Shown here: positions 1-64,000 of the stretch, piece by piece
Position numbering within the stretch: the stretch's first letter is position 1
Layout: each line of letters begins with the position of its first letter
Assembly: GCF_011046735.1 (NCBI RefSeq)
Contig: NZ_CP049258.1
Location: forward strand, 4,048,001 to 4,112,000
From: Nordella sp. HKS 07
GTDB lineage: Bacteria; Pseudomonadota; Alphaproteobacteria; Rhizobiales; Aestuariivirgaceae
DNA: 64,000 nt
Direction: 5' to 3'
Program-made: the position numbers and the translations under genes
Notes under the pieces: model-generated
Told to the model about the DNA's origin: nothing
What the model saw: the letters and a program-made list of their open reading frames with translations, nothing else
Databases searched by the model: none

Positions 1-579
1 GGCTCCGAAATCTGGGCCCTGCGCGGCGCCGAGCTCAAGTCGATGCGCCGTCAGCTGCAGCCGATCTTTCAGAATCCGGCCTCGTCCTTCAATCCTCGCC
101 AGACTATCCGTGCCATCCTGTCGGCGCCCCTCGAAGTGCATGGCATCGGCACGCCTGCGGAGCGGCGCGAGCGCATAAGCACTCTGCTCCGCCGTGTCGG
201 TCTCGACCCGTCGATCGAGACCCGCCTGCCGCATCAATTGTCGGGCGGCCAGAAGCAGCGCATCGCCATTGCCCGCGCCGTGATACTGGGGCCCAGCGTC
301 GTGCTGGCGGATGAGCCCACATCGGCGCTCGATGTCTCCGTCCAGGCCCAGGTGCTGAAGCTCTTCTCCGACATCAAGTATGATTTCGGCCTCACCACGA
401 TCTTCGTCAGCCATAATCTGGCGGTCATCCGCGAGGTCAGCGACGAAGTCGCCGTCATGCGCCGCGGCGAGATTGTCGAGCAGGGCGAAGTCGATCGCAT
501 CTTCGAAGATCCGCAACATGACTATACGCGCGAGCTCCTGGCCGCCGTGCCGACATCCGCTTTCATGCGGCAAGCCTGA
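1..579 (+). CDS. Peptide/nickel-type ABC transporter ATP-binding protein, C-terminal part (5' end outside window)
   Basis: The reading frame is open from the first base, so the N-terminus with Walker A lies upstream of the window. What remains is the second half of an ABC ATPase of the oligopeptide/dipeptide (OppF/DppF) type. Visible are the Q-loop segment QPIFQNPASSFNPR, the signature LSGGQKQRIAIARA, Walker B VVLADEPTSALD with the D-loop SVQAQ, and the H-loop FVSHNLAVI. The extended Q-loop with SSFNPR is typical of the peptide-importer subfamily. It would energise uptake of a peptide or peptide-like substrate at the inner membrane. It ends 18 nt before a DUF1028 gene and is followed by an M20 hydrolase, so the three probably form the tail of one operon that imports and processes a peptide or acylated amino acid. 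The exact substrate is not visible. Confidence 0.9.
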   Translation, partial: GSEIWALRGAELKSMRRQLQPIFQNPASSFNPRQTIRAILSAPLEVHGIGTPAERRERISTLLRRVGLDPSIETRLPHQLSGGQKQRIAIARAVILGPSVVLADEPTSALDVSVQAQVLKLFSDIKYDFGLTTIFVSHNLAVIREVSDEVAVMRRGEIVEQGEVDRIFEDPQHDYTRELLAAVPTSAFMRQA

Positions 580-597
580 ACCGAAAGGAGATACCTC

Positions 598-1335
598 ATG
601 ATCCAGCTGGCCACTTTCTCCATCGCCGCGCGCTGCCCGCGCACCGGCATGCTGGGCGTCGCCGTCTCGACCGCGGTGCCGGCCATCGGTGGGCTGTGTG
701 CGTTCGTAGGCCCGCGCATCGGCGCCGTTGCGACGCAATCCTGGGTCAATCCCTATCTCGGCATTGACGGGCTTTCCTTGCTGAAGGGCGGCATGTCGGC
801 CAAGGCGGCGCTCGACAAGCTCATTGCCGAGGATCCGGGCCGTGAGGTCCGTCAGCTCGGCATCGTCGATGCGCAGGGCAATGTCGCCGCCTTCACCGGC
901 AAGGAGTGCACGGCCTGGTGCGGGCATGAAGTGGGTGAGGGCTTCACCGTTCAGGGCAATATGCTGGTGAGCGGCGAGACCGTGTCGGCGATGGCCAAGG
1001 CCGCCAGCGACGGCGCGGCGCTTGCCTTGCCCGAGCGCCTGATGCGCGTGCTGGAAGCCGGCCAGAAGGCCGGCGGCGACAAGCGCGGCAAGCAGTCGGC
1101 TTATATGAAGGTGCATGATGCCGAGGAGTATCCTTATCTCATGATCGGCGTTGATGATCACTCAACTCCGGTGACGGAGCTGCGCCGCGTCTATGAAGTG
1201 GCGCGCGCCCAATGCCTGCCTTTCGTCACCGGCCTGTCGACGCGCCAGAATAGCGTCGGCCATCTTTCGGCGGAGACCACTTCCATGTTGATGACGCCGC
1301 CCCAGGACCGGCCGCAGCGCGTGGATGGCGAATGA
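598..1335 (+). CDS. DUF1028 family protein (predicted Ntn-hydrolase fold)
   Basis: A 245-residue protein spanning the DUF1028 family. The N-terminus has the family pattern (TFSIAARCPRTGMLGVAVST), then GAVATQSWVNPYLG, an LLKGGMSAKAALDKL helix, and the GREVRQLGIVDAQG and FTVQGNMLV strands. I recall DUF1028 as being assigned to the Ntn-hydrolase superfamily; its substrate is not established. The start is supported by AAGGAG seven bases upstream. The gene lies between a peptide-type ABC ATPase and an ArgE-like deacylase, whose ATG overlaps this stop codon (ATGA), so translation is probably coupled. Context suggests hydrolysis of an imported peptide or amide, which is inference. There is no signal peptide, so it should be cytoplasmic. 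Confidence 0.88.
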   Translation: MIQLATFSIAARCPRTGMLGVAVSTAVPAIGGLCAFVGPRIGAVATQSWVNPYLGIDGLSLLKGGMSAKAALDKLIAEDPGREVRQLGIVDAQGNVAAFTGKECTAWCGHEVGEGFTVQGNMLVSGETVSAMAKAASDGAALALPERLMRVLEAGQKAGGDKRGKQSAYMKVHDAEEYPYLMIGVDDHSTPVTELRRVYEVARAQCLPFVTGLSTRQNSVGHLSAETTSMLMTPPQDRPQRVDGE

Positions 1336-2495
1336 TCATGTCGACCTCCGTGCCTCCGCAGAGCCGTGCCATCCTCGAGCGCCTCGTTTCATTCGACACG
1401 ACCAGCCGCAATTCCAATCTCCCGCTCATCGAATATGTCGAGAGCTATCTTGCGCGTCATGGCGTGCGATCGCGCCGCGTCGGTTCGGCGGACGAGCGCA
1501 AGACCAATCTCTTCGCCACCATCGGGCCCGATGCGCCGGGTGGCCTCATTCTCTCCGGCCACACCGACTGCGTGCCGGTCGACGATCAGGACTGGTCGAG
1601 CGATCCCTTCGTGCTGACCGAGCGCGAGGGCCGGCTTTTCGGCCGCGGCAGTGCCGACATGAAGGGCTTTCTTGCCTGCGTGCTCGCGGTTGTGCCGGAG
1701 CTGGTCGCGAATCCCCGGGCGAAGCCCATCCATATCGCGTTCTCCTATGACGAGGAGGTCGGCTGCACCGGCGTGCTTGAGCTCGTGGACGATTTGAACG
1801 CACGCGGATTTCAGGCTGACATGTGTCTGGTCGGCGAGCCGACCGGCATGGAACTCGTCATCGGGCATAAGAGCGGACGGGCCTATCGCTGCCTGGTCAC
1901 CGGACTCGAGGCGCATTCGAGCCTGGCGCCGCGCGCCGTCAATGCGATCGAGATCGCCGCGCGTCTCATCGCCGGCATCAGCGAGATCGCCAGGGAGTTC
2001 GCGCGCGGCATACGCGATGACGATTTCGATCTGCCGCATGCGACGATCAATACCGGCCTGATCGAGGGCGGCACTGGCATCAATATCGTGCCGCATCACT
2101 GCAGCTTCACTTTCGAATACCGGCTGCTCGCCGGACAGGATCCCGATGAAGTTTTCAACCGGGTGAAGGCGATGGCCGACGCCTTGCTGCCCCTGATGCG
2201 GGCGATCCATCCCGGTGCCGACATCGTCTTCGAGCAGATTTATGATTATCCGGGCCATTTCATCGCCAGCGACACGCCGGCGGTGCAACGCATGATCGCG
2301 CTGTCGGGTTCGAACCGCCTCGCCAAGGTCGCCTACGGGACCGAGGCGGGTCATCTGCAGAACGGCCTCGGTGTGCCGACCGTGATCTGCGGTCCGGGCG
2401 ACATCGCGGTGGCGCACAAGCCGGATGAGTTCGTGACGCTCGATCAGCTGCGCCGCTGTGAGGATCTGCTGAAACGGCTTTGCGGCGCAGGCTGA
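1332..2495 (+). CDS. argE: M20-family amidohydrolase, acetylornithine deacetylase (ArgE)-like
   Basis: 387 residues, the usual length of the proteobacterial ArgE type. Metal-site motifs of the M20 family are present: SGHTDCVPV near residue 76, GRGSADMKG near 106-114 and the catalytic-base region SYDEEVGCTG near 140. A GHKSGRAYRCLVTGLEAHSS segment marks the dimerisation domain, and a late GTEAGHLQ supplies a metal ligand. Known members hydrolyse N-acetyl-L-ornithine with two Zn ions in the cytoplasm. This copy sits with DUF1028 and a peptide transporter rather than with arg genes, so it may act on another N-acyl amino acid. The ATG overlaps the DUF1028 stop. The gene converges on the regulator gene, with 34 bp between the stop codons. 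Family confidence is high, substrate confidence low. Confidence 0.85.
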   Translation: MIMSTSVPPQSRAILERLVSFDTTSRNSNLPLIEYVESYLARHGVRSRRVGSADERKTNLFATIGPDAPGGLILSGHTDCVPVDDQDWSSDPFVLTEREGRLFGRGSADMKGFLACVLAVVPELVANPRAKPIHIAFSYDEEVGCTGVLELVDDLNARGFQADMCLVGEPTGMELVIGHKSGRAYRCLVTGLEAHSSLAPRAVNAIEIAARLIAGISEIAREFARGIRDDDFDLPHATINTGLIEGGTGINIVPHHCSFTFEYRLLAGQDPDEVFNRVKAMADALLPLMRAIHPGADIVFEQIYDYPGHFIASDTPAVQRMIALSGSNRLAKVAYGTEAGHLQNGLGVPTVICGPGDIAVAHKPDEFVTLDQLRRCEDLLKRLCGAG

Positions 2496-2529
2496 GCGGT
2501 CGAGCAGGCCACTATTCAAGCCGCGATAG

Positions 2530-3519
2530 TTAACCCCCACCCGCCGCGTCGAGCACCGGCACGCCGCGCTCGCGGTAGGGTGTGCGGCCATAGAAGGCGC
2601 GGTAGCATTTCGAGAAATGCGACGGCGAGGAAAAGCCGCAGGCAAGCGCCACATTGATCACCGACAGGTCGGTCTGGAGCAGCAGCGAGCGCGCCTTCTT
2701 GAGCCGCAGTTCCAGATAATAGCGCTTGGGCGAGCGGTCGAGATAGCGCCGGAACAGGCGCTCGAGCTGGCGGGCCGAAAGCCCGGCCTGGCGCGCCAGC
2801 ACGCTGGGCGACAAGGGTTCCTCGAGATTGTTCTCCATCTCCTCGATGATGCCGACGAGCTTGGGGTGGCGCGCCCCGATGCGGGCGGGCAGCGACATGC
2901 GCTGGTGCTCGCTGTGATGGCGGATCGGCGAATGCAGCACGAGCTCGGCGACATTGGCGGCGAGATCGGGCCCATGCTGGCTGGCGATCAGGGCCAGCAT
3001 CATGTCGAGTGCCGACGTGCCGCCGGCGCTGGTGAAGCGGTCGCGATCGATCTCGAACAGTCCGCCGGTCGCCTCGATTTCCGGGAAGGCTTCCGAGAAG
3101 CCCGGCAGATTCTCCCAGTGGATGGTGCAGCGGTAGCCGTCGAGAATATGGGCCTCGGCGAGCACATGGGCGCCGGTGCAGACCGCGCCGATATCGAGGC
3201 CCCGCCGGGCCGCCTTGCGCAGCCAGTTCACCAGCCGCTTGTCGACATGGTGCTGGATGTTGAGCCCGCCGCAGACAATGACCGTGTCATGCTCGCCGAT
3301 CTGCTCGAGATCGCCGTCGACCATGGCGAGGATACCGTTCGAGGCGGCCACCGGCTTGCCGTCGACCGAATGCATGGCCCATTTGTAAAGCGGCTTCTCG
3401 GCGCAGCGATTGGCGAGCCGCAAAGGCTCGATGGCCGCGGTGGCCGGCATCATGGTGAATTCGGGGACCATGATGAAAGAGAATTTCTGCGGCCATTCCT
3501 GGGGCTTGTCGCCGAACAT
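2530..3519 (-). CDS. GATase1/DJ-1-type AraC-family transcriptional regulator (GbdR/CdhR-like)
   Basis: About 329 residues from the ATG at 3519; the frame stays open to 3630, but the conserved region begins at FSFIMVPEFTMM. The N-terminal half is a DJ-1/PfpI-like ligand domain (IEPLRLANR, VCGGLNIQ, GAVCTGAHVLAEA, TSAGGTSALDMM). The C-terminal half is an AraC DNA-binding domain with two helix-turn-helix units (LARQAGLSARQLERLFRRYL and VALACGFSSPSHFSKCYRAF). This architecture matches GbdR and CdhR, which sense glycine betaine/dimethylglycine or carnitine and activate demethylation genes, including sarcosine oxidase. That role fits here, because a folate reductase-like gene is divergent from it and soxBDAG lies about 5 kb away. 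The effector is inferred, not seen. Confidence 0.88.
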   Translation of the reverse strand: MFGDKPQEWPQKFSFIMVPEFTMMPATAAIEPLRLANRCAEKPLYKWAMHSVDGKPVAASNGILAMVDGDLEQIGEHDTVIVCGGLNIQHHVDKRLVNWLRKAARRGLDIGAVCTGAHVLAEAHILDGYRCTIHWENLPGFSEAFPEIEATGGLFEIDRDRFTSAGGTSALDMMLALIASQHGPDLAANVAELVLHSPIRHHSEHQRMSLPARIGARHPKLVGIIEEMENNLEEPLSPSVLARQAGLSARQLERLFRRYLDRSPKRYYLELRLKKARSLLLQTDLSVINVALACGFSSPSHFSKCYRAFYGRTPYRERGVPVLDAAGGG

Positions 3520-3727
3520 GGGGGGTTCCGTAGGGGTTGTCCCAGCGCCAGATAATACCAATCCCGCGCTTTGTCCATCTGCGTCATGGAGAGGTACGAA
3601 TACGACAGGAAGGATAGGGGGCCGTCGCAACCGGAACTACCCGTGTCGCAAATCCTCATGCAACCGCTATAGGGCCGGATAATGCTGGGCGCCAATCCAT
3701 CCGCCATCCGGAGTCAAGGCAGTGAAT
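3520..3727. promoter_or_regulatory. Divergent intergenic region between the GbdR-like regulator and the MTHFR-like gene
   Basis: A 208-bp region between two divergent starts. It must hold the promoters of both genes and is a natural place for an operator of the AraC-type regulator. No unambiguous -35/-10 pair or inverted repeat stands out. A shine-Dalgarno-like AAGG lies eight bases before the ATG at 3728. Confidence 0.4.
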
Positions 3728-4615
3728 ATGTTCTCGAGGCTCAAGGTCGAAGCCGGCGACATGCCGGCCCTGGTTGCCGCCTTCCTAACGCGACTTTCGA
3801 TCGAGATCACGCCCAAACAGATCGAGAAGGTCGGCCTGCTGAAGGAGCGGCTGCCGCAGGGCACCCGCGTCTATGTGGCCTTGATCGACCCGGCGGATCT
3901 TCCCCACCAGATCGACGCCGTCGCCACCATAAGGGCTGCCGGGCTCGAGCCCGTGCCGCATGTCCCGGCCCGTTTCGTGCGCGACCAGGCCGATCTCGAC
4001 CACCGCCTCGAGGCCTTCGCCGAGCGCGGACAGGTGCGCCAGGCGCTTGTGCTCGGCGGCGGCGCGCCGCACCCATTGGGCAGCTATGACGCGGCGATTC
4101 AGCTCCTCGAAACCGGTCTCTTCCAGAAGCACGGCATCGCCAAGATCGGCGTCGCCGGCCATCCGGAAGGCAATCCCGACATCGCCAAGGCCCGCGGCGA
4201 GGAAGCCCTGGTCAGCGCCTTGCGCGAGAAGCAGGCCTATCTATCCGCCCACGACATCGAAGGCTATATCGCCACCCAGTTCCTCTTCGAGGCCGCACCG
4301 GTCGCCTATTGGGCAAGCACTTTGCGCGAAGCGGGGGTTACACTGCCGATCCACGTCGGCGTGCCGGGTCCGGCGACGATCAAGACGCTCGTCAAATATG
4401 CCGCCGTATGCGGCGTCGGCAATTCCGCCCGCTTCATCCGCAAACAGGCGCTGAACGTCACCAAGCTGTTGACCGTGTCGAGCCCCGACGCCTTTGTCGA
4501 GAACCTGGCCAAGCTCCATTTCGAGAAGCCGGAGCTCGGCATTTCAGGACCGCATCTCTACCCCTTCGGCGGCTTCGACAAGCTGCTAGACTGGGTGTCT
4601 TCCCGGACGCCGTGA
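3728..4615 (+). CDS. Methylenetetrahydrofolate reductase-like protein
   Basis: 295 residues from ATG 3728 (a GTG six bases upstream is also possible, but AAGG at 3716-3719 spaces better for the ATG). The sequence resembles MetF-family TIM-barrel proteins: SIEITPKQIEK near the N-terminus, YVALIDP, VPHVPARFVRD (folate-site region), QALVLGGGAPHPLGSY, KIGVAGHPEGNPD and HVGVPGPATIKTL. MTHFR reduces methylene-THF to methyl-THF using flavin. It is divergent from a GbdR-like regulator and near soxBDAG, whose heterotetramer produces methylene-THF from sarcosine. A role handling that one-carbon product is likely. It may be a divergent paralogue rather than the housekeeping MetF, so I leave the symbol empty. 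Confidence 0.75.
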   Translation: MFSRLKVEAGDMPALVAAFLTRLSIEITPKQIEKVGLLKERLPQGTRVYVALIDPADLPHQIDAVATIRAAGLEPVPHVPARFVRDQADLDHRLEAFAERGQVRQALVLGGGAPHPLGSYDAAIQLLETGLFQKHGIAKIGVAGHPEGNPDIAKARGEEALVSALREKQAYLSAHDIEGYIATQFLFEAAPVAYWASTLREAGVTLPIHVGVPGPATIKTLVKYAAVCGVGNSARFIRKQALNVTKLLTVSSPDAFVENLAKLHFEKPELGISGPHLYPFGGFDKLLDWVSSRTP

Positions 4616-4774
4616 ACTTAGAGCAATTCCCGCCAAAGTTGAAGACTTTGGCGATAAGGATTTGCTCCAACATATTGATTTGGCGCGAATCCTTTTCGGC
4701 GAAGTGATTACACTTCTACGGCTTCGGTTGTATCGTCTCAAGCGATGCTTAACTTCTGGATGTGCTTGAGTCTA
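4616..4774. repeat. Intergenic repeat with hairpin between convergent genes
   Basis: A 159-bp region between the convergent MTHFR-like and MFS genes. It holds a perfect 9-bp inverted repeat, CGCCAAAGT at 4631-4639 and ACTTTGGCG at 4645-4653, which could terminate in both directions. Bases 4681-4709 are identical (29 of 29) to 23096-23124 upstream of glnE, showing a dispersed repeat. The left edge (AGAGCAATTC) resembles intergenic repeats I know from Rhizobiales. Confidence 0.6.
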
Positions 4775-6145
4775 CTAATCCCTCGCGGGTCCTTCGCCCT
4801 TGCCCGCCACAGGCTTCGCTGCGGCGAAGACCTGAAACAGGATACGCCGTGGTACGAATCGTTCGTCATTCAGCAGAAAACTGAAGGTGAAGGCGACACC
4901 GAGCACCACGATGTTGAGCAGGAACGCATAGATGACGGCGCGATCCGGATAGCTGTCCTTGATGCTGGCGACCATCAGAGGACCGGCCACGCCGGCGGCC
5001 GACCAGGCGGTGAGGATGACGCCGTAGAGCCGCGACATGCGCTTGGTTCCGTAAACATCGGAGACCATCGACGGCATGATCGCGAAGCCGCCGCCGAAGC
5101 AGCTCAGCACATAGCATACGAGAACGGCGAAGACCCACGGATTGTGCTCCGTCATCAGGAGGCCGAACACGATCAGCTGCGTGGCGAACAGGACACGAAA
5201 GGTGTTGAGGCGGCCGAGCCGTTCCGAGAGGGCGCCCCAGGCGATGCGCCCGACGCCGTTGAAGAGAGAACTGACGGCGATCAGCGTGGCGCCATAGCCG
5301 GCGAGGACGGTCCGTTCCAGGCCCGGGTGATCGAGCCGCCAGATATCCTGGTACAACGGCGAGAGAAAGCTGATGATCGAGATGCCGGCCATTATGTTGA
5401 GGAAGAAGACGAACCACATGATCGCATATTGGCCGGCCAGCAGATATTCGCTGAGCGGCAGGTCGGCTTCCTGCTCCGCCCGCGCATAGGGACCTTCACT
5501 CTGGGTTTCCTTTTGCGCGGCCGGCACCAGCCCCGAGGGGAGATAGCCATCCGGAGGGTTCTTCATCATCGCCGCGGAGCCGATGGCGACCGAGCCGAGA
5601 ATGGCGCCGAGCGCCGCAAAGACCAAAGTCAGGTTCCCGGAGACGAGGTGCATCAGGATCGGCGCCAGTATGACACTGAGGACGAACGCGACCAGCCCGA
5701 ATCCCATGGCGACAATGCCGGTCAGTTGTCCTCGCCTGTCGGGAAACCATTTGATGACGGTCGTCATCGGCGTCACATAGCCAAGGCCGATACCGATGCC
5801 ACTGATGGCGCCATAGCCCAGATAGAAAAGCGGGAGACTCTCGACCGCCAGTGCAAGCGCCGCGATCGCGTAGCCCGCCGCGAAGAGAATGCCGCCGGCA
5901 ACCGCCAGCTTGCGGGGCCCGATCCTGGCAAGATTGATCCCGCCCCAGGCCGCGGATAGTCCGAGGCAGCAGATATTCAGGCTGAAGGCCCAGGCGGTAG
6001 CGGTATTGCTCCAGCGAAACTGTTCCACCAGGAGGGGCTGGAAATAGCTCCAGGCATGGACGGTGCCGAGACAGAGCTGCAGAATCGTGCAGGCGGTGGC
6101 GACCAGCCACCGGTTGGGCGCGCGTTCCGGCATGCGCGTGCCCAT
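4775..6145 (-). CDS. MFS transporter of the oxalate/formate antiporter (OFA, OxlT-like) family
   Basis: 456 residues with about twelve hydrophobic segments. OFA-family hallmarks are seen: an N-terminal RWLVATACTILQLCLGTVHAWSYF helix region with QFRWSNTATAWAF, the loop GIGLGYVTPMTTVIKWFPDRRG between helices 4 and 5, and GRIAWGALSERLGR between helices 8 and 9. Characterised members exchange oxalate for formate or carry other small carboxylates. It is the last gene of a three-gene leftward unit: the Cache-HAMP gene ends two bases upstream of its start. The substrate is unknown and may match the ligand of the orphan binding protein encoded first. The C-terminus is a long hydrophilic tail of about 30 residues. 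Confidence 0.85.
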   Translation of the reverse strand: MGTRMPERAPNRWLVATACTILQLCLGTVHAWSYFQPLLVEQFRWSNTATAWAFSLNICCLGLSAAWGGINLARIGPRKLAVAGGILFAAGYAIAALALAVESLPLFYLGYGAISGIGIGLGYVTPMTTVIKWFPDRRGQLTGIVAMGFGLVAFVLSVILAPILMHLVSGNLTLVFAALGAILGSVAIGSAAMMKNPPDGYLPSGLVPAAQKETQSEGPYARAEQEADLPLSEYLLAGQYAIMWFVFFLNIMAGISIISFLSPLYQDIWRLDHPGLERTVLAGYGATLIAVSSLFNGVGRIAWGALSERLGRLNTFRVLFATQLIVFGLLMTEHNPWVFAVLVCYVLSCFGGGFAIMPSMVSDVYGTKRMSRLYGVILTAWSAAGVAGPLMVASIKDSYPDRAVIYAFLLNIVVLGVAFTFSFLLNDERFVPRRILFQVFAAAKPVAGKGEGPARD

Positions 6146-6147
6146 GA

Positions 6148-6861
6148 TTACGCTCCCCCGCCGGAAGCCTTGCGGATCAATCTGCCGAGCTCGCCCACTT
6201 CGTCGACGCGATCGAGCAGGGGCTTGAGCTGGTTGGGGGCCGGAGGCGAGTGCTTCTCGTCGGACAGGGAATGCCAGGCATAGTTGCCGAGGAGATGCAG
6301 CGGCCGCGATACCTGATACATCAGCCCGTAGGTCACCAGCACGCTGACCACGAAGATGATGGCGAGAAGATAGACGACCTTGCCGATGGCGGTCTGGACT
6401 TGCAGAGCGAAGTAGCCTTTGTCCATGCCGACATGCACCCGGCCGGCCTGGCCGCCGATGATGCCTGCCGTCACCTCCGAATAGCTGCCCATCCCGGCGA
6501 GAGTGCGATCATAGGTGTCCTTCCCGCTTTTGGAGTCGGCGACGATCTCGTCCGGCACGCCGGGCACGAAGGTGTGGGCGACGATCGTTCCTTCGCCGTC
6601 CACGACGAAGACATAGGAGATGCCCGGGGTCTCGATATACTGGTCGATGACAGACTGAAGCGCCGGATAATTCTGGTTGACGATCAGGTCGCTGTCGGAA
6701 TTGGCGATGGCGCGCGCGATTGCCCGGCTGCTGTTCAGGAAATAGTCGGTGAGCTGCCGGTCCACCGTGTGCACATAGATGACGGAGGTCGACACCAGGA
6801 TGAGCCCCATGAGCGCGAACACGCCAAACAGGGTCTTCTGATAAAACCGGGCGATCCTCAT
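6148..6861 (-). CDS. Membrane sensor stub: Cache-like periplasmic domain plus HAMP, no output domain
   Basis: 237 residues from the ATG at 6861, which overlaps the stop of the upstream binding-protein gene (ATGA). A TM helix lies near residues 11-31. A periplasmic region of about 130 residues follows, with PAS/Cache-like strands (SYVFVVDGEGTIVAHTF, GRVHVGMD). A second TM helix is near 168-190. Then comes a HAMP-like segment with its proline (VSRPLHLLGN) and the closing DEVGELGRLIRKA. The protein stops right there, where a kinase, cyclase or chemotaxis domain normally begins. No catalytic domain is encoded on either side. It may sense the ligand of the binding protein and signal by protein contact, or be a truncated receptor. 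Confidence 0.75.
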   Translation of the reverse strand: MRIARFYQKTLFGVFALMGLILVSTSVIYVHTVDRQLTDYFLNSSRAIARAIANSDSDLIVNQNYPALQSVIDQYIETPGISYVFVVDGEGTIVAHTFVPGVPDEIVADSKSGKDTYDRTLAGMGSYSEVTAGIIGGQAGRVHVGMDKGYFALQVQTAIGKVVYLLAIIFVVSVLVTYGLMYQVSRPLHLLGNYAWHSLSDEKHSPPAPNQLKPLLDRVDEVGELGRLIRKASGGGA

Positions 6862-8192
6862 CGTTTCAGCCAAGCCTCCCATTCATCCACCCGCAAAGGC
6901 ACGAACTGGCCGCCCCGGACAACGGTATAGTAGACTTGGTCCGAGGCCTGGCGCCGGTCCGCGGCGGCGCCGAAGAAAAGCTTCTGTCCAAGGCCCGGAT
7001 CGAATTCGCCCATGCTCAGCGCGGCTTGCGCCAGATCGGAGCGCTTTGGGTTGGCGCACATCCGCTGCAGGATCGCGACGAACATCCTGGCGTTCAGATA
7101 GCCCTCGAAGCTGACGAAGCTGTACGGAAGGGGCGCATATTCCGATTCCGGGGTCTTTCCCCCTGGATAGAGCAGGGAGTCGGGTGGCATGATGGCATCG
7201 CCATAGCGGTCCATCGCCGCGCGGTATTCACGCACGACCGGCATCGCGTCGTCCTGATAGCTCGGCACGACCTGGGAGCTCACCAGCCGGGAAGTATAGT
7301 CCTTGCCGGATTTCTGCTCGGCATCGGACAGGAGCCTGAGCATGGCGTCGCTGCCGACGAACGAGATCGTCGCAACCGGAGCATCGACATCTCTGTCGCG
7401 CATGTTGCGGACGAACCCGGCGCAGGCTGGATAAGTGCCGATACAGATGATGGCGTCGGGCTTGAGGCGCTCCATCACCGCCACCTGGCCATCGTAGCTC
7501 TGATCATAGGGCGAGCCACGCCGGTAAGTGGCTTCGCCGGCGATCTCGAGGCCGTGCCCGGCCAAAGCCTTGCGCACGCCGGCCCATCCCGTGCGGCCAT
7601 AGGCGTCCGCCTGATAAAACACCGCGATGCGGGTCCGGCCTGCGGCGACGAAGTGATCGACGAGCCCCTTGGTCTCCTGGTCGTATGAAGCGCGCAGATT
7701 GAAGCTGAACATGTCATAGGGCGGAACTCGGCTCGCATCGGCCCCGGTGAAGGGGAAGAACAGCAGGAAATGCTCGCCCTGGCGCATCCGCAGAAGCGGC
7801 AGGGTGCGGATCATGGTCGGCGTGCCGACATAGGAGAACAGCGCGAAGACGTTTTCCTTCATCAACCTCAGCGTGTTGCGGATCGCGAGATCGGGCTGGT
7901 ATTTGTCGTCATAGGCCGTGATCACGACGCGCCGGCCTTGGACGCCGCCAGCCTCGTTGACCTGGGTCAGATAGGCCATGGCGCCGCGATAGAGCTCGAT
8001 GCTGAGCGCCCGCGCACTCGCCGAAAAATCTGCCGACATGCCGAGGCGGATTTCACTTTGGCCGTCACCCGGCTGGCCACCTTCAGGAGCCGCCGTCGAT
8101 CCTTGCTGCGCGAAGGCAGGATTGTGGAGAAACACGACAAGAGCCAGGAGGCTCAGCGCGAGGATCGGTCTCAAACTGAGCTTGAACTGCAG
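6858..8192 (-). CDS. Periplasmic branched-chain amino acid-type substrate-binding protein (Peripla_BP_6), orphan
   Basis: About 444 residues. A signal peptide (hydrophobic core LALSLLALVVFL, cleavage near AFAQQ) is followed by a two-lobed type I periplasmic binding fold: IRLGMSADFSASARALSIELYRGA at the start, GGVQGRRVVITAYDDKYQP, RIAVFYQADAYGRTGW and FVSFEGYLNARMF. No ABC permease or ATPase is next to it. The start is unusual. An in-frame TAG lies at 8210-8208, and downstream there is no ATG or GTG before the signal peptide. CTG at 8192 has an ideal GGAGG (8205-8201) eight bases before it; TTG at 8174 is 26 bases away from it. I place the start at the CTG. The next two genes are translationally coupled, so the protein probably presents a ligand to the Cache-HAMP partner. 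Confidence 0.78.
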   Translation of the reverse strand: MQFKLSLRPILALSLLALVVFLHNPAFAQQGSTAAPEGGQPGDGQSEIRLGMSADFSASARALSIELYRGAMAYLTQVNEAGGVQGRRVVITAYDDKYQPDLAIRNTLRLMKENVFALFSYVGTPTMIRTLPLLRMRQGEHFLLFFPFTGADASRVPPYDMFSFNLRASYDQETKGLVDHFVAAGRTRIAVFYQADAYGRTGWAGVRKALAGHGLEIAGEATYRRGSPYDQSYDGQVAVMERLKPDAIICIGTYPACAGFVRNMRDRDVDAPVATISFVGSDAMLRLLSDAEQKSGKDYTSRLVSSQVVPSYQDDAMPVVREYRAAMDRYGDAIMPPDSLLYPGGKTPESEYAPLPYSFVSFEGYLNARMFVAILQRMCANPKRSDLAQAALSMGEFDPGLGQKLFFGAAADRRQASDQVYYTVVRGGQFVPLRVDEWEAWLKR

Positions 8193-8207
8193 GTTCCTCT
8201 CCTCCCC

Positions 8208-8315
8208 CTAGAGCATGATCCGGAAAAGTGCGAAGCGGTTTTCCGAGAGGATCATATGCAAACAAGAAGATAAAGCGTGATGGCGACTCGTTCTAAAGCC
8301 ATTACGCTTTATCGG
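8208..8315. repeat. Palindromic intergenic repeat between soxG and the binding-protein gene
   Basis: A two-part repeat in the roughly 280-bp space between soxG and the next leftward gene. The first part, from CTAGAGCATGATCC at 8208, contains ATGATCCGGAAAA and TTTTCCGAGAGGATCAT arms around 8215-8255. The second is GATAAAGCGTGATGGC at about 8269 pairing with GCCATTACGCTTTATC ending near 8312. The GAGCATGATCCGGAAAAGTG core is, from memory, a common Rhizobiales intergenic repeat. It may act as a terminator after soxG. Bases 8316-8475 hold nothing else I can support. Confidence 0.65.
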
Positions 8316-8475
8316 GCGGCAAAGAGACCAGCAAGACTGGCTCTGCGTCTTTATTCGCCCCGCGCCAACGGCGATGACCTTTCTACCAGACCCAATGGGG
8401 ACCTTCAACGACACGCCACCATCGCGAGCACCGTTTTACCGGTCCCACGGCCTCGAACTCCGGGGATCTCGCGTC

Positions 8476-9087
8476 TCACACCGCCGGGGAAGCCTGTTTC
8501 CCGAATTGGCGCACTTCCGCGACCACCCGGCCATTGGCGAGAAGCCAGTCCCACGCATAGTCGGCGTAGGAGCGGAAGACATAGAGGTCGATCACATCCG
8601 GTTTCTGGCTCACAATATGGAGCAGGGCGGCGATCTCGGCGAAACGCAGGCGGCGGACTGTTCCGGCCTCGTAATCGGCCGACAGCAGATCGAGCGACGA
8701 GCCCTTGAGGAGAAGGGGGCGCGCCTGATCGCCCTCGAGCCGGATGATCGTGCGCATGTCGGATACATCGACGGCGAAGGAGTGGATGCCCTGAAGCGCC
8801 TGGCGCAGGGCGGACAGAAGTTCCTCCGTCCTGGCTCTCGGGCACAGGATGAGCCACTGGTCGGTTGAGAGCCAAAGCGCCTGAATGTCGCCCCAGGCGG
8901 TGCTCGTCCGCGGCGCCGTCGGCAGATCGAGGGTCAGTGTCTGCTTGACGGCCGCCATGAATTGCGGATCGTCCGGCAGCCCTCTGAGATCGATCATGCC
9001 GCGGCTGGTTCTCTCGCGCAGCTCGACGCTCAGACCGGTCGGCTTCTCGCGCGATTGCAGCGCGCTTTCGAACTGGGCGTCAGACAT
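8476..9087 (-). CDS. soxG: Sarcosine oxidase gamma subunit
   Basis: 203 residues, matching the SoxG family in length and position. The body is a divergent aminomethyltransferase-like fold (RTSRGMIDLRGLPDDPQF, WLILCPRA, FAVDVSDMRTIIRLEGDQARPLLLKG, and a C-terminal YADYAWDWLLANGR helix). In heterotetrameric sarcosine oxidase the gamma subunit is structural. The complex oxidises sarcosine to glycine, hydrogen peroxide and methylene-THF in the cytoplasm. It is the last gene of soxB-soxD-soxA-soxG, and its start overlaps the end of soxA by 8 bp. Confidence 0.92.
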   Translation of the reverse strand: MSDAQFESALQSREKPTGLSVELRERTSRGMIDLRGLPDDPQFMAAVKQTLTLDLPTAPRTSTAWGDIQALWLSTDQWLILCPRARTEELLSALRQALQGIHSFAVDVSDMRTIIRLEGDQARPLLLKGSSLDLLSADYEAGTVRRLRFAEIAALLHIVSQKPDVIDLYVFRSYADYAWDWLLANGRVVAEVRQFGKQASPAV

Positions 9088-12000
9088 TCTGGCGGCTCCC
9101 TTCCTTGTCGTAGAAGACCGGATCGGTGATCTTCGCTTTCACCACCTTGCCTTCGAGCGGGAAGGACAGTGTCTCGCCCATCCGGCTGCGGCCATTCTCG
9201 ATCAGCGCCATGGCGATCGAGCGGTCGAGGGTGGGTGAATAATAGGTCGAGGTGACCTGGCCGATCATGTCCATCGGCGGCTTGTCCTTGACGGCCCTGA
9301 CCGCATAGGCGCCGTCGGGCAGGACGTCCTTCGGATCCTCGGTCAGGAGGCCGACCAGCTGCTTGCGCCCGGCGCTTCTGAGGAAGGACTGGTCGAGCGA
9401 GCGCTTGCCGATGAAATCCGCCTTCTTCTTGGAAACCAGCCCGTCGAGGCCGACATCGAAAGGCGTCACCGTGCCGTCGGTCTCGTCGCCGACGACGATG
9501 TAGCCCTTCTCGGCGCGCAGCACATGCAGCGCTTCCGTGCCATAGGCCTCGATGCCGAATTCGGCGCCGGCGGCAAGGATGGTGTCCCACAGGCCGCGGC
9601 CGAAATGAGCGGGCGTGGCCACCTCATAGGAAAGCTCGCCCGAGAAGCTTATGCGATAGAGGCGCACCGGATAGGCGCCGAGCCTGCCTTCCTTCATGGC
9701 CATATGCGGGAAGCCCTCGGCCGAGATGTCGAAATCGGGACCGAGCTTCGAGAGCACTTCGCGCGCCTTGGGCCCGGCGATGGCGAACTGCGCCCATTGC
9801 TCGGTGACCGGCGTGACGAAGACCCGGTAGTGCGTCCATTCCGTCTGCAGCCATTCCTCGAGCCAGGCGGCGATGCGGTCGGCGCCGCCCGAGGTCGTGT
9901 GCATCAGGAAATGGTCGTCGGCGAGGCGTACCGAGACGCCGTCATCGATGAGGAAACCGAGCTCGTTCATCATGAGCCCATAGCGGCAACGCCCGACCTT
10001 CAAGGTCGAGAACATGTTCGTATAGATGCGGTCGAGGAACTCGGCGGCGTCCGGCCCCTTGATCTCGATCTTGCCGAGCGTCGATGCGTCGAGCAGGCCG
10101 ACCTTGCGGCGCACGGCCAGAATCTCGCGGTTGATCGCGGCGTGCTTGTCCTCGCCGGCGCGCGGATAGGTATAGGCGCGCCGCCATTGCCCGACCGGCT
10201 CGAAATGCGCGTTCTGCGCCTGATGCCAGCGGTAGATCGGTGTGCGCCTTATGGGGAGGAACAGCTTCTTTGTGAGCGCGCCCGCGATCGCGCCGAAGGA
10301 AAAGGGCGTATAGGGCGGGCGGAACGTGGTGATGCCGATCTCGGGAATCTTCCTGCCGGTCGCCTCGGCGAGCACGCCGAGCCCGTTCAGGTTGGACGTC
10401 TTGCCTTGGTCGGTCGCCATGCCGAAGGTCGTATAGCGCTTGGTATGCTCGACCGATTCATAGCCTTCGCGCTGGGCGAGCTCGAGATCGGCGGCGGTCA
10501 CATCGTTCTGGAAATCGATGAAGTGCTTGTTGCCTTCATTGTATTTGCCCGTGGCAGGCGAGAACCAGATCGGCTCGAGAGGCTTCTGCGGAGCGGACTC
10601 GGCCTTGGGCCGGGCTGCCGTGGGCGCGGCCGCCTTCACTGCCGTTTCGCCGGCGGCATAGCCTTCGGCGAGCGCCACGGACAAATCCATCGTGCCGTTG
10701 GCCGCGCCAACCGCCTGGATGCGGTCATGATGCTTGCCGGGCCTGAAGCTCTGCAGCCCGCTGTCGAAAGTGAGCTTGCCGCCATTGTGGCACCACAGAT
10801 TGACCACCGGATTGAATCCGCCCGACATGGCGACGAAATCGCAAGCGATGCGGCTTTCATTGACGACGCGGCCCTGGCCCTTGCGCCACGGCGCGATCTT
10901 GACGCCGTTGAGGCCCAAGCCGCCATAGCCGCTCTCGACACCGGCAATCGCATGTCCCGGAATGATTTCGATGCCGGCATTGCGCGCGTCGCGCGCCCCG
11001 GCACTGTCGGTGCCCTGGCGTACATCGATGATCGCGGCGACATTCGAGCCGGCGCGCTTCAGCGAAAGCGCGGTCAGATAGGCATCGTCGTTGTTGGTGA
11101 AGACGACCCCCTTCATGCCGGGCGACACGCCGTAGCGTTCGACGAGGCCGCGCGCCGCGGTGGCGAGCATGATGCCCGGCCGGTCGTTGTTGGCGAAAGC
11201 GATGGGACGCTCGAGCGCGCCGGTCGCCAGGATCACCTCCTTGGCGCGCACCTTCCACAGGCGATGGCGCGGCGTGCCCTTGGCGAGAAGTGCGGGATCG
11301 TGATCGGCGACGCGCTCGAACAGCATGACATGATTGTGATGCCAGTGGCCGACCGCCGTGGTTCGCGTCATCACCTGGACATTGTCTGCATTGGCGAGGA
11401 GTTCGGCGCGGCTTCTGACCCAGTCGAGCTGCGGCGCGCCGTCGATCATGCCGGTGGAAAGGTCGGCCATGCCGCCGAAACGCGTACTTTCGTCGCAGAT
11501 GATGACCCGGGCGCCGGACGCTTGCGCCGCTTCGGCCGCCGCGAGACCGGCCACGCCGGCGCCGATCACCAGCACGTCGCAATGGGCATGCATATGCTCG
11601 TAGGTATCCGGGTCGCGGCCTTCCGGCGCCTTGCCGAGGCCGGCGGCGCGCCGGATCATCGGCTCATAGACATGCTTCCAGAAGGCCTGCGGCCACATGA
11701 AGGTCTTGTAGTAGAAGCCGCCCGGGATGAAGCGGGAGATTCTGCTGTTGAGGGCGCCGATGTCGAACTTGAGCGACGGCCAGCGGTTCTGACTGACCGC
11801 GACGAGGCCGTCATGGAGCTCGACCTGGGTGGCGCGCAGATTGGGCTCGTGGCGCGATCCTTCGCCCACGCCCACCAGCGCATTCATCTCTTCGGAGCCC
11901 AGGCCTACGACGCCGCGCGGGCGATGATATTTGAAGCTCCGGCCGAAGACGCGCTGGCCGTTGGCGAGAACGGCAGCCGCGAGCGTGTCGCCCTGATAGC

Positions 12001-12094
12001 CGGTCATGGTCAGACCGTCGAAGGTGAAGCTCACCTTCATGGCGCGATTGATCAGGCGGCCGCCCTTGGGCAGGCGATAGGGCTTGCCGGTCAT
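9080..12094 (-). CDS. soxA: Sarcosine oxidase alpha subunit
   Basis: 1004 residues, the normal length. Near the N-terminus is the 2Fe-2S-ferredoxin-like fold (GDTLAAAVLANGQRVFGRSF, then KYHRPRG). A Rossmann domain with VLVIGAGVAGLAAAEAA near residue 175 binds NAD/FAD. The C-terminal half is a GcvT-like aminomethyltransferase domain (KIEIKGPDAAEFLDRIYTN, ISFSGELSYEV, GTEALHVLRAEKGYIVVGDE), which binds folate and passes the methyl group to THF. Its ATG overlaps the soxD stop (ATGA). The region corresponds fully to known SoxA with no truncation seen. Confidence 0.95.
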   Translation of the reverse strand: MTGKPYRLPKGGRLINRAMKVSFTFDGLTMTGYQGDTLAAAVLANGQRVFGRSFKYHRPRGVVGLGSEEMNALVGVGEGSRHEPNLRATQVELHDGLVAVSQNRWPSLKFDIGALNSRISRFIPGGFYYKTFMWPQAFWKHVYEPMIRRAAGLGKAPEGRDPDTYEHMHAHCDVLVIGAGVAGLAAAEAAQASGARVIICDESTRFGGMADLSTGMIDGAPQLDWVRSRAELLANADNVQVMTRTTAVGHWHHNHVMLFERVADHDPALLAKGTPRHRLWKVRAKEVILATGALERPIAFANNDRPGIMLATAARGLVERYGVSPGMKGVVFTNNDDAYLTALSLKRAGSNVAAIIDVRQGTDSAGARDARNAGIEIIPGHAIAGVESGYGGLGLNGVKIAPWRKGQGRVVNESRIACDFVAMSGGFNPVVNLWCHNGGKLTFDSGLQSFRPGKHHDRIQAVGAANGTMDLSVALAEGYAAGETAVKAAAPTAARPKAESAPQKPLEPIWFSPATGKYNEGNKHFIDFQNDVTAADLELAQREGYESVEHTKRYTTFGMATDQGKTSNLNGLGVLAEATGRKIPEIGITTFRPPYTPFSFGAIAGALTKKLFLPIRRTPIYRWHQAQNAHFEPVGQWRRAYTYPRAGEDKHAAINREILAVRRKVGLLDASTLGKIEIKGPDAAEFLDRIYTNMFSTLKVGRCRYGLMMNELGFLIDDGVSVRLADDHFLMHTTSGGADRIAAWLEEWLQTEWTHYRVFVTPVTEQWAQFAIAGPKAREVLSKLGPDFDISAEGFPHMAMKEGRLGAYPVRLYRISFSGELSYEVATPAHFGRGLWDTILAAGAEFGIEAYGTEALHVLRAEKGYIVVGDETDGTVTPFDVGLDGLVSKKKADFIGKRSLDQSFLRSAGRKQLVGLLTEDPKDVLPDGAYAVRAVKDKPPMDMIGQVTSTYYSPTLDRSIAMALIENGRSRMGETLSFPLEGKVVKAKITDPVFYDKEGSRQNV

Positions 12095-12444
12095 GCTTTA
12101 CGTCCCTTTGCCAGCTTGTCCTTGAAGAATTCGGCCCACTCGCCGGTCGCGGCTTTCATCAACTCGCGCGGCGGCAATTCGCCGATCCCGTAGGTCGCCT
12201 TGAATTCCATGGTCATCGTGTCGCGCGCCGCGTGGAACCACTTGCCGCAGCCGCGGTCGCAGCGCCAGCGTTCGAAATGCAGTCCCTTGGGATTATGCCG
12301 CATGAACAGGTAGTCGCGCTGCTGGGCATCGCTGACATCAGCGGGATCGCGCGTGGCGGGTCTCGCCACATGAGCCTCCCCGCCATAGTGAAAATCCGTC
12401 TCGTCGCCTTCGGCACCGCAGACCGGGCAATGAACGATCAGCAT
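12091..12444 (-). CDS. soxD: Sarcosine oxidase delta subunit
   Basis: 117 residues from the ATG at 12444. SoxD is a small zinc-binding subunit; the ligands are visible as CPVCG near residues 6-10 and RCDRGCGKWFHAARDT near residues 61-76. The segment QRDYLFMRHNPKG is also typical of the family. It lies between soxB and soxA, with a 4-bp overlap with soxA. The open frame continues upstream into soxB sequence but that extension is not this gene. Confidence 0.93.
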   Translation of the reverse strand: MLIVHCPVCGAEGDETDFHYGGEAHVARPATRDPADVSDAQQRDYLFMRHNPKGLHFERWRCDRGCGKWFHAARDTMTMEFKATYGIGELPPRELMKAATGEWAEFFKDKLAKGRKA

Positions 12445-12472
12445 GAATGCGAGCTCCTGAATGCCTTGCACA

Positions 12473-12498
12473 TTAATGCGCCACCTTAATGCGCCACC
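12473..12498. repeat. 13-bp tandem duplication over the soxB stop codon
   Basis: TTAATGCGCCACC occurs at 12473-12485 and again at 12486-12498 (plus strand). On the coding strand this duplicates the last codons and TAA stop of soxB. The second unit lies in the 41-bp soxB-soxD spacer, just upstream of soxD. Confidence 0.85.
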
Positions 12499-13739
12499 GC
12501 GGCGGCGACGCTTTCGTCGATCAGTCGGCCTTCGAGGAAGCGGTTGAGACCGAAAGGCTCGGCGATCGGATGTGGCCGGTCGTTGAACATCGTGTCGGCG
12601 AAGACGAAGCCCGAGCCCGGGATCGCCTTGAAGCCGCCGGTGCCCCAGCCGCAATTGACATAGAGGCCTTCCACATCGGTCTTGCTGATGATCGGCGAGC
12701 GGTCGCCCGTCATGTCGACGATGCCGCCCCACATGCGCAGCATGCGCAAGCGCGAGATGATCGGGAAGGTCTCGACCAGCGCCGTCACCGTGTGCTCGAG
12801 CGCCGGGAAGGAGCCGCGCTGCGAATAATTGTTGTAGGGATCGGTGCCGCCGCCCACCACCAGCTCGCCCTTGTCGGACTGGCTCAGGTAACCATGCACG
12901 GTATTCGCCATGATGACGCAATCGAGCACCGGCTTGATCGGTTCCGAGACCAGCGCCTGCAGACACAGGCTCTCGATCGGCAGGCGCAGGCCCGCCGTCT
13001 GCACGAGGGTCGAGACATGGCCGGCGGTGACGACGCCGACCTTCTTGGTCTTGATGAAGCCCTTGGAGGTCTCGATCCCGGCCACCTTGGCCCCGTCGCG
13101 ACGGATCGAAAGCACTTCGCAATTCTGGATGATGTCGACGCCGAGGCTGTCGGCGCCCCGGGCATAGCCCCAGGCCACCGCGTCATGACGCCCGGTGCCG
13201 CCGCGCGGCTGGTAATAGGCGCCGAGAATGGGGTAGCGGCAATTGGGATCGTCATTGATGATGGGGGCGATCTTCTTCACCTCTTCCGGCGTGATCATCC
13301 GGCAGTCCAGGCCGGCGAGCCGGTTGGCATGGGCGGTGCGCTTGAAGGCGCGGAACTCGTGCTCGGTCTGGCACAGCATCATCACGCCGCGCGGCGAGAA
13401 CATCACGTTGAAATTGAGGTCGTGCGAAAGCTCCTCATAGAGCCCGCGGGCGAGCTCATAAATGGCGATCGAGGGGTCCTGCAGATAGTTCGAGCGGATA
13501 ATGGTGGTATTGCGCCCGGTATTGCCGCCGCCCAGCCAGCCTTTTTCGACCACCGCGATATTTGTGAGTTTGTGATTCTTGGCCAGGTAATAGGCGGTGG
13601 CGAGGCCATGGCCGCCGGCGCCGACGATCACCGCGTCATATTCCGACTTGGGCGTGGGGCTGCGCCAGGCGCGTTCCCAGTCCTTGTGGTAGTTCATCGC
13701 GTTGCGCGCGAGGGAAAAGATCGAGTAGCGGGATTTCAT
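12486..13739 (-). CDS. soxB: Sarcosine oxidase beta subunit
   Basis: 417 residues from the ATG at 13739, the standard SoxB length; AGAGGG lies just upstream. The open frame runs further to 14213, but that part is non-homologous and overlaps ccmI in antisense. The protein is an FAD-dependent amine oxidase of the DAO superfamily: dinucleotide motif DAVIVGAGGHGLATAYYLA near residue 36, then GGGNTGRNTTIIRSNYL and a C-terminal VNCGWGTGGFKAIPGSG. Known SoxB carries covalent FMN and non-covalent FAD and holds the sarcosine site. It is first in soxBDAG. The adjacent GbdR-like regulator is a reasonable activator. Confidence 0.95.
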   Translation of the reverse strand: MKSRYSIFSLARNAMNYHKDWERAWRSPTPKSEYDAVIVGAGGHGLATAYYLAKNHKLTNIAVVEKGWLGGGNTGRNTTIIRSNYLQDPSIAIYELARGLYEELSHDLNFNVMFSPRGVMMLCQTEHEFRAFKRTAHANRLAGLDCRMITPEEVKKIAPIINDDPNCRYPILGAYYQPRGGTGRHDAVAWGYARGADSLGVDIIQNCEVLSIRRDGAKVAGIETSKGFIKTKKVGVVTAGHVSTLVQTAGLRLPIESLCLQALVSEPIKPVLDCVIMANTVHGYLSQSDKGELVVGGGTDPYNNYSQRGSFPALEHTVTALVETFPIISRLRMLRMWGGIVDMTGDRSPIISKTDVEGLYVNCGWGTGGFKAIPGSGFVFADTMFNDRPHPIAEPFGLNRFLEGRLIDESVAAAVAH

Positions 13740-13903
13740 GCGGCCCTCTGGTAAACCAGTGTGCTGAACGCGCTGTTTATCAAAAGGGGGGTGCAGCCTC
13801 CACCGGTTTCCGACGCCCCATTGCTGCCATGCGACAATGCGACGGACCCTTTTAAGAGCTGGGCGCATTACATTGGGACGAGCCCCCGGAACCTCTTGAG
13901 AGC
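13740..13903. promoter_or_regulatory. Divergent region between soxB and ccmI
   Basis: 164 bp separate the divergent starts of soxB and the cytochrome c maturation operon, so both promoters must lie here. I see no riboswitch or clear operator. The soxB Shine-Dalgarno (AGAGGG on the minus strand) is at the left edge. Confidence 0.4.
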
Positions 13904-14998
13904 ATGCTGAATTTCCTTGTATTTGCGGTACTTGCGGCAGCCGTCGTGATCGCCCTGTGCTGGCCCGTCCTGAAGGGGCGCGTCGCCGGGCCGGCGCGCG
14001 CCGACTATGACGAGGCCGTCTTCCGCGACCAGCTCGCCGAGCTCGAGCGTGACAAGGCCAGGGGCCTGATCGGTACTGCCGAAGCCGGGGCCGCCCGCAA
14101 TGAGATCGCGCGCCGCCTGATCGCCGCTGGCCGGCAGGCGCCCCAGGCCAGCCCCCAGGGTGTGGGCAGATGGCCGGTTTTGGCGGTGGCTGTGACCGTC
14201 CCTGTGGCAGCACTTGGTCTCTATATGGCGCTTGGCGCCCCGGGCAGACCCGATCTGCCGCTCAAGCAGCGTCTCGACAATGCGATCGCCAATAACGACG
14301 TCCGGGCGCTGATGGCAAAGGCCGAGGCGCATCTGGCCGAGCAGCCGGACGATCTGCGCGGCTGGGAGGTTCTCGCACCTCTCTATCGCGGCACTGAGCG
14401 CTATGAGGACGCGGCGAAGGCATTCGGGAACATTCTGCGTCTCAAGGGAGCGAATGCCGAAACCTATGCCGACTATGGCGAGATGCTGGTTTTCGCCAAT
14501 GCCGGCCTTGTCCCCAAGGAGGCGGCGGCGGCTTTCGCCGAGGCCCTGAAGCTTGACGTTAAGTTGCCCAAGGCCCGCTTTTATGCCGGCCTGGCCTTGA
14601 AGCAGGACGGCAAGGCGGGTGAGGCCCTGGCGGTCTGGCAGGGGCTGCTCGCCGATACGAAGCCGACAGACAGCTGGAAAAATGCCCTCGAGGCGCAGAT
14701 CGCGTCCCTGTCGCCGGGCGCGCCTCAGCTCTCCGACGAGCAGGTGGCGGCGACCGAGAATATGAGCCCTGAAGATCGCGAAAAAATGATCCGAGGCATG
14801 GTTGACGGCCTGGAGGAGCGCCTTAAATCGGCCCCTGCCGATCTCGACGGCTGGCAGCGCCTTATTAGGGCGCGCGCCGTTTTGGGTGAGATGGACAAGG
14901 CGCGCGCGGCGTATACTTCCGCGCAGGCGCAATTCAAGGATGACAGCCAGGCGATGTCCGCATTGGCTCAGTCGGCGAAGCAGCTGGGTATCGAATAA
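13904..14998 (+). CDS. ccmI: Cytochrome c maturation protein CcmI (CycH)
   Basis: 364 residues. An N-terminal TM helix ([20 protein letters not shown]) is followed by the conserved cytoplasmic segment [24 protein letters not shown] second TM helix lies near residue 90 ([21 protein letters not shown]). The periplasmic part contains TPR-like repeats ([41 protein letters not shown]). CcmI is the apocytochrome chaperone that brings substrate to the CcmF/H heme ligation complex. It starts the ccmI-E-F-H operon, and its TAA overlaps the ccmE ATG by one base. Confidence 0.93.
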
Positions 14999-15474
14999 TG
15001 GCAATGATGACGATGACGCCCCGTAGTTCCCGGAAGCAGAAGCGCGCCGCGGTGATCCTGGCGGGCCTCGCCGTCCTCGCCATTGCCGCCGGCATTGTGC
15101 TTTATGCGCTCAAGGACACGATCGTCTTCTTCTATACGCCGAGCGAGATCGCCGAAAAGAACGTCCAGACCGGCCAGCGTTTCCGCCTGGGCGGTCTCGT
15201 TGAGGCGGGCAGCGTCGTCAAGGGCGACGGCATGACCGTGCGCTTCGCGGTCACCGACACCATCAAGTCGGTCACGGTCGAATATAAGGGCCAGCTGCCC
15301 GATCTCTTCCGCGAGGGCCAGGGCGTCGTTACCGAAGGCAAGCTCGACGCGTCGGGCAACTTCGTCGCCGACACGGTGCTCGCCAAGCATGATGAAAACT
15401 ATATGCCGAAGGACGTCGCCGACCGCCTGAAGGAAAAGGGCGTGTGGAAGGAAGGCAAGGGGGCCGGATCATGA
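14998..15474 (+). CDS. ccmE: Periplasmic heme chaperone CcmE (CycJ)
   Basis: 158 residues with one N-terminal membrane anchor ([20 protein letters not shown]). The OB-fold periplasmic domain shows [41 protein letters not shown], and the heme-attachment motif KHDENYMP (HxxxY) near residue 131. CcmE binds heme covalently through this histidine and delivers it to CcmF. The stop overlaps the ccmF start (ATGA). Confidence 0.96.
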
Positions 15475-17450
15475 TTGCCGAAACCGGACATTTCACGCTC
15501 ATCCTGGCCTTCGTCACGGCCCTGGCGCAGTGCGCCGTGCCGCTCTACGGCGCCCATCGCGGCGACCGCGCCCTCATGAATGTCGCCGCGCCCGCCGCGC
15601 TGGCGCAATTCACGCTGATCGCCATCGCCTTCCTGGCGCTGATGAATGCCTATGTGACGTCGGATTTTTCGGTCGTCAATGTGTGGGAGAATTCCCATTC
15701 GGCGAAGCCGCTCCTCTACAAGATCACCGGCGTCTGGGCCAATCATGAAGGCTCGATGATGCTGTGGGTGTTGATCCTGTCGCTGTTCGGCGCCGGTGTC
15801 GCGCTGTTCGGCGGCAACCTGCCGCTCGAGCTCAAATCGCGGGTGCTCGCCATCCAGGGCTCGATCGGCATCGCCTTCCTGCTCTTCATTCTGCTCACCT
15901 CCAATCCTTTCCTGCGTCTCGATCCGGCGCCCGTCGAAGGCAACGGCATCAATCCGCTGCTGCAGGATCCGGCGCTCGCCTTCCATCCGCCGTTCCTCTA
16001 TGCCGGTTATGTCGGTCTGTCGGTCTCCTTCTCCTTCGCCATCGCCGCCCTGATCGACGGCAAGGTCGATGCCGCCTGGGCGCGCTGGGTCAGGCCGTGG
16101 ACGCTCGCCGCCTGGGTCTTCCTGACGCTGGGCATCGCCATGGGATCCTGGTGGGCCTATTACGAACTGGGCTGGGGCGGTTTCTGGTTCTGGGACCCGG
16201 TCGAAAACGCCTCCTTCATGCCCTGGCTCATCTCCGCGGCGCTCCTTCATTCCGCGATCGTCGTCGAGAAGCGCAACGCGCTGAAGATCTGGACCATACT
16301 TCTCGCCATCCTGGCGTTCTCGCTGTCGCTGATCGGCGCCTTCCTGGTGCGCTCCGGCGTCCTGACCTCGGTTCATGCCTTCGCGGTCGATCCGGAGCGT
16401 GGCGTATTCATTCTCCTGATCCTGTGCATCTTCATCGGCGGCGCGCTGGCGCTGTTCGCCTGGCGCGCGCCGGCGCTGAAGGCGGGCGGGCTCTTCGCGC
16501 CCTTGAGCCGCGAGGGTGGCCTCGTGGTGAACAATCTTCTGCTCTGCACCGCCTGCGCGGCGGTCTTCATCGGCACGCTCTATCCCCTGGCGCTGGAAAT
16601 GTTCACCGGCGACAAGATCTCGGTCGGTCCGCCTTATTTCAATGTCACCTTCGGCCTGATCATGCTGCCGCTCCTGCTGCTCGTGCCGGCCGGGCCGCTG
16701 CTCACCTGGAAGCGGGCCGAAGCGTGGCCGGTGATCCAGCGCCTGTGGGTTGCCGCCCTGGTGGCCTTCGCCGCGGTCATGCTTCTCCTTGTCGTGTTCC
16801 GGCGTGGACCGTGGCTGGCCCCTCTCGGCGTCGGCCTCGGCCTGTGGCTGGTATTGGGCGCCCTGGTCGAGCTTTCCGAGCGCGTCGCCTTGCTCCGCTC
16901 GCCCTGGGCGGTCGCCTGGTCGCGATTCAAGGGTTTGCCGCGCTCCGCGCTCGGCATGACGCTAGCCCATGCGGGCGTGGGGATCGCGATCATCGGCATC
17001 TTCTCGGTCACGACCTGGCGCCAGGAGCATATCCTGGCGATGAAGCCCGGCGAGAAGCTCAATGTCGCCGGATATGAGGTGACCTATCTCGGCGAAGCGC
17101 CGATGACCGGGCCGAATTACACCGGTGACGGCGGACGCTTCCGCGTGATGGACGGCAATCGCGAAGTGGCTACCCTGGTTTCGGAACGGCGCCGCTTCCG
17201 GCCGAGCAATCAGGAGACGACGGAAGTCGGCCTCCTGCAGGCCTGGTCTGGCGATCTCTACGCGGTGATGGGCGATCGCATGTCCGATGGCGCCCGCGCC
17301 ATCCGCATCTATTTCAACCCGCTCATCTCGTTGATCTGGCTCGGCGCCTTCGTCATGTTCCTCGGCGGCTGCATCTCGCTCACCGACCGGCGCTTCCGGG
17401 TGGGGGCGCCCAAGACCGCGCGCCAATTGCAGCCCGTTCCGGCGGAGTGA
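15471..17450 (+). CDS. ccmF: Heme lyase subunit CcmF (CycK)
   Basis: 659 residues from the ATG at 15471, about 14-15 TM helices. The tryptophan-rich WWD heme-handling motif is intact ([19 protein letters not shown] near residue 235), with conserved [10 protein letters not shown] and [11 protein letters not shown] upstream. CcmF transfers heme from CcmE to the CXXCH cysteines of apocytochrome c at the periplasmic face. It is translationally coupled to ccmE and lies 4 bp before ccmH. Confidence 0.96.
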
Positions 17451-17454
17451 AGCG

Positions 17455-17913
17455 ATGAAGCGGGTCGGTACGGCGCTTCTTCTCTTTCTGCTCTGGATCG
17501 CTCCGCTGGGGGCGGTCGAGCCCGACGAGATACTGGCTGATCCGGCGCTTGAAGCCCGCGCGCGCGCGCTGTCGATGGGACTGCGCTGCCTGGTCTGCCA
17601 GAACCAGTCGATCGATGATTCGAATGCGCCCCTCGCTCGCGACCTGCGCATTCTTCTGCGCGAGCGCCTGACGGCCGGCGACAACGACCAGCAGGCGGTC
17701 GACTATATCGTGGCGCGTTACGGCGACTTTGTTTTGTTGCGCCCGCGCTTCACCGCCGAGACATGGATTCTGTGGATCGGTCCGTTCGTGCTGCTGCTGG
17801 TAGGTGGAACATTTCTTCTCATGCGCCGGCGCAACAACAAGGAAGACGCGGTCGAGCGTTCGCTCGATCCGCAGGAGCAGGCCGACTTGGAGCGCCTGCT
17901 GGACCGCCGCTAG
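17455..17913 (+). CDS. ccmH: Cytochrome c maturation thiol-disulfide protein CcmH (CycL)
   Basis: 152 residues. A signal peptide/TM (ALLLFLLWIAPLGAV) precedes the periplasmic domain with the redox motif LRCLVCQNQ (LRCxxCQNQ) near residues 43-51. A C-terminal TM anchor follows (WILWIGPFVLLLVGGTFLL). CcmH reduces the apocytochrome CXXCH pair before heme ligation. The TAG stop codon at 17911-17913 belongs to the left end (CTAG) of an intergenic repeat, so the repeat appears to supply the stop. Confidence 0.95.
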   Translation: MKRVGTALLLFLLWIAPLGAVEPDEILADPALEARARALSMGLRCLVCQNQSIDDSNAPLARDLRILLRERLTAGDNDQQAVDYIVARYGDFVLLRPRFTAETWILWIGPFVLLLVGGTFLLMRRRNNKEDAVERSLDPQEQADLERLLDRR

Positions 17914-18005
17914 ACCACGATCACTTCAGTAGATGTGATCGACATTTTGAGTTGGCGCGTGATCGGACGGAAAGCCTGTGCCGGCTTTTCCTGGTCATGT
18001 GCGTG
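17910..18005 (+). repeat. Degenerate copy of the CTAGATCACGAT repeat, overlapping the ccmH stop
   Basis: Begins CTAGACCACGATCACTTC and continues through GTGATCGACATTTTGAG, GGCGCGTGATCGGACGGAAA and GCTTTTCCTGGTCATG. The order and spacing match the element at 58119-58234 and the one inside pepN (35837 back to 35721). The central inverted repeat is shortened, so this copy is about 95 bp. The first bases include the ccmH stop codon. Confidence 0.7.
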
Positions 18006-18014
18006 GAATTTCCA

Positions 18015-18134
18015 GTCACATCGCTATCACATCAAAGTGAAGCCGTGACAAGGGGTTAGACGGCCCGGATTACAGAAGATTCACATTGTAGAAAGGTCTC
18101 CGTAATTCGCCGATACCTACGTTTACTGTCACAT
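18015..18134. promoter_or_regulatory. TGTCACA-type motifs upstream of htrA
   Basis: TCACAT occurs at 18016-18021 and 18027-18032, exactly 11 bp apart. The inverse GTGACA is at 18045-18050, and TGTCACAT at 18127-18134 just before the htrA start. The same word recurs as an inverted pair before the response regulator gene (19676-19708). The spacing suggests binding sites for the linked OmpR-family regulator, which is inference. Confidence 0.4.
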
Positions 18135-18162
18135 GAATGCATGGGACACAGGAGACCCTTCC

Positions 18163-19650
18163 ATGACTACAAGCACCAAGGTGCGCAATCGCGTAATAGG
18201 CGCAATGGCCTTCGGCCTTCTGGCCGCGACGGCATTGTCCGCAAACTTTATGATCGCCCCATCCGTACCCGCGCTGGCCGAAACGGCGCAGCAGGTGGCG
18301 CCGCAGGCGGGCTTTGCCGATCTGGCTGAGAAAGTGATGCCGGCGGTCATCTCCGTTGAGGTCAATATCGCCAACGCCGCCGACGACGGCAGCGATGACG
18401 GCCAGGACGGCCCGGGCGTGCCGAACCTGCCGCAGGACAGTCCCTTCCGCGACTTCTTCAATCAGTTCCCGCAGTTCCGTGACCAGTTCCCGCAGGCGCC
18501 GCGCCAGCCGCGTGGCGGCATCGCGCAGGGCTCGGGCTTCGTGATCTCGGCCGACGGTTACGCCGTTACCAACAATCACGTCGTTGGCAATGCCGACAAG
18601 GTGTCGGTGAAGTTCAGCGACGGTCAGCAGTATGACGCCAAGGTGATTGGCACCGATCCCAAGACCGATCTCGCTCTGATCAAGATCGAGGGTGGCAAGA
18701 ACTTCGCCTTCGTGAAATTCTCCGGCAAGGAACCGCGCGTCGGCGACTGGGTGATGGCGGTGGGCAACCCCTTCGGTCTCGGCGGCACCGTGACCACCGG
18801 TATCATCTCGGCCCGCGGCCGTGATATCGGCTCGGGTCCCTATGACGACTTCCTGCAGATCGACGCCCCGATCAACAAGGGCAACTCCGGTGGACCCGCC
18901 TTCAATCTCGATGGCGACGTGGTCGGCATCAACACCGCCATCTACTCGCCCTCGGGCGGCAGCGTGGGTATCGGTTTCGCCATCCCGGCCGCGACCGCCC
19001 AGGATGTGATCGTCAGCCTCAAGGACAGCGGCAAGGTGACCCGCGGCTGGCTCGGCGTGCAGATCCAGCCGGTGACCGATGACATCGCCGAAGGACTGAA
19101 CCTCAAGGACAAGAAGGGCGCGCTCGTCGCCGATGTCACGGAGAAGTCTCCCGCCCTCGCCGCCGGCATCAAGACGGGCGATACGATAGTGAAGGTCGGC
19201 AATGACGAGATCACCGACCCGCGCGACCTCGCCAAGAAGGTGGCCCGCTATTCCCCCGGCAAGTCGGTGGACGTCACCATCATCCGCGACGGCAAGAGCA
19301 TGGTCGTCCCGGTCGAGCTCGGCAAGATGCCGGGTGAGAAGGAGGAGCTTGCCAGCGCCAAGCCGGCGGGGCACGAGGACGGCATGGCCGAGCTCGGCGT
19401 GCGCCTCGCTCCCGCCGAGGACGGTGCCGGCGTCAAGGTGATCGACGTGAAGCCTGGCAGCGCCGCCGACGACCGCGGCATCCGCGCGGGTGACGTGATC
19501 CTCGAAGTGGCAGGCAAGGAAGTCCATGAGCCCTCTGACGTCAAGGCAGCGCTGACCGCGGCCAAGGGCTCGGGCAAGCGGGTCGTCATGCTGGTCCGCT
19601 CGGGAGACAGCCAGCATTTCATCGCCCTGCCGGGCGGCGGCCAAGGGTGA
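18163..19650 (+). CDS. Periplasmic serine protease/chaperone of the DegP/HtrA (Do) family
   Basis: 495 residues from the ATG at 18163, with GGAGA seven bases upstream; an in-frame ATG at 18133 lacks such a site. A signal peptide (AMAFGLLAATALSANFM, cleavage near ALA-ET) leads to a trypsin-like domain with catalytic His139 (NNHVVG), Asp169 (KTDLALIK) and Ser242 (GNSGGPAF). Two PDZ domains follow (GWLGVQIQPVTDDIAEGL and GVRLAPAEDG...DDRGIRAGDVI). The Q/F/P-rich loop after the first strand (PFRDFFNQFPQFRDQF) is the LA loop. It degrades or refolds misfolded envelope proteins. It lies between ccm genes and a two-component system, an arrangement I recall from Rhizobiales. Confidence 0.95.
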   Translation: MTTSTKVRNRVIGAMAFGLLAATALSANFMIAPSVPALAETAQQVAPQAGFADLAEKVMPAVISVEVNIANAADDGSDDGQDGPGVPNLPQDSPFRDFFNQFPQFRDQFPQAPRQPRGGIAQGSGFVISADGYAVTNNHVVGNADKVSVKFSDGQQYDAKVIGTDPKTDLALIKIEGGKNFAFVKFSGKEPRVGDWVMAVGNPFGLGGTVTTGIISARGRDIGSGPYDDFLQIDAPINKGNSGGPAFNLDGDVVGINTAIYSPSGGSVGIGFAIPAATAQDVIVSLKDSGKVTRGWLGVQIQPVTDDIAEGLNLKDKKGALVADVTEKSPALAAGIKTGDTIVKVGNDEITDPRDLAKKVARYSPGKSVDVTIIRDGKSMVVPVELGKMPGEKEELASAKPAGHEDGMAELGVRLAPAEDGAGVKVIDVKPGSAADDRGIRAGDVILEVAGKEVHEPSDVKAALTAAKGSGKRVVMLVRSGDSQHFIALPGGGQG

Positions 19651-19675
19651 GTTAGCGTCTCGTGCGACGCTTGAG

Positions 19676-19708
19676 TGTCACACAACTCTCCCCCGCTCCC
19701 GTGTGACA
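19676..19708. promoter_or_regulatory. Inverted repeat TGTCACAC-N17-GTGTGACA upstream of the response regulator
   Basis: TGTCACAC at 19676-19683 and its exact reverse complement GTGTGACA at 19701-19708 flank a 17-bp spacer. The repeat lies about 100 bp before the response regulator start. Its word matches motifs before htrA. It is a candidate autoregulatory operator. Confidence 0.5.
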
Positions 19709-19717
19709 TTCCAGGTG

Positions 19718-19746
19718 GCGGAGACAGGGCGACCCCCTGTCTCCGC
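19718..19746 (+). terminator. Hairpin between htrA and the response regulator gene
   Basis: GCGGAGACAGGG (19718-19729) and CCCTGTCTCCGC (19735-19746) form a perfect 12-bp stem with a 5-nt loop. No T-run follows, so it may be a transcript-stabilising or attenuating hairpin rather than a classical terminator. Confidence 0.55.
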
Positions 19747-19802
19747 AGCCTGATCAGGTCGAAGGAATGAAGCAGAGAGGGGCTTTTCCTGAGGAAGAAG
19801 TC

Positions 19803-20537
19803 ATGCAACTTATGACCAACAGCAACATCAAGCCAACCGCAGCCGCAAATGACCCGGAAATCATGCGCATCCTGGTGATCGAGGATGATCGAGAAGCCGC
19901 TACCTGGCTCCTGAAGGGGCTGGCCGAGAGCGGTCATGTCGCCGATCTCGCTGCCGACGGCGAGGAGGGCCTGGCGCTGGCGCGCGAGCGGGTTCATGAC
20001 GTGCTGATCGTCGACCGCATGTTGCCCAAGCTCGACGGTCTTACCATCATCCAGACGTTGCGCGCTGAAGGCGTCACCGCCCCAGTGCTGATCCTGAGCG
20101 CGCTCGGCGACGTCGACGAGCGGGTCAAGGGGCTCAGGGCCGGTGGCGACGACTATCTCGCCAAGCCTTATGCCTTTTCCGAGCTTCTGGCCCGCATCGA
20201 GGGCCTGTCGCGCCGCCGCCACCAGGGGCCGCAGCAGACCCGGCTCAAGGCCGCCGATCTCGAAATGGACCTTCTGACGCGTACCGTGACGCGGTCGGGC
20301 CGTCCGATCATCCTCCAGCCGCGCGAATTCAAGCTGCTCGAATATCTCATGCGCAATGCCGGCCATGTGGTGACGCGCACCATGCTCCTGGAGAATGTCT
20401 GGGATTATCATTTCGACCCTCAGACCAATGTCATAGACGTCCATGTTTCGCGGCTGCGCGCCAAGATCGACAAGGGCTTCGACGAGCCCATTCTGCAGAC
20501 GGTCCGGGGTGCCGGCTATATGATCCGTTCGGCCTAG
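19803..20537 (+). CDS. OmpR-family response regulator
   Basis: 244 residues from the ATG at 19803, chosen for AGGA seven bases upstream; ATGs at 19767 and 19863 are alternatives. The receiver domain shows ILVIEDD, phospho-acceptor Asp71 (LIVDRMLPKLDGL), LSALGDVDERVKGL and KPYAFSELLARI. The winged-helix output domain follows with LQPREFKLLEYLMRNAG and the C-terminal VDVHVSRLRAKID...GAGYMIR. It pairs with the kinase encoded 33 bp downstream. Linkage to an HtrA protease suggests an envelope-stress role, and repeated TGTCACA motifs upstream of both genes may be its sites. Confidence 0.93.
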   Translation: MQLMTNSNIKPTAAANDPEIMRILVIEDDREAATWLLKGLAESGHVADLAADGEEGLALARERVHDVLIVDRMLPKLDGLTIIQTLRAEGVTAPVLILSALGDVDERVKGLRAGGDDYLAKPYAFSELLARIEGLSRRRHQGPQQTRLKAADLEMDLLTRTVTRSGRPIILQPREFKLLEYLMRNAGHVVTRTMLLENVWDYHFDPQTNVIDVHVSRLRAKIDKGFDEPILQTVRGAGYMIRSA

Positions 20538-20570
20538 TTTGCAGAGGACCCAGCGCGCCAACATGACCAT

Positions 20571-21989
20571 ATGAGCCCGTCAAGCCAGACTTCAAATCAC
20601 TCGAGCTACTGGAAGCTCTTCCATACTTCGACATTCAGGCTGTCGGCCGTCTATCTGATCGTCTTCATCGTATCAGTGGGCGCGATCCTCGCTTACATCT
20701 ACTGGAACACGGCGGGTCTTCTGGAGCGCCAGACGGACGAGACGATCAGGGCCGAGGTGCAGGGCCTGGCGGATCAATACCGCATCCGCGGACTGGACGG
20801 TGTTCTCGACACGGTGCGCCGCCGCTCGAGCGATGATTCGGGCTCGATCTATCTGCTGACAACGCCGGAAGGCGTGCGCATGGCGGGCAACCTGATCTCG
20901 GTACCGGACGAGATCGCCATCGAGGATTCGGGCTGGACCGAGTTCCCCTTCAATGTGAAAACCAGCACGGGGATGGAACCGCATCGCGCACGGGTATATT
21001 ACACCGAGCTCCCCGGCGAGAACGTCCTGGTCGTCGGCCGCGATATCGAGGACATGCGGCAATTCGCGACCATTATCCGCAACACGCTGATCACCGGCAC
21101 ACTGATCGCCGTCGCCCTCGGCATCGGCGGCGGCCTGCTCACCAGCCGCAACTTCCTGCGCCGCGTCGATGCCATTACCGATGCCAGCCGTTCGATCATG
21201 CAGGGCGACCTGGCCGGCCGTATGCCGGTACAGGGCACCGGCGACGAACTCGACCGCCTGGCGGAGTCTCTCAACCGCATGCTCGATCAGATCGAGCGGC
21301 TGATGCGCGGCATGCAGGAGGTGTCGAGCAATGTGGCGCATGATCTGAGAACGCCACTGACGCGGATCAAAGCACGGGCCGAATCGGCCTTGCGGTCCGG
21401 CGCCGAAGGCGATTTCAAGGCGGCGCTCGAGCAGACGATCGATGAATCCGACCGCCTGCTGCAGACCTTCGCCGCGCTGTTGTCGATCGCCAAGGCGGAA
21501 TCGGGCCAGTCCCGTGAGGGCCTGCAGCCCGTCGACGCCGCGGTGATTCTCCATGAAGTGGCGGAGCTATATGAGCCCTTCGCGGAGGACCAGGGCGGCA
21601 ACCTGACGACCGAGATTGCGGAGGCGCTCGATGTGCGTGCCAACCGGCAGCTGCTCGCCCAGGCGATCAGCAATCTCGTCGACAATGCGCTGAAATACGG
21701 CGAGTCGCCCGAGACCGGGGTTCCTGAGATCCGCGTCACCGGCGGATTAGAGGGCGACGACGCGGTGATCACCGTCAGCGACCGCGGCCGAGGCGTGGCG
21801 CCGGAAGATCGCCTCCACGTGCTCGAGCGCTTCGTGCGCCTGGATGAAAGCCGCTCCAAGCCCGGCAACGGATTGGGCCTGAGCCTCGTCGCCGGCGTGA
21901 TGAAGCTGCATGATGGCCGCATTGTGCTGGAAGATAACGAGCCCGGTCTGAGAGTGAAGCTCGTATTGCCGCAGCTTCAGCCGGCCTGA
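20571..21989 (+). CDS. Sensor histidine kinase
   Basis: 472 residues. Two TM helices (near residues 23-45 and 166-186) flank a periplasmic domain of about 120 residues. A HAMP domain follows (LRRVDAITDASRSIMQGDLAG, GDELDRLAESLNRML). The phospho-accepting H257 is in NVAHDLRTPLTRIK. The catalytic ATPase domain has the N-box region QAISNLVDNALKYG, DRGRGVAPEDR and NGLGLSLVAGV. It should phosphorylate the adjacent OmpR-type regulator in response to an envelope signal. All kinase motifs look intact. Confidence 0.93.
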   Translation: MSPSSQTSNHSSYWKLFHTSTFRLSAVYLIVFIVSVGAILAYIYWNTAGLLERQTDETIRAEVQGLADQYRIRGLDGVLDTVRRRSSDDSGSIYLLTTPEGVRMAGNLISVPDEIAIEDSGWTEFPFNVKTSTGMEPHRARVYYTELPGENVLVVGRDIEDMRQFATIIRNTLITGTLIAVALGIGGGLLTSRNFLRRVDAITDASRSIMQGDLAGRMPVQGTGDELDRLAESLNRMLDQIERLMRGMQEVSSNVAHDLRTPLTRIKARAESALRSGAEGDFKAALEQTIDESDRLLQTFAALLSIAKAESGQSREGLQPVDAAVILHEVAELYEPFAEDQGGNLTTEIAEALDVRANRQLLAQAISNLVDNALKYGESPETGVPEIRVTGGLEGDDAVITVSDRGRGVAPEDRLHVLERFVRLDESRSKPGNGLGLSLVAGVMKLHDGRIVLEDNEPGLRVKLVLPQLQPA

Positions 21990-22299
21990 CGGGCCCGGCT
22001 GCTTTACTTTCACGAGAAACTCTCTACATAGCGCCTCCCCGCAAAAGGACATCGGATTCACACATCTCGTGTCGGGTGCGTTTATACCCTCGCCCCCAAC
22101 GGGGGAGAGGGAGGGACCCGATGCGAAGCATCGGGAGGGTGAGGGGGAACTGACGGCAATTGTTCTGGCATTGCATCCGGATTATGCCGCTGGTTCCCCC
22201 TCACCCTAACCCTCTCCCCCGCAGGGGGAGAGGGGATCGCTCAATAGCCGGTCCCAATACGATGTGTGAATACGACAGCCGCGAAAGGAGGACGCGCAG
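21990..22299. repeat. REP/BIME-like nested palindromes upstream of the methyltransferase
   Basis: This 310-bp gene-free stretch holds stacked inverted repeats. There is a long-range pair GGGTGAGGGGGAAC (22137-22150) and GTTCCCCCTCACCC (22193-22206). A hairpin has arms CCCGATGC (22117-22124) and GCATCGGG (22128-22135). Another has arms CCCTCTCCCCC (22210-22220) and GGGGGAGAGGG (22224-22234), with an inverted relative near 22087-22111. The layout is that of a REP doublet. An RAYT transposase, the protein class known to mobilise such elements, is encoded at 54732. Confidence 0.7.
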
Positions 22300-23093
22300 A
22301 TGGACCGCCACGACGTTGCGAAACATTGGGAAGCCAATGCCGAAACCTGGACCCTCCATGCGCGCGCGCCGGCTACGACGTCTATCGCGATGTCCTGAAC
22401 ACGCCGGCCTTCCTGGCCATGCTCCCGGAAATCAGGGGCCGCAAGGGACTCGACGTCGCTTGCGGCGAAGGCTCCAATACGCGCGAGCTCGCCAGGCGCG
22501 GCGCGCTTATGCAGGCGATCGACATCGCGCCGACCTTCATCCGTCATGCCCAGGAGCAGGAGGCGAAGGACCCGCTCGGCATCGTCTTCCAGTATGGCGA
22601 CGGCATGGACATTCCGTTCGCCGATGAGAGCTTCGATTTCGTCACCTCGCTCATGGCGCTGATGGACATGCCGGATCAGGGCAGGGTGCTCGCGGAGATC
22701 GCCCGCGTGTTGCGCCCCGGCGGCTTCCTGCAGTTCTCCATTCTGCATCCCTGTTTCGTGCCCCCGCATCGCAAGAACCTGCGAGAGCCGGATGGAACCG
22801 TGCGGGCGATCGAGGTTGCCGGCTATTTCGACGCTATGGACGGCGAGGTGGAACGCTGGTGGTTCTCCACGCTTCCCAAGGCGGAGCGCGAAAAGGTGGC
22901 ACCCTTCGGTGTACCCCGCTTTCATCGCACTTTGAGCCAGTGGGTGAATTTCATCTGCACGTCCGGTCTGGTGATCGATGAACTGGGCGAGCCACGCGCC
23001 GACCCCGAAACGGCGGCCGCCCACCCCACCGTGGCCGACACCCGCATCGCCCCGATCTTCCTGCATTTCCGGGCGCGGAAACCAGATTCATAA
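22300..23093 (+). pseudogene. Class I SAM-dependent methyltransferase, frameshifted near the 5' end
   Basis: The ATG at 22300 has an excellent AAGGAGGA eight bases upstream and opens MDRHDVAKHWEANAETWTL, a typical start for this family. That frame ends after about 31 codons. The rest of the protein, from GYDVYRDVLNTPAFLAML on, is in another frame and continues intact to 23093. It shows the SAM motif GLDVACGEGSNTRELARRG, the VFQYGDGMDIPF motif and a post-motif LRPGGFLQFSILHPCF. The switch lies in a (GC)5 tract at 22360-22369 and equals two extra bases. It could be a pseudogene, a sequencing error or a slippage switch. The intact enzyme would be about 264 residues; its substrate is unknown. Confidence 0.8.
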
Positions 23094-23148
23094 TCTGGCG
23101 CGAATCCTTTTCGGCGAAGTGATTCCACTTCGCCTGGATGCGCGCTAG
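23094..23148. repeat. Short dispersed repeat upstream of glnE
   Basis: TGGCGCGAATCCTTTTCGGC and the following 9 bases (23096-23124) are identical to 4681-4709. The copy sits just after the methyltransferase stop and ends with GCGCGCTAG about 8 bp before glnE. Confidence 0.65.
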
Positions 23149-23157
23149 AAACCCTGC

Positions 23158-26034
23158 ATGACCGAAGCCCTCAGCGATCTTCCCCCGCCCCACGATCAGG
23201 ATAGTGCCGCCCGTGCCTGGACGGATCTGCGAGGGGAAGGGACCGTGTTGGGACCTTTCGAGGCAAAGCGCTCGCTTCTCGACGCGGTCTTCGGCGGCTC
23301 GCCTTTTCTGCGCGATCTCATTCTGCGCGATCCCGACTTCGCCCGGCGCGTCCTTGCAACCGATCCGGACCAGGTGCTGGCCGGGATCATCGAGGGGCTC
23401 ACGGCCGAGGCGGAAGATGAGCCGGAGATGCGCCGTCTCCTGCGCAAGAGCCGGGGCCAGGCCGCGCTCGCCATAGCACTCGCCGATCTGAGCGGCGCCT
23501 GGTCGCTCGATCAGGTGACCGAGGCGCTTACCCGCTTCGCCGAAGCCGCGCTCAATGCGGCGCTCGCCTGGCTCCTGGAGGAGGCGCGGCGCACCGGCAA
23601 GCTTCTGTCGGCCAAGGACGAGGAGGCGGGCTACACCATTCTCGGCATGGGCAAGTTCGGCGCCCATGAACTCAATTATTCGAGCGATATCGATCTCATC
23701 GTTCTCTACGATCCGCACGCGGCGAAGCTTGGCCAGGGCGTCGATCCCTCGACCTTTTTCGTCCGCCTCACCAAGCGCCTGGTGGTGCTGCTGCAGGACG
23801 TGACCGAGGACGGTTATGCCTTCCGCGTCGATCTGAGGCTGCGGCCCGATCCGCGCGCCACGCAGATCGCCATTTCGATCGAGGCGGCGGCGATCTATTA
23901 CGAAAATATGGGCCAGAACTGGGAGCGCGCCGCGATGATCAAGGCGCGGCCGGTGGCCGGCGACCAGGCCCTCGGGGCGGAGTTCCTCGACCGGCTCGTT
24001 CCTTATATCTGGCGCAAATATCTCGACTTCGCGGCGATCGCCGATGTGCAGTCGCTCAAGCGCCAGATCCACGCGGTCAAGGGTCATGGCACGATCGCCG
24101 TGCTCGGCCACAACATCAAGCTCGGCCGCGGCGGCATCCGCGAGATCGAGTTCTTCGTACAGACCCAGCAGCTCATTGCCGGTGGGCGCAATCCGAAGCT
24201 GCGCGGAAAGCGCACCGTCGATATGCTCGCGGCCCTGGCCGAGGCGAAATGGATCTCACCCGAGGCGGCGCGGGAGTTGAGTGAGGCCTATCGCTTCCTG
24301 CGCACCATCGAGCACCGCATCCAGATGGTGGCGGACGAGCAGACCCACACGCTTCCGGACGATGAGGCGGCCTTCGCGCGCCTGGCGCGCTTTGCGGGCT
24401 TCGCCGAGACGGCCGACTTCGCAGCGAAGCTGCGCGCCACTTTCGAGCTGGTGCAGGGCCATTACGCCGCCCTCTTCAAGGATGCCGAGGATCTGGGCAC
24501 CGAGGCGGGAAGCCTGGTTTTCACCGGCGGTGAGGACGACCCCGAGACGCTCGAGACCTTGACCGGCATGGGCTTCAAGCGGGCGAGCGAGATCGCCGCG
24601 ATGATCAGGAGCTGGCATTTCGGCCGCTATTCGGCGACGCGCAGCGCCAGGGCCCGCGAGCGTCTGACCGAGCTCATGCCGGCACTGCTCACCTCGCTGG
24701 CGAGAAGCGGTGATGCGGATCAGGCCTTTATCGCTTTCGACCGTTTCCTTGCGGGCCTGCCCACCGGCGTGCAGCTCTTCTCACTGCTCAAATCCAATCC
24801 GGGACTCCTCGATCTCATCGGCATCATTCTCGGCACGGCGCCGCGTCTGGCCCAGGAATTGAGCCACCGTCCGAAGGTGCTCGATGCGGTGCTCGATCCG
24901 GGCTTCTTCGGGGCGCTCCCCAAGGCGGCGGAACTTGCGGGCCTGGTCGCGGCGGCGACACCGCCCGGAACCCCGATCGATGAGGCGATCGACCGGGTGC
25001 GCGTCGTCGCCAAGGAACAGGCCTTCCGCATCGGCGTGCGCATCCTGTCGGAAACGGTGAGTGCGGCGGAAGCGGGCGGCGCGTTTTCCGATCTGGCCGA
25101 CGTCGTGCTGGAGCGGCTGCATGAGGCGGTGATCGCCGACATGGCGGAGCGCCACGGCAACGTGCCGGGCGGGCGCAGCGCGCTCATCGCGATGGGCAAG
25201 CTTGGTGGTCGTGAGATGACGGCGGGGTCCGATCTCGATCTCATCTTGATCTTCGATCACGACAAGGAAGCGGAAGCTTCAGACGGCGCCCGGCCGCTCT
25301 CGGCAGGGCAATATTTCGCCCGTCTTACCCAGCGCTTCATCTCGGCGGTCACCGCGCCGACCGCCGAAGGCGTTCTCTACGAGGTGGATATGCGCCTGCG
25401 CCCGTCCGGCAATAAGGGGCCCGTGGCGACGAGCCTCGCGAGCTTCACCGACTATCACCTCCACCAGGCCTGGACCTGGGAAGCCCTCGCTCTGACCCGG
25501 GCGCGCGTCGTGGCGGGCGATTCCGGCCTGATGGAGGAGCTCAGGGCCGTGATCGCCGAGGCGCTGTGCCGGCCCCGCGACAAGGCCAAGGTCACGCAGG
25601 ACGTGGTCGACATGCGCCGGATGATGCTGAAGGAGAACGCCCCCTATGGCGTGTGGGATATCAAACGGGCGCAAGGCGGGCTCGTCGATATCGAGTTCAT
25701 TGCCCAGTATCTTCAGATCATCCATGCCCACGAGGCGCCGCGCATTCTCGCCGTCACCACCTTGCGGGCGCTGGAGCGGCTGATCCAGGCAGGCCTTATC
25801 GCCGAGGCCGAGGGCAGCCGCCTCAAGGCGGCCTGTCTGGTCTATCAGCGCCTCACCCAGGTCCTGCGCCTGTGCGTTTCCGGTCCCTATAACCCCAAGG
25901 AGGTGCCGGCGGGCCTCAACCGGATCGTCGCCTCGGCCTCGGCCATGCCGGATATTGCCTCCGCCGAGGCGCTCATCGCCGAGACGCAGGCGCAGATCGC
26001 CGATCAGTTTGCCCGCCTGGTCGGGCCGCTGTGA
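23158..26034 (+). CDS. glnE: Bifunctional glutamine synthetase adenylyltransferase/deadenylase
   Basis: 958 residues, normal for GlnE. Two nucleotidyltransferase domains are visible. The N-terminal one, around residue 162, has GMGKFGAHELNYSSDIDLI and is the deadenylylase. The C-terminal one, around residue 677, has AMGKLGGREMTAGSDLDLI and is the adenylylase. Each is followed by a domain with R-rich motifs (VDLRLRPD, VDMRLRPSGNKG) and helical PII-response bundles. The enzyme modifies a tyrosine on glutamine synthetase under control of PII and glutamine. Its position downstream of the HtrA/two-component block fits Rhizobiales gene order as I recall it. Confidence 0.96.
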   Translation: MTEALSDLPPPHDQDSAARAWTDLRGEGTVLGPFEAKRSLLDAVFGGSPFLRDLILRDPDFARRVLATDPDQVLAGIIEGLTAEAEDEPEMRRLLRKSRGQAALAIALADLSGAWSLDQVTEALTRFAEAALNAALAWLLEEARRTGKLLSAKDEEAGYTILGMGKFGAHELNYSSDIDLIVLYDPHAAKLGQGVDPSTFFVRLTKRLVVLLQDVTEDGYAFRVDLRLRPDPRATQIAISIEAAAIYYENMGQNWERAAMIKARPVAGDQALGAEFLDRLVPYIWRKYLDFAAIADVQSLKRQIHAVKGHGTIAVLGHNIKLGRGGIREIEFFVQTQQLIAGGRNPKLRGKRTVDMLAALAEAKWISPEAARELSEAYRFLRTIEHRIQMVADEQTHTLPDDEAAFARLARFAGFAETADFAAKLRATFELVQGHYAALFKDAEDLGTEAGSLVFTGGEDDPETLETLTGMGFKRASEIAAMIRSWHFGRYSATRSARARERLTELMPALLTSLARSGDADQAFIAFDRFLAGLPTGVQLFSLLKSNPGLLDLIGIILGTAPRLAQELSHRPKVLDAVLDPGFFGALPKAAELAGLVAAATPPGTPIDEAIDRVRVVAKEQAFRIGVRILSETVSAAEAGGAFSDLADVVLERLHEAVIADMAERHGNVPGGRSALIAMGKLGGREMTAGSDLDLILIFDHDKEAEASDGARPLSAGQYFARLTQRFISAVTAPTAEGVLYEVDMRLRPSGNKGPVATSLASFTDYHLHQAWTWEALALTRARVVAGDSGLMEELRAVIAEALCRPRDKAKVTQDVVDMRRMMLKENAPYGVWDIKRAQGGLVDIEFIAQYLQIIHAHEAPRILAVTTLRALERLIQAGLIAEAEGSRLKAACLVYQRLTQVLRLCVSGPYNPKEVPAGLNRIVASASAMPDIASAEALIAETQAQIADQFARLVGPL

Positions 26035-26053
26035 GATCGGGCAAATTTATCGC

Positions 26054-26079
26054 GACGGAAACTGACGGAGCGTTCCGTC
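26054..26079 (+). terminator. Possible glnE terminator hairpin
   Basis: GACGGAA (26054-26060) and TTCCGTC (26073-26079) can form a 7-bp stem with a 12-nt loop, followed by CTTTGTTT. It lies 20 bp past the glnE stop. The stem is short and the loop large, so this is a weak call. Confidence 0.35.
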
Positions 26080-26122
26080 TTTGTTTCGGGAGCTGATTCC
26101 CAGGAAAAATAGGGAGACTGAA

Positions 26123-26572
26123 ATGAAGACGAACGCAACGTCCGTTGCGGCGATGACCGCGCTCATCCTGATGGGAGCCGCAGGCGCGGCTTTCGCCACC
26201 GAGCCCACTTTGCCGCGCAGCGAGCGCTCCTTCGGGCGCCTCGATGCCGACAGCGACGGCAAGGTGAGCGTGAATGAGCTGAAACCCAAGGCGGTCAAGC
26301 GCTTCCTGCGTCTCGATGACGACAAGAACGGCACCGTGACCACGGCCGAGATCGACGGCTGGCTGAAACGCGGTATCGAAAAGCGCAAGGATCGCATGCT
26401 CACCCGCCTCGACCAGAACAAGGATGGCAGCGTGACACGCGATGAGGTTGACGCCTATATCGATGCTCTGTTCAATGGCGCCGATGGCGACAAGGACGGC
26501 GGCCTGACGCTGGCGGAGATTCGCGAGACCTCCCCGCGGCGTACCGGGCAACGCGGCGCCACGGGCAACTGA
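26123..26572 (+). CDS. Exported EF-hand calcium-binding protein
   Basis: 149 residues from the ATG at 26123, with AGGGAG six bases upstream. A signal peptide (AAMTALILMGAAGAAFA) is followed by four EF-hand loops: DADSDGKVSVNE near residue 40, DDDKNGTVTTAE, DQNKDGSVTRDE and DGDKDGGLTLAE. All have Asp at 1, 3 and 5 or close substitutes and Glu at 12, so they should bind Ca2+. It is probably periplasmic. It lies directly before an ECF sigma factor operon, which suggests a link to envelope or metal stress. A direct regulatory role is not shown. Confidence 0.88.
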   Translation: MKTNATSVAAMTALILMGAAGAAFATEPTLPRSERSFGRLDADSDGKVSVNELKPKAVKRFLRLDDDKNGTVTTAEIDGWLKRGIEKRKDRMLTRLDQNKDGSVTRDEVDAYIDALFNGADGDKDGGLTLAEIRETSPRRTGQRGATGN

Positions 26573-26630
26573 TCATGAGCCAGCGCCGCACAAAATTTGC
26601 GGAGCCTGCGAAAGGAAGCGACCGGAAGAC

Positions 26631-27230
26631 GTGTCGGCACGCAACACCGAGAATGGCCTGGCCGGCGACCCGGACAGTGGGCTCCTCGCGGCTGCGGCGC
26701 TGGGCGATGAGAAGGCGTTCGCCGGCCTCGTCGATCGGCATTACGAGCTAGTCTACCGCGTGGTCTGGCGGGTAACGTCGGGCCACGCGGATACCGCCGA
26801 TATCGTCCAGGAAGCCTTCCTCAGGCTGTGGAACAATCCGGGGCAGGTGCGCCAGGGGGGCGCCTTGCGCGGCTGGTTGATCCGGGTGGCGACCAATCTC
26901 GCCATCGACCGGGCCCGGCGCAAGCAGGGCTCCAATATCGACGACCAGCCCGAAATCGCCGCCGCGGGGCCGGACGCCCTGGACCAGGTCCTGGGCGACA
27001 GCTCGGCCCGTGAAATAGAATCTGCTCTGGCGCGGCTGCCGGAGCGACAGCGTTTGGCCCTCTCGCTCGTCTATTACGAGAATATGAGTAATATCGAGGC
27101 CGCCGCCGCCATGGAGATCAGCGTCGATGCTATTGAAAGCCTGTTGGCCCGGGGCCGGCGGGCCCTCAAGGCCGATCTCAGGGACCGCTGGCGCGACCTC
27201 CTTGCCGATATCGGCGAGATGAGCCAATGA
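26631..27230 (+). CDS. ECF-type RNA polymerase sigma factor
   Basis: 199 residues with a GTG start at 26631 (GGAAG nearby upstream). Region 2 is FAGLVDRHYELVYRVVWRVT...ADIVQEAFLRLWNNP, with RGWLIRVATNLAIDRARR completing it. Region 4 is ALARLPERQRLALSLVYYEN and SNIEAAAAMEISVDAIESLLARGRRALK. It directs transcription of a small regulon, probably including this cluster. It is followed after 10 bp by a membrane protein suited to be its anti-sigma factor. Confidence 0.93.
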   Translation: MSARNTENGLAGDPDSGLLAAAALGDEKAFAGLVDRHYELVYRVVWRVTSGHADTADIVQEAFLRLWNNPGQVRQGGALRGWLIRVATNLAIDRARRKQGSNIDDQPEIAAAGPDALDQVLGDSSAREIESALARLPERQRLALSLVYYENMSNIEAAAAMEISVDAIESLLARGRRALKADLRDRWRDLLADIGEMSQ

Positions 27231-27240
27231 GGAGGCTCTG

Positions 27241-27696
27241 ATGGACGCGACGAGGACGAGACTGGCAGAAGTTCTGGCCGCCTATGGCGCGGACCCGGCG
27301 CGCTGGCCCGCATCCGAGCGGGAAGGCCTCGAGGTCCTGGTCCGTGCGCAGCCGGCGCTCCTGGCCGAGGCCCGGCAGGTCGACCGGATCCTGGCGCGGG
27401 CCGCAAGACCGACGCCGCCGGCCGGCGCCAGGGCCCAGCTCCTGGCGCGCGCCGCGCGTGAGCCGCAGAAGGTCAATGTCACCCCTCTCGACCATGGCCG
27501 GGTGAGGCCCCGGCCTTCGATCTGGTCCTGGGGCACGGCGGCGGCGCTGGCCGCCTCCTTCGCTTTCGGCATTTTCCTCGGCGGCAATACGAACTTCGTC
27601 AATCTTCGCGGCGACAACGATGTGGTCGAGATCGACGACCCGATCGTGCTGACCGGCATCGACGACGCGCCCGATCTCTTGGAAGGTGGAGGCTGA
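27241..27696 (+). CDS. Single-pass membrane protein, putative anti-sigma factor
   Basis: 151 residues. The N-terminal cytoplasmic part (LAEVLAAYGADPARWPASER) and a helical middle are followed by one TM helix near residues 99-117 (WGTAAALAASFAFGIFLGG), then an acidic periplasmic tail (DNDVVEIDDPIVLTGIDD). Position directly after an ECF sigma gene and this topology suggest an anti-sigma factor, but I see no zinc anti-sigma HxxxCxxC motif. The stop overlaps the next start (TGATG). Confidence 0.65.
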   Translation: MDATRTRLAEVLAAYGADPARWPASEREGLEVLVRAQPALLAEARQVDRILARAARPTPPAGARAQLLARAAREPQKVNVTPLDHGRVRPRPSIWSWGTAAALAASFAFGIFLGGNTNFVNLRGDNDVVEIDDPIVLTGIDDAPDLLEGGG

Positions 27697-28265
27697 TGAC
27701 GTCGCCTGCCGATACGTCGCCTGTCGATACGCTGCCGCGCGATACGTCGCCGCAGGGTCCCTTCGCCTCGTGGCCGCATTGGACAAAGCTGCTGCTGGTC
27801 GCCTCCCTGGCGGTCAATCTGCTGATCGCAGGCGCCGCCGGCATGAGCTATTTCGCGCCCGAGCGGATCGAGCGCTGGAGCGGGGCGAGCTTCACCCAGC
27901 TTCTGCCGCGCAGTTTCCTCACCGAGCTGCCGGATGAACGGCGCCGCGAATTCCTCGATCTGCTCAAGAGCCGGCGCGATGCCTTCCGCGAGTCGCGCCA
28001 GGATATGACCGCGGCGGCGCAGCGCTTCGCCGACGCGCTCGAGCGCAATCCTTATGACGAGGCCCAGGTCAATGCGGCGATCGACGATTTCACCAGGCTC
28101 AGCAACGACATGGTCGACAGCGGCACGCTGATGACCCGGCAGATCATCCAGAAGCTCACGCCTGTGGAACGCAGCAAGCTCGCCGCGGCGGTCCGCGACC
28201 GGCTCGAGCGCATTCAGCAGCGCCGCAAGAAGTGGCAGACGGACAACCACAAGGACCGCGGCTGA
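27696..28265 (+). CDS. Periplasmic heavy-metal sensor / CpxP-ZraP-like membrane-anchored protein
   Basis: 189 residues. One TM helix (LLLVASLAVNLLIAGAAGMSYF) near residue 32 anchors a helical periplasmic domain: FLTELPDERRREFLDLLKSRRDAF, ADALERNPYDEAQVNAAIDDF and IIQKLTPVERSKLAAAV. These are features of the heavy-metal resistance (CpxP/CnrX/ZraP-like) family, where LTPxER-type helices sense metals or misfolded proteins. It overlaps the anti-sigma-like gene, so sigma factor, anti-sigma and periplasmic sensor are likely co-expressed as a CnrYXH-like relay. The metal-binding His/Met residues of CnrX are not evident. Confidence 0.75.
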   Translation: MTSPADTSPVDTLPRDTSPQGPFASWPHWTKLLLVASLAVNLLIAGAAGMSYFAPERIERWSGASFTQLLPRSFLTELPDERRREFLDLLKSRRDAFRESRQDMTAAAQRFADALERNPYDEAQVNAAIDDFTRLSNDMVDSGTLMTRQIIQKLTPVERSKLAAAVRDRLERIQQRRKKWQTDNHKDRG

Positions 28266-28522
28266 GCGGTATGCGCACGGCGTGCTGAGGTACCGATAAC
28301 CGCCGCGGTCTCTTGACTTCGTGGAGCGGAATGGGGGAGTTTGGAAATGCAATCCTCCCGGGCGCGCGTCTGAAGAGCGGTGCGTGCGTCTTGCACACCG
28401 ATTGTGATGCGGGACAAACTACATTGATAAGATCTTTGTTTTCACTGGGTTCGTTCTTCGCCCAGGGAAATATCCGCAGCGCTTCCTTGTCGCGAAAGTC
28501 GAGCAACTTCTGTGGTCGATGA
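28266..28522. other. Intergenic region without recognised gene
   Basis: 257 bp between the CpxP-like gene and the HTH gene. I found no conserved open frame. A TTGACT near 28312 could be a -35 element, but no convincing -10 follows. Confidence 0.4.
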
Positions 28523-28879
28523 ATGGATAATATGATGAAAGTGTATCGGTTTACGGAGAGCGGGCTGGACAGTGTCATAATTGCCGCTGCCAGATTTCTG
28601 GTCGATCCGATCATCAACGGTCTTCATCGCGTTATCGCGCTGGGCATCGTAATGCTCAAGGCACTGATCGGTGGGCGGGTGGTGAGAGTTCTGCGCTTCG
28701 ATATAGGCACGACGCAGGCTGACCTGGCGAGGATGATTCATTGCGACCCGCTCACCATCTGCAGGTGGGAACGAGGCGAGAGCGAAATCGTCGTGCGTCT
28801 GCACGGCGTCGAGTGGCTGAAACTGCCTGGCGACGAAGGTGTGAGCGAAATCAGCGGCTGGGCGATTTCGCAGGCCTAA
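28523..28879 (+). CDS. Helix-turn-helix (XRE-like) regulator
   Basis: 118 residues from the ATG at 28523; ATGs at 28532 and 28535 are also possible since conservation begins at VYRFTESGLDSV. That N-terminal segment plus NGLHRVIAL, then VVRVLRFDIGTTQADLARMI and DPLTICRWERGES, match a family of small XRE regulators with a C-terminal helix-turn-helix. In better-kept members the region between residues 20 and 55 is more polar; here it is hydrophobic, so this copy is diverged. The target is unknown. Confidence 0.7.
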   Translation: MDNMMKVYRFTESGLDSVIIAAARFLVDPIINGLHRVIALGIVMLKALIGGRVVRVLRFDIGTTQADLARMIHCDPLTICRWERGESEIVVRLHGVEWLKLPGDEGVSEISGWAISQA

Positions 28880-29250
28880 AGAAGTCGATTGCAATTGATG
28901 GCTGTGATCCGGCCAACTATCAGTTGGCTGCCTAGGAATTGCTTGCCTGTCTCCACGTAAACTGTTAAGCGCGCCTCGCGGAGAGCATTGCGCATCGAGG
29001 TTTCATTTTGCCGTCGTAAGGACCGGTCTCATCCAGTTCCACCTGCACCAGGGATAGCGAACGCTTTCCCTGGCTGCTTTCGTTCACGCGGTGGCGGACT
29101 TGAGACCGGTCTGGCTTTGTCAGAATGCGCCGTGCGCAGCCTTGTGCTGTCTCAAGCTCTCCATCATCCGTAGCAACCGCCAAACCGTACCCGTGAAGGG
29201 CTTCTCTCGCCGCCGTCCTGGTGAACTTCCTTTCGGAAGTCCAAGACGAC
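28880..29250. other. 371-bp gap with only a weak candidate frame
   Basis: No gene is convincing here. The minus strand has a 95-codon open frame from ATG 29252 to 28965 (internal sequence GYGLAVATDDGELETAQG, C-terminus KPRCAMLSARRA). Its ATG is the same ACATGT that starts DUF1062 on the other strand. I recognise no family and leave it as a candidate only. Confidence 0.35.
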
Positions 29251-29835
29251 ATGTGCAAAGCTACTCTGGTCCGTTGGACCATTATCCCGTTGATTGCGCC
29301 GAGACCCTGGATCGCCTGCGGCGGCTGCGGTGGCCTCAAACCCTTCGAGCCCAGCGGCAGGATCAGGCTGAACGCCAATGGCAGGAGGCTCGATGCCTGG
29401 CTGATCTATAAATGCCTCGTTTGCGCGCGGACCTGGAACCGCCCGCTGTTCGAGCGCCGCGCCTTGAAGGATATCGACCCCGCCACGTTGGAAGCCCTGC
29501 ATTTCAGCGCTCCCGACTGGGTGCGGGCGCGGGAATTCGACATCGAGGATCTGCGCCGCAAGGCGCAGCGCATCGACGAATGCGCTGAGGTTGAAATCCG
29601 CAAGGAGATCCTGAGCGACACCGGGCATCCGACCGTGACCGTCATCGAACTGGAGGTCGCGTTGCCGACATGCCTCAGGCTTGATCGTCTGTTGAGCGCG
29701 GAGCTGGGCCTTTCGCGAACGAGACTTCAGACGCTCCAAGCCGAGGGAGGATTGCGTATCGAGCCCGCTCGCAAGGATGTCCTGCGTCGGCGGGTCAGGA
29801 GCGGAACTCGGGTGATGCTGATGCGGACATCCTGA
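29251..29835 (+). CDS. DUF1062 family protein (zinc-ribbon plus S4-like segment)
   Basis: 194 residues from the ATG at 29251; GTG at 29221 is an alternative. The family N-terminus VRWTIIPLIAPRPWIACGGCGG is followed by RIRLNANGRRLDAWLIYKC and TWNRPLFERR. Two Cys pairs, CGGC near residue 22 and CLVC near 55, look like a zinc ribbon. The C-terminal LRLDRLLSAELGLSRTRLQ and then EGGLRIEP resemble an S4 RNA-binding fold, which would make it a nucleic-acid-binding protein. That domain reading is my inference; DUF1062 has no established function that I know. Confidence 0.8.
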   Translation: MCKATLVRWTIIPLIAPRPWIACGGCGGLKPFEPSGRIRLNANGRRLDAWLIYKCLVCARTWNRPLFERRALKDIDPATLEALHFSAPDWVRAREFDIEDLRRKAQRIDECAEVEIRKEILSDTGHPTVTVIELEVALPTCLRLDRLLSAELGLSRTRLQTLQAEGGLRIEPARKDVLRRRVRSGTRVMLMRTS

Positions 29836-29987
29836 GGGCTCGATATCTCCACTCATCATGGCCGGGCCCCGAGCCGGCCATCCAGCCTCCCCGCTGTACA
29901 GCTGTTGCACGGATGGACTGGATGGCCGCCTCCATGGCCGGGTTAAACCCGGCCATCCGGGCGGCCATGACGAATGGGAGCGGGGAG
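29836..29987. repeat. REP-like hairpins between DUF1062 and the nucleotidyltransferase-like gene
   Basis: Two palindromes lie in this convergent gap. ATGGCCGG...CCGGCCAT is near 29860-29883. ATGGCCGGGTT / AACCCGGCCAT, separated by one base, is at about 29934-29956. They may terminate transcription from both sides and resemble other dispersed GC-rich hairpins in the window. Confidence 0.55.
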
Positions 29988-30551
29988 CTAAGGCAACTCG
30001 ACCGTGACGTTGGGCCAGCGCTGGTGCCATTTCTTTTCCGCGATGCGCGCCGTGTAGGTCGACTTTCGAGTCCGCCCGCGCGGCGTCGGCCGGATGGACA
30101 TCGAGAACAGATCCTCAAGCCCATAGGGCGCGAGGATCTCGAGTCGGTCTTGCGCGTCGAGCCTGACGGCGACGCAAGTCGGCGTATCGAGCCAGAAGCG
30201 CAGCGCGTCGGCCGTCGAGCCATAGGGGGCGTCGCCGTTGCGGACATGCATGCGCGCCTGGTTGCGCACGCTCCAGGGCAAAGCGGGCTCGATTTCCCGC
30301 AGCCGCTTTTCGAGGGCCGCATCGTGCTCGCTATCGCGGTTCTCGGGATCGAAATACAGGACATCGATGTCGTCGACGGCGGTAGCGGCGGTGAAGCCCG
30401 AAAGTTCGTCCCATACCGCGGCCCGGATAAAGCCGGCACCTATGGCCCAGTCCGGCAGGGCCAGGGAGCGCACGATCTCCAGGGACGTGAGGCGGAGCGG
30501 CGCCAGTCTGAGGATCGCTTCCAGACGCTGCCCGAGATCACTGTCATGCAT
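29988..30551 (-). CDS. Nucleotidyltransferase-family protein (NTP_transf_6 / DUF925)
   Basis: 187 residues. Conserved features are LPDWAIGAGFIRAAVWDELSG near residue 33, the acidic pair DDIDVLYFDPEN near 60, SVRNQARMHVRNGDAPY and a C-terminal YTARIAEKKWHQRWP. These mark the NTP_transf_6 family, distant relatives of nucleotidyltransferases. The biochemical role is unknown. It ends in a gap shared with DUF1062 and starts 33 bp from the stop of the PAS kinase gene on the same strand. Confidence 0.85.
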   Translation of the reverse strand: MHDSDLGQRLEAILRLAPLRLTSLEIVRSLALPDWAIGAGFIRAAVWDELSGFTAATAVDDIDVLYFDPENRDSEHDAALEKRLREIEPALPWSVRNQARMHVRNGDAPYGSTADALRFWLDTPTCVAVRLDAQDRLEILAPYGLEDLFSMSIRPTPRGRTRKSTYTARIAEKKWHQRWPNVTVELP

Positions 30552-30584
30552 GAGAAGCGGCCTTGCTTGGCGGTGCGGCCTGGC

Positions 30585-32897
30585 TTAGGCCGCCGCCGAA
30601 TGGGCGGGCTTGGCCTGGGCCACCGGCAGCTTCACCGTAACGATGGTGCCCTTGCCGATCTCGCTGTCGATGGTGAGCGAGCCGCCATGCAGCTCGACCA
30701 GCGACTTCGAGATGGCGAGGCCAAGGCCTGAGCCGCCCTTTGTCTTGGTGAACTGGTTCTCGACCTGCTCGAAGGGGCGGCCGAGCTTCTCGATGTCCTT
30801 GGGCGGTATGCCGATGCCGGTATCGGCGATGGAGATCACCGCCTGCTCGCCTTCGAGCCTGGCGGTGAGCATCACGCGCCCGCCTTCCGGCGTGAACTTC
30901 ACCGCATTGGAAGTGAGGTTGATGAGGACCTGCTTGACGGCGCGGGTATCCATATCGACCTTGAGCTTCTTCGGCGCCTTGCACAGGAGCTCGACCTTGC
31001 TTTCGTGGGCCCGTGCTTCGACGAGGCGCAAGGCCTCGTGGACGATCTCGGAGAGGTCCGCCTTCTGCAGCTCGAGCTTGAGACGGCCGGCCTCGATCTT
31101 CGACATGTCGAGGATGTCGCTGATCACGTCGAGCAGGAATTGGCCGCTCTTGTGGATGTCGCGCGCATATTCGATGTACTTGCCGGCGCCGATCGGGCCG
31201 AACATCTGGTTCTCCATCACCTGGCTGAAGCCGATGATGGCATTGAGCGGCGTCCTGAGCTCGTGGCTCATATTGGCCAGGAATTCCGATTTCGAGCGGC
31301 TGGCGGCCTCCGCCCTGGTCTTTTCGCGCGAATATTTGTCGGCGAGGTCGGCGAGGCGCTGCGACTGCTGTTCGGCCAGGAGACGCTCCTTCTGCAGGTC
31401 GCGCACCGTCATCATCAGTTCGCGTTCGGAGAGGAGGAGGCGCTCTTCCTGCTGCTTCAAGGGCGTGATGTCGGTGCCGACCGAGACGAAGCCGCCATCC
31501 TTGGTGCGCCTTTCGTTGATCTGCAGCCAGCGCCCGTCGCCCAATTGCACCTCGAAGGTATTGCCTTCGCTGGTGTCGCGGCTGTGGATCGGCATGCGCT
31601 GGCGCACCGCCGGCTCCTTGGCGGTCTTGGCCACGAATTCATAGGGCGTGCCGGGCGTGCACACGCTGGCGGGCAGCGAATGGAACTGCTGGTACTTGGT
31701 GTTGCAGAGCACGAGGCGGTTATCTGAGTCCCACAGCACGAAAGCTTCCGAGATGTTCTCGATCGCGTCCTTGAGGCGCAGCTCGGCTTCCTGGTTGAGG
31801 CGGTCGGCGAGCTTCTGCGCGGTGATGTCGATGACGATGCCGACGAGATGCGGCTCCACCTCTTCCGGCGCGTGCGAGAGCTCGGCGCGGGCCCTGAGCC
31901 ACACCCAGTTGCCGTCGACATGGCGCATGCGGAACTCGTGGTCGAAGACCGTCTTCTGGCCGGTGAGCAGGGCCTCGACCACTTCCTCGAGTTGCGCGTC
32001 GTCCGGGTGGATGCGGTCGGCGACGTCGCCGAAATTGAGGAATTCGCCGGTCTCCTCGAGGCCGAGGATGTCGTACATGGATTTCGACCAGAAGATCCGG
32101 CCGCGCGCTATGTCCCAGTCCCACAGGCCGCAATGGCCGCGGTCGAGCGCCTTGTCGAGGCGCTCGGTGGCGACCGTCAAGGTGCGGTCGGCTTCCGACG
32201 CCTTCGCCGCCTGCCAGTGGAAGGCGCCGCCCAGCATCATGAGGACGAGGAAGGTGACGGCGAACAGGATGCTCACCTGCATGACGCTATCCTTCCAGGC
32301 GCGCATGACGTCGGCGCGTTTCTGGATGACGAGCAGGCTGCCTGGCAAGGGCGCCAGGTCGCTCATGCCGACATAGGCTTCCTCGCCCGAGGCGAGCTGG
32401 ATGCGCGCCATTTCGGTGTCGTTGATGTTGATTTCGGTGATGAAGCGATTGGACAGCACATCGCCGATCGTCTGGCCGGCGATTGTGCCGTCCGCCTTCG
32501 AGGCGACCGTGATCATGCCGCCGGCATTGACATAGGCGAAGATGCGGCCCTCGCGCTGCGCCTCGGGAAGAAGTGCTGCGTCGAGATCTTCCTGGGTGAA
32601 GGGCTTCGGCGTGTAACCGGACTGGAGCTGGGTGCGCGCCGCCTGCTTGATGTGCTGGGCGGCGGCGGTGGCATAGAGGAGGGTCTGGCGGTTCTGCTCG
32701 GCGAGATGCGTCATCCGGCTTTGCGCCAGCTGGAGGAACAGGGCCAGCGCCAGGGTGACGAGGAAGAGCGAGACGAGGACGGTGATGAGAATGCGTAAGC
32801 TGCGCTCACCTATGGTAATTCGGGCCCAGCCGGGCAAGGGCAGGCGGAGCACCCGCTCCTTGAAGAAAAGTCCGCCCAATTGTGCTCTGCTGCTCAA
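30585..32897 (-). CDS. Membrane PAS-domain sensor histidine kinase (PleC/DivJ-like H-box)
   Basis: 770 residues, TTG start at 32897 with a GGGGGCG-type site before it; a later GTG at 32852 is possible. TM helices near residues 35-57 and 207-225 flank a periplasmic sensor of about 150 residues. PAS domains follow near 252-362 (CGLWDWDIARGRIFWS, RIHPDD) and 378-482 (ISEAFVLWDSDNRLVLCN). Then a coiled coil, the H-box SEFLANMSHELRTPLNAIIG with His545, and a catalytic domain (QVLINLTSNAVKFTPEGG, ADTGIGIPPKD, GGSGLGLAISKSLVELHGG). The H-box and following FGPIGAGKYIEYARDIHKSG resemble the alphaproteobacterial PleC/DivJ/PdhS group, which acts on DivK. No receiver domain is attached. Assignment to cell-cycle signalling is inference. 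Confidence 0.85.
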   Translation of the reverse strand: MSSRAQLGGLFFKERVLRLPLPGWARITIGERSLRILITVLVSLFLVTLALALFLQLAQSRMTHLAEQNRQTLLYATAAAQHIKQAARTQLQSGYTPKPFTQEDLDAALLPEAQREGRIFAYVNAGGMITVASKADGTIAGQTIGDVLSNRFITEININDTEMARIQLASGEEAYVGMSDLAPLPGSLLVIQKRADVMRAWKDSVMQVSILFAVTFLVLMMLGGAFHWQAAKASEADRTLTVATERLDKALDRGHCGLWDWDIARGRIFWSKSMYDILGLEETGEFLNFGDVADRIHPDDAQLEEVVEALLTGQKTVFDHEFRMRHVDGNWVWLRARAELSHAPEEVEPHLVGIVIDITAQKLADRLNQEAELRLKDAIENISEAFVLWDSDNRLVLCNTKYQQFHSLPASVCTPGTPYEFVAKTAKEPAVRQRMPIHSRDTSEGNTFEVQLGDGRWLQINERRTKDGGFVSVGTDITPLKQQEERLLLSERELMMTVRDLQKERLLAEQQSQRLADLADKYSREKTRAEAASRSKSEFLANMSHELRTPLNAIIGFSQVMENQMFGPIGAGKYIEYARDIHKSGQFLLDVISDILDMSKIEAGRLKLELQKADLSEIVHEALRLVEARAHESKVELLCKAPKKLKVDMDTRAVKQVLINLTSNAVKFTPEGGRVMLTARLEGEQAVISIADTGIGIPPKDIEKLGRPFEQVENQFTKTKGGSGLGLAISKSLVELHGGSLTIDSEIGKGTIVTVKLPVAQAKPAHSAAA

Positions 32898-33245
32898 CTT
32901 TCGCCCCCTGCGTGGCGCTCATTCACCGGGAATCCCAGCACCCCCTAAACAACCAACGACCTCACGAATCATGGCCTATTGATTCGTATGTGCAGTGATT
33001 TGTCCAGCTGGAAACCGGCCTAACTATGGAGCGCCCGGAAGGAGCGTTTTTAGGGCGGTTTTCGAGCTATCCGGGGGCTGACAGGGAGTCGGCTCGGCGT
33101 GATTTGGGCATGCCGATCCGAATCGGAATGTCAACCGTTGCGGGTACTTAAGGGATCGAGCCTGCTGTCGTCCTTCAACATTTCCCCCTCTCCCATTGAT
33201 TGGCAACGGAGAGGGGAAATCTCTGCGCTCGCGCCGAGCGTCGGC
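32898..33245. other. 348-bp gap with a hairpin after pepN
   Basis: No gene is supported. TTTCCCCCTCTCC (33181 on) and GGAGAGGGGAAA (ending near 33219) can pair around a 14-nt loop and may be the pepN terminator. The rest should contain the promoter of the kinase gene; no clear -35/-10 pair is visible. Confidence 0.45.
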
Positions 33246-36002
33246 TCACCGCCCCAGCGACTTCGAAACAATCTCGTAAAGATCGCGCGACAGGCCACTC
33301 GTTCCGAGTATCCGTTCGAGCTGCGCCTTGGCGAGGCCGCGGCGTTTTTCCTCGAGCGTTGCCCAGCTGCGCAAGGCGGTCGCCATGCGCGCCGCTACTT
33401 GCGGGTTCTTCGGATCGAGCGCCAGGATCGTGTCGGCGAGAATGACATAACCTTCGCCGCTCTCGGCATGGAAGGCGAAGGGGTTGGCCATGGCGAAGGC
33501 GCCGACCAGGCTGCGCACCCGGTTGGGGTTGGTGAGCGTGAAGTCGGGATGCGCCATCAGTTCAAGCACCCGTCCCGGCGTGGTGCTGAGCGGGGCCGAG
33601 GCCTGCAGCGCGAACCACTTGTCGATCAGCAGATTGTCGCCGCGGTGGCGCGTATGGAAATCGGCGAGCGCCTGCTCGCGTTCCGGCACGTCGAGGGTGG
33701 TGATTGTCGAAAGGGCGCCGATCTCGTCGGTCATGTTGGTGATGCGGGAAAGCTGCTCGCCGGCGAGCCTCGTCGCAAGCGCCGGATCGCCGCCGGCGAG
33801 GGCCTGCAGCACCGCATAGCGCAGCGACCGCCGACCGGTCTCTTCCGGATCGGGCCGGTAGGCGCCATGGCTTTCCGTCTTCCGCCACAGTTCGACCAGC
33901 ACGTCCTTGAGACCCATACCTGTCTCGGCGCGCAGGGCCTCGCGCGCCTGGTGAATGGCGCCCGGATCGACATCGCGGGCGATCAGCGTGGCGATCTCCT
34001 GCTCGCCCGGAAGCCCCAGCATCAACGCCTTGAAGGCGTCATCGAGATGGCCGTCCTCCAGTACCGCGCCGAGGGCGGTAATGAAGGACTGGGTGTCCGC
34101 CGCGGATGTCTTTCCGGCGAGGCGGTCCCGGATGAGGGCAAACGCCGCCCTCTGCGAGGCCTCCCAGCGGTTGAACGTGTCGCCGTCATTCTTCATCAGG
34201 AAGAGCTGCTCGGGGATGCCGGAGTTGCTCCTGATGCGGATAGGAGCGGAGAAGCCACGATTGAGCGACAGAACGGGCTTCCGCGCCACATTGCGGAAGC
34301 GGAATGTCTTCTTCGTCTCGTTGAGCTCGATCAATGGCGCATTGAGCACGCCAACATTTTCGAGATCGAGTGGCATGTCGCGGCCGTCCGGCCCGACGAG
34401 CCCGATGCCGAGCGGTATCGGTACCGGCCGCTTGTCGGATTGCCCGGGCGTCGGCGCCGTCACCTGCTCGAGGGAGAGGTCATAGGTCTTCGTCTTCGCA
34501 TCGTAGCTCTCGGAGACGGTGACCTCCGGCGTGCCGGCCTGCTCGTACCAGGTAAAGAACTGATCGAGATTGCGTCCCGAGGCATCTGCCATGCAGCGCA
34601 CGAAATCTTCGGTCGTCGCCGCCTCGCCGTCATGGCGCTCGAAATAGAGATCCATCGCCTTGCGGAAAGCCTCGCGCCCGATCAGCGTCTGCAGCATGCG
34701 GCAGAGCTCGGCGCCCTTCTCATAGACGGTGGCTGTGTAGAAGTTGTTGATCTCGATATAGGAGGAAGGCCTGACCGGATGGGCGAGGGGCCCACCGTCT
34801 TCGGGAAACTGGTCGGCGCGCAGCCGCTTCACGTCGACGATGCGTTTCACGGCGCGCGAGCGGATGTCGGCGGTGAATTCCTGGTCGCGGAAGACGGTCA
34901 GACCTTCCTTCAGGCAGAGCTGGAACCAGTCGCGGCAGGTGACGCGGTTGCCCGTCCAGTTATGGAAATATTCATGCGCGATGATGCTCTCGATATTGAT
35001 GTAGTCGATATCCGTCGCCGTCTCGGGCAGCGCCAGTATGTATTTGTCGTTGAAGATATTGAGCCCCTTGTTCTCCATGGCGCCCATGTTGAAGTCGGAG
35101 ACGGCGACGATCATGAAGATGTCGAGATCATATTCGAGGCCGAAGCGCTCCTCGTCCCAGCGCATCGAGGTCTTGAGCGCTTCCATCGCGAAGGCGCAGC
35201 GATCCTCCTTGCCCTTCTCGACATAGATGCGCAGATCCACCTTTCGCCCCGAGCGCGTGACATAGGTGTCGCTGACCAAAGCGAGGTCGCCGGCGACAAG
35301 CGCGAAGAGATAAGACGGTTTGGGATGAGGATCCTCCCATTCGGCGAAATGCAGGTCGCCGCCGGCGATCGTGCCGCTTTGGCCGGGATTGCCGTTGGCG
35401 AGCAGGACCGGGCATGAGGCGAGGGGGGCCTCGATGCGCACCTTGTAGCGCGCCATGACATCAGGGCGGTCATAAAAATAGGTGATGCGCCGGAAGCCTT
35501 CCGCCTCGCACTGGGTGCAGAACACATTGTTGGAGACATAGAGGCCGGACAGCTCGCTATTGGCTTTCGGATTGCAGAGCGTCACGATCTCCAGGGTGAA
35601 AGGGCGCTGCGGCACCTCACGAATAGTGAGATTCGTGGCGGTGAGGTCATAGCGGGAAGGCTCGAGCGTCTCGCCATCGAGACTTACCGACCTGAGTTCC
35701 AGCTTTTCCCCATCAAGAATTAGCGCGGGATGCGAAAAAGCGGACACCGGTTTTTCGCGAGAATCCCGCGCCAAATTATTAGAATCGATCACGTTTATGA
35801 GTTTGGATTGATTCAATCCAAACTCATCGTGATCTAGGGGTCCGCCCTTCTGCTGCGCTGCCGCATTGGGGCGAAAACTCAGCCGGGAGGTGACTTGCGT
35901 CGCCTCGGGCGCCAGGACAAACTTGAGAAAGACCTCGTCGATCAGATAGGGAACGGGCCGGTAATTCTGCAAATAAACGGTCTGCGGGCTTGCGTCATTC
36001 AT
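33246..36002 (-). CDS. pepN: Aminopeptidase N (M1 family) with a 39-residue repeat-derived insert
   Basis: 918 residues, about 40-50 longer than usual. The M1 motifs are intact: GAMENKG near residue 306 and the zinc site HEYFHNW with His343, Glu344 and His347. The C-terminal ERAP1-like helical domain is complete. PepN removes N-terminal residues from peptides in the cytoplasm. Residues 56-94 (LDHDEF...HPAL) have no place in the family: they fall between RLSFRPNAAAQ and the conserved LDGEKLELRSVSLDGE, and are encoded by a 117-bp palindromic repeat. Without the insert the HExxH histidine would be at 304, close to its usual position. The insert is in the N-terminal beta domain, probably on a surface loop, so activity may be kept. 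Confidence 0.93.
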   Translation of the reverse strand: MNDASPQTVYLQNYRPVPYLIDEVFLKFVLAPEATQVTSRLSFRPNAAAQQKGGPLDHDEFGLNQSKLINVIDSNNLARDSREKPVSAFSHPALILDGEKLELRSVSLDGETLEPSRYDLTATNLTIREVPQRPFTLEIVTLCNPKANSELSGLYVSNNVFCTQCEAEGFRRITYFYDRPDVMARYKVRIEAPLASCPVLLANGNPGQSGTIAGGDLHFAEWEDPHPKPSYLFALVAGDLALVSDTYVTRSGRKVDLRIYVEKGKEDRCAFAMEALKTSMRWDEERFGLEYDLDIFMIVAVSDFNMGAMENKGLNIFNDKYILALPETATDIDYINIESIIAHEYFHNWTGNRVTCRDWFQLCLKEGLTVFRDQEFTADIRSRAVKRIVDVKRLRADQFPEDGGPLAHPVRPSSYIEINNFYTATVYEKGAELCRMLQTLIGREAFRKAMDLYFERHDGEAATTEDFVRCMADASGRNLDQFFTWYEQAGTPEVTVSESYDAKTKTYDLSLEQVTAPTPGQSDKRPVPIPLGIGLVGPDGRDMPLDLENVGVLNAPLIELNETKKTFRFRNVARKPVLSLNRGFSAPIRIRSNSGIPEQLFLMKNDGDTFNRWEASQRAAFALIRDRLAGKTSAADTQSFITALGAVLEDGHLDDAFKALMLGLPGEQEIATLIARDVDPGAIHQAREALRAETGMGLKDVLVELWRKTESHGAYRPDPEETGRRSLRYAVLQALAGGDPALATRLAGEQLSRITNMTDEIGALSTITTLDVPEREQALADFHTRHRGDNLLIDKWFALQASAPLSTTPGRVLELMAHPDFTLTNPNRVRSLVGAFAMANPFAFHAESGEGYVILADTILALDPKNPQVAARMATALRSWATLEEKRRGLAKAQLERILGTSGLSRDLYEIVSKSLGR
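35721..35837 (-). repeat. CTAGATCACGAT palindromic repeat inserted in frame within pepN
   Basis: On the coding strand the element begins CTAGATCACGATGAG (35837) and ends GCATCCCGCGCTA (35721), 117 bp or exactly 39 codons with no stop. It contains the inverted repeat GAGTTTGGATTG / CAATCCAAACTC and the shared blocks ACGTGATCGA, GGCGCG and AAAACCGG. The intergenic copy at 58119-58234 has the same blocks in the same order, and its own frame is also open across 39 codons. Aligned translations share about 15 of 39 residues. Confidence 0.85.
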
Positions 36003-36043
36003 GTGCTATAGTGATCCGGGGGTGAGAAGAAGAGTCGACCCAT
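36003..36043. promoter_or_regulatory. 41-bp divergent promoter region, pepN / GreA-B-like gene
   Basis: On the plus strand TGCTATAGT (about 36004-36012) is a good extended -10 for the GreA/B-like gene, though no -35 fits. The pepN promoter would have to lie in or beyond this short space. Confidence 0.4.
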
Positions 36044-36523
36044 ATGAGCCGGGCTTTTGTAAAAGAGCAAGACGGACAGGAAACCCCTGAGGAACTGCCG
36101 GAACGTCCGGTCAGTACCAATCCCAATTTTGTGACGCCGCGCGGACTTGCCTTGATCGATGAAGAAATCGAGACGGCGCGCAAGCTGTTGGCTCATGCCC
36201 AGCATGAGACCGATCGCGTCGGCATCGTGCGCGCCTCGCGCGACCTGCGTTACTGGACGCAGCGCCGCGCCACGGCGCAACCGGTCGACCCTCCCAAGGC
36301 GCCGAAGAAGGTCGCCTTCGGAACCAGGGTCACCGTCAAGCGAGACGACGGCCGCCAGCAGGTTTTTTCGATCGTCGGCGAGGACGAGGCCGATCTCGAA
36401 AAGGGCTTGATCGCCTATACGGTGCCGATGGCACGCGCCTTGCTCGGCCTGGAAGTCGGCGACGACGCCGACTTGCCGGGCGGCCATGCCGAAGTGGTGG
36501 CTCTGGAGCCTTACTCGGTTTGA
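36044..36523 (+). CDS. GreA/GreB-family transcription elongation factor
   Basis: 159 residues. The N-terminal coiled-coil (GLALIDEEIETARKLLAHAQ...ASRDLRYWTQRRATAQ) is followed by the FKBP-like C-terminal domain (VAFGTRVTVKRDDGRQQVFSIVGEDEAD, ARALLGLEVGDDADLPGGHAEV). GreB-type factors stimulate RNA cleavage by backtracked RNA polymerase. The N-terminus carries an extra acidic/proline-rich stretch, and the coiled-coil acidic tip is not the classical GreA one. It may be a GreB-like or a specialised paralogue. Confidence 0.85.
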   Translation: MSRAFVKEQDGQETPEELPERPVSTNPNFVTPRGLALIDEEIETARKLLAHAQHETDRVGIVRASRDLRYWTQRRATAQPVDPPKAPKKVAFGTRVTVKRDDGRQQVFSIVGEDEADLEKGLIAYTVPMARALLGLEVGDDADLPGGHAEVVALEPYSV

Positions 36524-36639
36524 TTTGACCAAACCGGGAAAGGCTCGAGACGCACGCGCGCCATGCTCTTTTGTGGCCGATCTTGTCACCGGGCTACCGC
36601 TCCCATAATAAATATGCACGAAACTGTTCTGGTCTGGCC

Positions 36640-38355
36640 ATGAACGATTCACGTCCGGCAGATGTCGCCGCCCAGCGATGTTCCGAAGCAGATGATCTCC
36701 TGAGGCAAAACAAGCCGGTGGAAGCCCTCAAGGCGCTCGATCAGGCTCTCGAGGCAGATAGAGATTGCGCCCGCGCGATAATCGGGATCACAATGATCGC
36801 CGAACGCTTGACCGTCACAAAATACTCCAAACATTTTGACCGATTGATTTTGCACTGCCTGCAATCCCCCCATGGCAATCCGGAGGCATTGACAAATCCG
36901 GCCGGGCATTTGCTGCAGCTGAAATATGGACTGCCGGACAGCCAATCCCGCTTGACGAATTCTGTTCGTACCGAAAGCGGTCTTGAGGGTCTGCGCAAGG
37001 ACGGGTTGCTCATCACCTACCTGGTTACGACAATCAACCGCAACCTGACGCTCGAAAGTTTTCTCCAGTCAGTCCGGACGGAGATATGGCACAGGTTCAC
37101 ACAAGGTCGCCTCAGCGGAGAGTGGCAGGGCCTGATAGCAGCACTCGCGGTACAGGCACACAATAATGAGTATATTTGGGATATTTCGGAGAGCGAGCGT
37201 GAGTGGCTAGACGCTACCGCTGAGCAGCTCGAGCGATTGGAAGGCGAGATCACCGAAGCCACCGCGACATTGTTTCTCGTTTTTGCGATGTATCGTGACC
37301 CCTGGGAGCTATCGAAACTCCGCCAACGCCTTCGGGAGCGGTCCGCTGATCGCTGGTCGCCTGCGTTGCGCTTTGCGGTCGATCGCACAATCGGGAAGCG
37401 CGCCAGACAGATCCAGCTTGTGCCCTCCATACCGAGATTGAGCGCCGCTGAAAATCCCACCTCGGGGTCGGTTCGCCAGATGTATGAAGCCAACCCGTAT
37501 CCAAGATGGCTTCACGTGACTCCGGCGCTGCGACAGGTAGATGCAAGTTACAGGCTAATTGCCCAATACCCGCATCTTGGCCCGCTTCCAAAAAGCGAAG
37601 GCCCTATGCAAATCCTCATGCCGGGGATTGGTACGGGCCGGCTCGCCGTCTGGGCCGCACAGAGATACCACCACGTCCAGATAACCGCCGTCGATCTCAG
37701 TATCCAAAGTCTCGCCTACGGGAAGTACATGGCGGAGAGCTACGGCATCAGCAACATCGACTTCCGGCAAGGCGACCTGCTCACCCTTGAGGGGCAATAT
37801 GAGCGAATAGAATGCATCGGCGTGCTGCACCATCTTGAAAATCCTGAAGCCGGTTTTGAAAGGTTGGTTTCCTGCCTCAAGCAGGGCGGTGTCATTCAGA
37901 TTATGCTCTACGCCGAAGCCGCTCGCAGAGACATCTGGCGGCTGCGGACCCGGTTGGGCCTTTCTCATACGAATATGTCTTTCGACGAAATCCGGCGGAT
38001 TCGGGCTCGCATTCTTCGCGACGATGGGGATCTCACCGCTTTCAACGGGCTCGCGCGACGGCCTGATTTCCACTCGACTAGCGGATTTCGCGACCTCATC
38101 CTGCACGTCCAGGAAAGCACGTTCACGATCAATCGTCTGCGACGGATGATCGAGGCGGCAGATATGAGGTTCATAGGATTCGAGTTCGCGTCCAGCCAGG
38201 TGATGAGCATGTTTGGAGAAAGCGAAGCAGAACAGCGTTATCGCAAGGCCTATCCAGACGAGAGGACACTGAGCAGCCTTTCAAACTGGGAGGCGATCGA
38301 GGCAAGTCATCCCAATCTGTTCGGCAACTATACTTTTTGGTGTCAAAGGCCGTAG
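36640..38355 (+). CDS. TPR-like/SAM methyltransferase fusion of unusual composition
   Basis: 571 residues from the ATG at 36640. The N-terminal part (SEADDLLRQNKPVEALKALDQALEADRD) looks like a TPR unit. The middle includes a motif RQMYEANPYPRW that precedes the methyltransferase domain: LMPGIGTGRLAVWAAQRY, ITAVDLSIQSLAYG, FRQGDLLTLEGQYERIECIGVLHHLENPE. Such TPR-methyltransferase proteins are found scattered in bacteria, with unknown substrates, perhaps protein or glycan. Base composition is visibly lower in GC than neighbours, with codons such as ATA, TTT and AAT frequent, suggesting acquisition by transfer. It stands alone, flanked by unrelated genes. Confidence 0.8.
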   Translation: MNDSRPADVAAQRCSEADDLLRQNKPVEALKALDQALEADRDCARAIIGITMIAERLTVTKYSKHFDRLILHCLQSPHGNPEALTNPAGHLLQLKYGLPDSQSRLTNSVRTESGLEGLRKDGLLITYLVTTINRNLTLESFLQSVRTEIWHRFTQGRLSGEWQGLIAALAVQAHNNEYIWDISESEREWLDATAEQLERLEGEITEATATLFLVFAMYRDPWELSKLRQRLRERSADRWSPALRFAVDRTIGKRARQIQLVPSIPRLSAAENPTSGSVRQMYEANPYPRWLHVTPALRQVDASYRLIAQYPHLGPLPKSEGPMQILMPGIGTGRLAVWAAQRYHHVQITAVDLSIQSLAYGKYMAESYGISNIDFRQGDLLTLEGQYERIECIGVLHHLENPEAGFERLVSCLKQGGVIQIMLYAEAARRDIWRLRTRLGLSHTNMSFDEIRRIRARILRDDGDLTAFNGLARRPDFHSTSGFRDLILHVQESTFTINRLRRMIEAADMRFIGFEFASSQVMSMFGESEAEQRYRKAYPDERTLSSLSNWEAIEASHPNLFGNYTFWCQRP

Positions 38356-38383
38356 ACGTGCTCCGTCGGCACGCTCCGATGCT

Positions 38384-39634
38384 CTAAAACCGATCGACGC
38401 GGAAGGCTGACAGATCGGTATTGCCAGGCGTGCCGCTCAGCATCTCGCTCAACAGGCGCCCCGTGGTCGGTCCCCAGGTCAGCCCCATATGGCTGTGGCC
38501 GAAGCCGTACCAGACATTGCCGAGCTTGCGCGACGGGCCGATCACCGGCAGGCCGTCGGGCGTGCCGGGCCGGCGCCCCATCCAGCGCGACACATTCTCA
38601 TCGATCGGCCTGAGCTTCGGCAGGCAGCGCTTGGCGGAATGCCACAGGACATCGGCGCGCTTCCAATTGGGCGGGGCATCGAGGCCGGCGAACTCATCGG
38701 TGCCGGCGAAACGCAGGCCCACATCCATGGGCGTCACGACCATGGGTGTGCGCACATAGCTGAAGGAGCGGCCCAGCGTGATGCCGGGATCCGGCATCAC
38801 CAGATGATAGCCGCGCTCGGCCTCGAGCAGAACCTTGTCGCCGAACTGCCTGGCGAAGAAATTCGAATAGGCGCCGGCACAGATCACCAGTCGGTCGAGC
38901 GGACGCTCGCCGCCGGTCTTCAGCCGGATCTTCGCCGCGCGCGCGGCTTCCTGCGTTACCTCGATCACGTCATCGAGGATGATCTCGCCGCCATTGCGGG
39001 TGAATTCCTGGGCGATTGCCGTGACGACGCTCTTGGGATTGCGCACATGATACCAGCCGCCATGGAAGGCGCCGCAGGCGAAATCCCGCGCCAGGTCAGG
39101 CTCGATCTCGGCGATCTCTCCGGGCGTGAGCTTCTTCGTCTCGTAGCCATATTCGCGCTTGGCGCGCCGGTCCGGCTCTTCTGCCTGATATTGCGCCTCG
39201 GTGTCATAGAGGCGGATTGTATCCTGCCTGACCAATAGCTCGCTCGCTTTGGCCGCCTGCAGCAGAGTCTCGAAGTCACTGACCGCGCGCAGACCGAGCG
39301 CGGCGCGCGCCGCGGTGATCTTGCGCACCCGGTCGGGCAGCGCGTTGCGCCCGGCGGCGAGGAACCAGGGCAGCGCCTTGGGAAGGTAGGACCAGCGGAT
39401 GGTGAGAGGGCCGAGCGGATCCATCAACCAGCCCGGTATCTTGAGCAGGATGCGCGGATGGATGGTGGGCGTCACCTCGGCGAAGGCGACGCCGCCAGCA
39501 TTGCCGAAGGAGCAGCCATCCCCCGGCGCCACCCGGTCAATGACGGTGACCTTGTGCCCGGCGCGTTGCAGGAAGGCGGCGGTGGACATGCCGATGATGC
39601 CGGCGCCGATGACGGTGATACGGGAAGGGACCAT
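38384..39634 (-). CDS. dadA: FAD-dependent D-amino acid dehydrogenase-like oxidoreductase
   Basis: 416 residues from the ATG at 39634; the frame extends upstream without homology. The N-terminal dinucleotide motif ITVIGAGIIGMSTAAFLQRAG and then FGNAGGVAFAEVTP match DadA. Further signature regions are GAYSNFFARQFGDKVLLEAERGYH, GLRFAGTDEFAGLD, WMGRRPGTPDGLPVIGPS and the C-terminal YGFGHSHMGLTWGPTTGRLL. Members oxidise D-amino acids to keto acids and pass electrons to the respiratory chain. Alternatives in the family act on related amino acids such as hydroxyproline. No alanine racemase is adjacent. Confidence 0.85.
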   Translation of the reverse strand: MVPSRITVIGAGIIGMSTAAFLQRAGHKVTVIDRVAPGDGCSFGNAGGVAFAEVTPTIHPRILLKIPGWLMDPLGPLTIRWSYLPKALPWFLAAGRNALPDRVRKITAARAALGLRAVSDFETLLQAAKASELLVRQDTIRLYDTEAQYQAEEPDRRAKREYGYETKKLTPGEIAEIEPDLARDFACGAFHGGWYHVRNPKSVVTAIAQEFTRNGGEIILDDVIEVTQEAARAAKIRLKTGGERPLDRLVICAGAYSNFFARQFGDKVLLEAERGYHLVMPDPGITLGRSFSYVRTPMVVTPMDVGLRFAGTDEFAGLDAPPNWKRADVLWHSAKRCLPKLRPIDENVSRWMGRRPGTPDGLPVIGPSRKLGNVWYGFGHSHMGLTWGPTTGRLLSEMLSGTPGNTDLSAFRVDRF

Positions 39635-39767
39635 GGATAGGACACTCGTGGGCGGGGGCCATTTCTTCCAGCCATTTCGCCGCCGCGTCAAGGAGCGAGA
39701 AGGCTGCATTCTTAAATTCATCGTCCTCTGGCGCTTTCGGATAAGCTGTCGCAAGATTGACCGACAC

Positions 39768-39813
39768 CCTCATCCGCCCTTCGGGCCCCTTCTCCCGCAA
39801 GCGGGAGAAGGGG
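39768..39813. repeat. GC-rich palindrome upstream of uraH
   Basis: CCCCTTCTCCCGC (39786-39798) and GCGGGAGAAGGGG (39801-39813) form a perfect 13-bp hairpin with a 2-nt loop. It is preceded by GCCCTTCGGGC. The type matches widely dispersed Rhizobiales intergenic palindromes. It lies 28 bp before uraH. Confidence 0.65.
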
Positions 39814-39841
39814 AAGGCAGAGGAGTTCATGGGAGACAGGC

Positions 39842-40192
39842 ATGGGGCGTTTGACGACGCATATATTGGATACCGCTCTCGGCCGGCCGGCCGGGGGCTT
39901 GAAGATCGAGCTGTGGTCGCTCGAGGAGAACCCGTCACACATCAAGACAGTGGTGACCAACCATGACGGCCGCGTCGATGCTCCGCTGCTCGATGGCGAG
40001 GAGTTCAAGGTCGGCCAGTATGAACTGCGCTTCCATGCCGGCGCCTATCTCAAGTCGACGGGGGCGTCCTTGAGCGAGCCGCCGTTCCTGGACGTCATTC
40101 CCCTGCGCTTCGGCATCGCCAACAAGGCCGAGCACTATCATGTGCCGCTGCTGCTTTCGCCCTATGGCTATTCGACCTATCGCGGCAGCTGA
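39842..40192 (+). CDS. uraH: 5-Hydroxyisourate hydrolase (transthyretin-like)
   Basis: 116 residues, the usual length. [22 protein letters not shown] starts the transthyretin fold. [30 protein letters not shown] and [19 protein letters not shown] include the catalytic His residues and the diagnostic C-terminal YRGS. UraH converts 5-hydroxyisourate, the product of urate oxidation, to OHCU. It opens the purine degradation region and is followed after 12 bp by a LysR regulator on the same strand. Confidence 0.96.
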
Positions 40193-40204
40193 GGCTGCGC
40201 GCTG

Positions 40205-41128
40205 ATGCGTTCCGACTCGCTGCTCACCACCGGCTACCGCTATTTCGTCGCGGTGGCGGAGGCGGGGTCGGTGCGCGGTGCCTCGCTCGCCTTGAATGTC
40301 GCGGCTTCCGCCGTCAGTCGTCAGGTCATCCTGCTCGAGCGGCAGTTCAATATCGCGCTGTTCGAGCGGCGTGGCCGCAGCCTCAAGCTGTCGGCGGCCG
40401 GCGAGCTTCTCCTCGCCGGCCTCAAGGCGGCGATGCTGGGCCATGAGACGACGCTCGACCATCTCGATGCCCTGCGCGGGTTGAAGCGCGGGCGCATCCG
40501 CATCGCCACCGTCGAAAGCATATCGGTCTCGGCCTTGCCCGATCTCCTGGCGCGTTTCGCCGCCGATCATCCGGGCGTCGAGATCACGGTGACCGTCGCC
40601 GGCTCCGATGCGGTGACCGATCTGGTGCGCGGCCACGATGCCGATATCGGCTTCACCTTCAATCCGGCGACGCTCGAAGGGCTCGATGTGCGCCTGACGC
40701 GCGACATGCCGCTCGGTGCCGTGATGCGGCGCGACCATCCGCTCGCGCGCGAACGCAAATTGCTCTTCGCCCATTGCCTCGATTATCCGGTGGCGTGGCC
40801 CGCCAAGGGCTTGAGCCTCAGGGCCATTCTCGACAAGATGCTGGGTGCGGCGAAGAAGCCGCCCGCCAATGCGGTCGAGTGCAACTCGCTGCGGCTCATG
40901 GCGGCGCTGGCACGGCGTGGCCGCTGCATCGCCTTCCAGACGCCGATCGGTATCGAGCAGGAAATCGCCGAAGGCAGCCTTGTCTTCGTGCCGCTCGCCA
41001 ATCGACGCATCCCGCCGGACCGCCTCACCATCGTGCACCGGCCGGGAAGCGGCGGCGGGCTCGCGGCGAGCGCCTTTCTCGATCTCGCGGTGCGCCATTT
41101 CGCCGGCGGCGGAAGAGTACGAAAATAG
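40205..41128 (+). CDS. LysR-family transcriptional regulator
   Basis: 307 residues. The N-terminal winged helix-turn-helix (YRYFVAVAEAGSVRGASLAL, AASAVSRQVILLERQF, LFERRGRSLKLSAAGELLL) is typical. The effector domain begins KRGRIRIATVESISV. It lies between uraH and xdhA in the same direction and is the likely controller of purine catabolism, with an effector such as urate or xanthine. That role is inferred from location only. Confidence 0.92.
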   Translation: MRSDSLLTTGYRYFVAVAEAGSVRGASLALNVAASAVSRQVILLERQFNIALFERRGRSLKLSAAGELLLAGLKAAMLGHETTLDHLDALRGLKRGRIRIATVESISVSALPDLLARFAADHPGVEITVTVAGSDAVTDLVRGHDADIGFTFNPATLEGLDVRLTRDMPLGAVMRRDHPLARERKLLFAHCLDYPVAWPAKGLSLRAILDKMLGAAKKPPANAVECNSLRLMAALARRGRCIAFQTPIGIEQEIAEGSLVFVPLANRRIPPDRLTIVHRPGSGGGLAASAFLDLAVRHFAGGGRVRK

Positions 41129-41130
41129 CG

Positions 41131-41141
41131 CACAGCCTGTG
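41131..41141. promoter_or_regulatory. Small palindrome after the LysR gene
   Basis: CACAG-C-CTGTG is a perfect short palindrome two bases past the LysR stop. It could be part of an operator for xdhA or a minor hairpin. Confidence 0.3.
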
Positions 41142-41192
41142 ATGTTTATTATCCTTTTTCGTACAAGAGACGGGTGATAGCTTAATCGGGGA

Positions 41193-41231
41193 CAGGCTGA
41201 GCCTGCCGCCCGGATTGTTTCAATCCGGCGG
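41193..41231 (+). promoter_or_regulatory. Structured leader upstream of xdhA
   Basis: Two hairpins lie in the 130-bp leader. CAGGC-TGA-GCCTG is at 41193-41205. A stronger one has arms CCG-c-CCGGATTG (41206-41217) and CAATCCGG-CGG (41221-41231), that is 11 pairs with one bulged C and a TTT loop. It ends 20 nt before the GTAAGGA ribosome site of xdhA. It may be an attenuator or a riboswitch part; a xanthine-sensing (NMT1-type) RNA is a hypothesis to test. Confidence 0.45.
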
Positions 41232-41258
41232 AGAGCTTCGTCTGCAAAGGGTAAGGAA

Positions 41259-42737
41259 ATGACGGGGCGAAACAGGATCAAATTTCTGCGCCGCGGCGAG
41301 GTCGTCGAACTCGCCCAATTGGCGCCCATGCGTACTTTACTCGATTATCTGCGTCTGGGAGAGGCTTCGCGCGGCACCAAGGAAGGGTGCGGCGAGGGCG
41401 ATTGCGGCGCCTGCACGGTGAGCCTCGGCTCGCTGAAGGACGGCCGTCTCGTCTATGAGCCGGTCAATGCCTGCATCCTGCTTCTGGGTCAGGTCGACGG
41501 CAAGGACGTGGTGACCGTCGATGATCTGTCGCGCGGCGGCAAGCTGCATCCGATCCAGCAGGCGATGGTCGAAACGCACGGCTCGCAATGCGGCTTCTGC
41601 ACGCCGGGCTTCGTGATGAGCCTATTCGCGCTCTACCAGTCGGACGTGGCGGCGGACCGCCAAACGGTTGTCGATCAGGTGGCCGGCAATCTCTGCCGCT
41701 GCACCGGCTATCGCCCGATCATCGAGGCTGCGCTCGCGGCCTGTACCGGCAGCCCGGATGATGCCTGGTCGCGGGCGCGCGCCGAGACCGCGCAGGCGCT
41801 GGCGCGTCTCGATGACGGCAGCGATATCTTCATCGGTGATGAGACGGCGTTCTTCGCGGCACCGGCCAGCGATGCAGCCCTGGCGCAATTGACGGCGCAA
41901 CATCCCGATGCGGTGCTGCTCGCGGGCGCCACCGATGTCGGCCTGTGGATCACCAAGCAATTGCGCGACATCGGCAAGATCATCCATCTCGGCCGCCTCA
42001 GTTCGCTGCGCCGGGTCGAGGACACGATCGACGCGGTGCGCCTGGGCGCCGCCGTAACCTATGCCGAGGCCGAACGCGCCTTGGGCGACATCGATCCGGA
42101 TCTCACCGAGCTTCTGCGCCGCCTCGGATCGAAGCAGGTGCGCGCGTCCGGCACCATCGGCGGCAATATTGCCAACGGCTCGCCGATCGGCGATACGCCC
42201 CCGGCCCTGATCGCGCTCGGCGCCGAGCTCGAATTGCGCAAGGGGGCTACGATGCGCCGCATCGCGCTCGAGGACTTCTTCATCGCTTATGGCAAGCAGG
42301 ACCGCGCCCCGGACGAGATCGTCGCCTCGGTCAGCATCCCCAGGCTCAGGCGCGACGAAGCCTTCCGCTGCTACAAGATTACCAAGCGCTTCGACCAGGA
42401 CATCTCCTCGGTGCTGGGCGCGTTCAAATTCACCATCGCCGCCAGGCGCGTCACCGGCGCCCGCATCGCTTATGGCGGCATGGCGGCGACGCCGAAACGG
42501 GCCCTTAAGACGGAGACCGCCGCGCACTCCCTGTCGCTCGATGATCCGGCGGGATGGGAGGCCGCAGCCGACTGCCTGGCGCAGGACTTCCAGCCGATCG
42601 GCGATCATCGCGCCAGCGCCGGCTATCGTGCCGAAACGGCGCGCGCGCTCTTCATCAAGGCGCTGACGGAGATCTCAGGCATGCCGACCCGCGCCACCCG
42701 CGTCACCGGGTTCCGGGAGCTTGTCGATGCCGGCTGA
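41259..42737 (+). CDS. xdhA: Xanthine dehydrogenase small subunit (2Fe-2S and FAD)
   Basis: 492 residues. Two 2Fe-2S sites are intact: CGEGDCGACTV near residue 46 and the pair CGFCTPGFVMSLFAL / NLCRCTGYRPI near 109-150. The FAD domain follows (LLAGATDVGLWITKQL, GGNIANGSPIGDTPPALIALG) and the CO-dehydrogenase flavoprotein C-terminal part (RCYKITKRFDQDISSVLGAF). It passes electrons from the molybdenum subunit to NAD. GTAAGGA precedes the ATG. It overlaps xdhB by 11 bp. Bacterial XdhA of this two-subunit type is about this length. Confidence 0.96.
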   Translation: MTGRNRIKFLRRGEVVELAQLAPMRTLLDYLRLGEASRGTKEGCGEGDCGACTVSLGSLKDGRLVYEPVNACILLLGQVDGKDVVTVDDLSRGGKLHPIQQAMVETHGSQCGFCTPGFVMSLFALYQSDVAADRQTVVDQVAGNLCRCTGYRPIIEAALAACTGSPDDAWSRARAETAQALARLDDGSDIFIGDETAFFAAPASDAALAQLTAQHPDAVLLAGATDVGLWITKQLRDIGKIIHLGRLSSLRRVEDTIDAVRLGAAVTYAEAERALGDIDPDLTELLRRLGSKQVRASGTIGGNIANGSPIGDTPPALIALGAELELRKGATMRRIALEDFFIAYGKQDRAPDEIVASVSIPRLRRDEAFRCYKITKRFDQDISSVLGAFKFTIAARRVTGARIAYGGMAATPKRALKTETAAHSLSLDDPAGWEAAADCLAQDFQPIGDHRASAGYRAETARALFIKALTEISGMPTRATRVTGFRELVDAG

Positions 42738-45039
42738 AGTGAAAAGAATGGCGACCGAGACGGTCGGCCTGGCGCTCGCCCATGACAGCGCCGGGCTGCA
42801 TGTCCAGGGCAGCGCCATCTACATAGACGACATGCGCGAGCCCGAAGGCACGCTGCATGTGGCGCCGGGCTATGTGCCGGACGGCGCCAAGGGCCGTATC
42901 GAACGGTGCGACCTCGACGCGGTGCGCGCCTTTCCGGGCGTCGTCGCGGTGCTCACCGCGAAGGACATACCGGGCGTCAATGATTGCAGCCCGGCCATGG
43001 GCGACGACCCGATCCTCGCCGATGGCGAAATCCTCTTCCATGGCCAGGTCGTCTTCGCCGTGGTGGCCGAGACGCGCGATCAGGCGCGCCGCGCCGCGAA
43101 GCTCGCCAAGGTCGAGATCGCCAGGCAGCGTGCCGCCATCACGGTCGAGGACGCGCTGGAGCAGGGGACGCCGGATGTTCTCCCGCCCTATGAATTCCGC
43201 CGTGGCGATCCGGAGAAGCTGATCGCCGGCGCGAGGATCAGCGTCGCGGAGAGTTTCCATGTCGGCGGCCAGGAGCATTTCTATCTCGAAGGCCAGGTGG
43301 CCTTTGCCATGCCGGAGGAAGCGGGCGGCATGACCGTCTATTCGTCGACCCAGCATCCGAGCGAGGTGCAGCATTGCGTCGCCAAGATGTTGGCGGTGGC
43401 CGATGCCTTCGTCACCTGCGAATGCCGGCGCATGGGCGGCGGCTTCGGCGGAAAGGAAAGCCAGGCGGCGCAATGGGCGGCCCTTGCGGCGCTCGGCGCC
43501 CATGTGACCGGGCGCCCCGTCAAATGCCGTCTCGACCGCGACGACGACATGATCATGACCGGCAAGCGCCACGACATGCGCATCGATTACCGCGCCGCGC
43601 ATGACAGGACCGGCCGGCTGACGGCGGTCGATGCGAGCCTCTTGTCGCGCTGCGGCTACTCGGCCGACCTCTCGCTCGGCGTCAATGACCGTGCGATGTT
43701 CCATGCCGACAACGCCTATTACTATCCCGTGGTGAGCATCAAATCGCGACGCCTGCGCACCAATACCGTGTCGAACACCGCTTTTCGCGGTTTCGGCGGC
43801 CCGCAGGGCATGATGCTGGCCGAGCGTATGATGGACAACATCGCGCATCGCTTAGGGGCCGATCCGCTCGATGTGAGGAAGCGCAATTTCTACGGCCCCC
43901 GGCGCGACCGGACACCCTATGGCATGAAGGTGGCGGACAATATCATCGCCGAGATCGTCAGCGAGCTCGAGAAGACGAGCGACTATCGCGCCCGCCGGGA
44001 AGCGATCAAGGCCTTCAATGCGGAGAACCGCATCCTGAAGAAAGGCCTGGCGCTGACGCCGGTCAAATTCGGCATCTCCTTCACCCTCATCCATCTCAAT
44101 CAGGCGGGGGCGCTCGTCCATCTCTATACCGACGGCTCGGTGCATCTCAATCACGGCGGCACGGAAATGGGCCAGGGCCTCTATATCAAGGTGGCGCAGG
44201 TGGTTGCCGAGGAGTTCGGCATCGAGCCTGGGCGCGTGAAGATCACCGCGACGACGACCGGCAAAGTGCCCAACACCTCGCCGACCGCCGCCTCCGCCGG
44301 CTCCGACCTCAACGGCATGGCGGCGAGGGATGCCGCCTCCCGGATCAGGAAGCGTCTCATCGATTTCGCGGCGCGCGAATGGCATGTCGCGGCGGATCAG
44401 ATCCGCTTCGAGAAAGGCCGGGTGATCATCGGCAATCAGAGCATGAGCCTGGGCGAGCTCGCCAAGCGAGCGCATCAGGCGCGTATCCAGTTGTCGTCTA
44501 CCGGCTTCTATGCGACGCCCGGCATCACCTGGAACCGCGACAAGGTGGAGGGCAAGCCTTTCTACTATTTCGCCTATGGCGCGTCCTGCTCGGAAGTGAC
44601 CATCGACACGCTCACCGGCGAAATGCGGGTCGACCGCGTCGACATCCTTCACGATGTCGGCCGCTCGCTCAATCCGGCCATCGATCTCGGCCAGATCGAA
44701 GGCGGCTTCGTCCAAGGCATGGGCTGGCTCACCACCGAGGAACTGGTCTTCGACGCCGAAGGCCGTTTGCGCACCCATGCCCCTTCGACCTATAAGATAC
44801 CTTGCGCGTCCGACGTGCCGGCCGATTTCCGCGTGAAGCTCTTCGCCTCGCCCGGCAATCAAGCCAACACGATCTACCGCTCGAAGGCGGTGGGCGAACC
44901 GCCGCTGATGCTGGCGCTGTCGGTCTTCTCGGCGATCACCGATGCGATCGCCGCGCTGAAGCCGGGCACCGCACCACCGCTCGATGCGCCGGCGACACCG
45001 GAGGCGATCATGAAGGCGGTTAAGGCGATGTCGGCATGA
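42727..45039 (+). CDS. xdhB: Xanthine dehydrogenase large subunit (molybdopterin)
   Basis: 770 residues from the ATG at 42727; TTG at 42721 is less likely. The aldehyde oxidase/xanthine dehydrogenase a/b hammerhead domain is first (GSAIYIDDMREPEGTLH). The Moco domain has EGQVAFAMPEE, CRRMGGGFGGKESQ, TAFRGFGGPQGM, GGTEMGQGLYIKVAQVVA, TSPTAASAGSDLNG and QGMGWLTTEELVF. The active-site Glu of the family is expected in the last region (KAVGEPPLMLA). It oxidises hypoxanthine and xanthine to urate. The stop overlaps xdhC by 4 bp. Confidence 0.96.
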   Translation: MPAEVKRMATETVGLALAHDSAGLHVQGSAIYIDDMREPEGTLHVAPGYVPDGAKGRIERCDLDAVRAFPGVVAVLTAKDIPGVNDCSPAMGDDPILADGEILFHGQVVFAVVAETRDQARRAAKLAKVEIARQRAAITVEDALEQGTPDVLPPYEFRRGDPEKLIAGARISVAESFHVGGQEHFYLEGQVAFAMPEEAGGMTVYSSTQHPSEVQHCVAKMLAVADAFVTCECRRMGGGFGGKESQAAQWAALAALGAHVTGRPVKCRLDRDDDMIMTGKRHDMRIDYRAAHDRTGRLTAVDASLLSRCGYSADLSLGVNDRAMFHADNAYYYPVVSIKSRRLRTNTVSNTAFRGFGGPQGMMLAERMMDNIAHRLGADPLDVRKRNFYGPRRDRTPYGMKVADNIIAEIVSELEKTSDYRARREAIKAFNAENRILKKGLALTPVKFGISFTLIHLNQAGALVHLYTDGSVHLNHGGTEMGQGLYIKVAQVVAEEFGIEPGRVKITATTTGKVPNTSPTAASAGSDLNGMAARDAASRIRKRLIDFAAREWHVAADQIRFEKGRVIIGNQSMSLGELAKRAHQARIQLSSTGFYATPGITWNRDKVEGKPFYYFAYGASCSEVTIDTLTGEMRVDRVDILHDVGRSLNPAIDLGQIEGGFVQGMGWLTTEELVFDAEGRLRTHAPSTYKIPCASDVPADFRVKLFASPGNQANTIYRSKAVGEPPLMLALSVFSAITDAIAALKPGTAPPLDAPATPEAIMKAVKAMSA

Positions 45040-46013
45040 AGGTCTGGGCTCACATAGCGAAAGCGCTTGAAGCGGGTGAGCCCTGCGCCATGGTGTCGGT
45101 CTTCCGCGTCGAAGGTTCGGCCCCGCGTGAGAGGGGCGCGCGGCTGGTGCTCACACCGCGCGGCTTCCACGGCACGATCGGCGGCGGCGCGCTCGAATGG
45201 CGCGCCCTCGCCGAAGCCCAGAAGAGGATGAAAGCCGGGCGCGGGCTATCGGTCAGCCGCCATGCGCTCGGCCCCGAACTCGGTCAATGCTGCGGCGGCC
45301 AGGTCGAACTGCTGACGGAAGTCTTCGACAGGACGGCGCTCGACGAGGTGCGGCGGCTGGCAGGGGCCGAGGCGGCAGGGGCTTTCATGACCACGGTCCG
45401 GCTGGCTGAGGATCGCGTCGAGCGCCGCATTGTCGAACAGACATCTGACGGCGCGCTGGTCGAGTTTTTCGGCGAGGCGACGCGGCCGCTTTACCTCTTC
45501 GGCGCCGGCCATGTCGGGCGCGCCCTGGTCCTGGCTCTGGCGCCGCTTCCCTTCGCCATACGCTGGATCGATTCGCGTCCCGATTCGTTCCCGGCCGCCA
45601 TGCCGGCCAATGTCACCCCTGTACTGGCCGGCAATCCCGTCGCCGAGCTCCAAAATGCGGCGCCCGGCACTTTCCTTTTGGTCATGACCCACAGCCACGC
45701 CCTCGATCTCGCCATTGTCGAGGCGGCGCTGCGGGACGGCCGCTTCCCCCATGTCGGCCTGATCGGCAGCGCCAGCAAAAGAGCCCGATTCCTCAGCCGA
45801 TTGCGCCAGGCGGGAATTGCCGACGACCACTTTCGCGCCTTCAAATGCCCGATCGGCCTGGCCGGCATCACCTCCAAGGAGCCGGCCATCATCGCGGCGG
45901 CCACCGTCGCCGAGCTACTCGAACGGGATGAGATGTTGAGAACCGGGCGAATTCCTGGCGCTGAAGCCCAAACACCCTCTAGAATGCCTGCAAAAAAGGG
46001 CCAGGGCGGGTGA
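45036..46013 (+). CDS. xdhC: Xanthine dehydrogenase accessory protein XdhC
   Basis: 325 residues. The N-terminal XdhC domain shows GSAPRERGARLVLTPRGFHGTIGGGALEW and LGPELGQCCGGQVELL, the latter with the Cys pair linked to Moco handling. A Rossmann-type domain follows (LYLFGAGHVGRALVLALAPL, MTHSHALDLAIVEAALRDGRF, VGLIGSASKRARFLSRL). XdhC binds the molybdenum cofactor, aids its sulfuration and inserts it into XdhB. ATGA overlap at its start and GTGA overlap at its end tie it to xdhB and to the transporter ATPase gene. Confidence 0.95.
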   Translation: MKVWAHIAKALEAGEPCAMVSVFRVEGSAPRERGARLVLTPRGFHGTIGGGALEWRALAEAQKRMKAGRGLSVSRHALGPELGQCCGGQVELLTEVFDRTALDEVRRLAGAEAAGAFMTTVRLAEDRVERRIVEQTSDGALVEFFGEATRPLYLFGAGHVGRALVLALAPLPFAIRWIDSRPDSFPAAMPANVTPVLAGNPVAELQNAAPGTFLLVMTHSHALDLAIVEAALRDGRFPHVGLIGSASKRARFLSRLRQAGIADDHFRAFKCPIGLAGITSKEPAIIAAATVAELLERDEMLRTGRIPGAEAQTPSRMPAKKGQGG

Positions 46014-47563
46014 CGGGACACGACAGCAAGAACCATCTTCTTGAGGCGCTTCACATTGTGAAGACCTTCGGGTCTCTGCGCGCCAATGACGATGTGTCGC
46101 TCTTCGTGCGCCCCTGCGAGATCCATGCGCTTCTGGGCGAGAATGGCGCCGGCAAGTCGACACTGGTCAAGATCATCTATGGCGCCCTGCAGCCGAACGC
46201 GGGCGAGTTGCGTTGGCAAGGCGAGCCGGTCACCATCGCTTCCCCTGCCGCCGCGCGCAAGCTCGGCATCGGCATGGTGTTCCAGCATTTCTCGCTTTTC
46301 GAGGCCCTCACCGTCGCCGAGAACATCGCCCTGGCCTTGCCGGGCGCCTTCGACATCGCAGCCCTGTCGAAAAAGATCGCAGGTATCTCCAGGGAATATG
46401 GCCTGCCGCTCGAGCCTTCCGCCATGGTCGGCGAACTGTCCGTCGGCGAACGCCAACGCATCGAGATCATCCGTTGTCTGCTGCAGGAGCCGAAGCTCCT
46501 GATCATGGACGAGCCGACCGCCGTGCTTACCCCGCAGGAAGCCGACCAGCTCTTTCTGGTTCTCGAAAGGCTGGCGAAGGAAGGCTGCTCCATCCTTTAT
46601 ATCTCGCACCGCTTGGAAGAGGTGAAGCGCCTGTGCCAGTCGGCCACCATCCTGCGCCAGGGCAAGGTCGTCGCCTGTGTCGATCCGCGTCAGGAGACAG
46701 CCGCGAGCCTCGCGCGTCTCATGGTCGGCGGCGACATCCATGTCGTGCGCGCCAAGGCGAGACCGCAAGCCGGCAAGCCGCGGCTTTTTCTCGACAAGCT
46801 CAGCCGGAAGCAGGACGGTCCCTTCGGCGTCAGCTTGAGCAATGTCTCGCTCTCCGTCGCCGGCGGCGAAGTGGTGGCGATCGCTGGTGTGGCCGGCAAC
46901 GGCCAGTCCGAGCTCTTCGATGCGATCTCGGGCGAGAAGCCGCTGCTGCGTGACGAGGCGCTTCTTATCGACGGTAAGCCCTGCGGCCGGCGCGGCATCA
47001 CCCAGCGCCGCCGGATGGGTGCCGCTTTCGTGCCGGAGGAGCGGCTGGGCCACGGCGCCGTGCCGGCCTTCCGCCTGTCCGAGAATGTCATCCTCACGCG
47101 TTACGCCTCCGACAAGAACCTGACCAGGTCCGGCACGATAGGGCGTGACGCGGCGCTCAATGTGAGCGAGCGCGTCATCAAGTCCTACGATGTGCGCAAG
47201 GGCAAGCCTGATCCCGAGGCCCGCGCGCTGTCCGGCGGGAACCTGCAGAAATTCGTCGTCGGCCGCGAGCTCGACCGCAACCCGGCGGTGCTCGTCGTCA
47301 ACCAGCCGACCTGGGGCGTCGATGCAGGAGCGGCGGCCACCATCCGCCAGGCGCTGGTCGATCTGGCGCGTGCCGGCTCGGCGGTGCTTGTCATCAGTCA
47401 GGATCTCGATGAGATCTTCGAGATCGCCGACCGGATCGCCGTGATCTCGCGCGGCCAGCTCTCCGAAGCCTATCCCGCTTCCGAGCTCACGGCGGAAAAG
47501 ATCGGCCTCCTGATGGCGGGCGAGCATGAGGTAAGTGAGGAACGCCATGTCGCTCGTGCTTGA
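46010..47563 (+). CDS. BMP-type nucleoside/purine ABC importer, ATP-binding protein (two ABC domains)
   Basis: 517 residues, GTG start overlapping the xdhC stop. The first ABC domain has Walker A LLGENGAGKST, signature LSVGERQRIEIIRCL and Walker B LLIMDEPTAVLTP. The second has GVAGNGQSELFDAI in place of a classical Walker A, signature LSGGNLQKFVVGREL and VLVVNQPTWGVD. Such asymmetric double ATPases serve sugar or purine nucleoside importers. Its place between xdhC and two permeases inside the purine cluster suggests uptake of nucleosides, purine bases or urate. Confidence 0.92.
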   Translation: MTGHDSKNHLLEALHIVKTFGSLRANDDVSLFVRPCEIHALLGENGAGKSTLVKIIYGALQPNAGELRWQGEPVTIASPAAARKLGIGMVFQHFSLFEALTVAENIALALPGAFDIAALSKKIAGISREYGLPLEPSAMVGELSVGERQRIEIIRCLLQEPKLLIMDEPTAVLTPQEADQLFLVLERLAKEGCSILYISHRLEEVKRLCQSATILRQGKVVACVDPRQETAASLARLMVGGDIHVVRAKARPQAGKPRLFLDKLSRKQDGPFGVSLSNVSLSVAGGEVVAIAGVAGNGQSELFDAISGEKPLLRDEALLIDGKPCGRRGITQRRRMGAAFVPEERLGHGAVPAFRLSENVILTRYASDKNLTRSGTIGRDAALNVSERVIKSYDVRKGKPDPEARALSGGNLQKFVVGRELDRNPAVLVVNQPTWGVDAGAAATIRQALVDLARAGSAVLVISQDLDEIFEIADRIAVISRGQLSEAYPASELTAEKIGLLMAGEHEVSEERHVARA

Positions 47564-48632
47564 GAAACGCGCCGAGCGCTCCACCCGCATGGCGCTTCTG
47601 TCGCCGGTTCTCGCCATCCTGCTGACCTTGATCACCGGCGCAATTCTCTTCTCCTTACGCGGCATCGATCCCCTGCACGGCCTCTACGTCTATTTCGTCG
47701 AGCCGCTGACGCAGCTCTGGTCGATCGAGCAACTGATCGTCAAGGCGACGCCCCTCGTGCTGATCGGCGTCGGCCTCGCCATCTGCTACACCGCCAATGT
47801 GTGGAATATCGGCGCCGAGGGCCAGTTCACCATCGGCGCCATATTGGGCGGCATGATCCCGGTTCTGCTCCCGGCCTGGCAGTCGCCGCTGACGCTGATC
47901 ACCATGCTGCTGTTCGGCATTCTGGGCGGGATGGCCTATGCGGCGATCCCGGCGCTGCTCAAGACGCGCTTCAACGCCAATGAGATTTTGACCTCTCTCA
48001 TGCTCGTCTATGTCGCGCAATTGCTGCTCGACTGGCTGGTGCGCGGCCCCTGGCGTGACCCGCAAGGGTTCAACTTTCCGAAGACGATCACTTTCGACGG
48101 CTGGCAGCTGCTGCCGATGCTCTTCGGCTCGGTACATCTGGGCGCGCTTTTCGCGCTGGCCGCCGCCCTTATCCTCGCTTTCGTGATGGGGCGGATGCTC
48201 AAGGGCTTCGAGATCCGCGTCAGCGGCAATGCCCCGCGCGCCGGCCGCTTCGCCGGCTTCTCGCGCCCGCGCACCATTCTCTTCTGCTTCCTTCTGTCCG
48301 GCGGTCTGGCCGGCCTCGCCGGCATCACCGAAGTGGCGAGCGTCGTGGCGCAGTTGCAGCCGCAGATCTCGCCGGGCTATGGCTTCACCGCCATCATCGT
48401 CGCCTTTCTGGGACGACTCAATCCGATCGGCGCGATCTTCGCCGGCCTCATGCTGGCCTTGAGCTATCTGGGCGGCGAGGCGGCGCAAGTCTCGCTCGGC
48501 CTTTCCGACCGTATCGCCAAAGTATTCCAGGGCATCCTGCTGTTCTACATCCTGGCCTGCGACACGCTCATCCTCTATCGCTTCCGCTGGCTGAAGACGC
48601 ATGTCCCGGCCGCGGCCCAGCCGGCGGAGTGA
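47547..48632 (+). CDS. BMP-type ABC importer permease 1 (branched-chain/nucleoside type)
   Basis: 361 residues from the ATG at 47547, overlapping the ATPase gene by 17 bp. About nine hydrophobic segments are seen. VKATPLVLIGVGLAICYTANVWNIGAEGQF is the family signature, with FNANEILTSLMLVYVA and the cytoplasmic FEIRVSGNAPRAGRFAGF coupling region. It forms the membrane channel with the next gene product. Substrate class (purines/nucleosides) follows from homology to NupB/YufP-like permeases and location. Confidence 0.9.
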   Translation: MSLVLEKRAERSTRMALLSPVLAILLTLITGAILFSLRGIDPLHGLYVYFVEPLTQLWSIEQLIVKATPLVLIGVGLAICYTANVWNIGAEGQFTIGAILGGMIPVLLPAWQSPLTLITMLLFGILGGMAYAAIPALLKTRFNANEILTSLMLVYVAQLLLDWLVRGPWRDPQGFNFPKTITFDGWQLLPMLFGSVHLGALFALAAALILAFVMGRMLKGFEIRVSGNAPRAGRFAGFSRPRTILFCFLLSGGLAGLAGITEVASVVAQLQPQISPGYGFTAIIVAFLGRLNPIGAIFAGLMLALSYLGGEAAQVSLGLSDRIAKVFQGILLFYILACDTLILYRFRWLKTHVPAAAQPAE

Positions 48633-48637
48633 CGGAC

Positions 48638-49513
48638 ATGGATGCAAGCACCGCCGTTCTCCTCACTATCGTCACCGCTGCGACGCCTTTGTTGCTGGCG
48701 GCGCTGGGCGAGTTGGTGTCCGAGCGTTCAGGCGTGCTCAATCTCGGCGTCGAGGGCATGATGGTGATGGGCGCCGTTTCAGGTTTCGGCGCCGCCTTGC
48801 TGACCGGCAACCCCTATCTGGGGGTGCTCGCGGCAATCCTGGCCGGCATGGCCATGGCGCTGCTGTTCGGCTTCCTGACCTTGACGCTGGTGACCAACCA
48901 GGTGGCAACCGGACTGTCCCTGACATTGCTCGGCCTCGGCCTGTCCGGGCTTCTGGGCGAATCCTTCGTCGGCGAGCCGGGCGTGCGCCTGCCCAAATGG
49001 CTCGGCATCGACATATTGATCCCGGTCTCTTTCATCCTGACGGCGGCCGTTTCCTATGTGCTGTTCCGGACCAAGGCTGGCCTCGTCATTCGTGCCGTCG
49101 GCGACAGCCACAGTTCGGCGCACGCTCTCGGCTATCGCGTCATTCTGGTGCGCTATGCCTGCGTGCTCTTCGGCGGCGCCTGCGCCGGGCTTGCCGGCGG
49201 CTATCTTTCGCTCGTCTACACGCCGCAATGGGTCGAGAACATGACGGCCGGGCGCGGCTGGATCGCGCTCGCCTTGGTTGTCTTTTCGTCATGGCTGCCC
49301 TGGCGGGTGGTGGTGGGCGCCTATCTTTTCGGCGCCATCTCCATCCTCTCTTACACGGTACAGACCTTCGCCATGGGCATTCCCTCGCAGCTCTTGTCGA
49401 GCCTGCCCTATATTGCGACCATATTGGCGCTCGTCTTCATTTCGGCCAGCCGCCGGCTGACGCGCAGCAATGCGCCGGCCTGTCTCGGGCAGCCATTCGT
49501 GCCTGATCGATGA
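48638..49513 (+). CDS. BMP-type ABC importer permease 2
   Basis: 291 residues from the ATG at 48638, which has GGAG nine bases upstream; a GTG at 48629 overlapping the previous gene is possible. LLLAALGELVSERSGVLNLGVEGMMVMGA is the family signature and GLVIRAVGDSHSSAHALGYRV the coupling helix. Eight or so TM helices. It pairs with permease 1 in the importer. Confidence 0.9.
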   Translation: MDASTAVLLTIVTAATPLLLAALGELVSERSGVLNLGVEGMMVMGAVSGFGAALLTGNPYLGVLAAILAGMAMALLFGFLTLTLVTNQVATGLSLTLLGLGLSGLLGESFVGEPGVRLPKWLGIDILIPVSFILTAAVSYVLFRTKAGLVIRAVGDSHSSAHALGYRVILVRYACVLFGGACAGLAGGYLSLVYTPQWVENMTAGRGWIALALVVFSSWLPWRVVVGAYLFGAISILSYTVQTFAMGIPSQLLSSLPYIATILALVFISASRRLTRSNAPACLGQPFVPDR

Positions 49514-49546
49514 TAAACAAATGATACAGGGAGTAAGGAGAACCAA

Positions 49547-50617
49547 ATGAAGAAGTTTTTGACATGCGCGGGCGCTATTGTCCTTGCTTTGGGCATATCG
49601 GCGGCGTCCGCTTCGGCGCAGGAGAAGCTCAAGGCCTGCTGGCTCTATGTCGGCGCGATCGGCGATTTCGGCTGGACCTTTCAGCACAATCAAGGCCGGC
49701 TGGCGGTCGAGAAGGAACTCGACGACAAGGTCCAGACGATCTTCGTCGAGAATGTTGCCGAAGCGGATTCGGAACGCGCCATCGAGCGCCTGGCGCGCGA
49801 GGGCTGCGCCATCGTCTTCACCACGTCCTTCGGCTTCATGGAGCCGACGCTCAAGGTCGCGAAGAAATTTCCCGATGTGAAGTTCGAGCATGCGACCGGC
49901 TTCAAGACCGCGCCGAATGTCACGACCTACAATGCCAAGTTCCATGAGGGCCGTTATGTGATCGGCCAGATCGCCGCGAAGATGTCGAAGACCGGCACCG
50001 CCGGCTACATCGTCTCGGTGCCGATCCCGGAAGTCATCGCCGGCATCAACGCTTTCATGCTCGGCGCGCAAAGTGTCAATCCCGACTTCAAGGTGAAGAT
50101 CGTCTGGATCAACTCCTGGTATGATCCGGGCAAGGAGGCCGACGCCGCCAAGGTCCTGTTCAGCCAGGGTGCCGACATCATCGTCCAGCACACCGACTCG
50201 ACGGCACCGCTTCAGGTCGCCGAGGAGCAGGGCAAGCATGGCTTCGGCCAGGCGTCCGACATGATCAAATTCGCGCCCAAGGCGCAATTCACCGCGATCG
50301 TCGACAACTGGGCGCCCTATTATATCCGCCGCGTCAAGGACGTGCTGGACGGCACCTGGAAGTCGCAATCCTCCTGGGACGGCATGGCCGAAGGCACGGT
50401 CCATATGGCGCCGCTTACCAACCTGCCGGACGATGTCGTGAAGTCGGCGACCGAGACCGAGGACGCGATCAAGAGCGGCAAGCTTCATCCCTTCACCGGC
50501 CCGATCACCAAGCAGGACGGCACGGTCGTCGGCGAGGCCGGCAAGCCGCTCGCCGATGGCGACATCCTCGGCATGAACTGGTTCGTCAAGGGCGTGGACG
50601 ACAAGCTGCCGCAGTAA
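49547..50617 (+). CDS. BMP-family periplasmic substrate-binding protein
   Basis: 356 residues, preceded by GTAAGGAGAA. A signal peptide (AIVLALGISAASASA, then QEKLK) leads to a Bmp/Med fold: ALCWLY-like KACWLYVGAIGDFGWTFQHN, FVENVAEADSERAIERLAREGCA, VKFEHATGFKTAPNVTTY, ADIIVQHTDSTAPLQVAEEQG. Related proteins bind purine nucleosides or bases. The gene closes the importer operon and is followed by a strong hairpin. Confidence 0.92.
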   Translation: MKKFLTCAGAIVLALGISAASASAQEKLKACWLYVGAIGDFGWTFQHNQGRLAVEKELDDKVQTIFVENVAEADSERAIERLAREGCAIVFTTSFGFMEPTLKVAKKFPDVKFEHATGFKTAPNVTTYNAKFHEGRYVIGQIAAKMSKTGTAGYIVSVPIPEVIAGINAFMLGAQSVNPDFKVKIVWINSWYDPGKEADAAKVLFSQGADIIVQHTDSTAPLQVAEEQGKHGFGQASDMIKFAPKAQFTAIVDNWAPYYIRRVKDVLDGTWKSQSSWDGMAEGTVHMAPLTNLPDDVVKSATETEDAIKSGKLHPFTGPITKQDGTVVGEAGKPLADGDILGMNWFVKGVDDKLPQ

Positions 50618-50641
50618 TTGGCCCGTCTTTCACCAACATGG

Positions 50642-50669
50642 CCGGACATCGGGTCAGCCCGATGTCCGG
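50642..50669 (+). terminator. Hairpin after the BMP binding-protein gene
   Basis: CCGGACATCGGG (50642-50653) and CCCGATGTCCGG (50658-50669) form a perfect 12-bp stem with a TCAG loop, 24 bp past the stop codon. It is followed by ATTTGAAG. Likely terminator or 3'-end stabiliser for the xdh-importer operon. Confidence 0.65.
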
Positions 50670-50687
50670 ATTTGAAGCTCTCTCATT

Positions 50688-50812
50688 ACCCTCACGCTGA
50701 GGTGGCCGCGAAGCGGCCCTCGAAGCGTCCATCAGGACAATGCGCAGATGCTGCAAGACACCCTTCGAGGCTCCCCCGGCTCAAGGCCGGGGTCGCACCT
50801 CAGGGTGAGGGT
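50688..50812. repeat. 125-bp REP-like palindrome between the importer operon and puuD
   Basis: Outer arms ACCCTCACGCTGAGGTG (50688-50704) and CACCTCAGGGTGAGGGT (50796-50812) match at 16 of 17 positions. Inner pairs are GCCGC-GAA-GCGGC, CCTCGAAG / CTTCGAGG and CCCCCGGC-TCAA-GGCCGGGG. The whole can fold as one long cruciform. It resembles the dispersed CCCTCA-CTGAGG repeats of Rhizobiales. Confidence 0.75.
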
Positions 50813-50842
50813 AGTGGATTTGCTTAGGCGAAGAATTTTGTA

Positions 50843-52024
50843 ATGCTCGATCCCTTCATTGCCGACTGGCTCAATCTCCTGCTGCGCTGGGCGCATATGA
50901 TCGCCGGCATCGCCTGGATCGGCACGTCCTTCTATTTCGTGGCGCTCGACTTCTCGCTGAAGCGCCGTGCCGGCCTGCCGGCCGGGGTCTATGGCGAGGC
51001 CTGGGAAGTCCATGGCGGCGGCTTCTATCATGTGCAGAAATATTCGGTGGCGCCCACCGACCTCCCGCCCGACCTCATCTGGTTCAAATGGGAAGCCTAT
51101 CTCACCTGGGTGACGGGCTTTCTGCTGCTCATCGTCCAGTTTTATTTCAACGCGACGACCTTCCTGATAGACCCCTCGATTTTGCCACTGACGCCCTGGC
51201 AGGCGATCGGCATCTCGCTTGCCGGCCTCGCCGCCGGCTGGTTCATCTATGACGGGCTCTGCCGCTCGCCCCTGGTACATCGCCCGGGCCTTCTGGCGCT
51301 CGCCGTCTTCGTGCTGATCCTGATCGCCGCCTATGGCTTCACCCATGTCTTTTCCGGACGCGGCGCCCTCATCCATGTCGGCGCTTTCATCGGCACGATG
51401 ATGGCGGCCAATGTCTTCGCCGTCATCATCCCCAATCAGAGGAAGATCACCGCCGCCCTTCTGCGCGGCGAGGCGCCCGATCCGAAATTCGGCATCACCG
51501 GCAAGCAGCGCTCGCTGCACAATACCTATCTGACCTTGCCGGTCCTCCTGATGATGATCAGCAACCACTATCCGATGATCACCAATCATCCGCAGGCCTG
51601 GATCCTGATCGGGCTGATCGTCATCGGCGGCGCGTCCTTGCGCCACTTCCTGGTGCGCCACGAAGTGGGCGACGGTCTCGAGGAGATTTCCTGGACATTG
51701 CCGGTCATCTTCGGCGCGCTTGCCGCCGCCTTGTGGTTGACCGAGCCGGCGCAGAGGATCGGCGAAGGTCTCGTCGTTTCCGATGCGGAGGTTCAGGCGA
51801 TCACCGTCAAACATTGTGTCATGTGCCATGCGGTCAAGCCTGTCCATGCGGGTTTCAAGGAAGCGCCAAAGGGCGTGGCGCTTGAGACGCTCGACGAATT
51901 GCGCCGCTATGCCACCCAGATTGAGACCCAGGCGGTGCGCAACAAATCCATGCCGCTCGGCAACGAGACCGCCATGACGGATGAGGACCGCGCCAAGCTC
52001 GGCGCCTGGATTGCCGCGCAATGA
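50843..52024 (+). CDS. puuD: Membrane-bound urate oxidase with C-terminal cytochrome c domain
   Basis: 393 residues. About eight TM helices begin with LNLLLRWAHMIAGIAWIGTSFYFVALD. Family motifs are WEVHGGGFYHVQKY, FKWEAYLTWVTGFLLL, NVFAVIIPNQRKITAALLRG and TLPVLLMMISNHYPM. The C-terminal domain carries one heme c motif CVMCH near residue 325. PuuD oxidises urate to 5-hydroxyisourate, passing electrons to the respiratory chain instead of O2, so no peroxide forms. Its heme domain would need the CcmIEFH system, also encoded here. Stop and uraD start overlap (ATGA). Confidence 0.95.
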   Translation: MLDPFIADWLNLLLRWAHMIAGIAWIGTSFYFVALDFSLKRRAGLPAGVYGEAWEVHGGGFYHVQKYSVAPTDLPPDLIWFKWEAYLTWVTGFLLLIVQFYFNATTFLIDPSILPLTPWQAIGISLAGLAAGWFIYDGLCRSPLVHRPGLLALAVFVLILIAAYGFTHVFSGRGALIHVGAFIGTMMAANVFAVIIPNQRKITAALLRGEAPDPKFGITGKQRSLHNTYLTLPVLLMMISNHYPMITNHPQAWILIGLIVIGGASLRHFLVRHEVGDGLEEISWTLPVIFGALAAALWLTEPAQRIGEGLVVSDAEVQAITVKHCVMCHAVKPVHAGFKEAPKGVALETLDELRRYATQIETQAVRNKSMPLGNETAMTDEDRAKLGAWIAAQ

Positions 52025-52518
52025 TCACGCTTGCGGACATCAACGCCATGACCGGTGCCGATTTCATCGCCGCCTTCAGCGATGTGGCGGAAAATTCGCC
52101 CTGGGTGGCGGAAGCGGCTTGGCGGAAGCGTCCCTTCGCGAGCCGGGAGGATGTCGTCGCCGCGTTCGAGAGGGCGATGCGGGCCGCTCCAGACGCGGCG
52201 AAGCTGGCGCTCATCCGCGCCCATCCCGATCTCGCCACCAAAGCGAGGCTCACCCAGGATTCGACCAGCGAGCAGGCGGGCGCCGGGCTCGACCGGCTGT
52301 CGCCGGACGAATTCGCCCGCTTCACGGCGCTCAACGACACCTACAAGGCGCGCTTCGGCTTTCCCTTCATCTTCGCGGTGAAGGGGGCGACCAAGGAACA
52401 GATCCTCGCGGCCTTCGCGGCGCGCATCGAAAACAGCCCCGAGGCGGAGTTCGAGACAGCGATGACGCAGATCGCCCGTATCTTCCGCTTCCGCCTCGAG
52501 GACAGGATATCGGCATGA
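52021..52518 (+). CDS. uraD: OHCU decarboxylase
   Basis: 165 residues. ITLADINAMTGADFIAAF, the VAENSPWVAEAAWRKRPF segment, LIRAHPDLATKARL with the catalytic His, SEQAGAGLDRLSPDEFARF and FGFPFIFAVKG are all UraD signatures. It decarboxylates OHCU to S-allantoin. It is coupled at both ends by ATGA overlaps, with puuD and guaD. Confidence 0.96.
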   Translation: MITLADINAMTGADFIAAFSDVAENSPWVAEAAWRKRPFASREDVVAAFERAMRAAPDAAKLALIRAHPDLATKARLTQDSTSEQAGAGLDRLSPDEFARFTALNDTYKARFGFPFIFAVKGATKEQILAAFAARIENSPEAEFETAMTQIARIFRFRLEDRISA

Positions 52519-53807
52519 CCCGCATCGTCACCGGCATGCTTCTGACCTTCGGCGCTTCCGCGGCGGACTATCTGCATGAGCCGCAGGGCGCCGTCGTCAT
52601 CGGCGATGATGGCCGCATCCTGTGGCGTGGTGCGCGCCAAGCGCTGCCGGAGGCCTGGCGCGCGGCACCCGTGGACGATCATGGCGACTGCCTGATCCTG
52701 CCGGGTTTCATCGACGTCCATATCCATTTTCCACAATACCGCATGCTCGCGGCACCGGGAAAGGATCTGCTCGACTGGCTGAGTCGCTTCACCTTTCCGG
52801 AGGAAGCGCGTTACGGCGATGTGTCCTATGCCGAGGCGGCGGCGGAAAAATTCCTCGACCGTCTTATCGTCAACGGCACCACGTCGGCCATGGTCTTCTC
52901 CTCGGTGCACAACCAATGCGCCGGGGCGCTGTTCGCCGCTGCCCTGAAGCGGCGCATGGCGATATTGACCGGCAAGACCATGATGGACCGCGACGTGCCG
53001 CAAGCCGTGCGCGACACGGCCGAGGCTGGCGGGCGCGACAGCGAGGTGCTGTATCAGACATGGCATCGCCGCGACCGCTTGCGCTACGTAGTCTCGCCGC
53101 GCTTCGCCGTGACGTCGAGCGAAGCGCAGCTGCGCGTCTCGGCTGAGCTGATGCAGGCGCTGCCCGATGCCCTGATGCAGACGCATCTGTCCGAGAGTCA
53201 GGGTGAACTGGCACGCATCCGCGAGCTTTATCCGAACGACACGGACTATACCGATGTCTATGACCGTTTTGGCCTCCTCGGCGAGCGCAGCGTGTTCGCT
53301 CATGGCATTCATCTGTCCGAGCGCGAATGCAAGCGGCTGTCGGAGACGGGCTCAAGCGTCGCGCATTGTCCGACCTCGAACATGTTCTTGGGCTCTGGCC
53401 TCATGAGCATGGCTCATCTCGGCAAGCCGCCGCGTCCCGTCGGGCTGGGGCTCGGCACCGATGTCGGCGGCGGCACCAGCTATTCGATGCTGGCGACCAT
53501 GGGTGCGGCCTACAAGGTGCAGATGCTGACGGGCTACCGGCCGACCGCTCTCGAATTGTTCCATATGGCGACGCGACGCAATGCCGAAGTTCTCCGCCTC
53601 GCCGACGAGGTGGGATCGCTCGACAGCGGCAAATGGGCGGATATCGTGGTCATCGATCCCAAGGCGACGGATGTTCTGGCGAGCCGCCAGGAATTGTCGC
53701 AATCGCTCGAGGACATGTTGTTCGCTTTGGCGATACTGGGAGACGACCGCGCCATTCGCGCAACCTATGTGGCCGGGCGCAAGATTCATGAAAGACGAGT
53801 GACATGA
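52515..53807 (+). CDS. guaD: Guanine deaminase
   Basis: 430 residues from the ATG at 52515. The amidohydrolase metal motif LPGFIDVHIHFPQ near residue 66, TSAMVFSSVHNQ, SPRFAVTSSEAQL, QTHLSESQGELARI, AHGIHLSERECKRL, HCPTSNMFLGSG and LGTDVGGG match GuaD. It deaminates guanine to xanthine, the XDH substrate, in the cytoplasm. The open frame starts earlier (51981) but the ATG inside the uraD stop fits best. Confidence 0.95.
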   Translation: MTRIVTGMLLTFGASAADYLHEPQGAVVIGDDGRILWRGARQALPEAWRAAPVDDHGDCLILPGFIDVHIHFPQYRMLAAPGKDLLDWLSRFTFPEEARYGDVSYAEAAAEKFLDRLIVNGTTSAMVFSSVHNQCAGALFAAALKRRMAILTGKTMMDRDVPQAVRDTAEAGGRDSEVLYQTWHRRDRLRYVVSPRFAVTSSEAQLRVSAELMQALPDALMQTHLSESQGELARIRELYPNDTDYTDVYDRFGLLGERSVFAHGIHLSERECKRLSETGSSVAHCPTSNMFLGSGLMSMAHLGKPPRPVGLGLGTDVGGGTSYSMLATMGAAYKVQMLTGYRPTALELFHMATRRNAEVLRLADEVGSLDSGKWADIVVIDPKATDVLASRQELSQSLEDMLFALAILGDDRAIRATYVAGRKIHERRVT

Positions 53808-54718
53808 CCGATCTCTATCCCCGCGACATGAAGGGTTATGGCCGCGCCATCCCCGATCCCCAATGGCCCGGCGGCGCCCATGTGGCCGTGCAGTTCGTGC
53901 TCAATTACGAGGAGGGCGGCGAGAACTGCATCCTCCATGGCGATGCCGCCTCGGAGGCCTTCCTGTCCGAGATCGTCGGCGCCCAGGCCTGGCCCGGCAT
54001 GCGCCATTGGAACATGGAATCGATCTATGAATATGGCGCGCGCGCCGGCTTCTGGCGGCTGTGGCGCATGTTCACCGGACGCAGGATCCCTCTCACCATC
54101 TATGGTGTCGCCTCAGCGCTCCAGCGCTCGCCCGAGCAGACCCAGGCGATGAAGGAGGCGGACTGGGAGATCGCCAGCCACGGTCTCAAATGGATCGAAT
54201 ACAAGGACTTCCCGAAGGCCGATGAGCGCGCCCATCTGCTCGAGGCGATCCGCGTCCATACCGAGATCACCGGCGAGCGCCCGCTCGGCTGGTATACGGG
54301 GCGCTGCTCGGTCAATACGACGAAGCTGGTGATGGAGGAGGGCGGCTTCCTCTACTCGTCCGATGCCTATGCCGACGATCTGCCCTATTGGGTCGAGCGG
54401 CCGCAGGGCGGCGAGCATCTCATCATTCCCTATACGCTCGATGCCAACGACATGCGCTTCGCCACGCCGCAGGGCTTCAACAGCGGCGACCAGTTCTACG
54501 CCTATCTGAAGGACAGTTTCGACTGCCTCTATGAGGAGGGCCGCCGCGGCTCGCCCAAGATGATGTCGGTTGGCCTGCATTGCCGTCTCATCGGCCGGCC
54601 CGGCCGCGCCTTGGCGCTCGAGCGCTTCCTCGATTATGTGCAGAGCCACGACAAGGTGTGGGTGCCGCGCCGGATCGACATTGCGCGGCACTGGCACAAG
54701 TACTTCCCGCCATCGTGA
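53804..54718 (+). CDS. puuE: Allantoinase, polysaccharide-deacetylase type
   Basis: 304 residues. DLYPRDMKGYGRAIPDPQWPGG is the PuuE N-terminal signature. NYEEGGENCILHGDAASE, NMESIYEYGARAGFWRL, WEIASHGLKWIEY, GERPLGWYTGRCSVNT and YSSDAYADDLPYW follow. The NodB-like fold hydrolyses allantoin to allantoate without the metal pair of classical allantoinases. ATG overlaps the guaD stop. It ends 13 bp before the RAYT transposase gene. Confidence 0.95.
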   Translation: MTDLYPRDMKGYGRAIPDPQWPGGAHVAVQFVLNYEEGGENCILHGDAASEAFLSEIVGAQAWPGMRHWNMESIYEYGARAGFWRLWRMFTGRRIPLTIYGVASALQRSPEQTQAMKEADWEIASHGLKWIEYKDFPKADERAHLLEAIRVHTEITGERPLGWYTGRCSVNTTKLVMEEGGFLYSSDAYADDLPYWVERPQGGEHLIIPYTLDANDMRFATPQGFNSGDQFYAYLKDSFDCLYEEGRRGSPKMMSVGLHCRLIGRPGRALALERFLDYVQSHDKVWVPRRIDIARHWHKYFPPS

Positions 54719-54731
54719 CCGGCTGAGGAAC

Positions 54732-55304
54732 ATGGCCAGGCTCGCCCGCATCGTCATCCCGGATGTGCCGCATCATGTGGTGCAGCGGGCGCGCCCCGGC
54801 CTCAAGCTCTTCACCGATGATAGCGACTATGCCGAATACCGGGACATTCTCGAGCGCAACTTGCGCGGCGCGTGCCTCGTCTCGGCCTGTCTTATGCCCG
54901 ACCATGTGCATCTGATCGCGATCCCCTCGACCAGCGACGGGCTCGCTCGCATGCTGGGCGAGACGCGCCGACTCTATGCCCGCTACAAGGGACTGGGCCC
55001 GCAAGGCCTGTGGCGCGGGAGATATCTGTCCTGTCCGCTCGATGCCGCGCATGCCAAGGCCGCACTCGCCTATTTGAGCTTCAATCCTGTGCGCGCCGGC
55101 CTCGTGTCGCATCCCTCGGACTGGAAATGGCTGTTGGGCGAGCGGGATTTCGAAGGCCCCGCCGATGACAAGCATATTCAGACCATCCGCGCCGCGACGC
55201 GCACCGGAAGGCCCGCCGGCGATGCCGAGTTCTATGCCCGCATCGAATATGAGCTCGGACGTTCACTGCGACCCAGGAAGCGCGGCCGCAAGGCGCGGTG
55301 GTAG
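54732..55304 (+). mobile_element. REP-associated tyrosine transposase (RAYT, Y1/IS200-like)
   Basis: 190 residues from the ATG at 54732. The HUH metal motif is CLMPDHVHLIAIP near residue 60, and the C-terminal YLSFNPVRAGLV contains the presumed catalytic tyrosine. RIVIPDVPHHVVQRA at the start is characteristic of RAYT proteins. RAYTs are single-copy, non-self-moving transposases thought to spread REP palindromes; several such palindromes occur in this window. The gene sits between puuE and allA, two genes of one pathway, and reads toward allA. I see no flanking terminal repeats. Confidence 0.88.
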
Positions 55305-55310
55305 CGAGCC

Positions 55311-55805
55311 TCAGATTTTCAGGATCGCCGGCTCCAGCAGCGTCACTTCCTCGAGATTGCTGCCGGGTCCCTTGCGGTCGATGATCAGGAAATCGCTGTC
55401 GGCCTCGAGTGCCAGCAGCGGGAAGTGCCAGACATTGCGCGCGTAGTTGACGCCTTGCCGGCCGCTGGCGCGGAAGGCCCTGAGCGTGCCGGCGGTGGGC
55501 CGAGCTTGCGCTTCCGCGACGACGACGAGCCAGTCGCGATTCTGGAGAGGGTAGAAGGCCTGGCTGCCGAGCGGATGGCGCTCGACGAACGTGATCTCGA
55601 AGGGAAAGGCACGTGGCTGGCTGCGGAACAGGCTGACAATCGTCTCGCCGCCTTCCGTACCGGTATCTATCCGCGCCAGATCGTGGAAGCGCTCGGTGAA
55701 GCCCTGATTGATCGGATAATGATGGGCATCCGCCATCTCGATGACGTCGCCGAAGGGCGCGAAAGCGGCGCGGGTGAGGGGGGCAATCCTGAGAGTCGTC
55801 ATCAT
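55311..55805 (-). CDS. allA: Ureidoglycolate lyase
   Basis: 164 residues. [19 protein letters not shown], the [16 protein letters not shown] segment, [15 protein letters not shown], and [33 protein letters not shown] are AllA cupin signatures. It splits ureidoglycolate into glyoxylate and urea. Unlike the rest of the purine cluster it is on the minus strand, converging with the RAYT gene 6 bp away. A second in-frame ATG follows the first directly. Confidence 0.95.
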
Positions 55806-56159
55806 GGTAAACTAACAACTAACGCCGTTGATGACCACAGGCTCATACGCGCCTCTCGCAAGGGCAGAGCCGGCATCGACTGTGGCCGACATGCAACGAA
55901 CATCGCTCCTTTCCACAAAAACTTATGCTGCCTGAAAATGCGTCACGTCCACGGGTGCACGAGCAAGTGATTGAAATTGCTGAACGGGCTCCACCATGTG
56001 GTGAGATTGTGACAAGCTGACGTTACGCGCGCCATGAAAATGTCGTTAGTTGTGGCAGGCTTGTAATGTTATCAAGTCAAAGGGTTGGGGAACCGAATGG
56101 CGCCCTGAGGGACGGCGCTGTTATGTCATGGTTCACCAATTCGAGGGGAAGCCTGAGTA
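55806..56159. promoter_or_regulatory. 354-bp divergent region between allA and the polysaccharide export gene
   Basis: No gene is seen. The region is AT-richer than average and must hold both promoters. CACCA-TG-TGGTG near 55993-56004 is a small perfect inverted repeat that could be an operator. GAGGGGAAGC precedes the export gene as its ribosome site. Confidence 0.45.
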
Positions 56160-57308
56160 ATGCGTGCAAAAAAATCTGTGGTCTTGCCGGCCATACTTTC
56201 TGTTGCTTTGACCGGCTGCGCGGCGCTCCCGAGTGAAGGGCCGCAAAGCAAGCAGATCGAGAAAGCCTATCTCGAGAAGAACACCGCCGGTTTCTCTCTG
56301 GTCAATGTCAACCGGCCCGTCGCTGATTATCTGTCCCGCTACAAAGGCCAGAGCTTCGGCGACCGTTTCGGCAAGGGCAAGCCGATGCGCGCCGAGACGA
56401 TCGGGCCCGGTGACGTTCTGACCGTCACGATCTGGGAAGCCGATCAGACCGGCGTCTTCGCCAGCACCAACACCGCCGATCGCGGCACCATTCCCGATAT
56501 CGAGGTGAGCAGCGCGGGAACCATCAGCATTCCCTATGCCGGCACCATCAAGGCGGCCGGCCGCACGCCGCAGGGCCTGGGCCAAGCCATCACCAAGGCG
56601 CTCGAAGCCAAGGCGGTCGAGCCGCAAGTGCACGTCGCGCGCAAGGAGAAGGTGGCTTCCATCGTCACCGTGACAGGCGGCGTCGGCAAATCCGGCCTCT
56701 ACCCGCTGAGCCTGCGCGGCGATTCGCTGCTCGATGTCATTGCCGGTTCCGGCGGCTCCTCCTATCCGCCCTATGAGACGGTGGTGAACATCACGCGGCG
56801 CGGTGAGATCGCGACATCCTATCTCGATCACGTTATCGAGACGCCGGCCGACAATATCTATTTGCGCCCGGGCGATCAGATCAGCATCGAGCGCAAGCCC
56901 AGAACCTATACCGCCTTCGGCGCGGTGGAGCGCAAGGGCAATCTCGAATTCGGCGCCAGCAATCTCAATCTACTCGAGGCGGTCGGCAAAGCCTCGGGTC
57001 TGTCCGACATCCGTGCCGATGCCTCGGGTGTCTTCCTGTTCCGCTACGAGAAGCGCCAGGTTGCCGAGCGCTTCGCCAGCGAGCCGGTGACGGTCTCTGG
57101 CAAGGAGGTGCCGGTGATCTACAGACTCGATCTCAAGGATCCGAGCCAGTATTTCTTCGCCCAGTCGATCGCCATGCGTGACCGCGATGTGATCTATGTG
57201 GCCGACGCCTCGACAGTGTCGCTGCAGAAGTTCCTGGGCCTGCTGGGCTCGGCTCTGTCGCCGCCAGGTGCGGCGGTGCGCACCGTGACGACGGTGAATG
57301 CCTTGTGA
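56160..57308 (+). CDS. Polysaccharide export outer-membrane lipoprotein (OPX/Wza-like)
   Basis: 382 residues. A lipoprotein signal with the lipobox LTGC places the modified Cys at residue 20. The poly-export domain starts at IGPGDVLTVTIWEADQTGVF, continues GTISIPYAGTIKAAGRTPQGL, and SLBB-type units follow (VTVTGGVGKSGLYPLSLRGDSLLDVIAGSGG and TAFGAVERKGNLEFGASNLNLLEAVGKASGL). OPX proteins form the outer-membrane exit of capsule or exopolysaccharide systems. No glycosyltransferase or Wzc gene is beside it. Its stop abuts the stop of the convergent phosphatase gene. Confidence 0.93.
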   Translation: MRAKKSVVLPAILSVALTGCAALPSEGPQSKQIEKAYLEKNTAGFSLVNVNRPVADYLSRYKGQSFGDRFGKGKPMRAETIGPGDVLTVTIWEADQTGVFASTNTADRGTIPDIEVSSAGTISIPYAGTIKAAGRTPQGLGQAITKALEAKAVEPQVHVARKEKVASIVTVTGGVGKSGLYPLSLRGDSLLDVIAGSGGSSYPPYETVVNITRRGEIATSYLDHVIETPADNIYLRPGDQISIERKPRTYTAFGAVERKGNLEFGASNLNLLEAVGKASGLSDIRADASGVFLFRYEKRQVAERFASEPVTVSGKEVPVIYRLDLKDPSQYFFAQSIAMRDRDVIYVADASTVSLQKFLGLLGSALSPPGAAVRTVTTVNAL

Positions 57309-58100
57309 TCAGGATTTGATCTTCACAAGGGCGCTGAGCGGCGCATAGAGATGAGGATTGCTGACCAGGACTTCATTGCCCTTGTTGAGGCCGTCCCCGC
57401 TGAGAAAATCGTTCATGCGTCCGCCGGCTTCCTTGACGATGCAGAGGCCGGCGGCGACGTCCCAGGCGTTGATATGCGCCTCCCAATAGCCGTCGAGCCT
57501 TCCGTCGGCGGTGAAGGCGAGACCGAGCGCCCCTGAGCCGAGACGGCTATATTCGCAATGCGCTTCGAGCAGAGCCTTGACCGCCTCGGCATGCGGCGCC
57601 GCCGGGCGGCGATAGCTGAAGCCGATGCAGAGCCGCGCTTCTTCCAGCGACCTGGTCTTGCTGACCTCGATTTTCCTGCCATTGAGGGTCGCACCTTTGC
57701 CGCGCCGCGCCGCATAGAGTTCCTCGGTGACCGGATTGTAGATCACGCCGATCACGAATTCGCCGTCGGCGAGAAGCCCCAGGGAAACGCACCAGAGCGG
57801 GATGCCGCGCAGGAAATTGGCGGTGCCGTCGATCGGGTCGATGATCCAAATCGCCTTCGCGCCGGGGTTCTTGGCGCCGCGCTCCTCGCCCAGGAAGCCG
57901 TCCTCGGGAAAGAGTTGTTGCAAGGCGCCGACGATTTTGTCCTCGCAGGCCCGGTCGGCCTCGCTCACCAGGTCCTGGGTTCCCTTGCGCTCGATATCGA
58001 GTTCACCCCGCCGGTGGTAGGCCTCGGCGGCGAGGCGGCCGGCCTCGCGCGCCACACCCAGCGCCGCCCAATATCTGATCTCGATCTCGCTCGTATCCAC
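57309..58100 (-). CDS. Inositol monophosphatase-family phosphatase
   Basis: 263 residues, GTG start at 58100 with AAGGAGGA before it. Li+-sensitive phosphatase motifs are seen: LVSEADRACEDKIVGALQQLFPEDGFLGEE near residue 45, WIIDPIDGTANFLRGIPLW near 85 and the C-terminal AWDVAAGLCIVKEAGGRM. These bind Mg2+ and the phosphate ester. Substrate could be inositol-1-phosphate, histidinol phosphate or PAP; the sequence alone does not decide. It shares no gap with the convergent export gene. Confidence 0.9.
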   Translation of the reverse strand: MDTSEIEIRYWAALGVAREAGRLAAEAYHRRGELDIERKGTQDLVSEADRACEDKIVGALQQLFPEDGFLGEERGAKNPGAKAIWIIDPIDGTANFLRGIPLWCVSLGLLADGEFVIGVIYNPVTEELYAARRGKGATLNGRKIEVSKTRSLEEARLCIGFSYRRPAAPHAEAVKALLEAHCEYSRLGSGALGLAFTADGRLDGYWEAHINAWDVAAGLCIVKEAGGRMNDFLSGDGLNKGNEVLVSNPHLYAPLSALVKIKS

Positions 58101-58118
58101 GTGTCCTCCTTAAATTAG

Positions 58119-58234
58119 CTAGATCACGATCAATTCAGGTCGGCTCGACCTGAATTGATGAACGTGATCGAGATTCTTAAGTTTAGCGCGCGATCGGACG
58201 GAAAACCGGAATCCACTTTTCCTGATCGCGCGCT
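58119..58234 (+). repeat. CTAGATCACGAT palindromic repeat, intergenic copy with open 39-codon frame
   Basis: Starts CTAGATCACGATCAATTC at 58119 and ends TGATCGCGCGCTT near 58234. Internal arms TCAATTCAGGTCG / CGACCTGAATTGA make a 13-bp stem with a short loop. Blocks AACGTGATCGA, GAAAACCGG and CTTTTCCTGATC match the pepN copy. Read from CTA, the frame is open for 39 codons and gives LDHDQF... KPESTFPDRAL, aligned to the pepN insert. Confidence 0.8.
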
Positions 58235-58260
58235 TGCCAAGGCTTTTCCCTTGGTCCAAG

Positions 58261-58278
58261 CTGTCACACAACTGTCAT
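58261..58278 (+). promoter_or_regulatory. Pho-box-like sequence upstream of the AfuA-like operon
   Basis: CTGTCACACAACTGTCAT consists of two 7-mers, CTGTCAC and CTGTCAT, separated by ACAA. The spacing and words match the alphaproteobacterial PhoB site (CTGTCAT-N4-CTGTCAT) with one mismatch. It lies 58 bp before the start of the binding-protein gene. Confidence 0.65.
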
Positions 58279-58336
58279 ATTTCGTCAAAGGCAGCCGACT
58301 CCACGAACTGGAGCAATGGCAACTGGGGAGGAATGT

Positions 58337-59368
58337 ATGAGGTTATCAGCCGGAAGTCTTGTTGCGTCTTTAGCCGCCATCGCCGCCTTGGCCTTCGCCA
58401 CGACGGCGCGCGCCGAGGGCAATCTCACCGTCTACTGCTCGGTCCAGGAGGAATGGTGCCAGCTGATGGTGAACGAATTCCAGAAGGCGACCGGCATCAC
58501 CGTCGCCATGACGCGCAAGAGTTCGGGCGAGACATTCGCCCAGGTGAAGGCGGAAGCCGCCAACCCCAAGGGCGACATCTGGTGGGGTGGCACCGGCGAT
58601 CCGCATCTTCAGGCGGCCGAGGAAGGGCTGACCGAGGCCTATGACTCGCCGAAAATGGCCGAGCTCCATGACTGGGCCGTCAAGCAGCATGAGACGGCGC
58701 AGAAACGCACCGTCGGAATCTATCTGGGCGCGCTCGGCTTTGGCTACAACACCGAGCTTCTCGAGCAGAAGAAGCTCGCGGCGCCCAAATGCTGGGCCGA
58801 TCTGATCAAGCCTGAATTCAAGGGCGAGGTGCAGGTCGCCAATCCCAATTCCTCCGGCACCGCCTATACTTTCGTCGCCACCCTGGTCCAGATCATGGGC
58901 GAGGACGAGGCCTTCAAATATCTGAAGGCGCTGGCCGAGAACATCAACCAGTATACGAAATCGGGCGCCGCCCCGGCGCAAGCTGCGGCACGTGGCGAGA
59001 CCCTGATCGGCATCGCCTTCCAGCACGATATCGTGACACCGACCATCACCTCCAATGCGCCGATCAAGAACGTGTCGCCCTGCGAGGGGACCGGATTCGA
59101 GATCGGCTCGATGAGCATCATCAAGGGCGCTCCCAACTTGGAGAATGCCAAGAAATGGTATGACTGGGCGTTGACGCCTGAGGCGCAGAAGCTCGCCGCC
59201 CAGGCCAATTCCTACCAGAACCCGTCCAACAAGGCGGCGCCGATCCCTGAGCAGGCGCCCAAGATGGCCGACATCAAGCTCATCGATTACGACTTCGCGA
59301 AATTCGGCTCATCCGCCGAACGCAAGCGTCTGCTGAGCCGCTGGGACACGGAGATCGGCGCGAAATAA
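58337..59368 (+). CDS. Periplasmic binding protein of an iron/aminoethylphosphonate-type ABC transporter (AfuA/FbpA-like)
   Basis: 343 residues from the ATG at 58337, with GGGGAGGA five bases upstream. Signal peptide LVASLAAIAALAFATTARA, then the FbpA/AfuA fold: GNLTVYCSVQEEWCQLMVNEFQ, TRKSSGETFAQVKAEAANPKGDIWWGG, GALGFGYNTELL, QVANPNSSGTAYTFVATLVQ and GIAFQHDIVTP. Homologues are named ferric-binding proteins, but the typical Tyr-Tyr iron ligands are not evident. A Pho-box-like site precedes it, and I recall afuA as PhoB-regulated in rhizobia and related transporters as carriers of 2-aminoethylphosphonate. A phosphonate substrate is therefore preferred, as inference. Confidence 0.85.
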   Translation: MRLSAGSLVASLAAIAALAFATTARAEGNLTVYCSVQEEWCQLMVNEFQKATGITVAMTRKSSGETFAQVKAEAANPKGDIWWGGTGDPHLQAAEEGLTEAYDSPKMAELHDWAVKQHETAQKRTVGIYLGALGFGYNTELLEQKKLAAPKCWADLIKPEFKGEVQVANPNSSGTAYTFVATLVQIMGEDEAFKYLKALAENINQYTKSGAAPAQAAARGETLIGIAFQHDIVTPTITSNAPIKNVSPCEGTGFEIGSMSIIKGAPNLENAKKWYDWALTPEAQKLAAQANSYQNPSNKAAPIPEQAPKMADIKLIDYDFAKFGSSAERKRLLSRWDTEIGAK

Positions 59369-59421
59369 CTGACGGCTTGGGTCTGGCGGCCTTTCGGTCG
59401 CCGGCCCTGTCGCATATCGCC

Positions 59422-61596
59422 ATGCCCACGCTCACACGGCAATCGCGTTATATCCTCCTCGTCGTTCTCGGGGCCTGGTTCGGCCTTGTGGCGTTGCCCT
59501 GGTATGGCGTCGCGCACGGCTTCTGGTCCTTTTCCTGGCTCGCCGATCCGATTGATCCCGCCAACGGCTCAGGCCTCGTCCAGGCGCTGCTGCATGGGCG
59601 CTTCTGGCTCTGGCCCTTGCCCCTCCTGCTTATCGTCGCTTTGATCGAGACGCTCCGCCGTGACGGGCCGCGCGCGGGCGTGATCACCTGGTTGGGGGGC
59701 CTCGGTCTCGGCTATCTTCTGCTGCAGGGTCTCGCCATCGGGCTCAAGGGCTGGACATTCGCTTCACTCGAAAGCCTCCTCGGGCCGGTCGCGCCGCAGA
59801 TCGGTTTCGGCGGCGGCGCCTTCGTCGTCGGCACGGCTTTTTTGCTGCTGCTCTCCGCCGGCCTCGCGCTCAAAGGCTTCATGCGCGGCGATGTCTTCCT
59901 CGTCTCGTCCATCGCCGCCGTCGTCGCCTCGATCGGCCTCTTCGTCTTCTTTCCCGTGGCGCTCATTCTCATCGAAGCCGCGCAAAGGCCCGAAGGCGGC
60001 TATGCTTTGGGGGCCTTGGTGGCGCGGTTCTACTCCGCCGATCTCTGGGCCGTCACCTGGAACAGCCTGATCCTCGCCATCGTGGTTGGTCTCCTCACCA
60101 CCTTGCTGGGCCTGGGCTTCGCGCTCCTCCACAAGCGCACCGATTTCCGCGCCAAGGGGCTGCTCCGGCTGCTGGCCATCTTGCCCATCATCACGCCGCC
60201 CTTCGTCATCGGCCTCGGCATCATTCTGCTCTTCGGGCGCAACGGCATCGCCACCTGGATAATGGCCGAGTTTCTCGGCATTCCGCCGAGCCGCTGGATC
60301 TATGGCTTCTTCGGCCTCGTGCTGGTGCAGACGCTCGCCTTCACGCCGATCGCCTATCTGGTGCTGATCGGCGTCGTCGACGGCATCAGCCCGTCGATGG
60401 AAGAGGCGGCGCGCACCTTGCGCGCCGACCGCTGGCGCACCTTCAGGACCGTGACCTGGCCGCTGATGCGGCCGGGTCTCGCCAATGCCTTTCTCATCGG
60501 CTTCGTCGAAAGCCTCGCCGATTTCGGCAACCCTCTCGTGTTGGGCGGCAACTATGACGTGCTGGCGACTGACATCTTCTTCGCCATTGTAGGCAGCCAG
60601 AACGATCCGGGGCGTGCTTCGGCGCTGTCGATCGCGTTGCTGTTCCTGACGCTCTCCGCCTTCGTCCTGCAGCGGCAATGGATCGGCAGGAAAGTCTATA
60701 CGACCATTGCGGGCAAGGGGGATGCCGGCCTGCCGGCTCCCTTGCCGGATGGCGTGCGGCGGCTCGTCTACTGGACGACGATGCCCTGGTTCGCCTTCAC
60801 CATCCTGCTCTACGGCATCATCCTGATCGGCGGCTTCCTGAAGTCGCTCGGCATCGACAACACGCCGACGCTTCAGCATTACATCACCGCTTTCGGCATC
60901 GACTGGACCGAGCATGGTCTGTTGTGGAGCGGCCGCGCCTGGCCGTCCTTCTTCACCACGATCGAACTCGCCGCCATCGCGGCCCCTCTGACCGCGATTA
61001 TCGGGCTCCTCACCGCCTATCTCCTGAACCGCCAGCGCTTCATCGGCCAGTCGGCTTTCGAGTTCATCACCATGCTGAGCTTCGCCATTCCGGGCACGGT
61101 GATCGGCGTCAGCTACATCCTGGCCTTCAACGTGCCGCCGATCGAATTGACCGGCACCGGCCTCATCCTCGTCATCTGCTTCGTGTTCCGCAACATGCCG
61201 GTCTCGATCCGGGCCGGTCTCGCCACCTTGGCGCAGATCGACAAGAGCCTCGATGAATGCTCTTTGGTGCTGCGGCACGGCAGCTTCGCCACGATCAGGC
61301 GCGTGATCCTGCCGCTGCTCAGGCCCGCCATCATGGCCTCGCTCGTCTATGCCTTCGTGCGCGCCATCACCTCGGTGAGCGCCGTCATCTTCCTGGTCAG
61401 CGCGCAGTATAATCTCGCGACCGCCTATATTGTCGGGCGCGTCGAGGTCTCGGATTTCGGCGTCGCCATCGCCTACAGCTCGGTCCTGATCCTGTTCATG
61501 CTGGCGACGATCGGGCTGATCCAGCTGGGCGTGGGCCGCCGGGCCGCGCGCCGCGGGGCGCCGGCGGCTTTAGGGATGGGTGGGGGCACGACATGA
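59422..61596 (+). CDS. Fused two-domain ABC transporter permease (AfuB/FbpB-like)
   Basis: 724 residues from the ATG at 59422; the upstream TTG at 59377 gives an unlikely leader. Two copies of the permease domain are fused, each with its EAA loop: MEEAARTLRADRWRTFRTVTWPLMRPGLANAF near residue 330 and LDECSLVLRHGSFATIRRVILPLLRPAIMASL near 620. About 14 TM helices. It forms the channel for the upstream binding protein and ends overlapping the ATPase start (ATGA). Confidence 0.92.
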   Translation: MPTLTRQSRYILLVVLGAWFGLVALPWYGVAHGFWSFSWLADPIDPANGSGLVQALLHGRFWLWPLPLLLIVALIETLRRDGPRAGVITWLGGLGLGYLLLQGLAIGLKGWTFASLESLLGPVAPQIGFGGGAFVVGTAFLLLLSAGLALKGFMRGDVFLVSSIAAVVASIGLFVFFPVALILIEAAQRPEGGYALGALVARFYSADLWAVTWNSLILAIVVGLLTTLLGLGFALLHKRTDFRAKGLLRLLAILPIITPPFVIGLGIILLFGRNGIATWIMAEFLGIPPSRWIYGFFGLVLVQTLAFTPIAYLVLIGVVDGISPSMEEAARTLRADRWRTFRTVTWPLMRPGLANAFLIGFVESLADFGNPLVLGGNYDVLATDIFFAIVGSQNDPGRASALSIALLFLTLSAFVLQRQWIGRKVYTTIAGKGDAGLPAPLPDGVRRLVYWTTMPWFAFTILLYGIILIGGFLKSLGIDNTPTLQHYITAFGIDWTEHGLLWSGRAWPSFFTTIELAAIAAPLTAIIGLLTAYLLNRQRFIGQSAFEFITMLSFAIPGTVIGVSYILAFNVPPIELTGTGLILVICFVFRNMPVSIRAGLATLAQIDKSLDECSLVLRHGSFATIRRVILPLLRPAIMASLVYAFVRAITSVSAVIFLVSAQYNLATAYIVGRVEVSDFGVAIAYSSVLILFMLATIGLIQLGVGRRAARRGAPAALGMGGGTT

Positions 61597-62669
61597 GTAT
61601 CGAGAGCCGCTCGGCGGCGGTCAAACTCGAGGGCGTCACCAAGAAGTTCGGCGCCGTGGCGGCGGTCGACACTATCGACCTCCTGATCGAACCCGGCACG
61701 TTGGTGACCCTGCTGGGCCCCTCGGGCTGCGGCAAGACGACGACCTTGCGCATGATCGCGGGTCTCGAGGCGCCAAGCGCGGGTCGCGTCGTGATCGGCG
61801 GGCGGGACGTTACCTTGCTGCCGCCGAATGAGCGCGATGTCAGCATGGTGTTCCAGTCCTATGCGCTCTTTCCGCATATGACGGTCATGGAGAATGTCTC
61901 CTATGGCTTGCGGGTATCCGGCCTCTCGCGCACGGAGCAAGCCGCGAAGGCCAAGGATGGCCTCGCTCTCGTTGGGCTCACCGGCTATGACGCGCGCCTG
62001 CCGTCGGAACTGTCGGGCGGCCAGCAGCAGCGCGTCGCCGTGGCACGCGCTCTGGTGCTCGAGCCTCAGGTCCTCCTGTTCGACGAGCCCTTGTCCAATC
62101 TCGATGCGAAGCTCCGCCGCAAGATGCGCGAGGACATCCGCGAGATCCAGCTCAAGCTGGGACTCACCGCCGTCTATGTGACCCATGACCAGGAGGAAGC
62201 CCTCGCCGTCTCCGACAAGATCGTGGTGATGAACAAGGGCCGCATCGCCCAGACGGGAACGCCCGCCGATCTCTATGAACGCCCCGCCGACGCCTTCGTC
62301 GCCGATTTCATCGGCAGCGCCAATCTGGTGCCGGCCGAGATCCTGGCGCGCGACAAGCGTCGGAAAAGCGTGACGGTGGCGCTCGGCGAGGCGAAACTCG
62401 TCCTGCGCGACTCAGGCATTGTCGGCGACAAGGTGTTTCTGGTCATCCGGCCGAGCGGCGTGGCCCTCGAGAGCAAGCCCGGCAAGACCGGAAGCCTGCC
62501 GGCAAAAGTCGAACGCGCCACCTATCTGGGCTCGCACTGGGAATATACGGTCGACGCCGCCGGCCAGTCGATCTTCGTGATGCAGCCGGTCGGCAAGCGC
62601 TTTGCCGCCGGCGATCATGTTTTTATGAAGCTTGATCCCGGACAATTGGCTTTGGTCGAGCGTTCGTAG
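61593..62669 (+). CDS. ABC transporter ATP-binding protein (AfuC/FbpC-like) with TOBE domain
   Basis: 358 residues. Walker A LLGPSGCGKTTTLRMIAGLE near residue 40, Q-loop MVFQSYALFPHMTV, signature LSGGQQQRVAVARAL, Walker B VLLFDEPLSNLD and H-loop VYVTHDQEEAL are intact. The C-terminal TOBE domain begins near FIGSANLVPAEI and includes VFLVIRPSGVAL. It energises the importer encoded by the two preceding genes. Confidence 0.94.
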   Translation: MSIESRSAAVKLEGVTKKFGAVAAVDTIDLLIEPGTLVTLLGPSGCGKTTTLRMIAGLEAPSAGRVVIGGRDVTLLPPNERDVSMVFQSYALFPHMTVMENVSYGLRVSGLSRTEQAAKAKDGLALVGLTGYDARLPSELSGGQQQRVAVARALVLEPQVLLFDEPLSNLDAKLRRKMREDIREIQLKLGLTAVYVTHDQEEALAVSDKIVVMNKGRIAQTGTPADLYERPADAFVADFIGSANLVPAEILARDKRRKSVTVALGEAKLVLRDSGIVGDKVFLVIRPSGVALESKPGKTGSLPAKVERATYLGSHWEYTVDAAGQSIFVMQPVGKRFAAGDHVFMKLDPGQLALVERS

Positions 62670-62706
62670 TCTGGCGGTCCAGGCCATGCGTTGGTAATCT
62701 GCGGCC

Positions 62707-63339
62707 GTGATAATCCGTCTCTTCGAGCCGCGTGACATTGACGCCCTCTACGCCATTTCGCTCGCGACCGGGCATCTGGGAAGGGATGCCGCGCATCTTT
62801 ATGAAGATCCCCGGATGATGGGGCATATTTATGCCGCGCCCTACGCGTTGCTCCAGCCTTGCCTCGCGCTCGTCGTGGAAGATGAAGGCGAGGTAGGTGG
62901 ATTTGCCGTCGGCGTGCTCGATACTACGGCTTGGGAGAACCGGCTGGAGCGGGAATGGTGGCCGAAATTGCGTAAGCTGTATCCCGATCCCATCGACATA
63001 GAGCCTCAGCTGCGTAGTTTTGACCAGAAGCGCGCTTTCATGATCCATCATCCGACGCTCGCCCCGGCGTCGATCAAAGGAGCCTATCCGGCGCATCTGC
63101 ATCTGAACCTGGCGCCTGGCCTGCAAGGACGCGGCATTGGCTCGCTATTGTTCGCTGCCTGGTTTGATCTCGCCCGCAATAGAGGCGCGGAAGCGCTGCA
63201 TATCGCCGTGAATCGCGAGAATTCCGAAGCTGTTCGCTTCTGGCGCAAGCACGTTTTTCTGCCCGTTACGCCGGTCGATGCACGGGAAGGGCGAACCCAA
63301 TGGATGATGCGCGGGCTAGGTTCCCGCAATCCAGGATAG
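62707..63339 (+). CDS. GNAT-family N-acetyltransferase
   Basis: 210 residues with a GTG start at 62707. IIRLFEPRDIDALYAISLATGHLG begins the fold. The acetyl-CoA pyrophosphate loop is LNLAPGLQGRGIGSLLFAAWFDLARNRG near residue 133, followed by LHIAVNRENSEAVRFWRKHVF. The middle PKLRKLYPDP, HHPTLAPASIKGAYPAHLHLNL is shared with a subgroup often seen in Rhizobiales. Substrate unknown. It starts 37 bp after the transporter ATPase and may be co-transcribed; an aminophosphonate acetylation role is possible but unproven. Confidence 0.85.
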   Translation: MIIRLFEPRDIDALYAISLATGHLGRDAAHLYEDPRMMGHIYAAPYALLQPCLALVVEDEGEVGGFAVGVLDTTAWENRLEREWWPKLRKLYPDPIDIEPQLRSFDQKRAFMIHHPTLAPASIKGAYPAHLHLNLAPGLQGRGIGSLLFAAWFDLARNRGAEALHIAVNRENSEAVRFWRKHVFLPVTPVDAREGRTQWMMRGLGSRNPG

Positions 63340-63454
63340 CGGGTGATTTTCGTGGTGTGGTTGTATTAAAACGCCTGACCTGATTATCCGTTGACCCGGC
63401 GTTTATACCGCGGATATCCCTGGAGATCATTCGGGGCATCGCTGGGCGAATACA

Positions 63455-64000
63455 ATGAAATCGAAGAGCCTTTTCCGCCGTCATCTGGCTTTGACGACCA
63501 TCCTCACCGCTGCGCCTTTCTTCGGTTATGGCCGCCAGGCCCATGCCGCCTGCGATCCGGTCGCGCCCGGTTCTTCGACGATCCTGTGCAGCGGCGCCAA
63601 CCTGGCGACCGTCGGCGTCATCAATGTCGACAACGCCAATGTCTCGACGGCGCCGGGCTTCAGCGTCGATGCGGCTGGAAATGGCGTATTCGTGAGCGGC
63701 AACGGCCATATCCGGTTCACTGACGACAATGCCTCGATCATCAAGGGCGGGGCTAGCGCCTCCGGCATATATGCTCGTTCGAATGGTGCTGCGGGGGCAG
63801 ATCCGGCGGCGATCACGATCTCGACCAACGGTGATGTCACCGGAGGGCGGAACGGCATCAAGGCCATGAATTATGGCGGCGGCGATATCACAATCACCGC
63901 CGATGGCAAGGTCGCGGCGACCGATGGCGACGGCATCTATGCCTATAACGCTGGCACCAACGGGCGGGTGATCGTCACCACCGGCGTGGGGAGCGACGTC
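63455..64000 (+). CDS. Autotransporter/adhesin-like exported protein, N-terminal part (runs off window)
   Basis: The frame from ATG 63455 is open for all 182 codons to the window end. An extended signal region (KSLFRRHLALTTILTAAPFFGYGRQAHA) is followed by ACDPVAPGSSTILCSGANL. Then come repeated short beta-strand units rich in G, N, D and T (GVFVSGNGHIRFTDDNASI, ITISTNGDVTGGRNGIKAMN, ITITADGKVAATDGDGIYAYN). This is the passenger beta-helix pattern of type V secreted proteins, where the C-terminal barrel would lie outside the window. Family assignment rests on pattern only. Confidence 0.75.
   Translation, partial: MKSKSLFRRHLALTTILTAAPFFGYGRQAHAACDPVAPGSSTILCSGANLATVGVINVDNANVSTAPGFSVDAAGNGVFVSGNGHIRFTDDNASIIKGGASASGIYARSNGAAGADPAAITISTNGDVTGGRNGIKAMNYGGGDITITADGKVAATDGDGIYAYNAGTNGRVIVTTGVGSDV

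Follow-up and report, generated by a model that had tools for sequence, protein, structure and literature searches.

The gene of the M1 aminopeptidase N (pepN) studied here carries, in frame, a 117-bp repeat made of two hairpins, which adds 39 codons to it. The preferred interpretation, to which a probability of about 0.82 is assigned, is that a mobile repeat of the CIR/RIME type was inserted in pepN in the lineage of this species, and that it is apparently tolerated there. The whole stretch of DNA analyzed, 64,000 nucleotides long, is called the window, and its relevant features are as follows:

33246..36002, minus strand: pepN, M1 aminopeptidase N of 918 amino acids with the insert (TIGR02414 and M1 Pfam domains)
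35721..35837, minus strand: two-hairpin element of 117 bp, occupying PepN residues 56-94 in frame (135.2 bits by the covariance model)
35787..35834, minus strand: hairpin 1, with GANTC at its loop (fold and GANTC scan)
35774..35786, minus strand: linker joining both hairpins, with GANTC at its start (fold and GANTC scan)
35721..35773, minus strand: hairpin 2, carrying the third GANTC (fold and GANTC scan)
58119..58235, plus strand: second full copy, of the other hairpin-1 subfamily, with the CAATTCAGGTCG arm (covariance model, 121 bits)

The coordinates of the pepN element, its ends on the coding strand (CTAGATCACGAT and GCGCTA), its reading as 39 stop-free codons and the start of the catalytic HEYFH motif at residue 343 of 918 were all confirmed as given in the initial annotation of this DNA. 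The insert flanks had been located correctly there, but each is one residue longer than noted, the real ones being NAAAQQKGGP and ILDGEKLEL. The description as a palindromic repeat does not hold if a single palindrome is meant, as the coding strand folds (-59.8 kcal/mol) into a pair of hairpins joined by a linker. An Rfam scan of the window at gathering scores gave no match, and the search for PDB relatives of the insert peptide yielded none that was convincing (best E 0.69).

Apart from the insert, PepN is an intact M1 aminopeptidase, as had been claimed: TIGR02414 matched residues 89-916 with 1195 bits (cut-off 718), and the M1 Pfam domains also matched. In the alignment to E. coli PepN (2dq6), query residues 5-39 aligned weakly and 91-916 strongly, and the insert fell between 2dq6 residues 38 and 49. 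The AlphaFold model had a mean pLDDT of 91.0, with values below 50 at residues 53-90, a stretch flanked by two strands of the N-terminal domain. The insert is thus predicted to be disordered, with the low pLDDT being partly expected from insert columns without aligned sequences. The tryptic peptide LINVIDSNNLAR is a predicted marker of the insert-bearing protein.

The occupation of the insert site was studied in a sample in which PepN was present in 57 of 60 genomes (the own one included), plus 80 loci from named genomes. The alignment contained 109 orthologue rows (two row pairs being identical), of which 108 cover the insert site and one does not. None of the 108 covering rows carried the insert, since 107 had no residue at all in the insert columns and one had a single residue. 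The ortholog comparison proposed in the initial annotation revealed, therefore, no homologous non-repeat segment at this site. A separate empty-site alignment, run with a subset of the fetched loci, showed 7/7 empty orthologues, relative to which the net gain is 38 residues, and a covariance-model scan of the 80 pepN loci of named genomes returned two weak matches only. The PepN insert is known from one assembly, which would be expected if it were an artefact of assembly or sequencing; this is extremely unlikely, because the genome is a single contig, the pepN frame is intact, the pepN copy is identical to none of the 39 other scored copies (the nearest at 95%), and an analogous insertion in MurF occurs in three assemblies.

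Concerning the repeat nature of the element, a hairpin-1 pattern tolerating up to three mismatches matched 108 times in the own genome and 44, 13, 42 and 6 times, respectively, in the genus genomes G001, G002, G003 and G004. The reversed control gave 0 matches, so the repetition is beyond chance, and the membership of a repeat family assumed at the outset is well founded. BLAST with the element found at least 40 near-full-length copies of 91-100% identity, the window copy included (40 of 185 candidates scored). For lengths and features, 102 of 110 copies were kept, and eight were dropped because they lacked a recognised end or had a length outside 112-119 bp. The retained copies measured 113-118 bp (65 of them 117 bp and one 114 bp), with TA at the left end in 80/102 and at the right end in 66/102. 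The consensus fold derived from 48 copies consists of two arms joined by a linker, with double changes in 14 of its 37 pairs. Two hairpin-1 subfamilies account for 83 and 17 of the 102 copies, and their arms differ in compensatory fashion; a mosaic copy (L204:1937-2053, minus strand) has hairpin 1 of one subfamily and hairpin 2 of the other. The window also contains weak covariance matches at 17910-18004 (plus strand, 42.3 bits), 8209-8312 (minus strand, 41.2 bits) and 23062-23147 (plus strand, 23.4 bits), which are probably decayed or partial element copies. A 39-bp direct repeat of 95% identity (4678-4716 and 23093-23131) overlaps weak element-model matches with both its copies, which may be parts of decayed element relatives.

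The genus is Taklimakanibacter (Aestuariivirgaceae, Hyphomicrobiales), by its nearest named relative, because the G002 PepN is identical to that of Taklimakanibacter lacteus (L061) over the last 800 residues. Beyond the genus, the BLAST relatives included 137 plasmid records, 124 of them from Sinorhizobium. Of the 30 matches listed, the best had 85% identity and came from Terrarubrum, and those from Sinorhizobium were nearly full length with 74-82% identity. In one S. meliloti record examined, the stretch bears no annotation; two S. meliloti matches among those listed sit under 'hypothetical protein'. The Terrarubrum plasmid copies lying under annotated genes overlap gene ends only: in the Terrarubrum flagellatum plasmids L296, L297 and L298, two annotated CDS end within the end sequence of the element, and the annotated start of pxpB falls within a copy.

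The covariance model at E<=0.001 found the element in 48 of 90 genomes (the own one included); as at most 41 candidates were scored per genome, the counts for single genomes are minimum figures. This distribution bears on the mechanism of dispersal. A Y1 transposase mobilizing a REP/RAYT element would fit the CTAG-like ends and the single Y1_Tnp (PF01797) match that the genome gave. However, Y1_Tnp was found in 17 of the 90 genomes (some of them incomplete) versus 48 for the element, five genomes (G003, G013, G017, G031 and G034) with at least 35-41 scored elements gave no Y1_Tnp match, and neither the own Y1 locus (L221, 1.5 kb on each side) nor the Y1 loci of six relatives contained an element-model match. 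Mobilization by RAYT is thus not supported and is considered quite unlikely.

Coding-frame copies in other genes, which the initial annotation had anticipated, occur elsewhere in the genus. A peptide profile run over the five genus genomes, together with codon scoring and the census described below, gave three more coding cases, each one facing empty orthologous sites: MurF, a di-haem oxidoreductase (DHOR, PF06537) and a DppD-type ATPase with an oligo_HPY domain. These three genes and pepN all read the element from the same strand in the same frame, which lengthens each protein by a net 37-38 residues. The empty-site alignments used part of the fetched loci (7/16 for DHOR and 9/16 for the DppD-type ATPase, the own included, and 12/16 for MurF). 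The DHOR insert, located after a presumed signal peptide, occurs only in the own genome, with 6/6 orthologues empty. The DppD-type insert is restricted to G002, where it is close to the C-terminus, and 8/8 orthologues are empty. The MurF insert, a few residues from the C-terminus, occupies its site in three genomes (the own one, G003 and G004), and the site is empty in 9/12 sequences (G001, G002 and seven further aligned relatives). A HlyD-type gene (L214) is a probable fifth coding insertion. None of the four checked inserts is more than about 60 residues from an end of its protein, a position that suggests survival of the element at tolerant places.

A frame census was made with 110 copies, 100 of them listed among the 108 own-genome matches and 10 taken from relatives and chosen for long frames. 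No stop interrupts the frame used in pepN in 77/110 copies; an antisense frame is open in 37 copies, and another two frames are open in 2 copies apiece. As those 77 copies are open whatever their location, the open frame gives no sign of selection for the peptide. By codon scores, only PepN was clearly coding on both sides among the 110 copies, two others scoring 0.06-0.07 on each side. This census overlooked two insertions: DHOR was not flagged on both sides because the signal-peptide part scores low, and the MurF copy stayed outside because its arms are too diverged for the pattern, and was found by the peptide profile. A classifier of 240-bp flanks missed PepN on account of its short left flank, while the ORF census found it. 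Judged by codon scores rather than gene annotation, the copies are apparently mostly between genes and few of them in genes. So, the idea that similar peptides are scattered in Rhizobiales proteins was not borne out, as coding copies look rare. Other long frames through copies (e.g. L003, L021, L147, L207, L209 and L220) were discarded, having the element at the frame start or a poor coding score. In the doubtful candidates L205 and L210, ABC ATPases of G003, the element is at the N-terminal side and the upstream part is poorly coding; L212 was excluded for a run of N adjoining the element.

MurF is the most informative case among the coding insertions. For the five genus genomes, three genes gave the unrooted tree ((G002,G004),(G000,(G001,G003))) with support 1.0, the insert being present in G000 (the own genome), G003 and G004 and absent in G001 and G002. 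The arms of both hairpins of the MurF insert matched only the MurF loci of the three filled genomes among 300 sequences (1.41 Mb), and the MurF arm appeared once among 110 outer-arm matches in own-genome loci. Because the arms match no further sequence among the 300, the simplest reading is a single insertion followed by two losses; transfer or conversion between species would also give this pattern, but it is less simple than single descent. The species pattern suggests, then, repeated loss. At the murF 3' end, G001 (L245) differs from G003 (L243) at several of about 15 bases beside the empty site, and both differ little outside that stretch, which is perhaps a conversion or repair tract.

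Substitutions in the MurF insert were compared to those of its flanks in the three pairs of filled genomes, comparisons that are non-independent and concern 38 codons. Synonymous changes between the own genome and G003 were 2/26 in the insert versus 136/368 in the flanks (Fisher p=0.002), and in the other two pairs 6/26 versus 168/370 (p=0.04) and 6/26 versus 161/369 (p=0.04). Non-synonymous changes were 11/88, 14/88 and 11/88 versus 66/1057, 84/1055 and 88/1056 (p 0.04, 0.016 and 0.17). The pN/pS ratio was accordingly 0.54-1.61 in the insert and 0.17-0.19 in the flanks. From these sequence comparisons, the MurF insert does not seem to evolve as a conserved peptide, and it looks as if it were kept as a nucleotide hairpin. 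Between G003 and G004, a paired change in hairpin 1 (GCC/GGC versus GAC/GTC) altered two amino acids and kept the pair.

The hairpins are kept in the PepN insert, whose RNA folds with -59.8 kcal/mol. Recodings of the same peptide, 300 per insert with GC3 set to 80%, gave a mean of -30.3 for PepN, with an sd of 4.9 and a minimum of -48.7. Six of the seven coding inserts, the HlyD-type included, fold more stably than all 300 recodings, though barely in two of them. GANTC sites had a density of 17.1 per kb in the 102 elements, 4.0 in shuffled elements and 1.4 in the window, being in the loop in 70/102 copies and in the linker in 68/102.

These data allow two alternatives to be weighed. According to the first, the hairpin would have a function within the coding region (mRNA stability, an RNase III site, CcrM/GANTC methylation or binding of a nucleoid protein), the peptide being a by-product. 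The scarcity of synonymous change in MurF, the paired change that preserves hairpin 1 and the enrichment in GANTC argue for it. On the other hand, the MurF data are few and non-independent, the G004 MurF insert (-47.4) is less stable than its best recoding (-49.2), the DppD insert beats its recodings barely, and the GANTC sites, three each in PepN and DHOR, are only 1, 1 and 0 in the MurF copies. Moreover, homogenization among copies could likewise reduce synonymous change. A hairpin function is thus possible, but rather doubtful. The second alternative is that the peptide was adopted, the added loop altering the function of PepN, MurF or DppD and being kept for this reason. Three species share the MurF insert, all with the frame open and the length unaltered, as this would require, but the high pN/pS of that insert, its absence from two species of the genus and the predicted disorder of the PepN insert make adoption very unlikely.

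It seems most reasonable to regard the coding copies as insertions of a mobile repeat that have survived in frame where the edges of proteins tolerate them. In pepN, a CIR/RIME-type repeat with two hairpins, mobile but non-autonomous, would have entered an N-terminal-domain loop about 55 residues from the start, and would have survived thanks to a usually open orientation and frame and a length multiple of three bases. PepN would gain a probably floppy loop of 38-39 residues, with the fold and the catalytic residues kept. We infer that the insert is neutral, that PepN is produced and active, and that some enzyme moves the element. The MurF insert, being common to three species with few synonymous changes, counts against pure neutrality. 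In addition, the finding of murF alleles with and without the insert within a single genus suggests a tentative and rather less likely picture, in which the CIR/RIME-type element would be a reversible, frame-safe passenger that enters an open frame, is subject to hairpin-level selection or copying, and exits without a scar. Those alleles provide a test case for the entry, persistence and exit of inserts, and allow testing which of the two, hairpin or peptide, is exposed to selection. For annotation purposes, the insert peptide should be taken as a repeat, not as a domain.

Concerning known repeats, CIR are the CcrM-associated intergenic repeats reported by Chen and Shapiro in 2003, and RIME were reported by Osteras in 1995. 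A RIME consists of two palindromes in about 108 bp, and we know of no intragenic one. The element relatives in Sinorhizobium, in records that bear no RIME label, are likely candidates for RIME1. CIR are described as alphaproteobacterial repeats of about 110 bp with two long hairpin arms, a linker, a terminal-loop GANTC and TA ends, none of them found intragenically and with stops in all six frames (PMC2229807); another review calls them strictly intergenic (PMC10969869). The element resembles CIR, as these are described, in its length (about 110 bp; 113-118), in having two arms with a linker between them, in the GANTC of the loop and in the TA termini, and differs in its one usually open frame (77/110) and in four filled genes. 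RIME, the Rhizobium-specific intergenic mosaic elements, appear as intergenic in PMC2573895 and PMC2245857, and share with the element the character of palindromic rhizobial repeats, with the Sinorhizobium relatives mentioned above.

The likeness to the Rickettsia palindromic elements (RPE) drawn by the initial annotation holds for the in-frame, apparently tolerated peptide, but by build the nearest family is CIR/RIME. RPE are palindromes of 105-146 bp that supply in-frame peptides to unrelated genes and also have intergenic copies (PMC2229807), or have about 150 bp (PMC10969869). The element shares with them the in-frame insertion into unrelated conserved genes (PepN, MurF, DHOR and the DppD-type ATPase); it differs in genus and in a coding share that looks much lower, the likeness being one of behaviour. 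The presence of repeats within genes has precedents, since intragenic REPs of the GTAG and CGTC families are known: PMC3733652 reports palindromes in ORFs of many species, including free-living alphaproteobacteria, with peptides of 20 to 82 residues and, at gene ends, REPs that can supply a TAG stop. The element is likewise a palindromic repeat within ORFs, but REP units have 20-40 bp with GTAG/CGTC tags, whereas this one is a 117-bp two-hairpin unit. MITE are characterized by terminal inverted repeats and a target-site duplication; the element shows two separate hairpins. A literature search, with most subscription papers outside its coverage, found no report of coding CIR, RIME or Hyphomicrobiales palindromes. 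The coding insertion of a CIR/RIME-like element is, then, known in kind and new for this element type, and it extends the in-gene behaviour of Rickettsia repeats and REPs to a two-hairpin type that has been reviewed as strictly intergenic.
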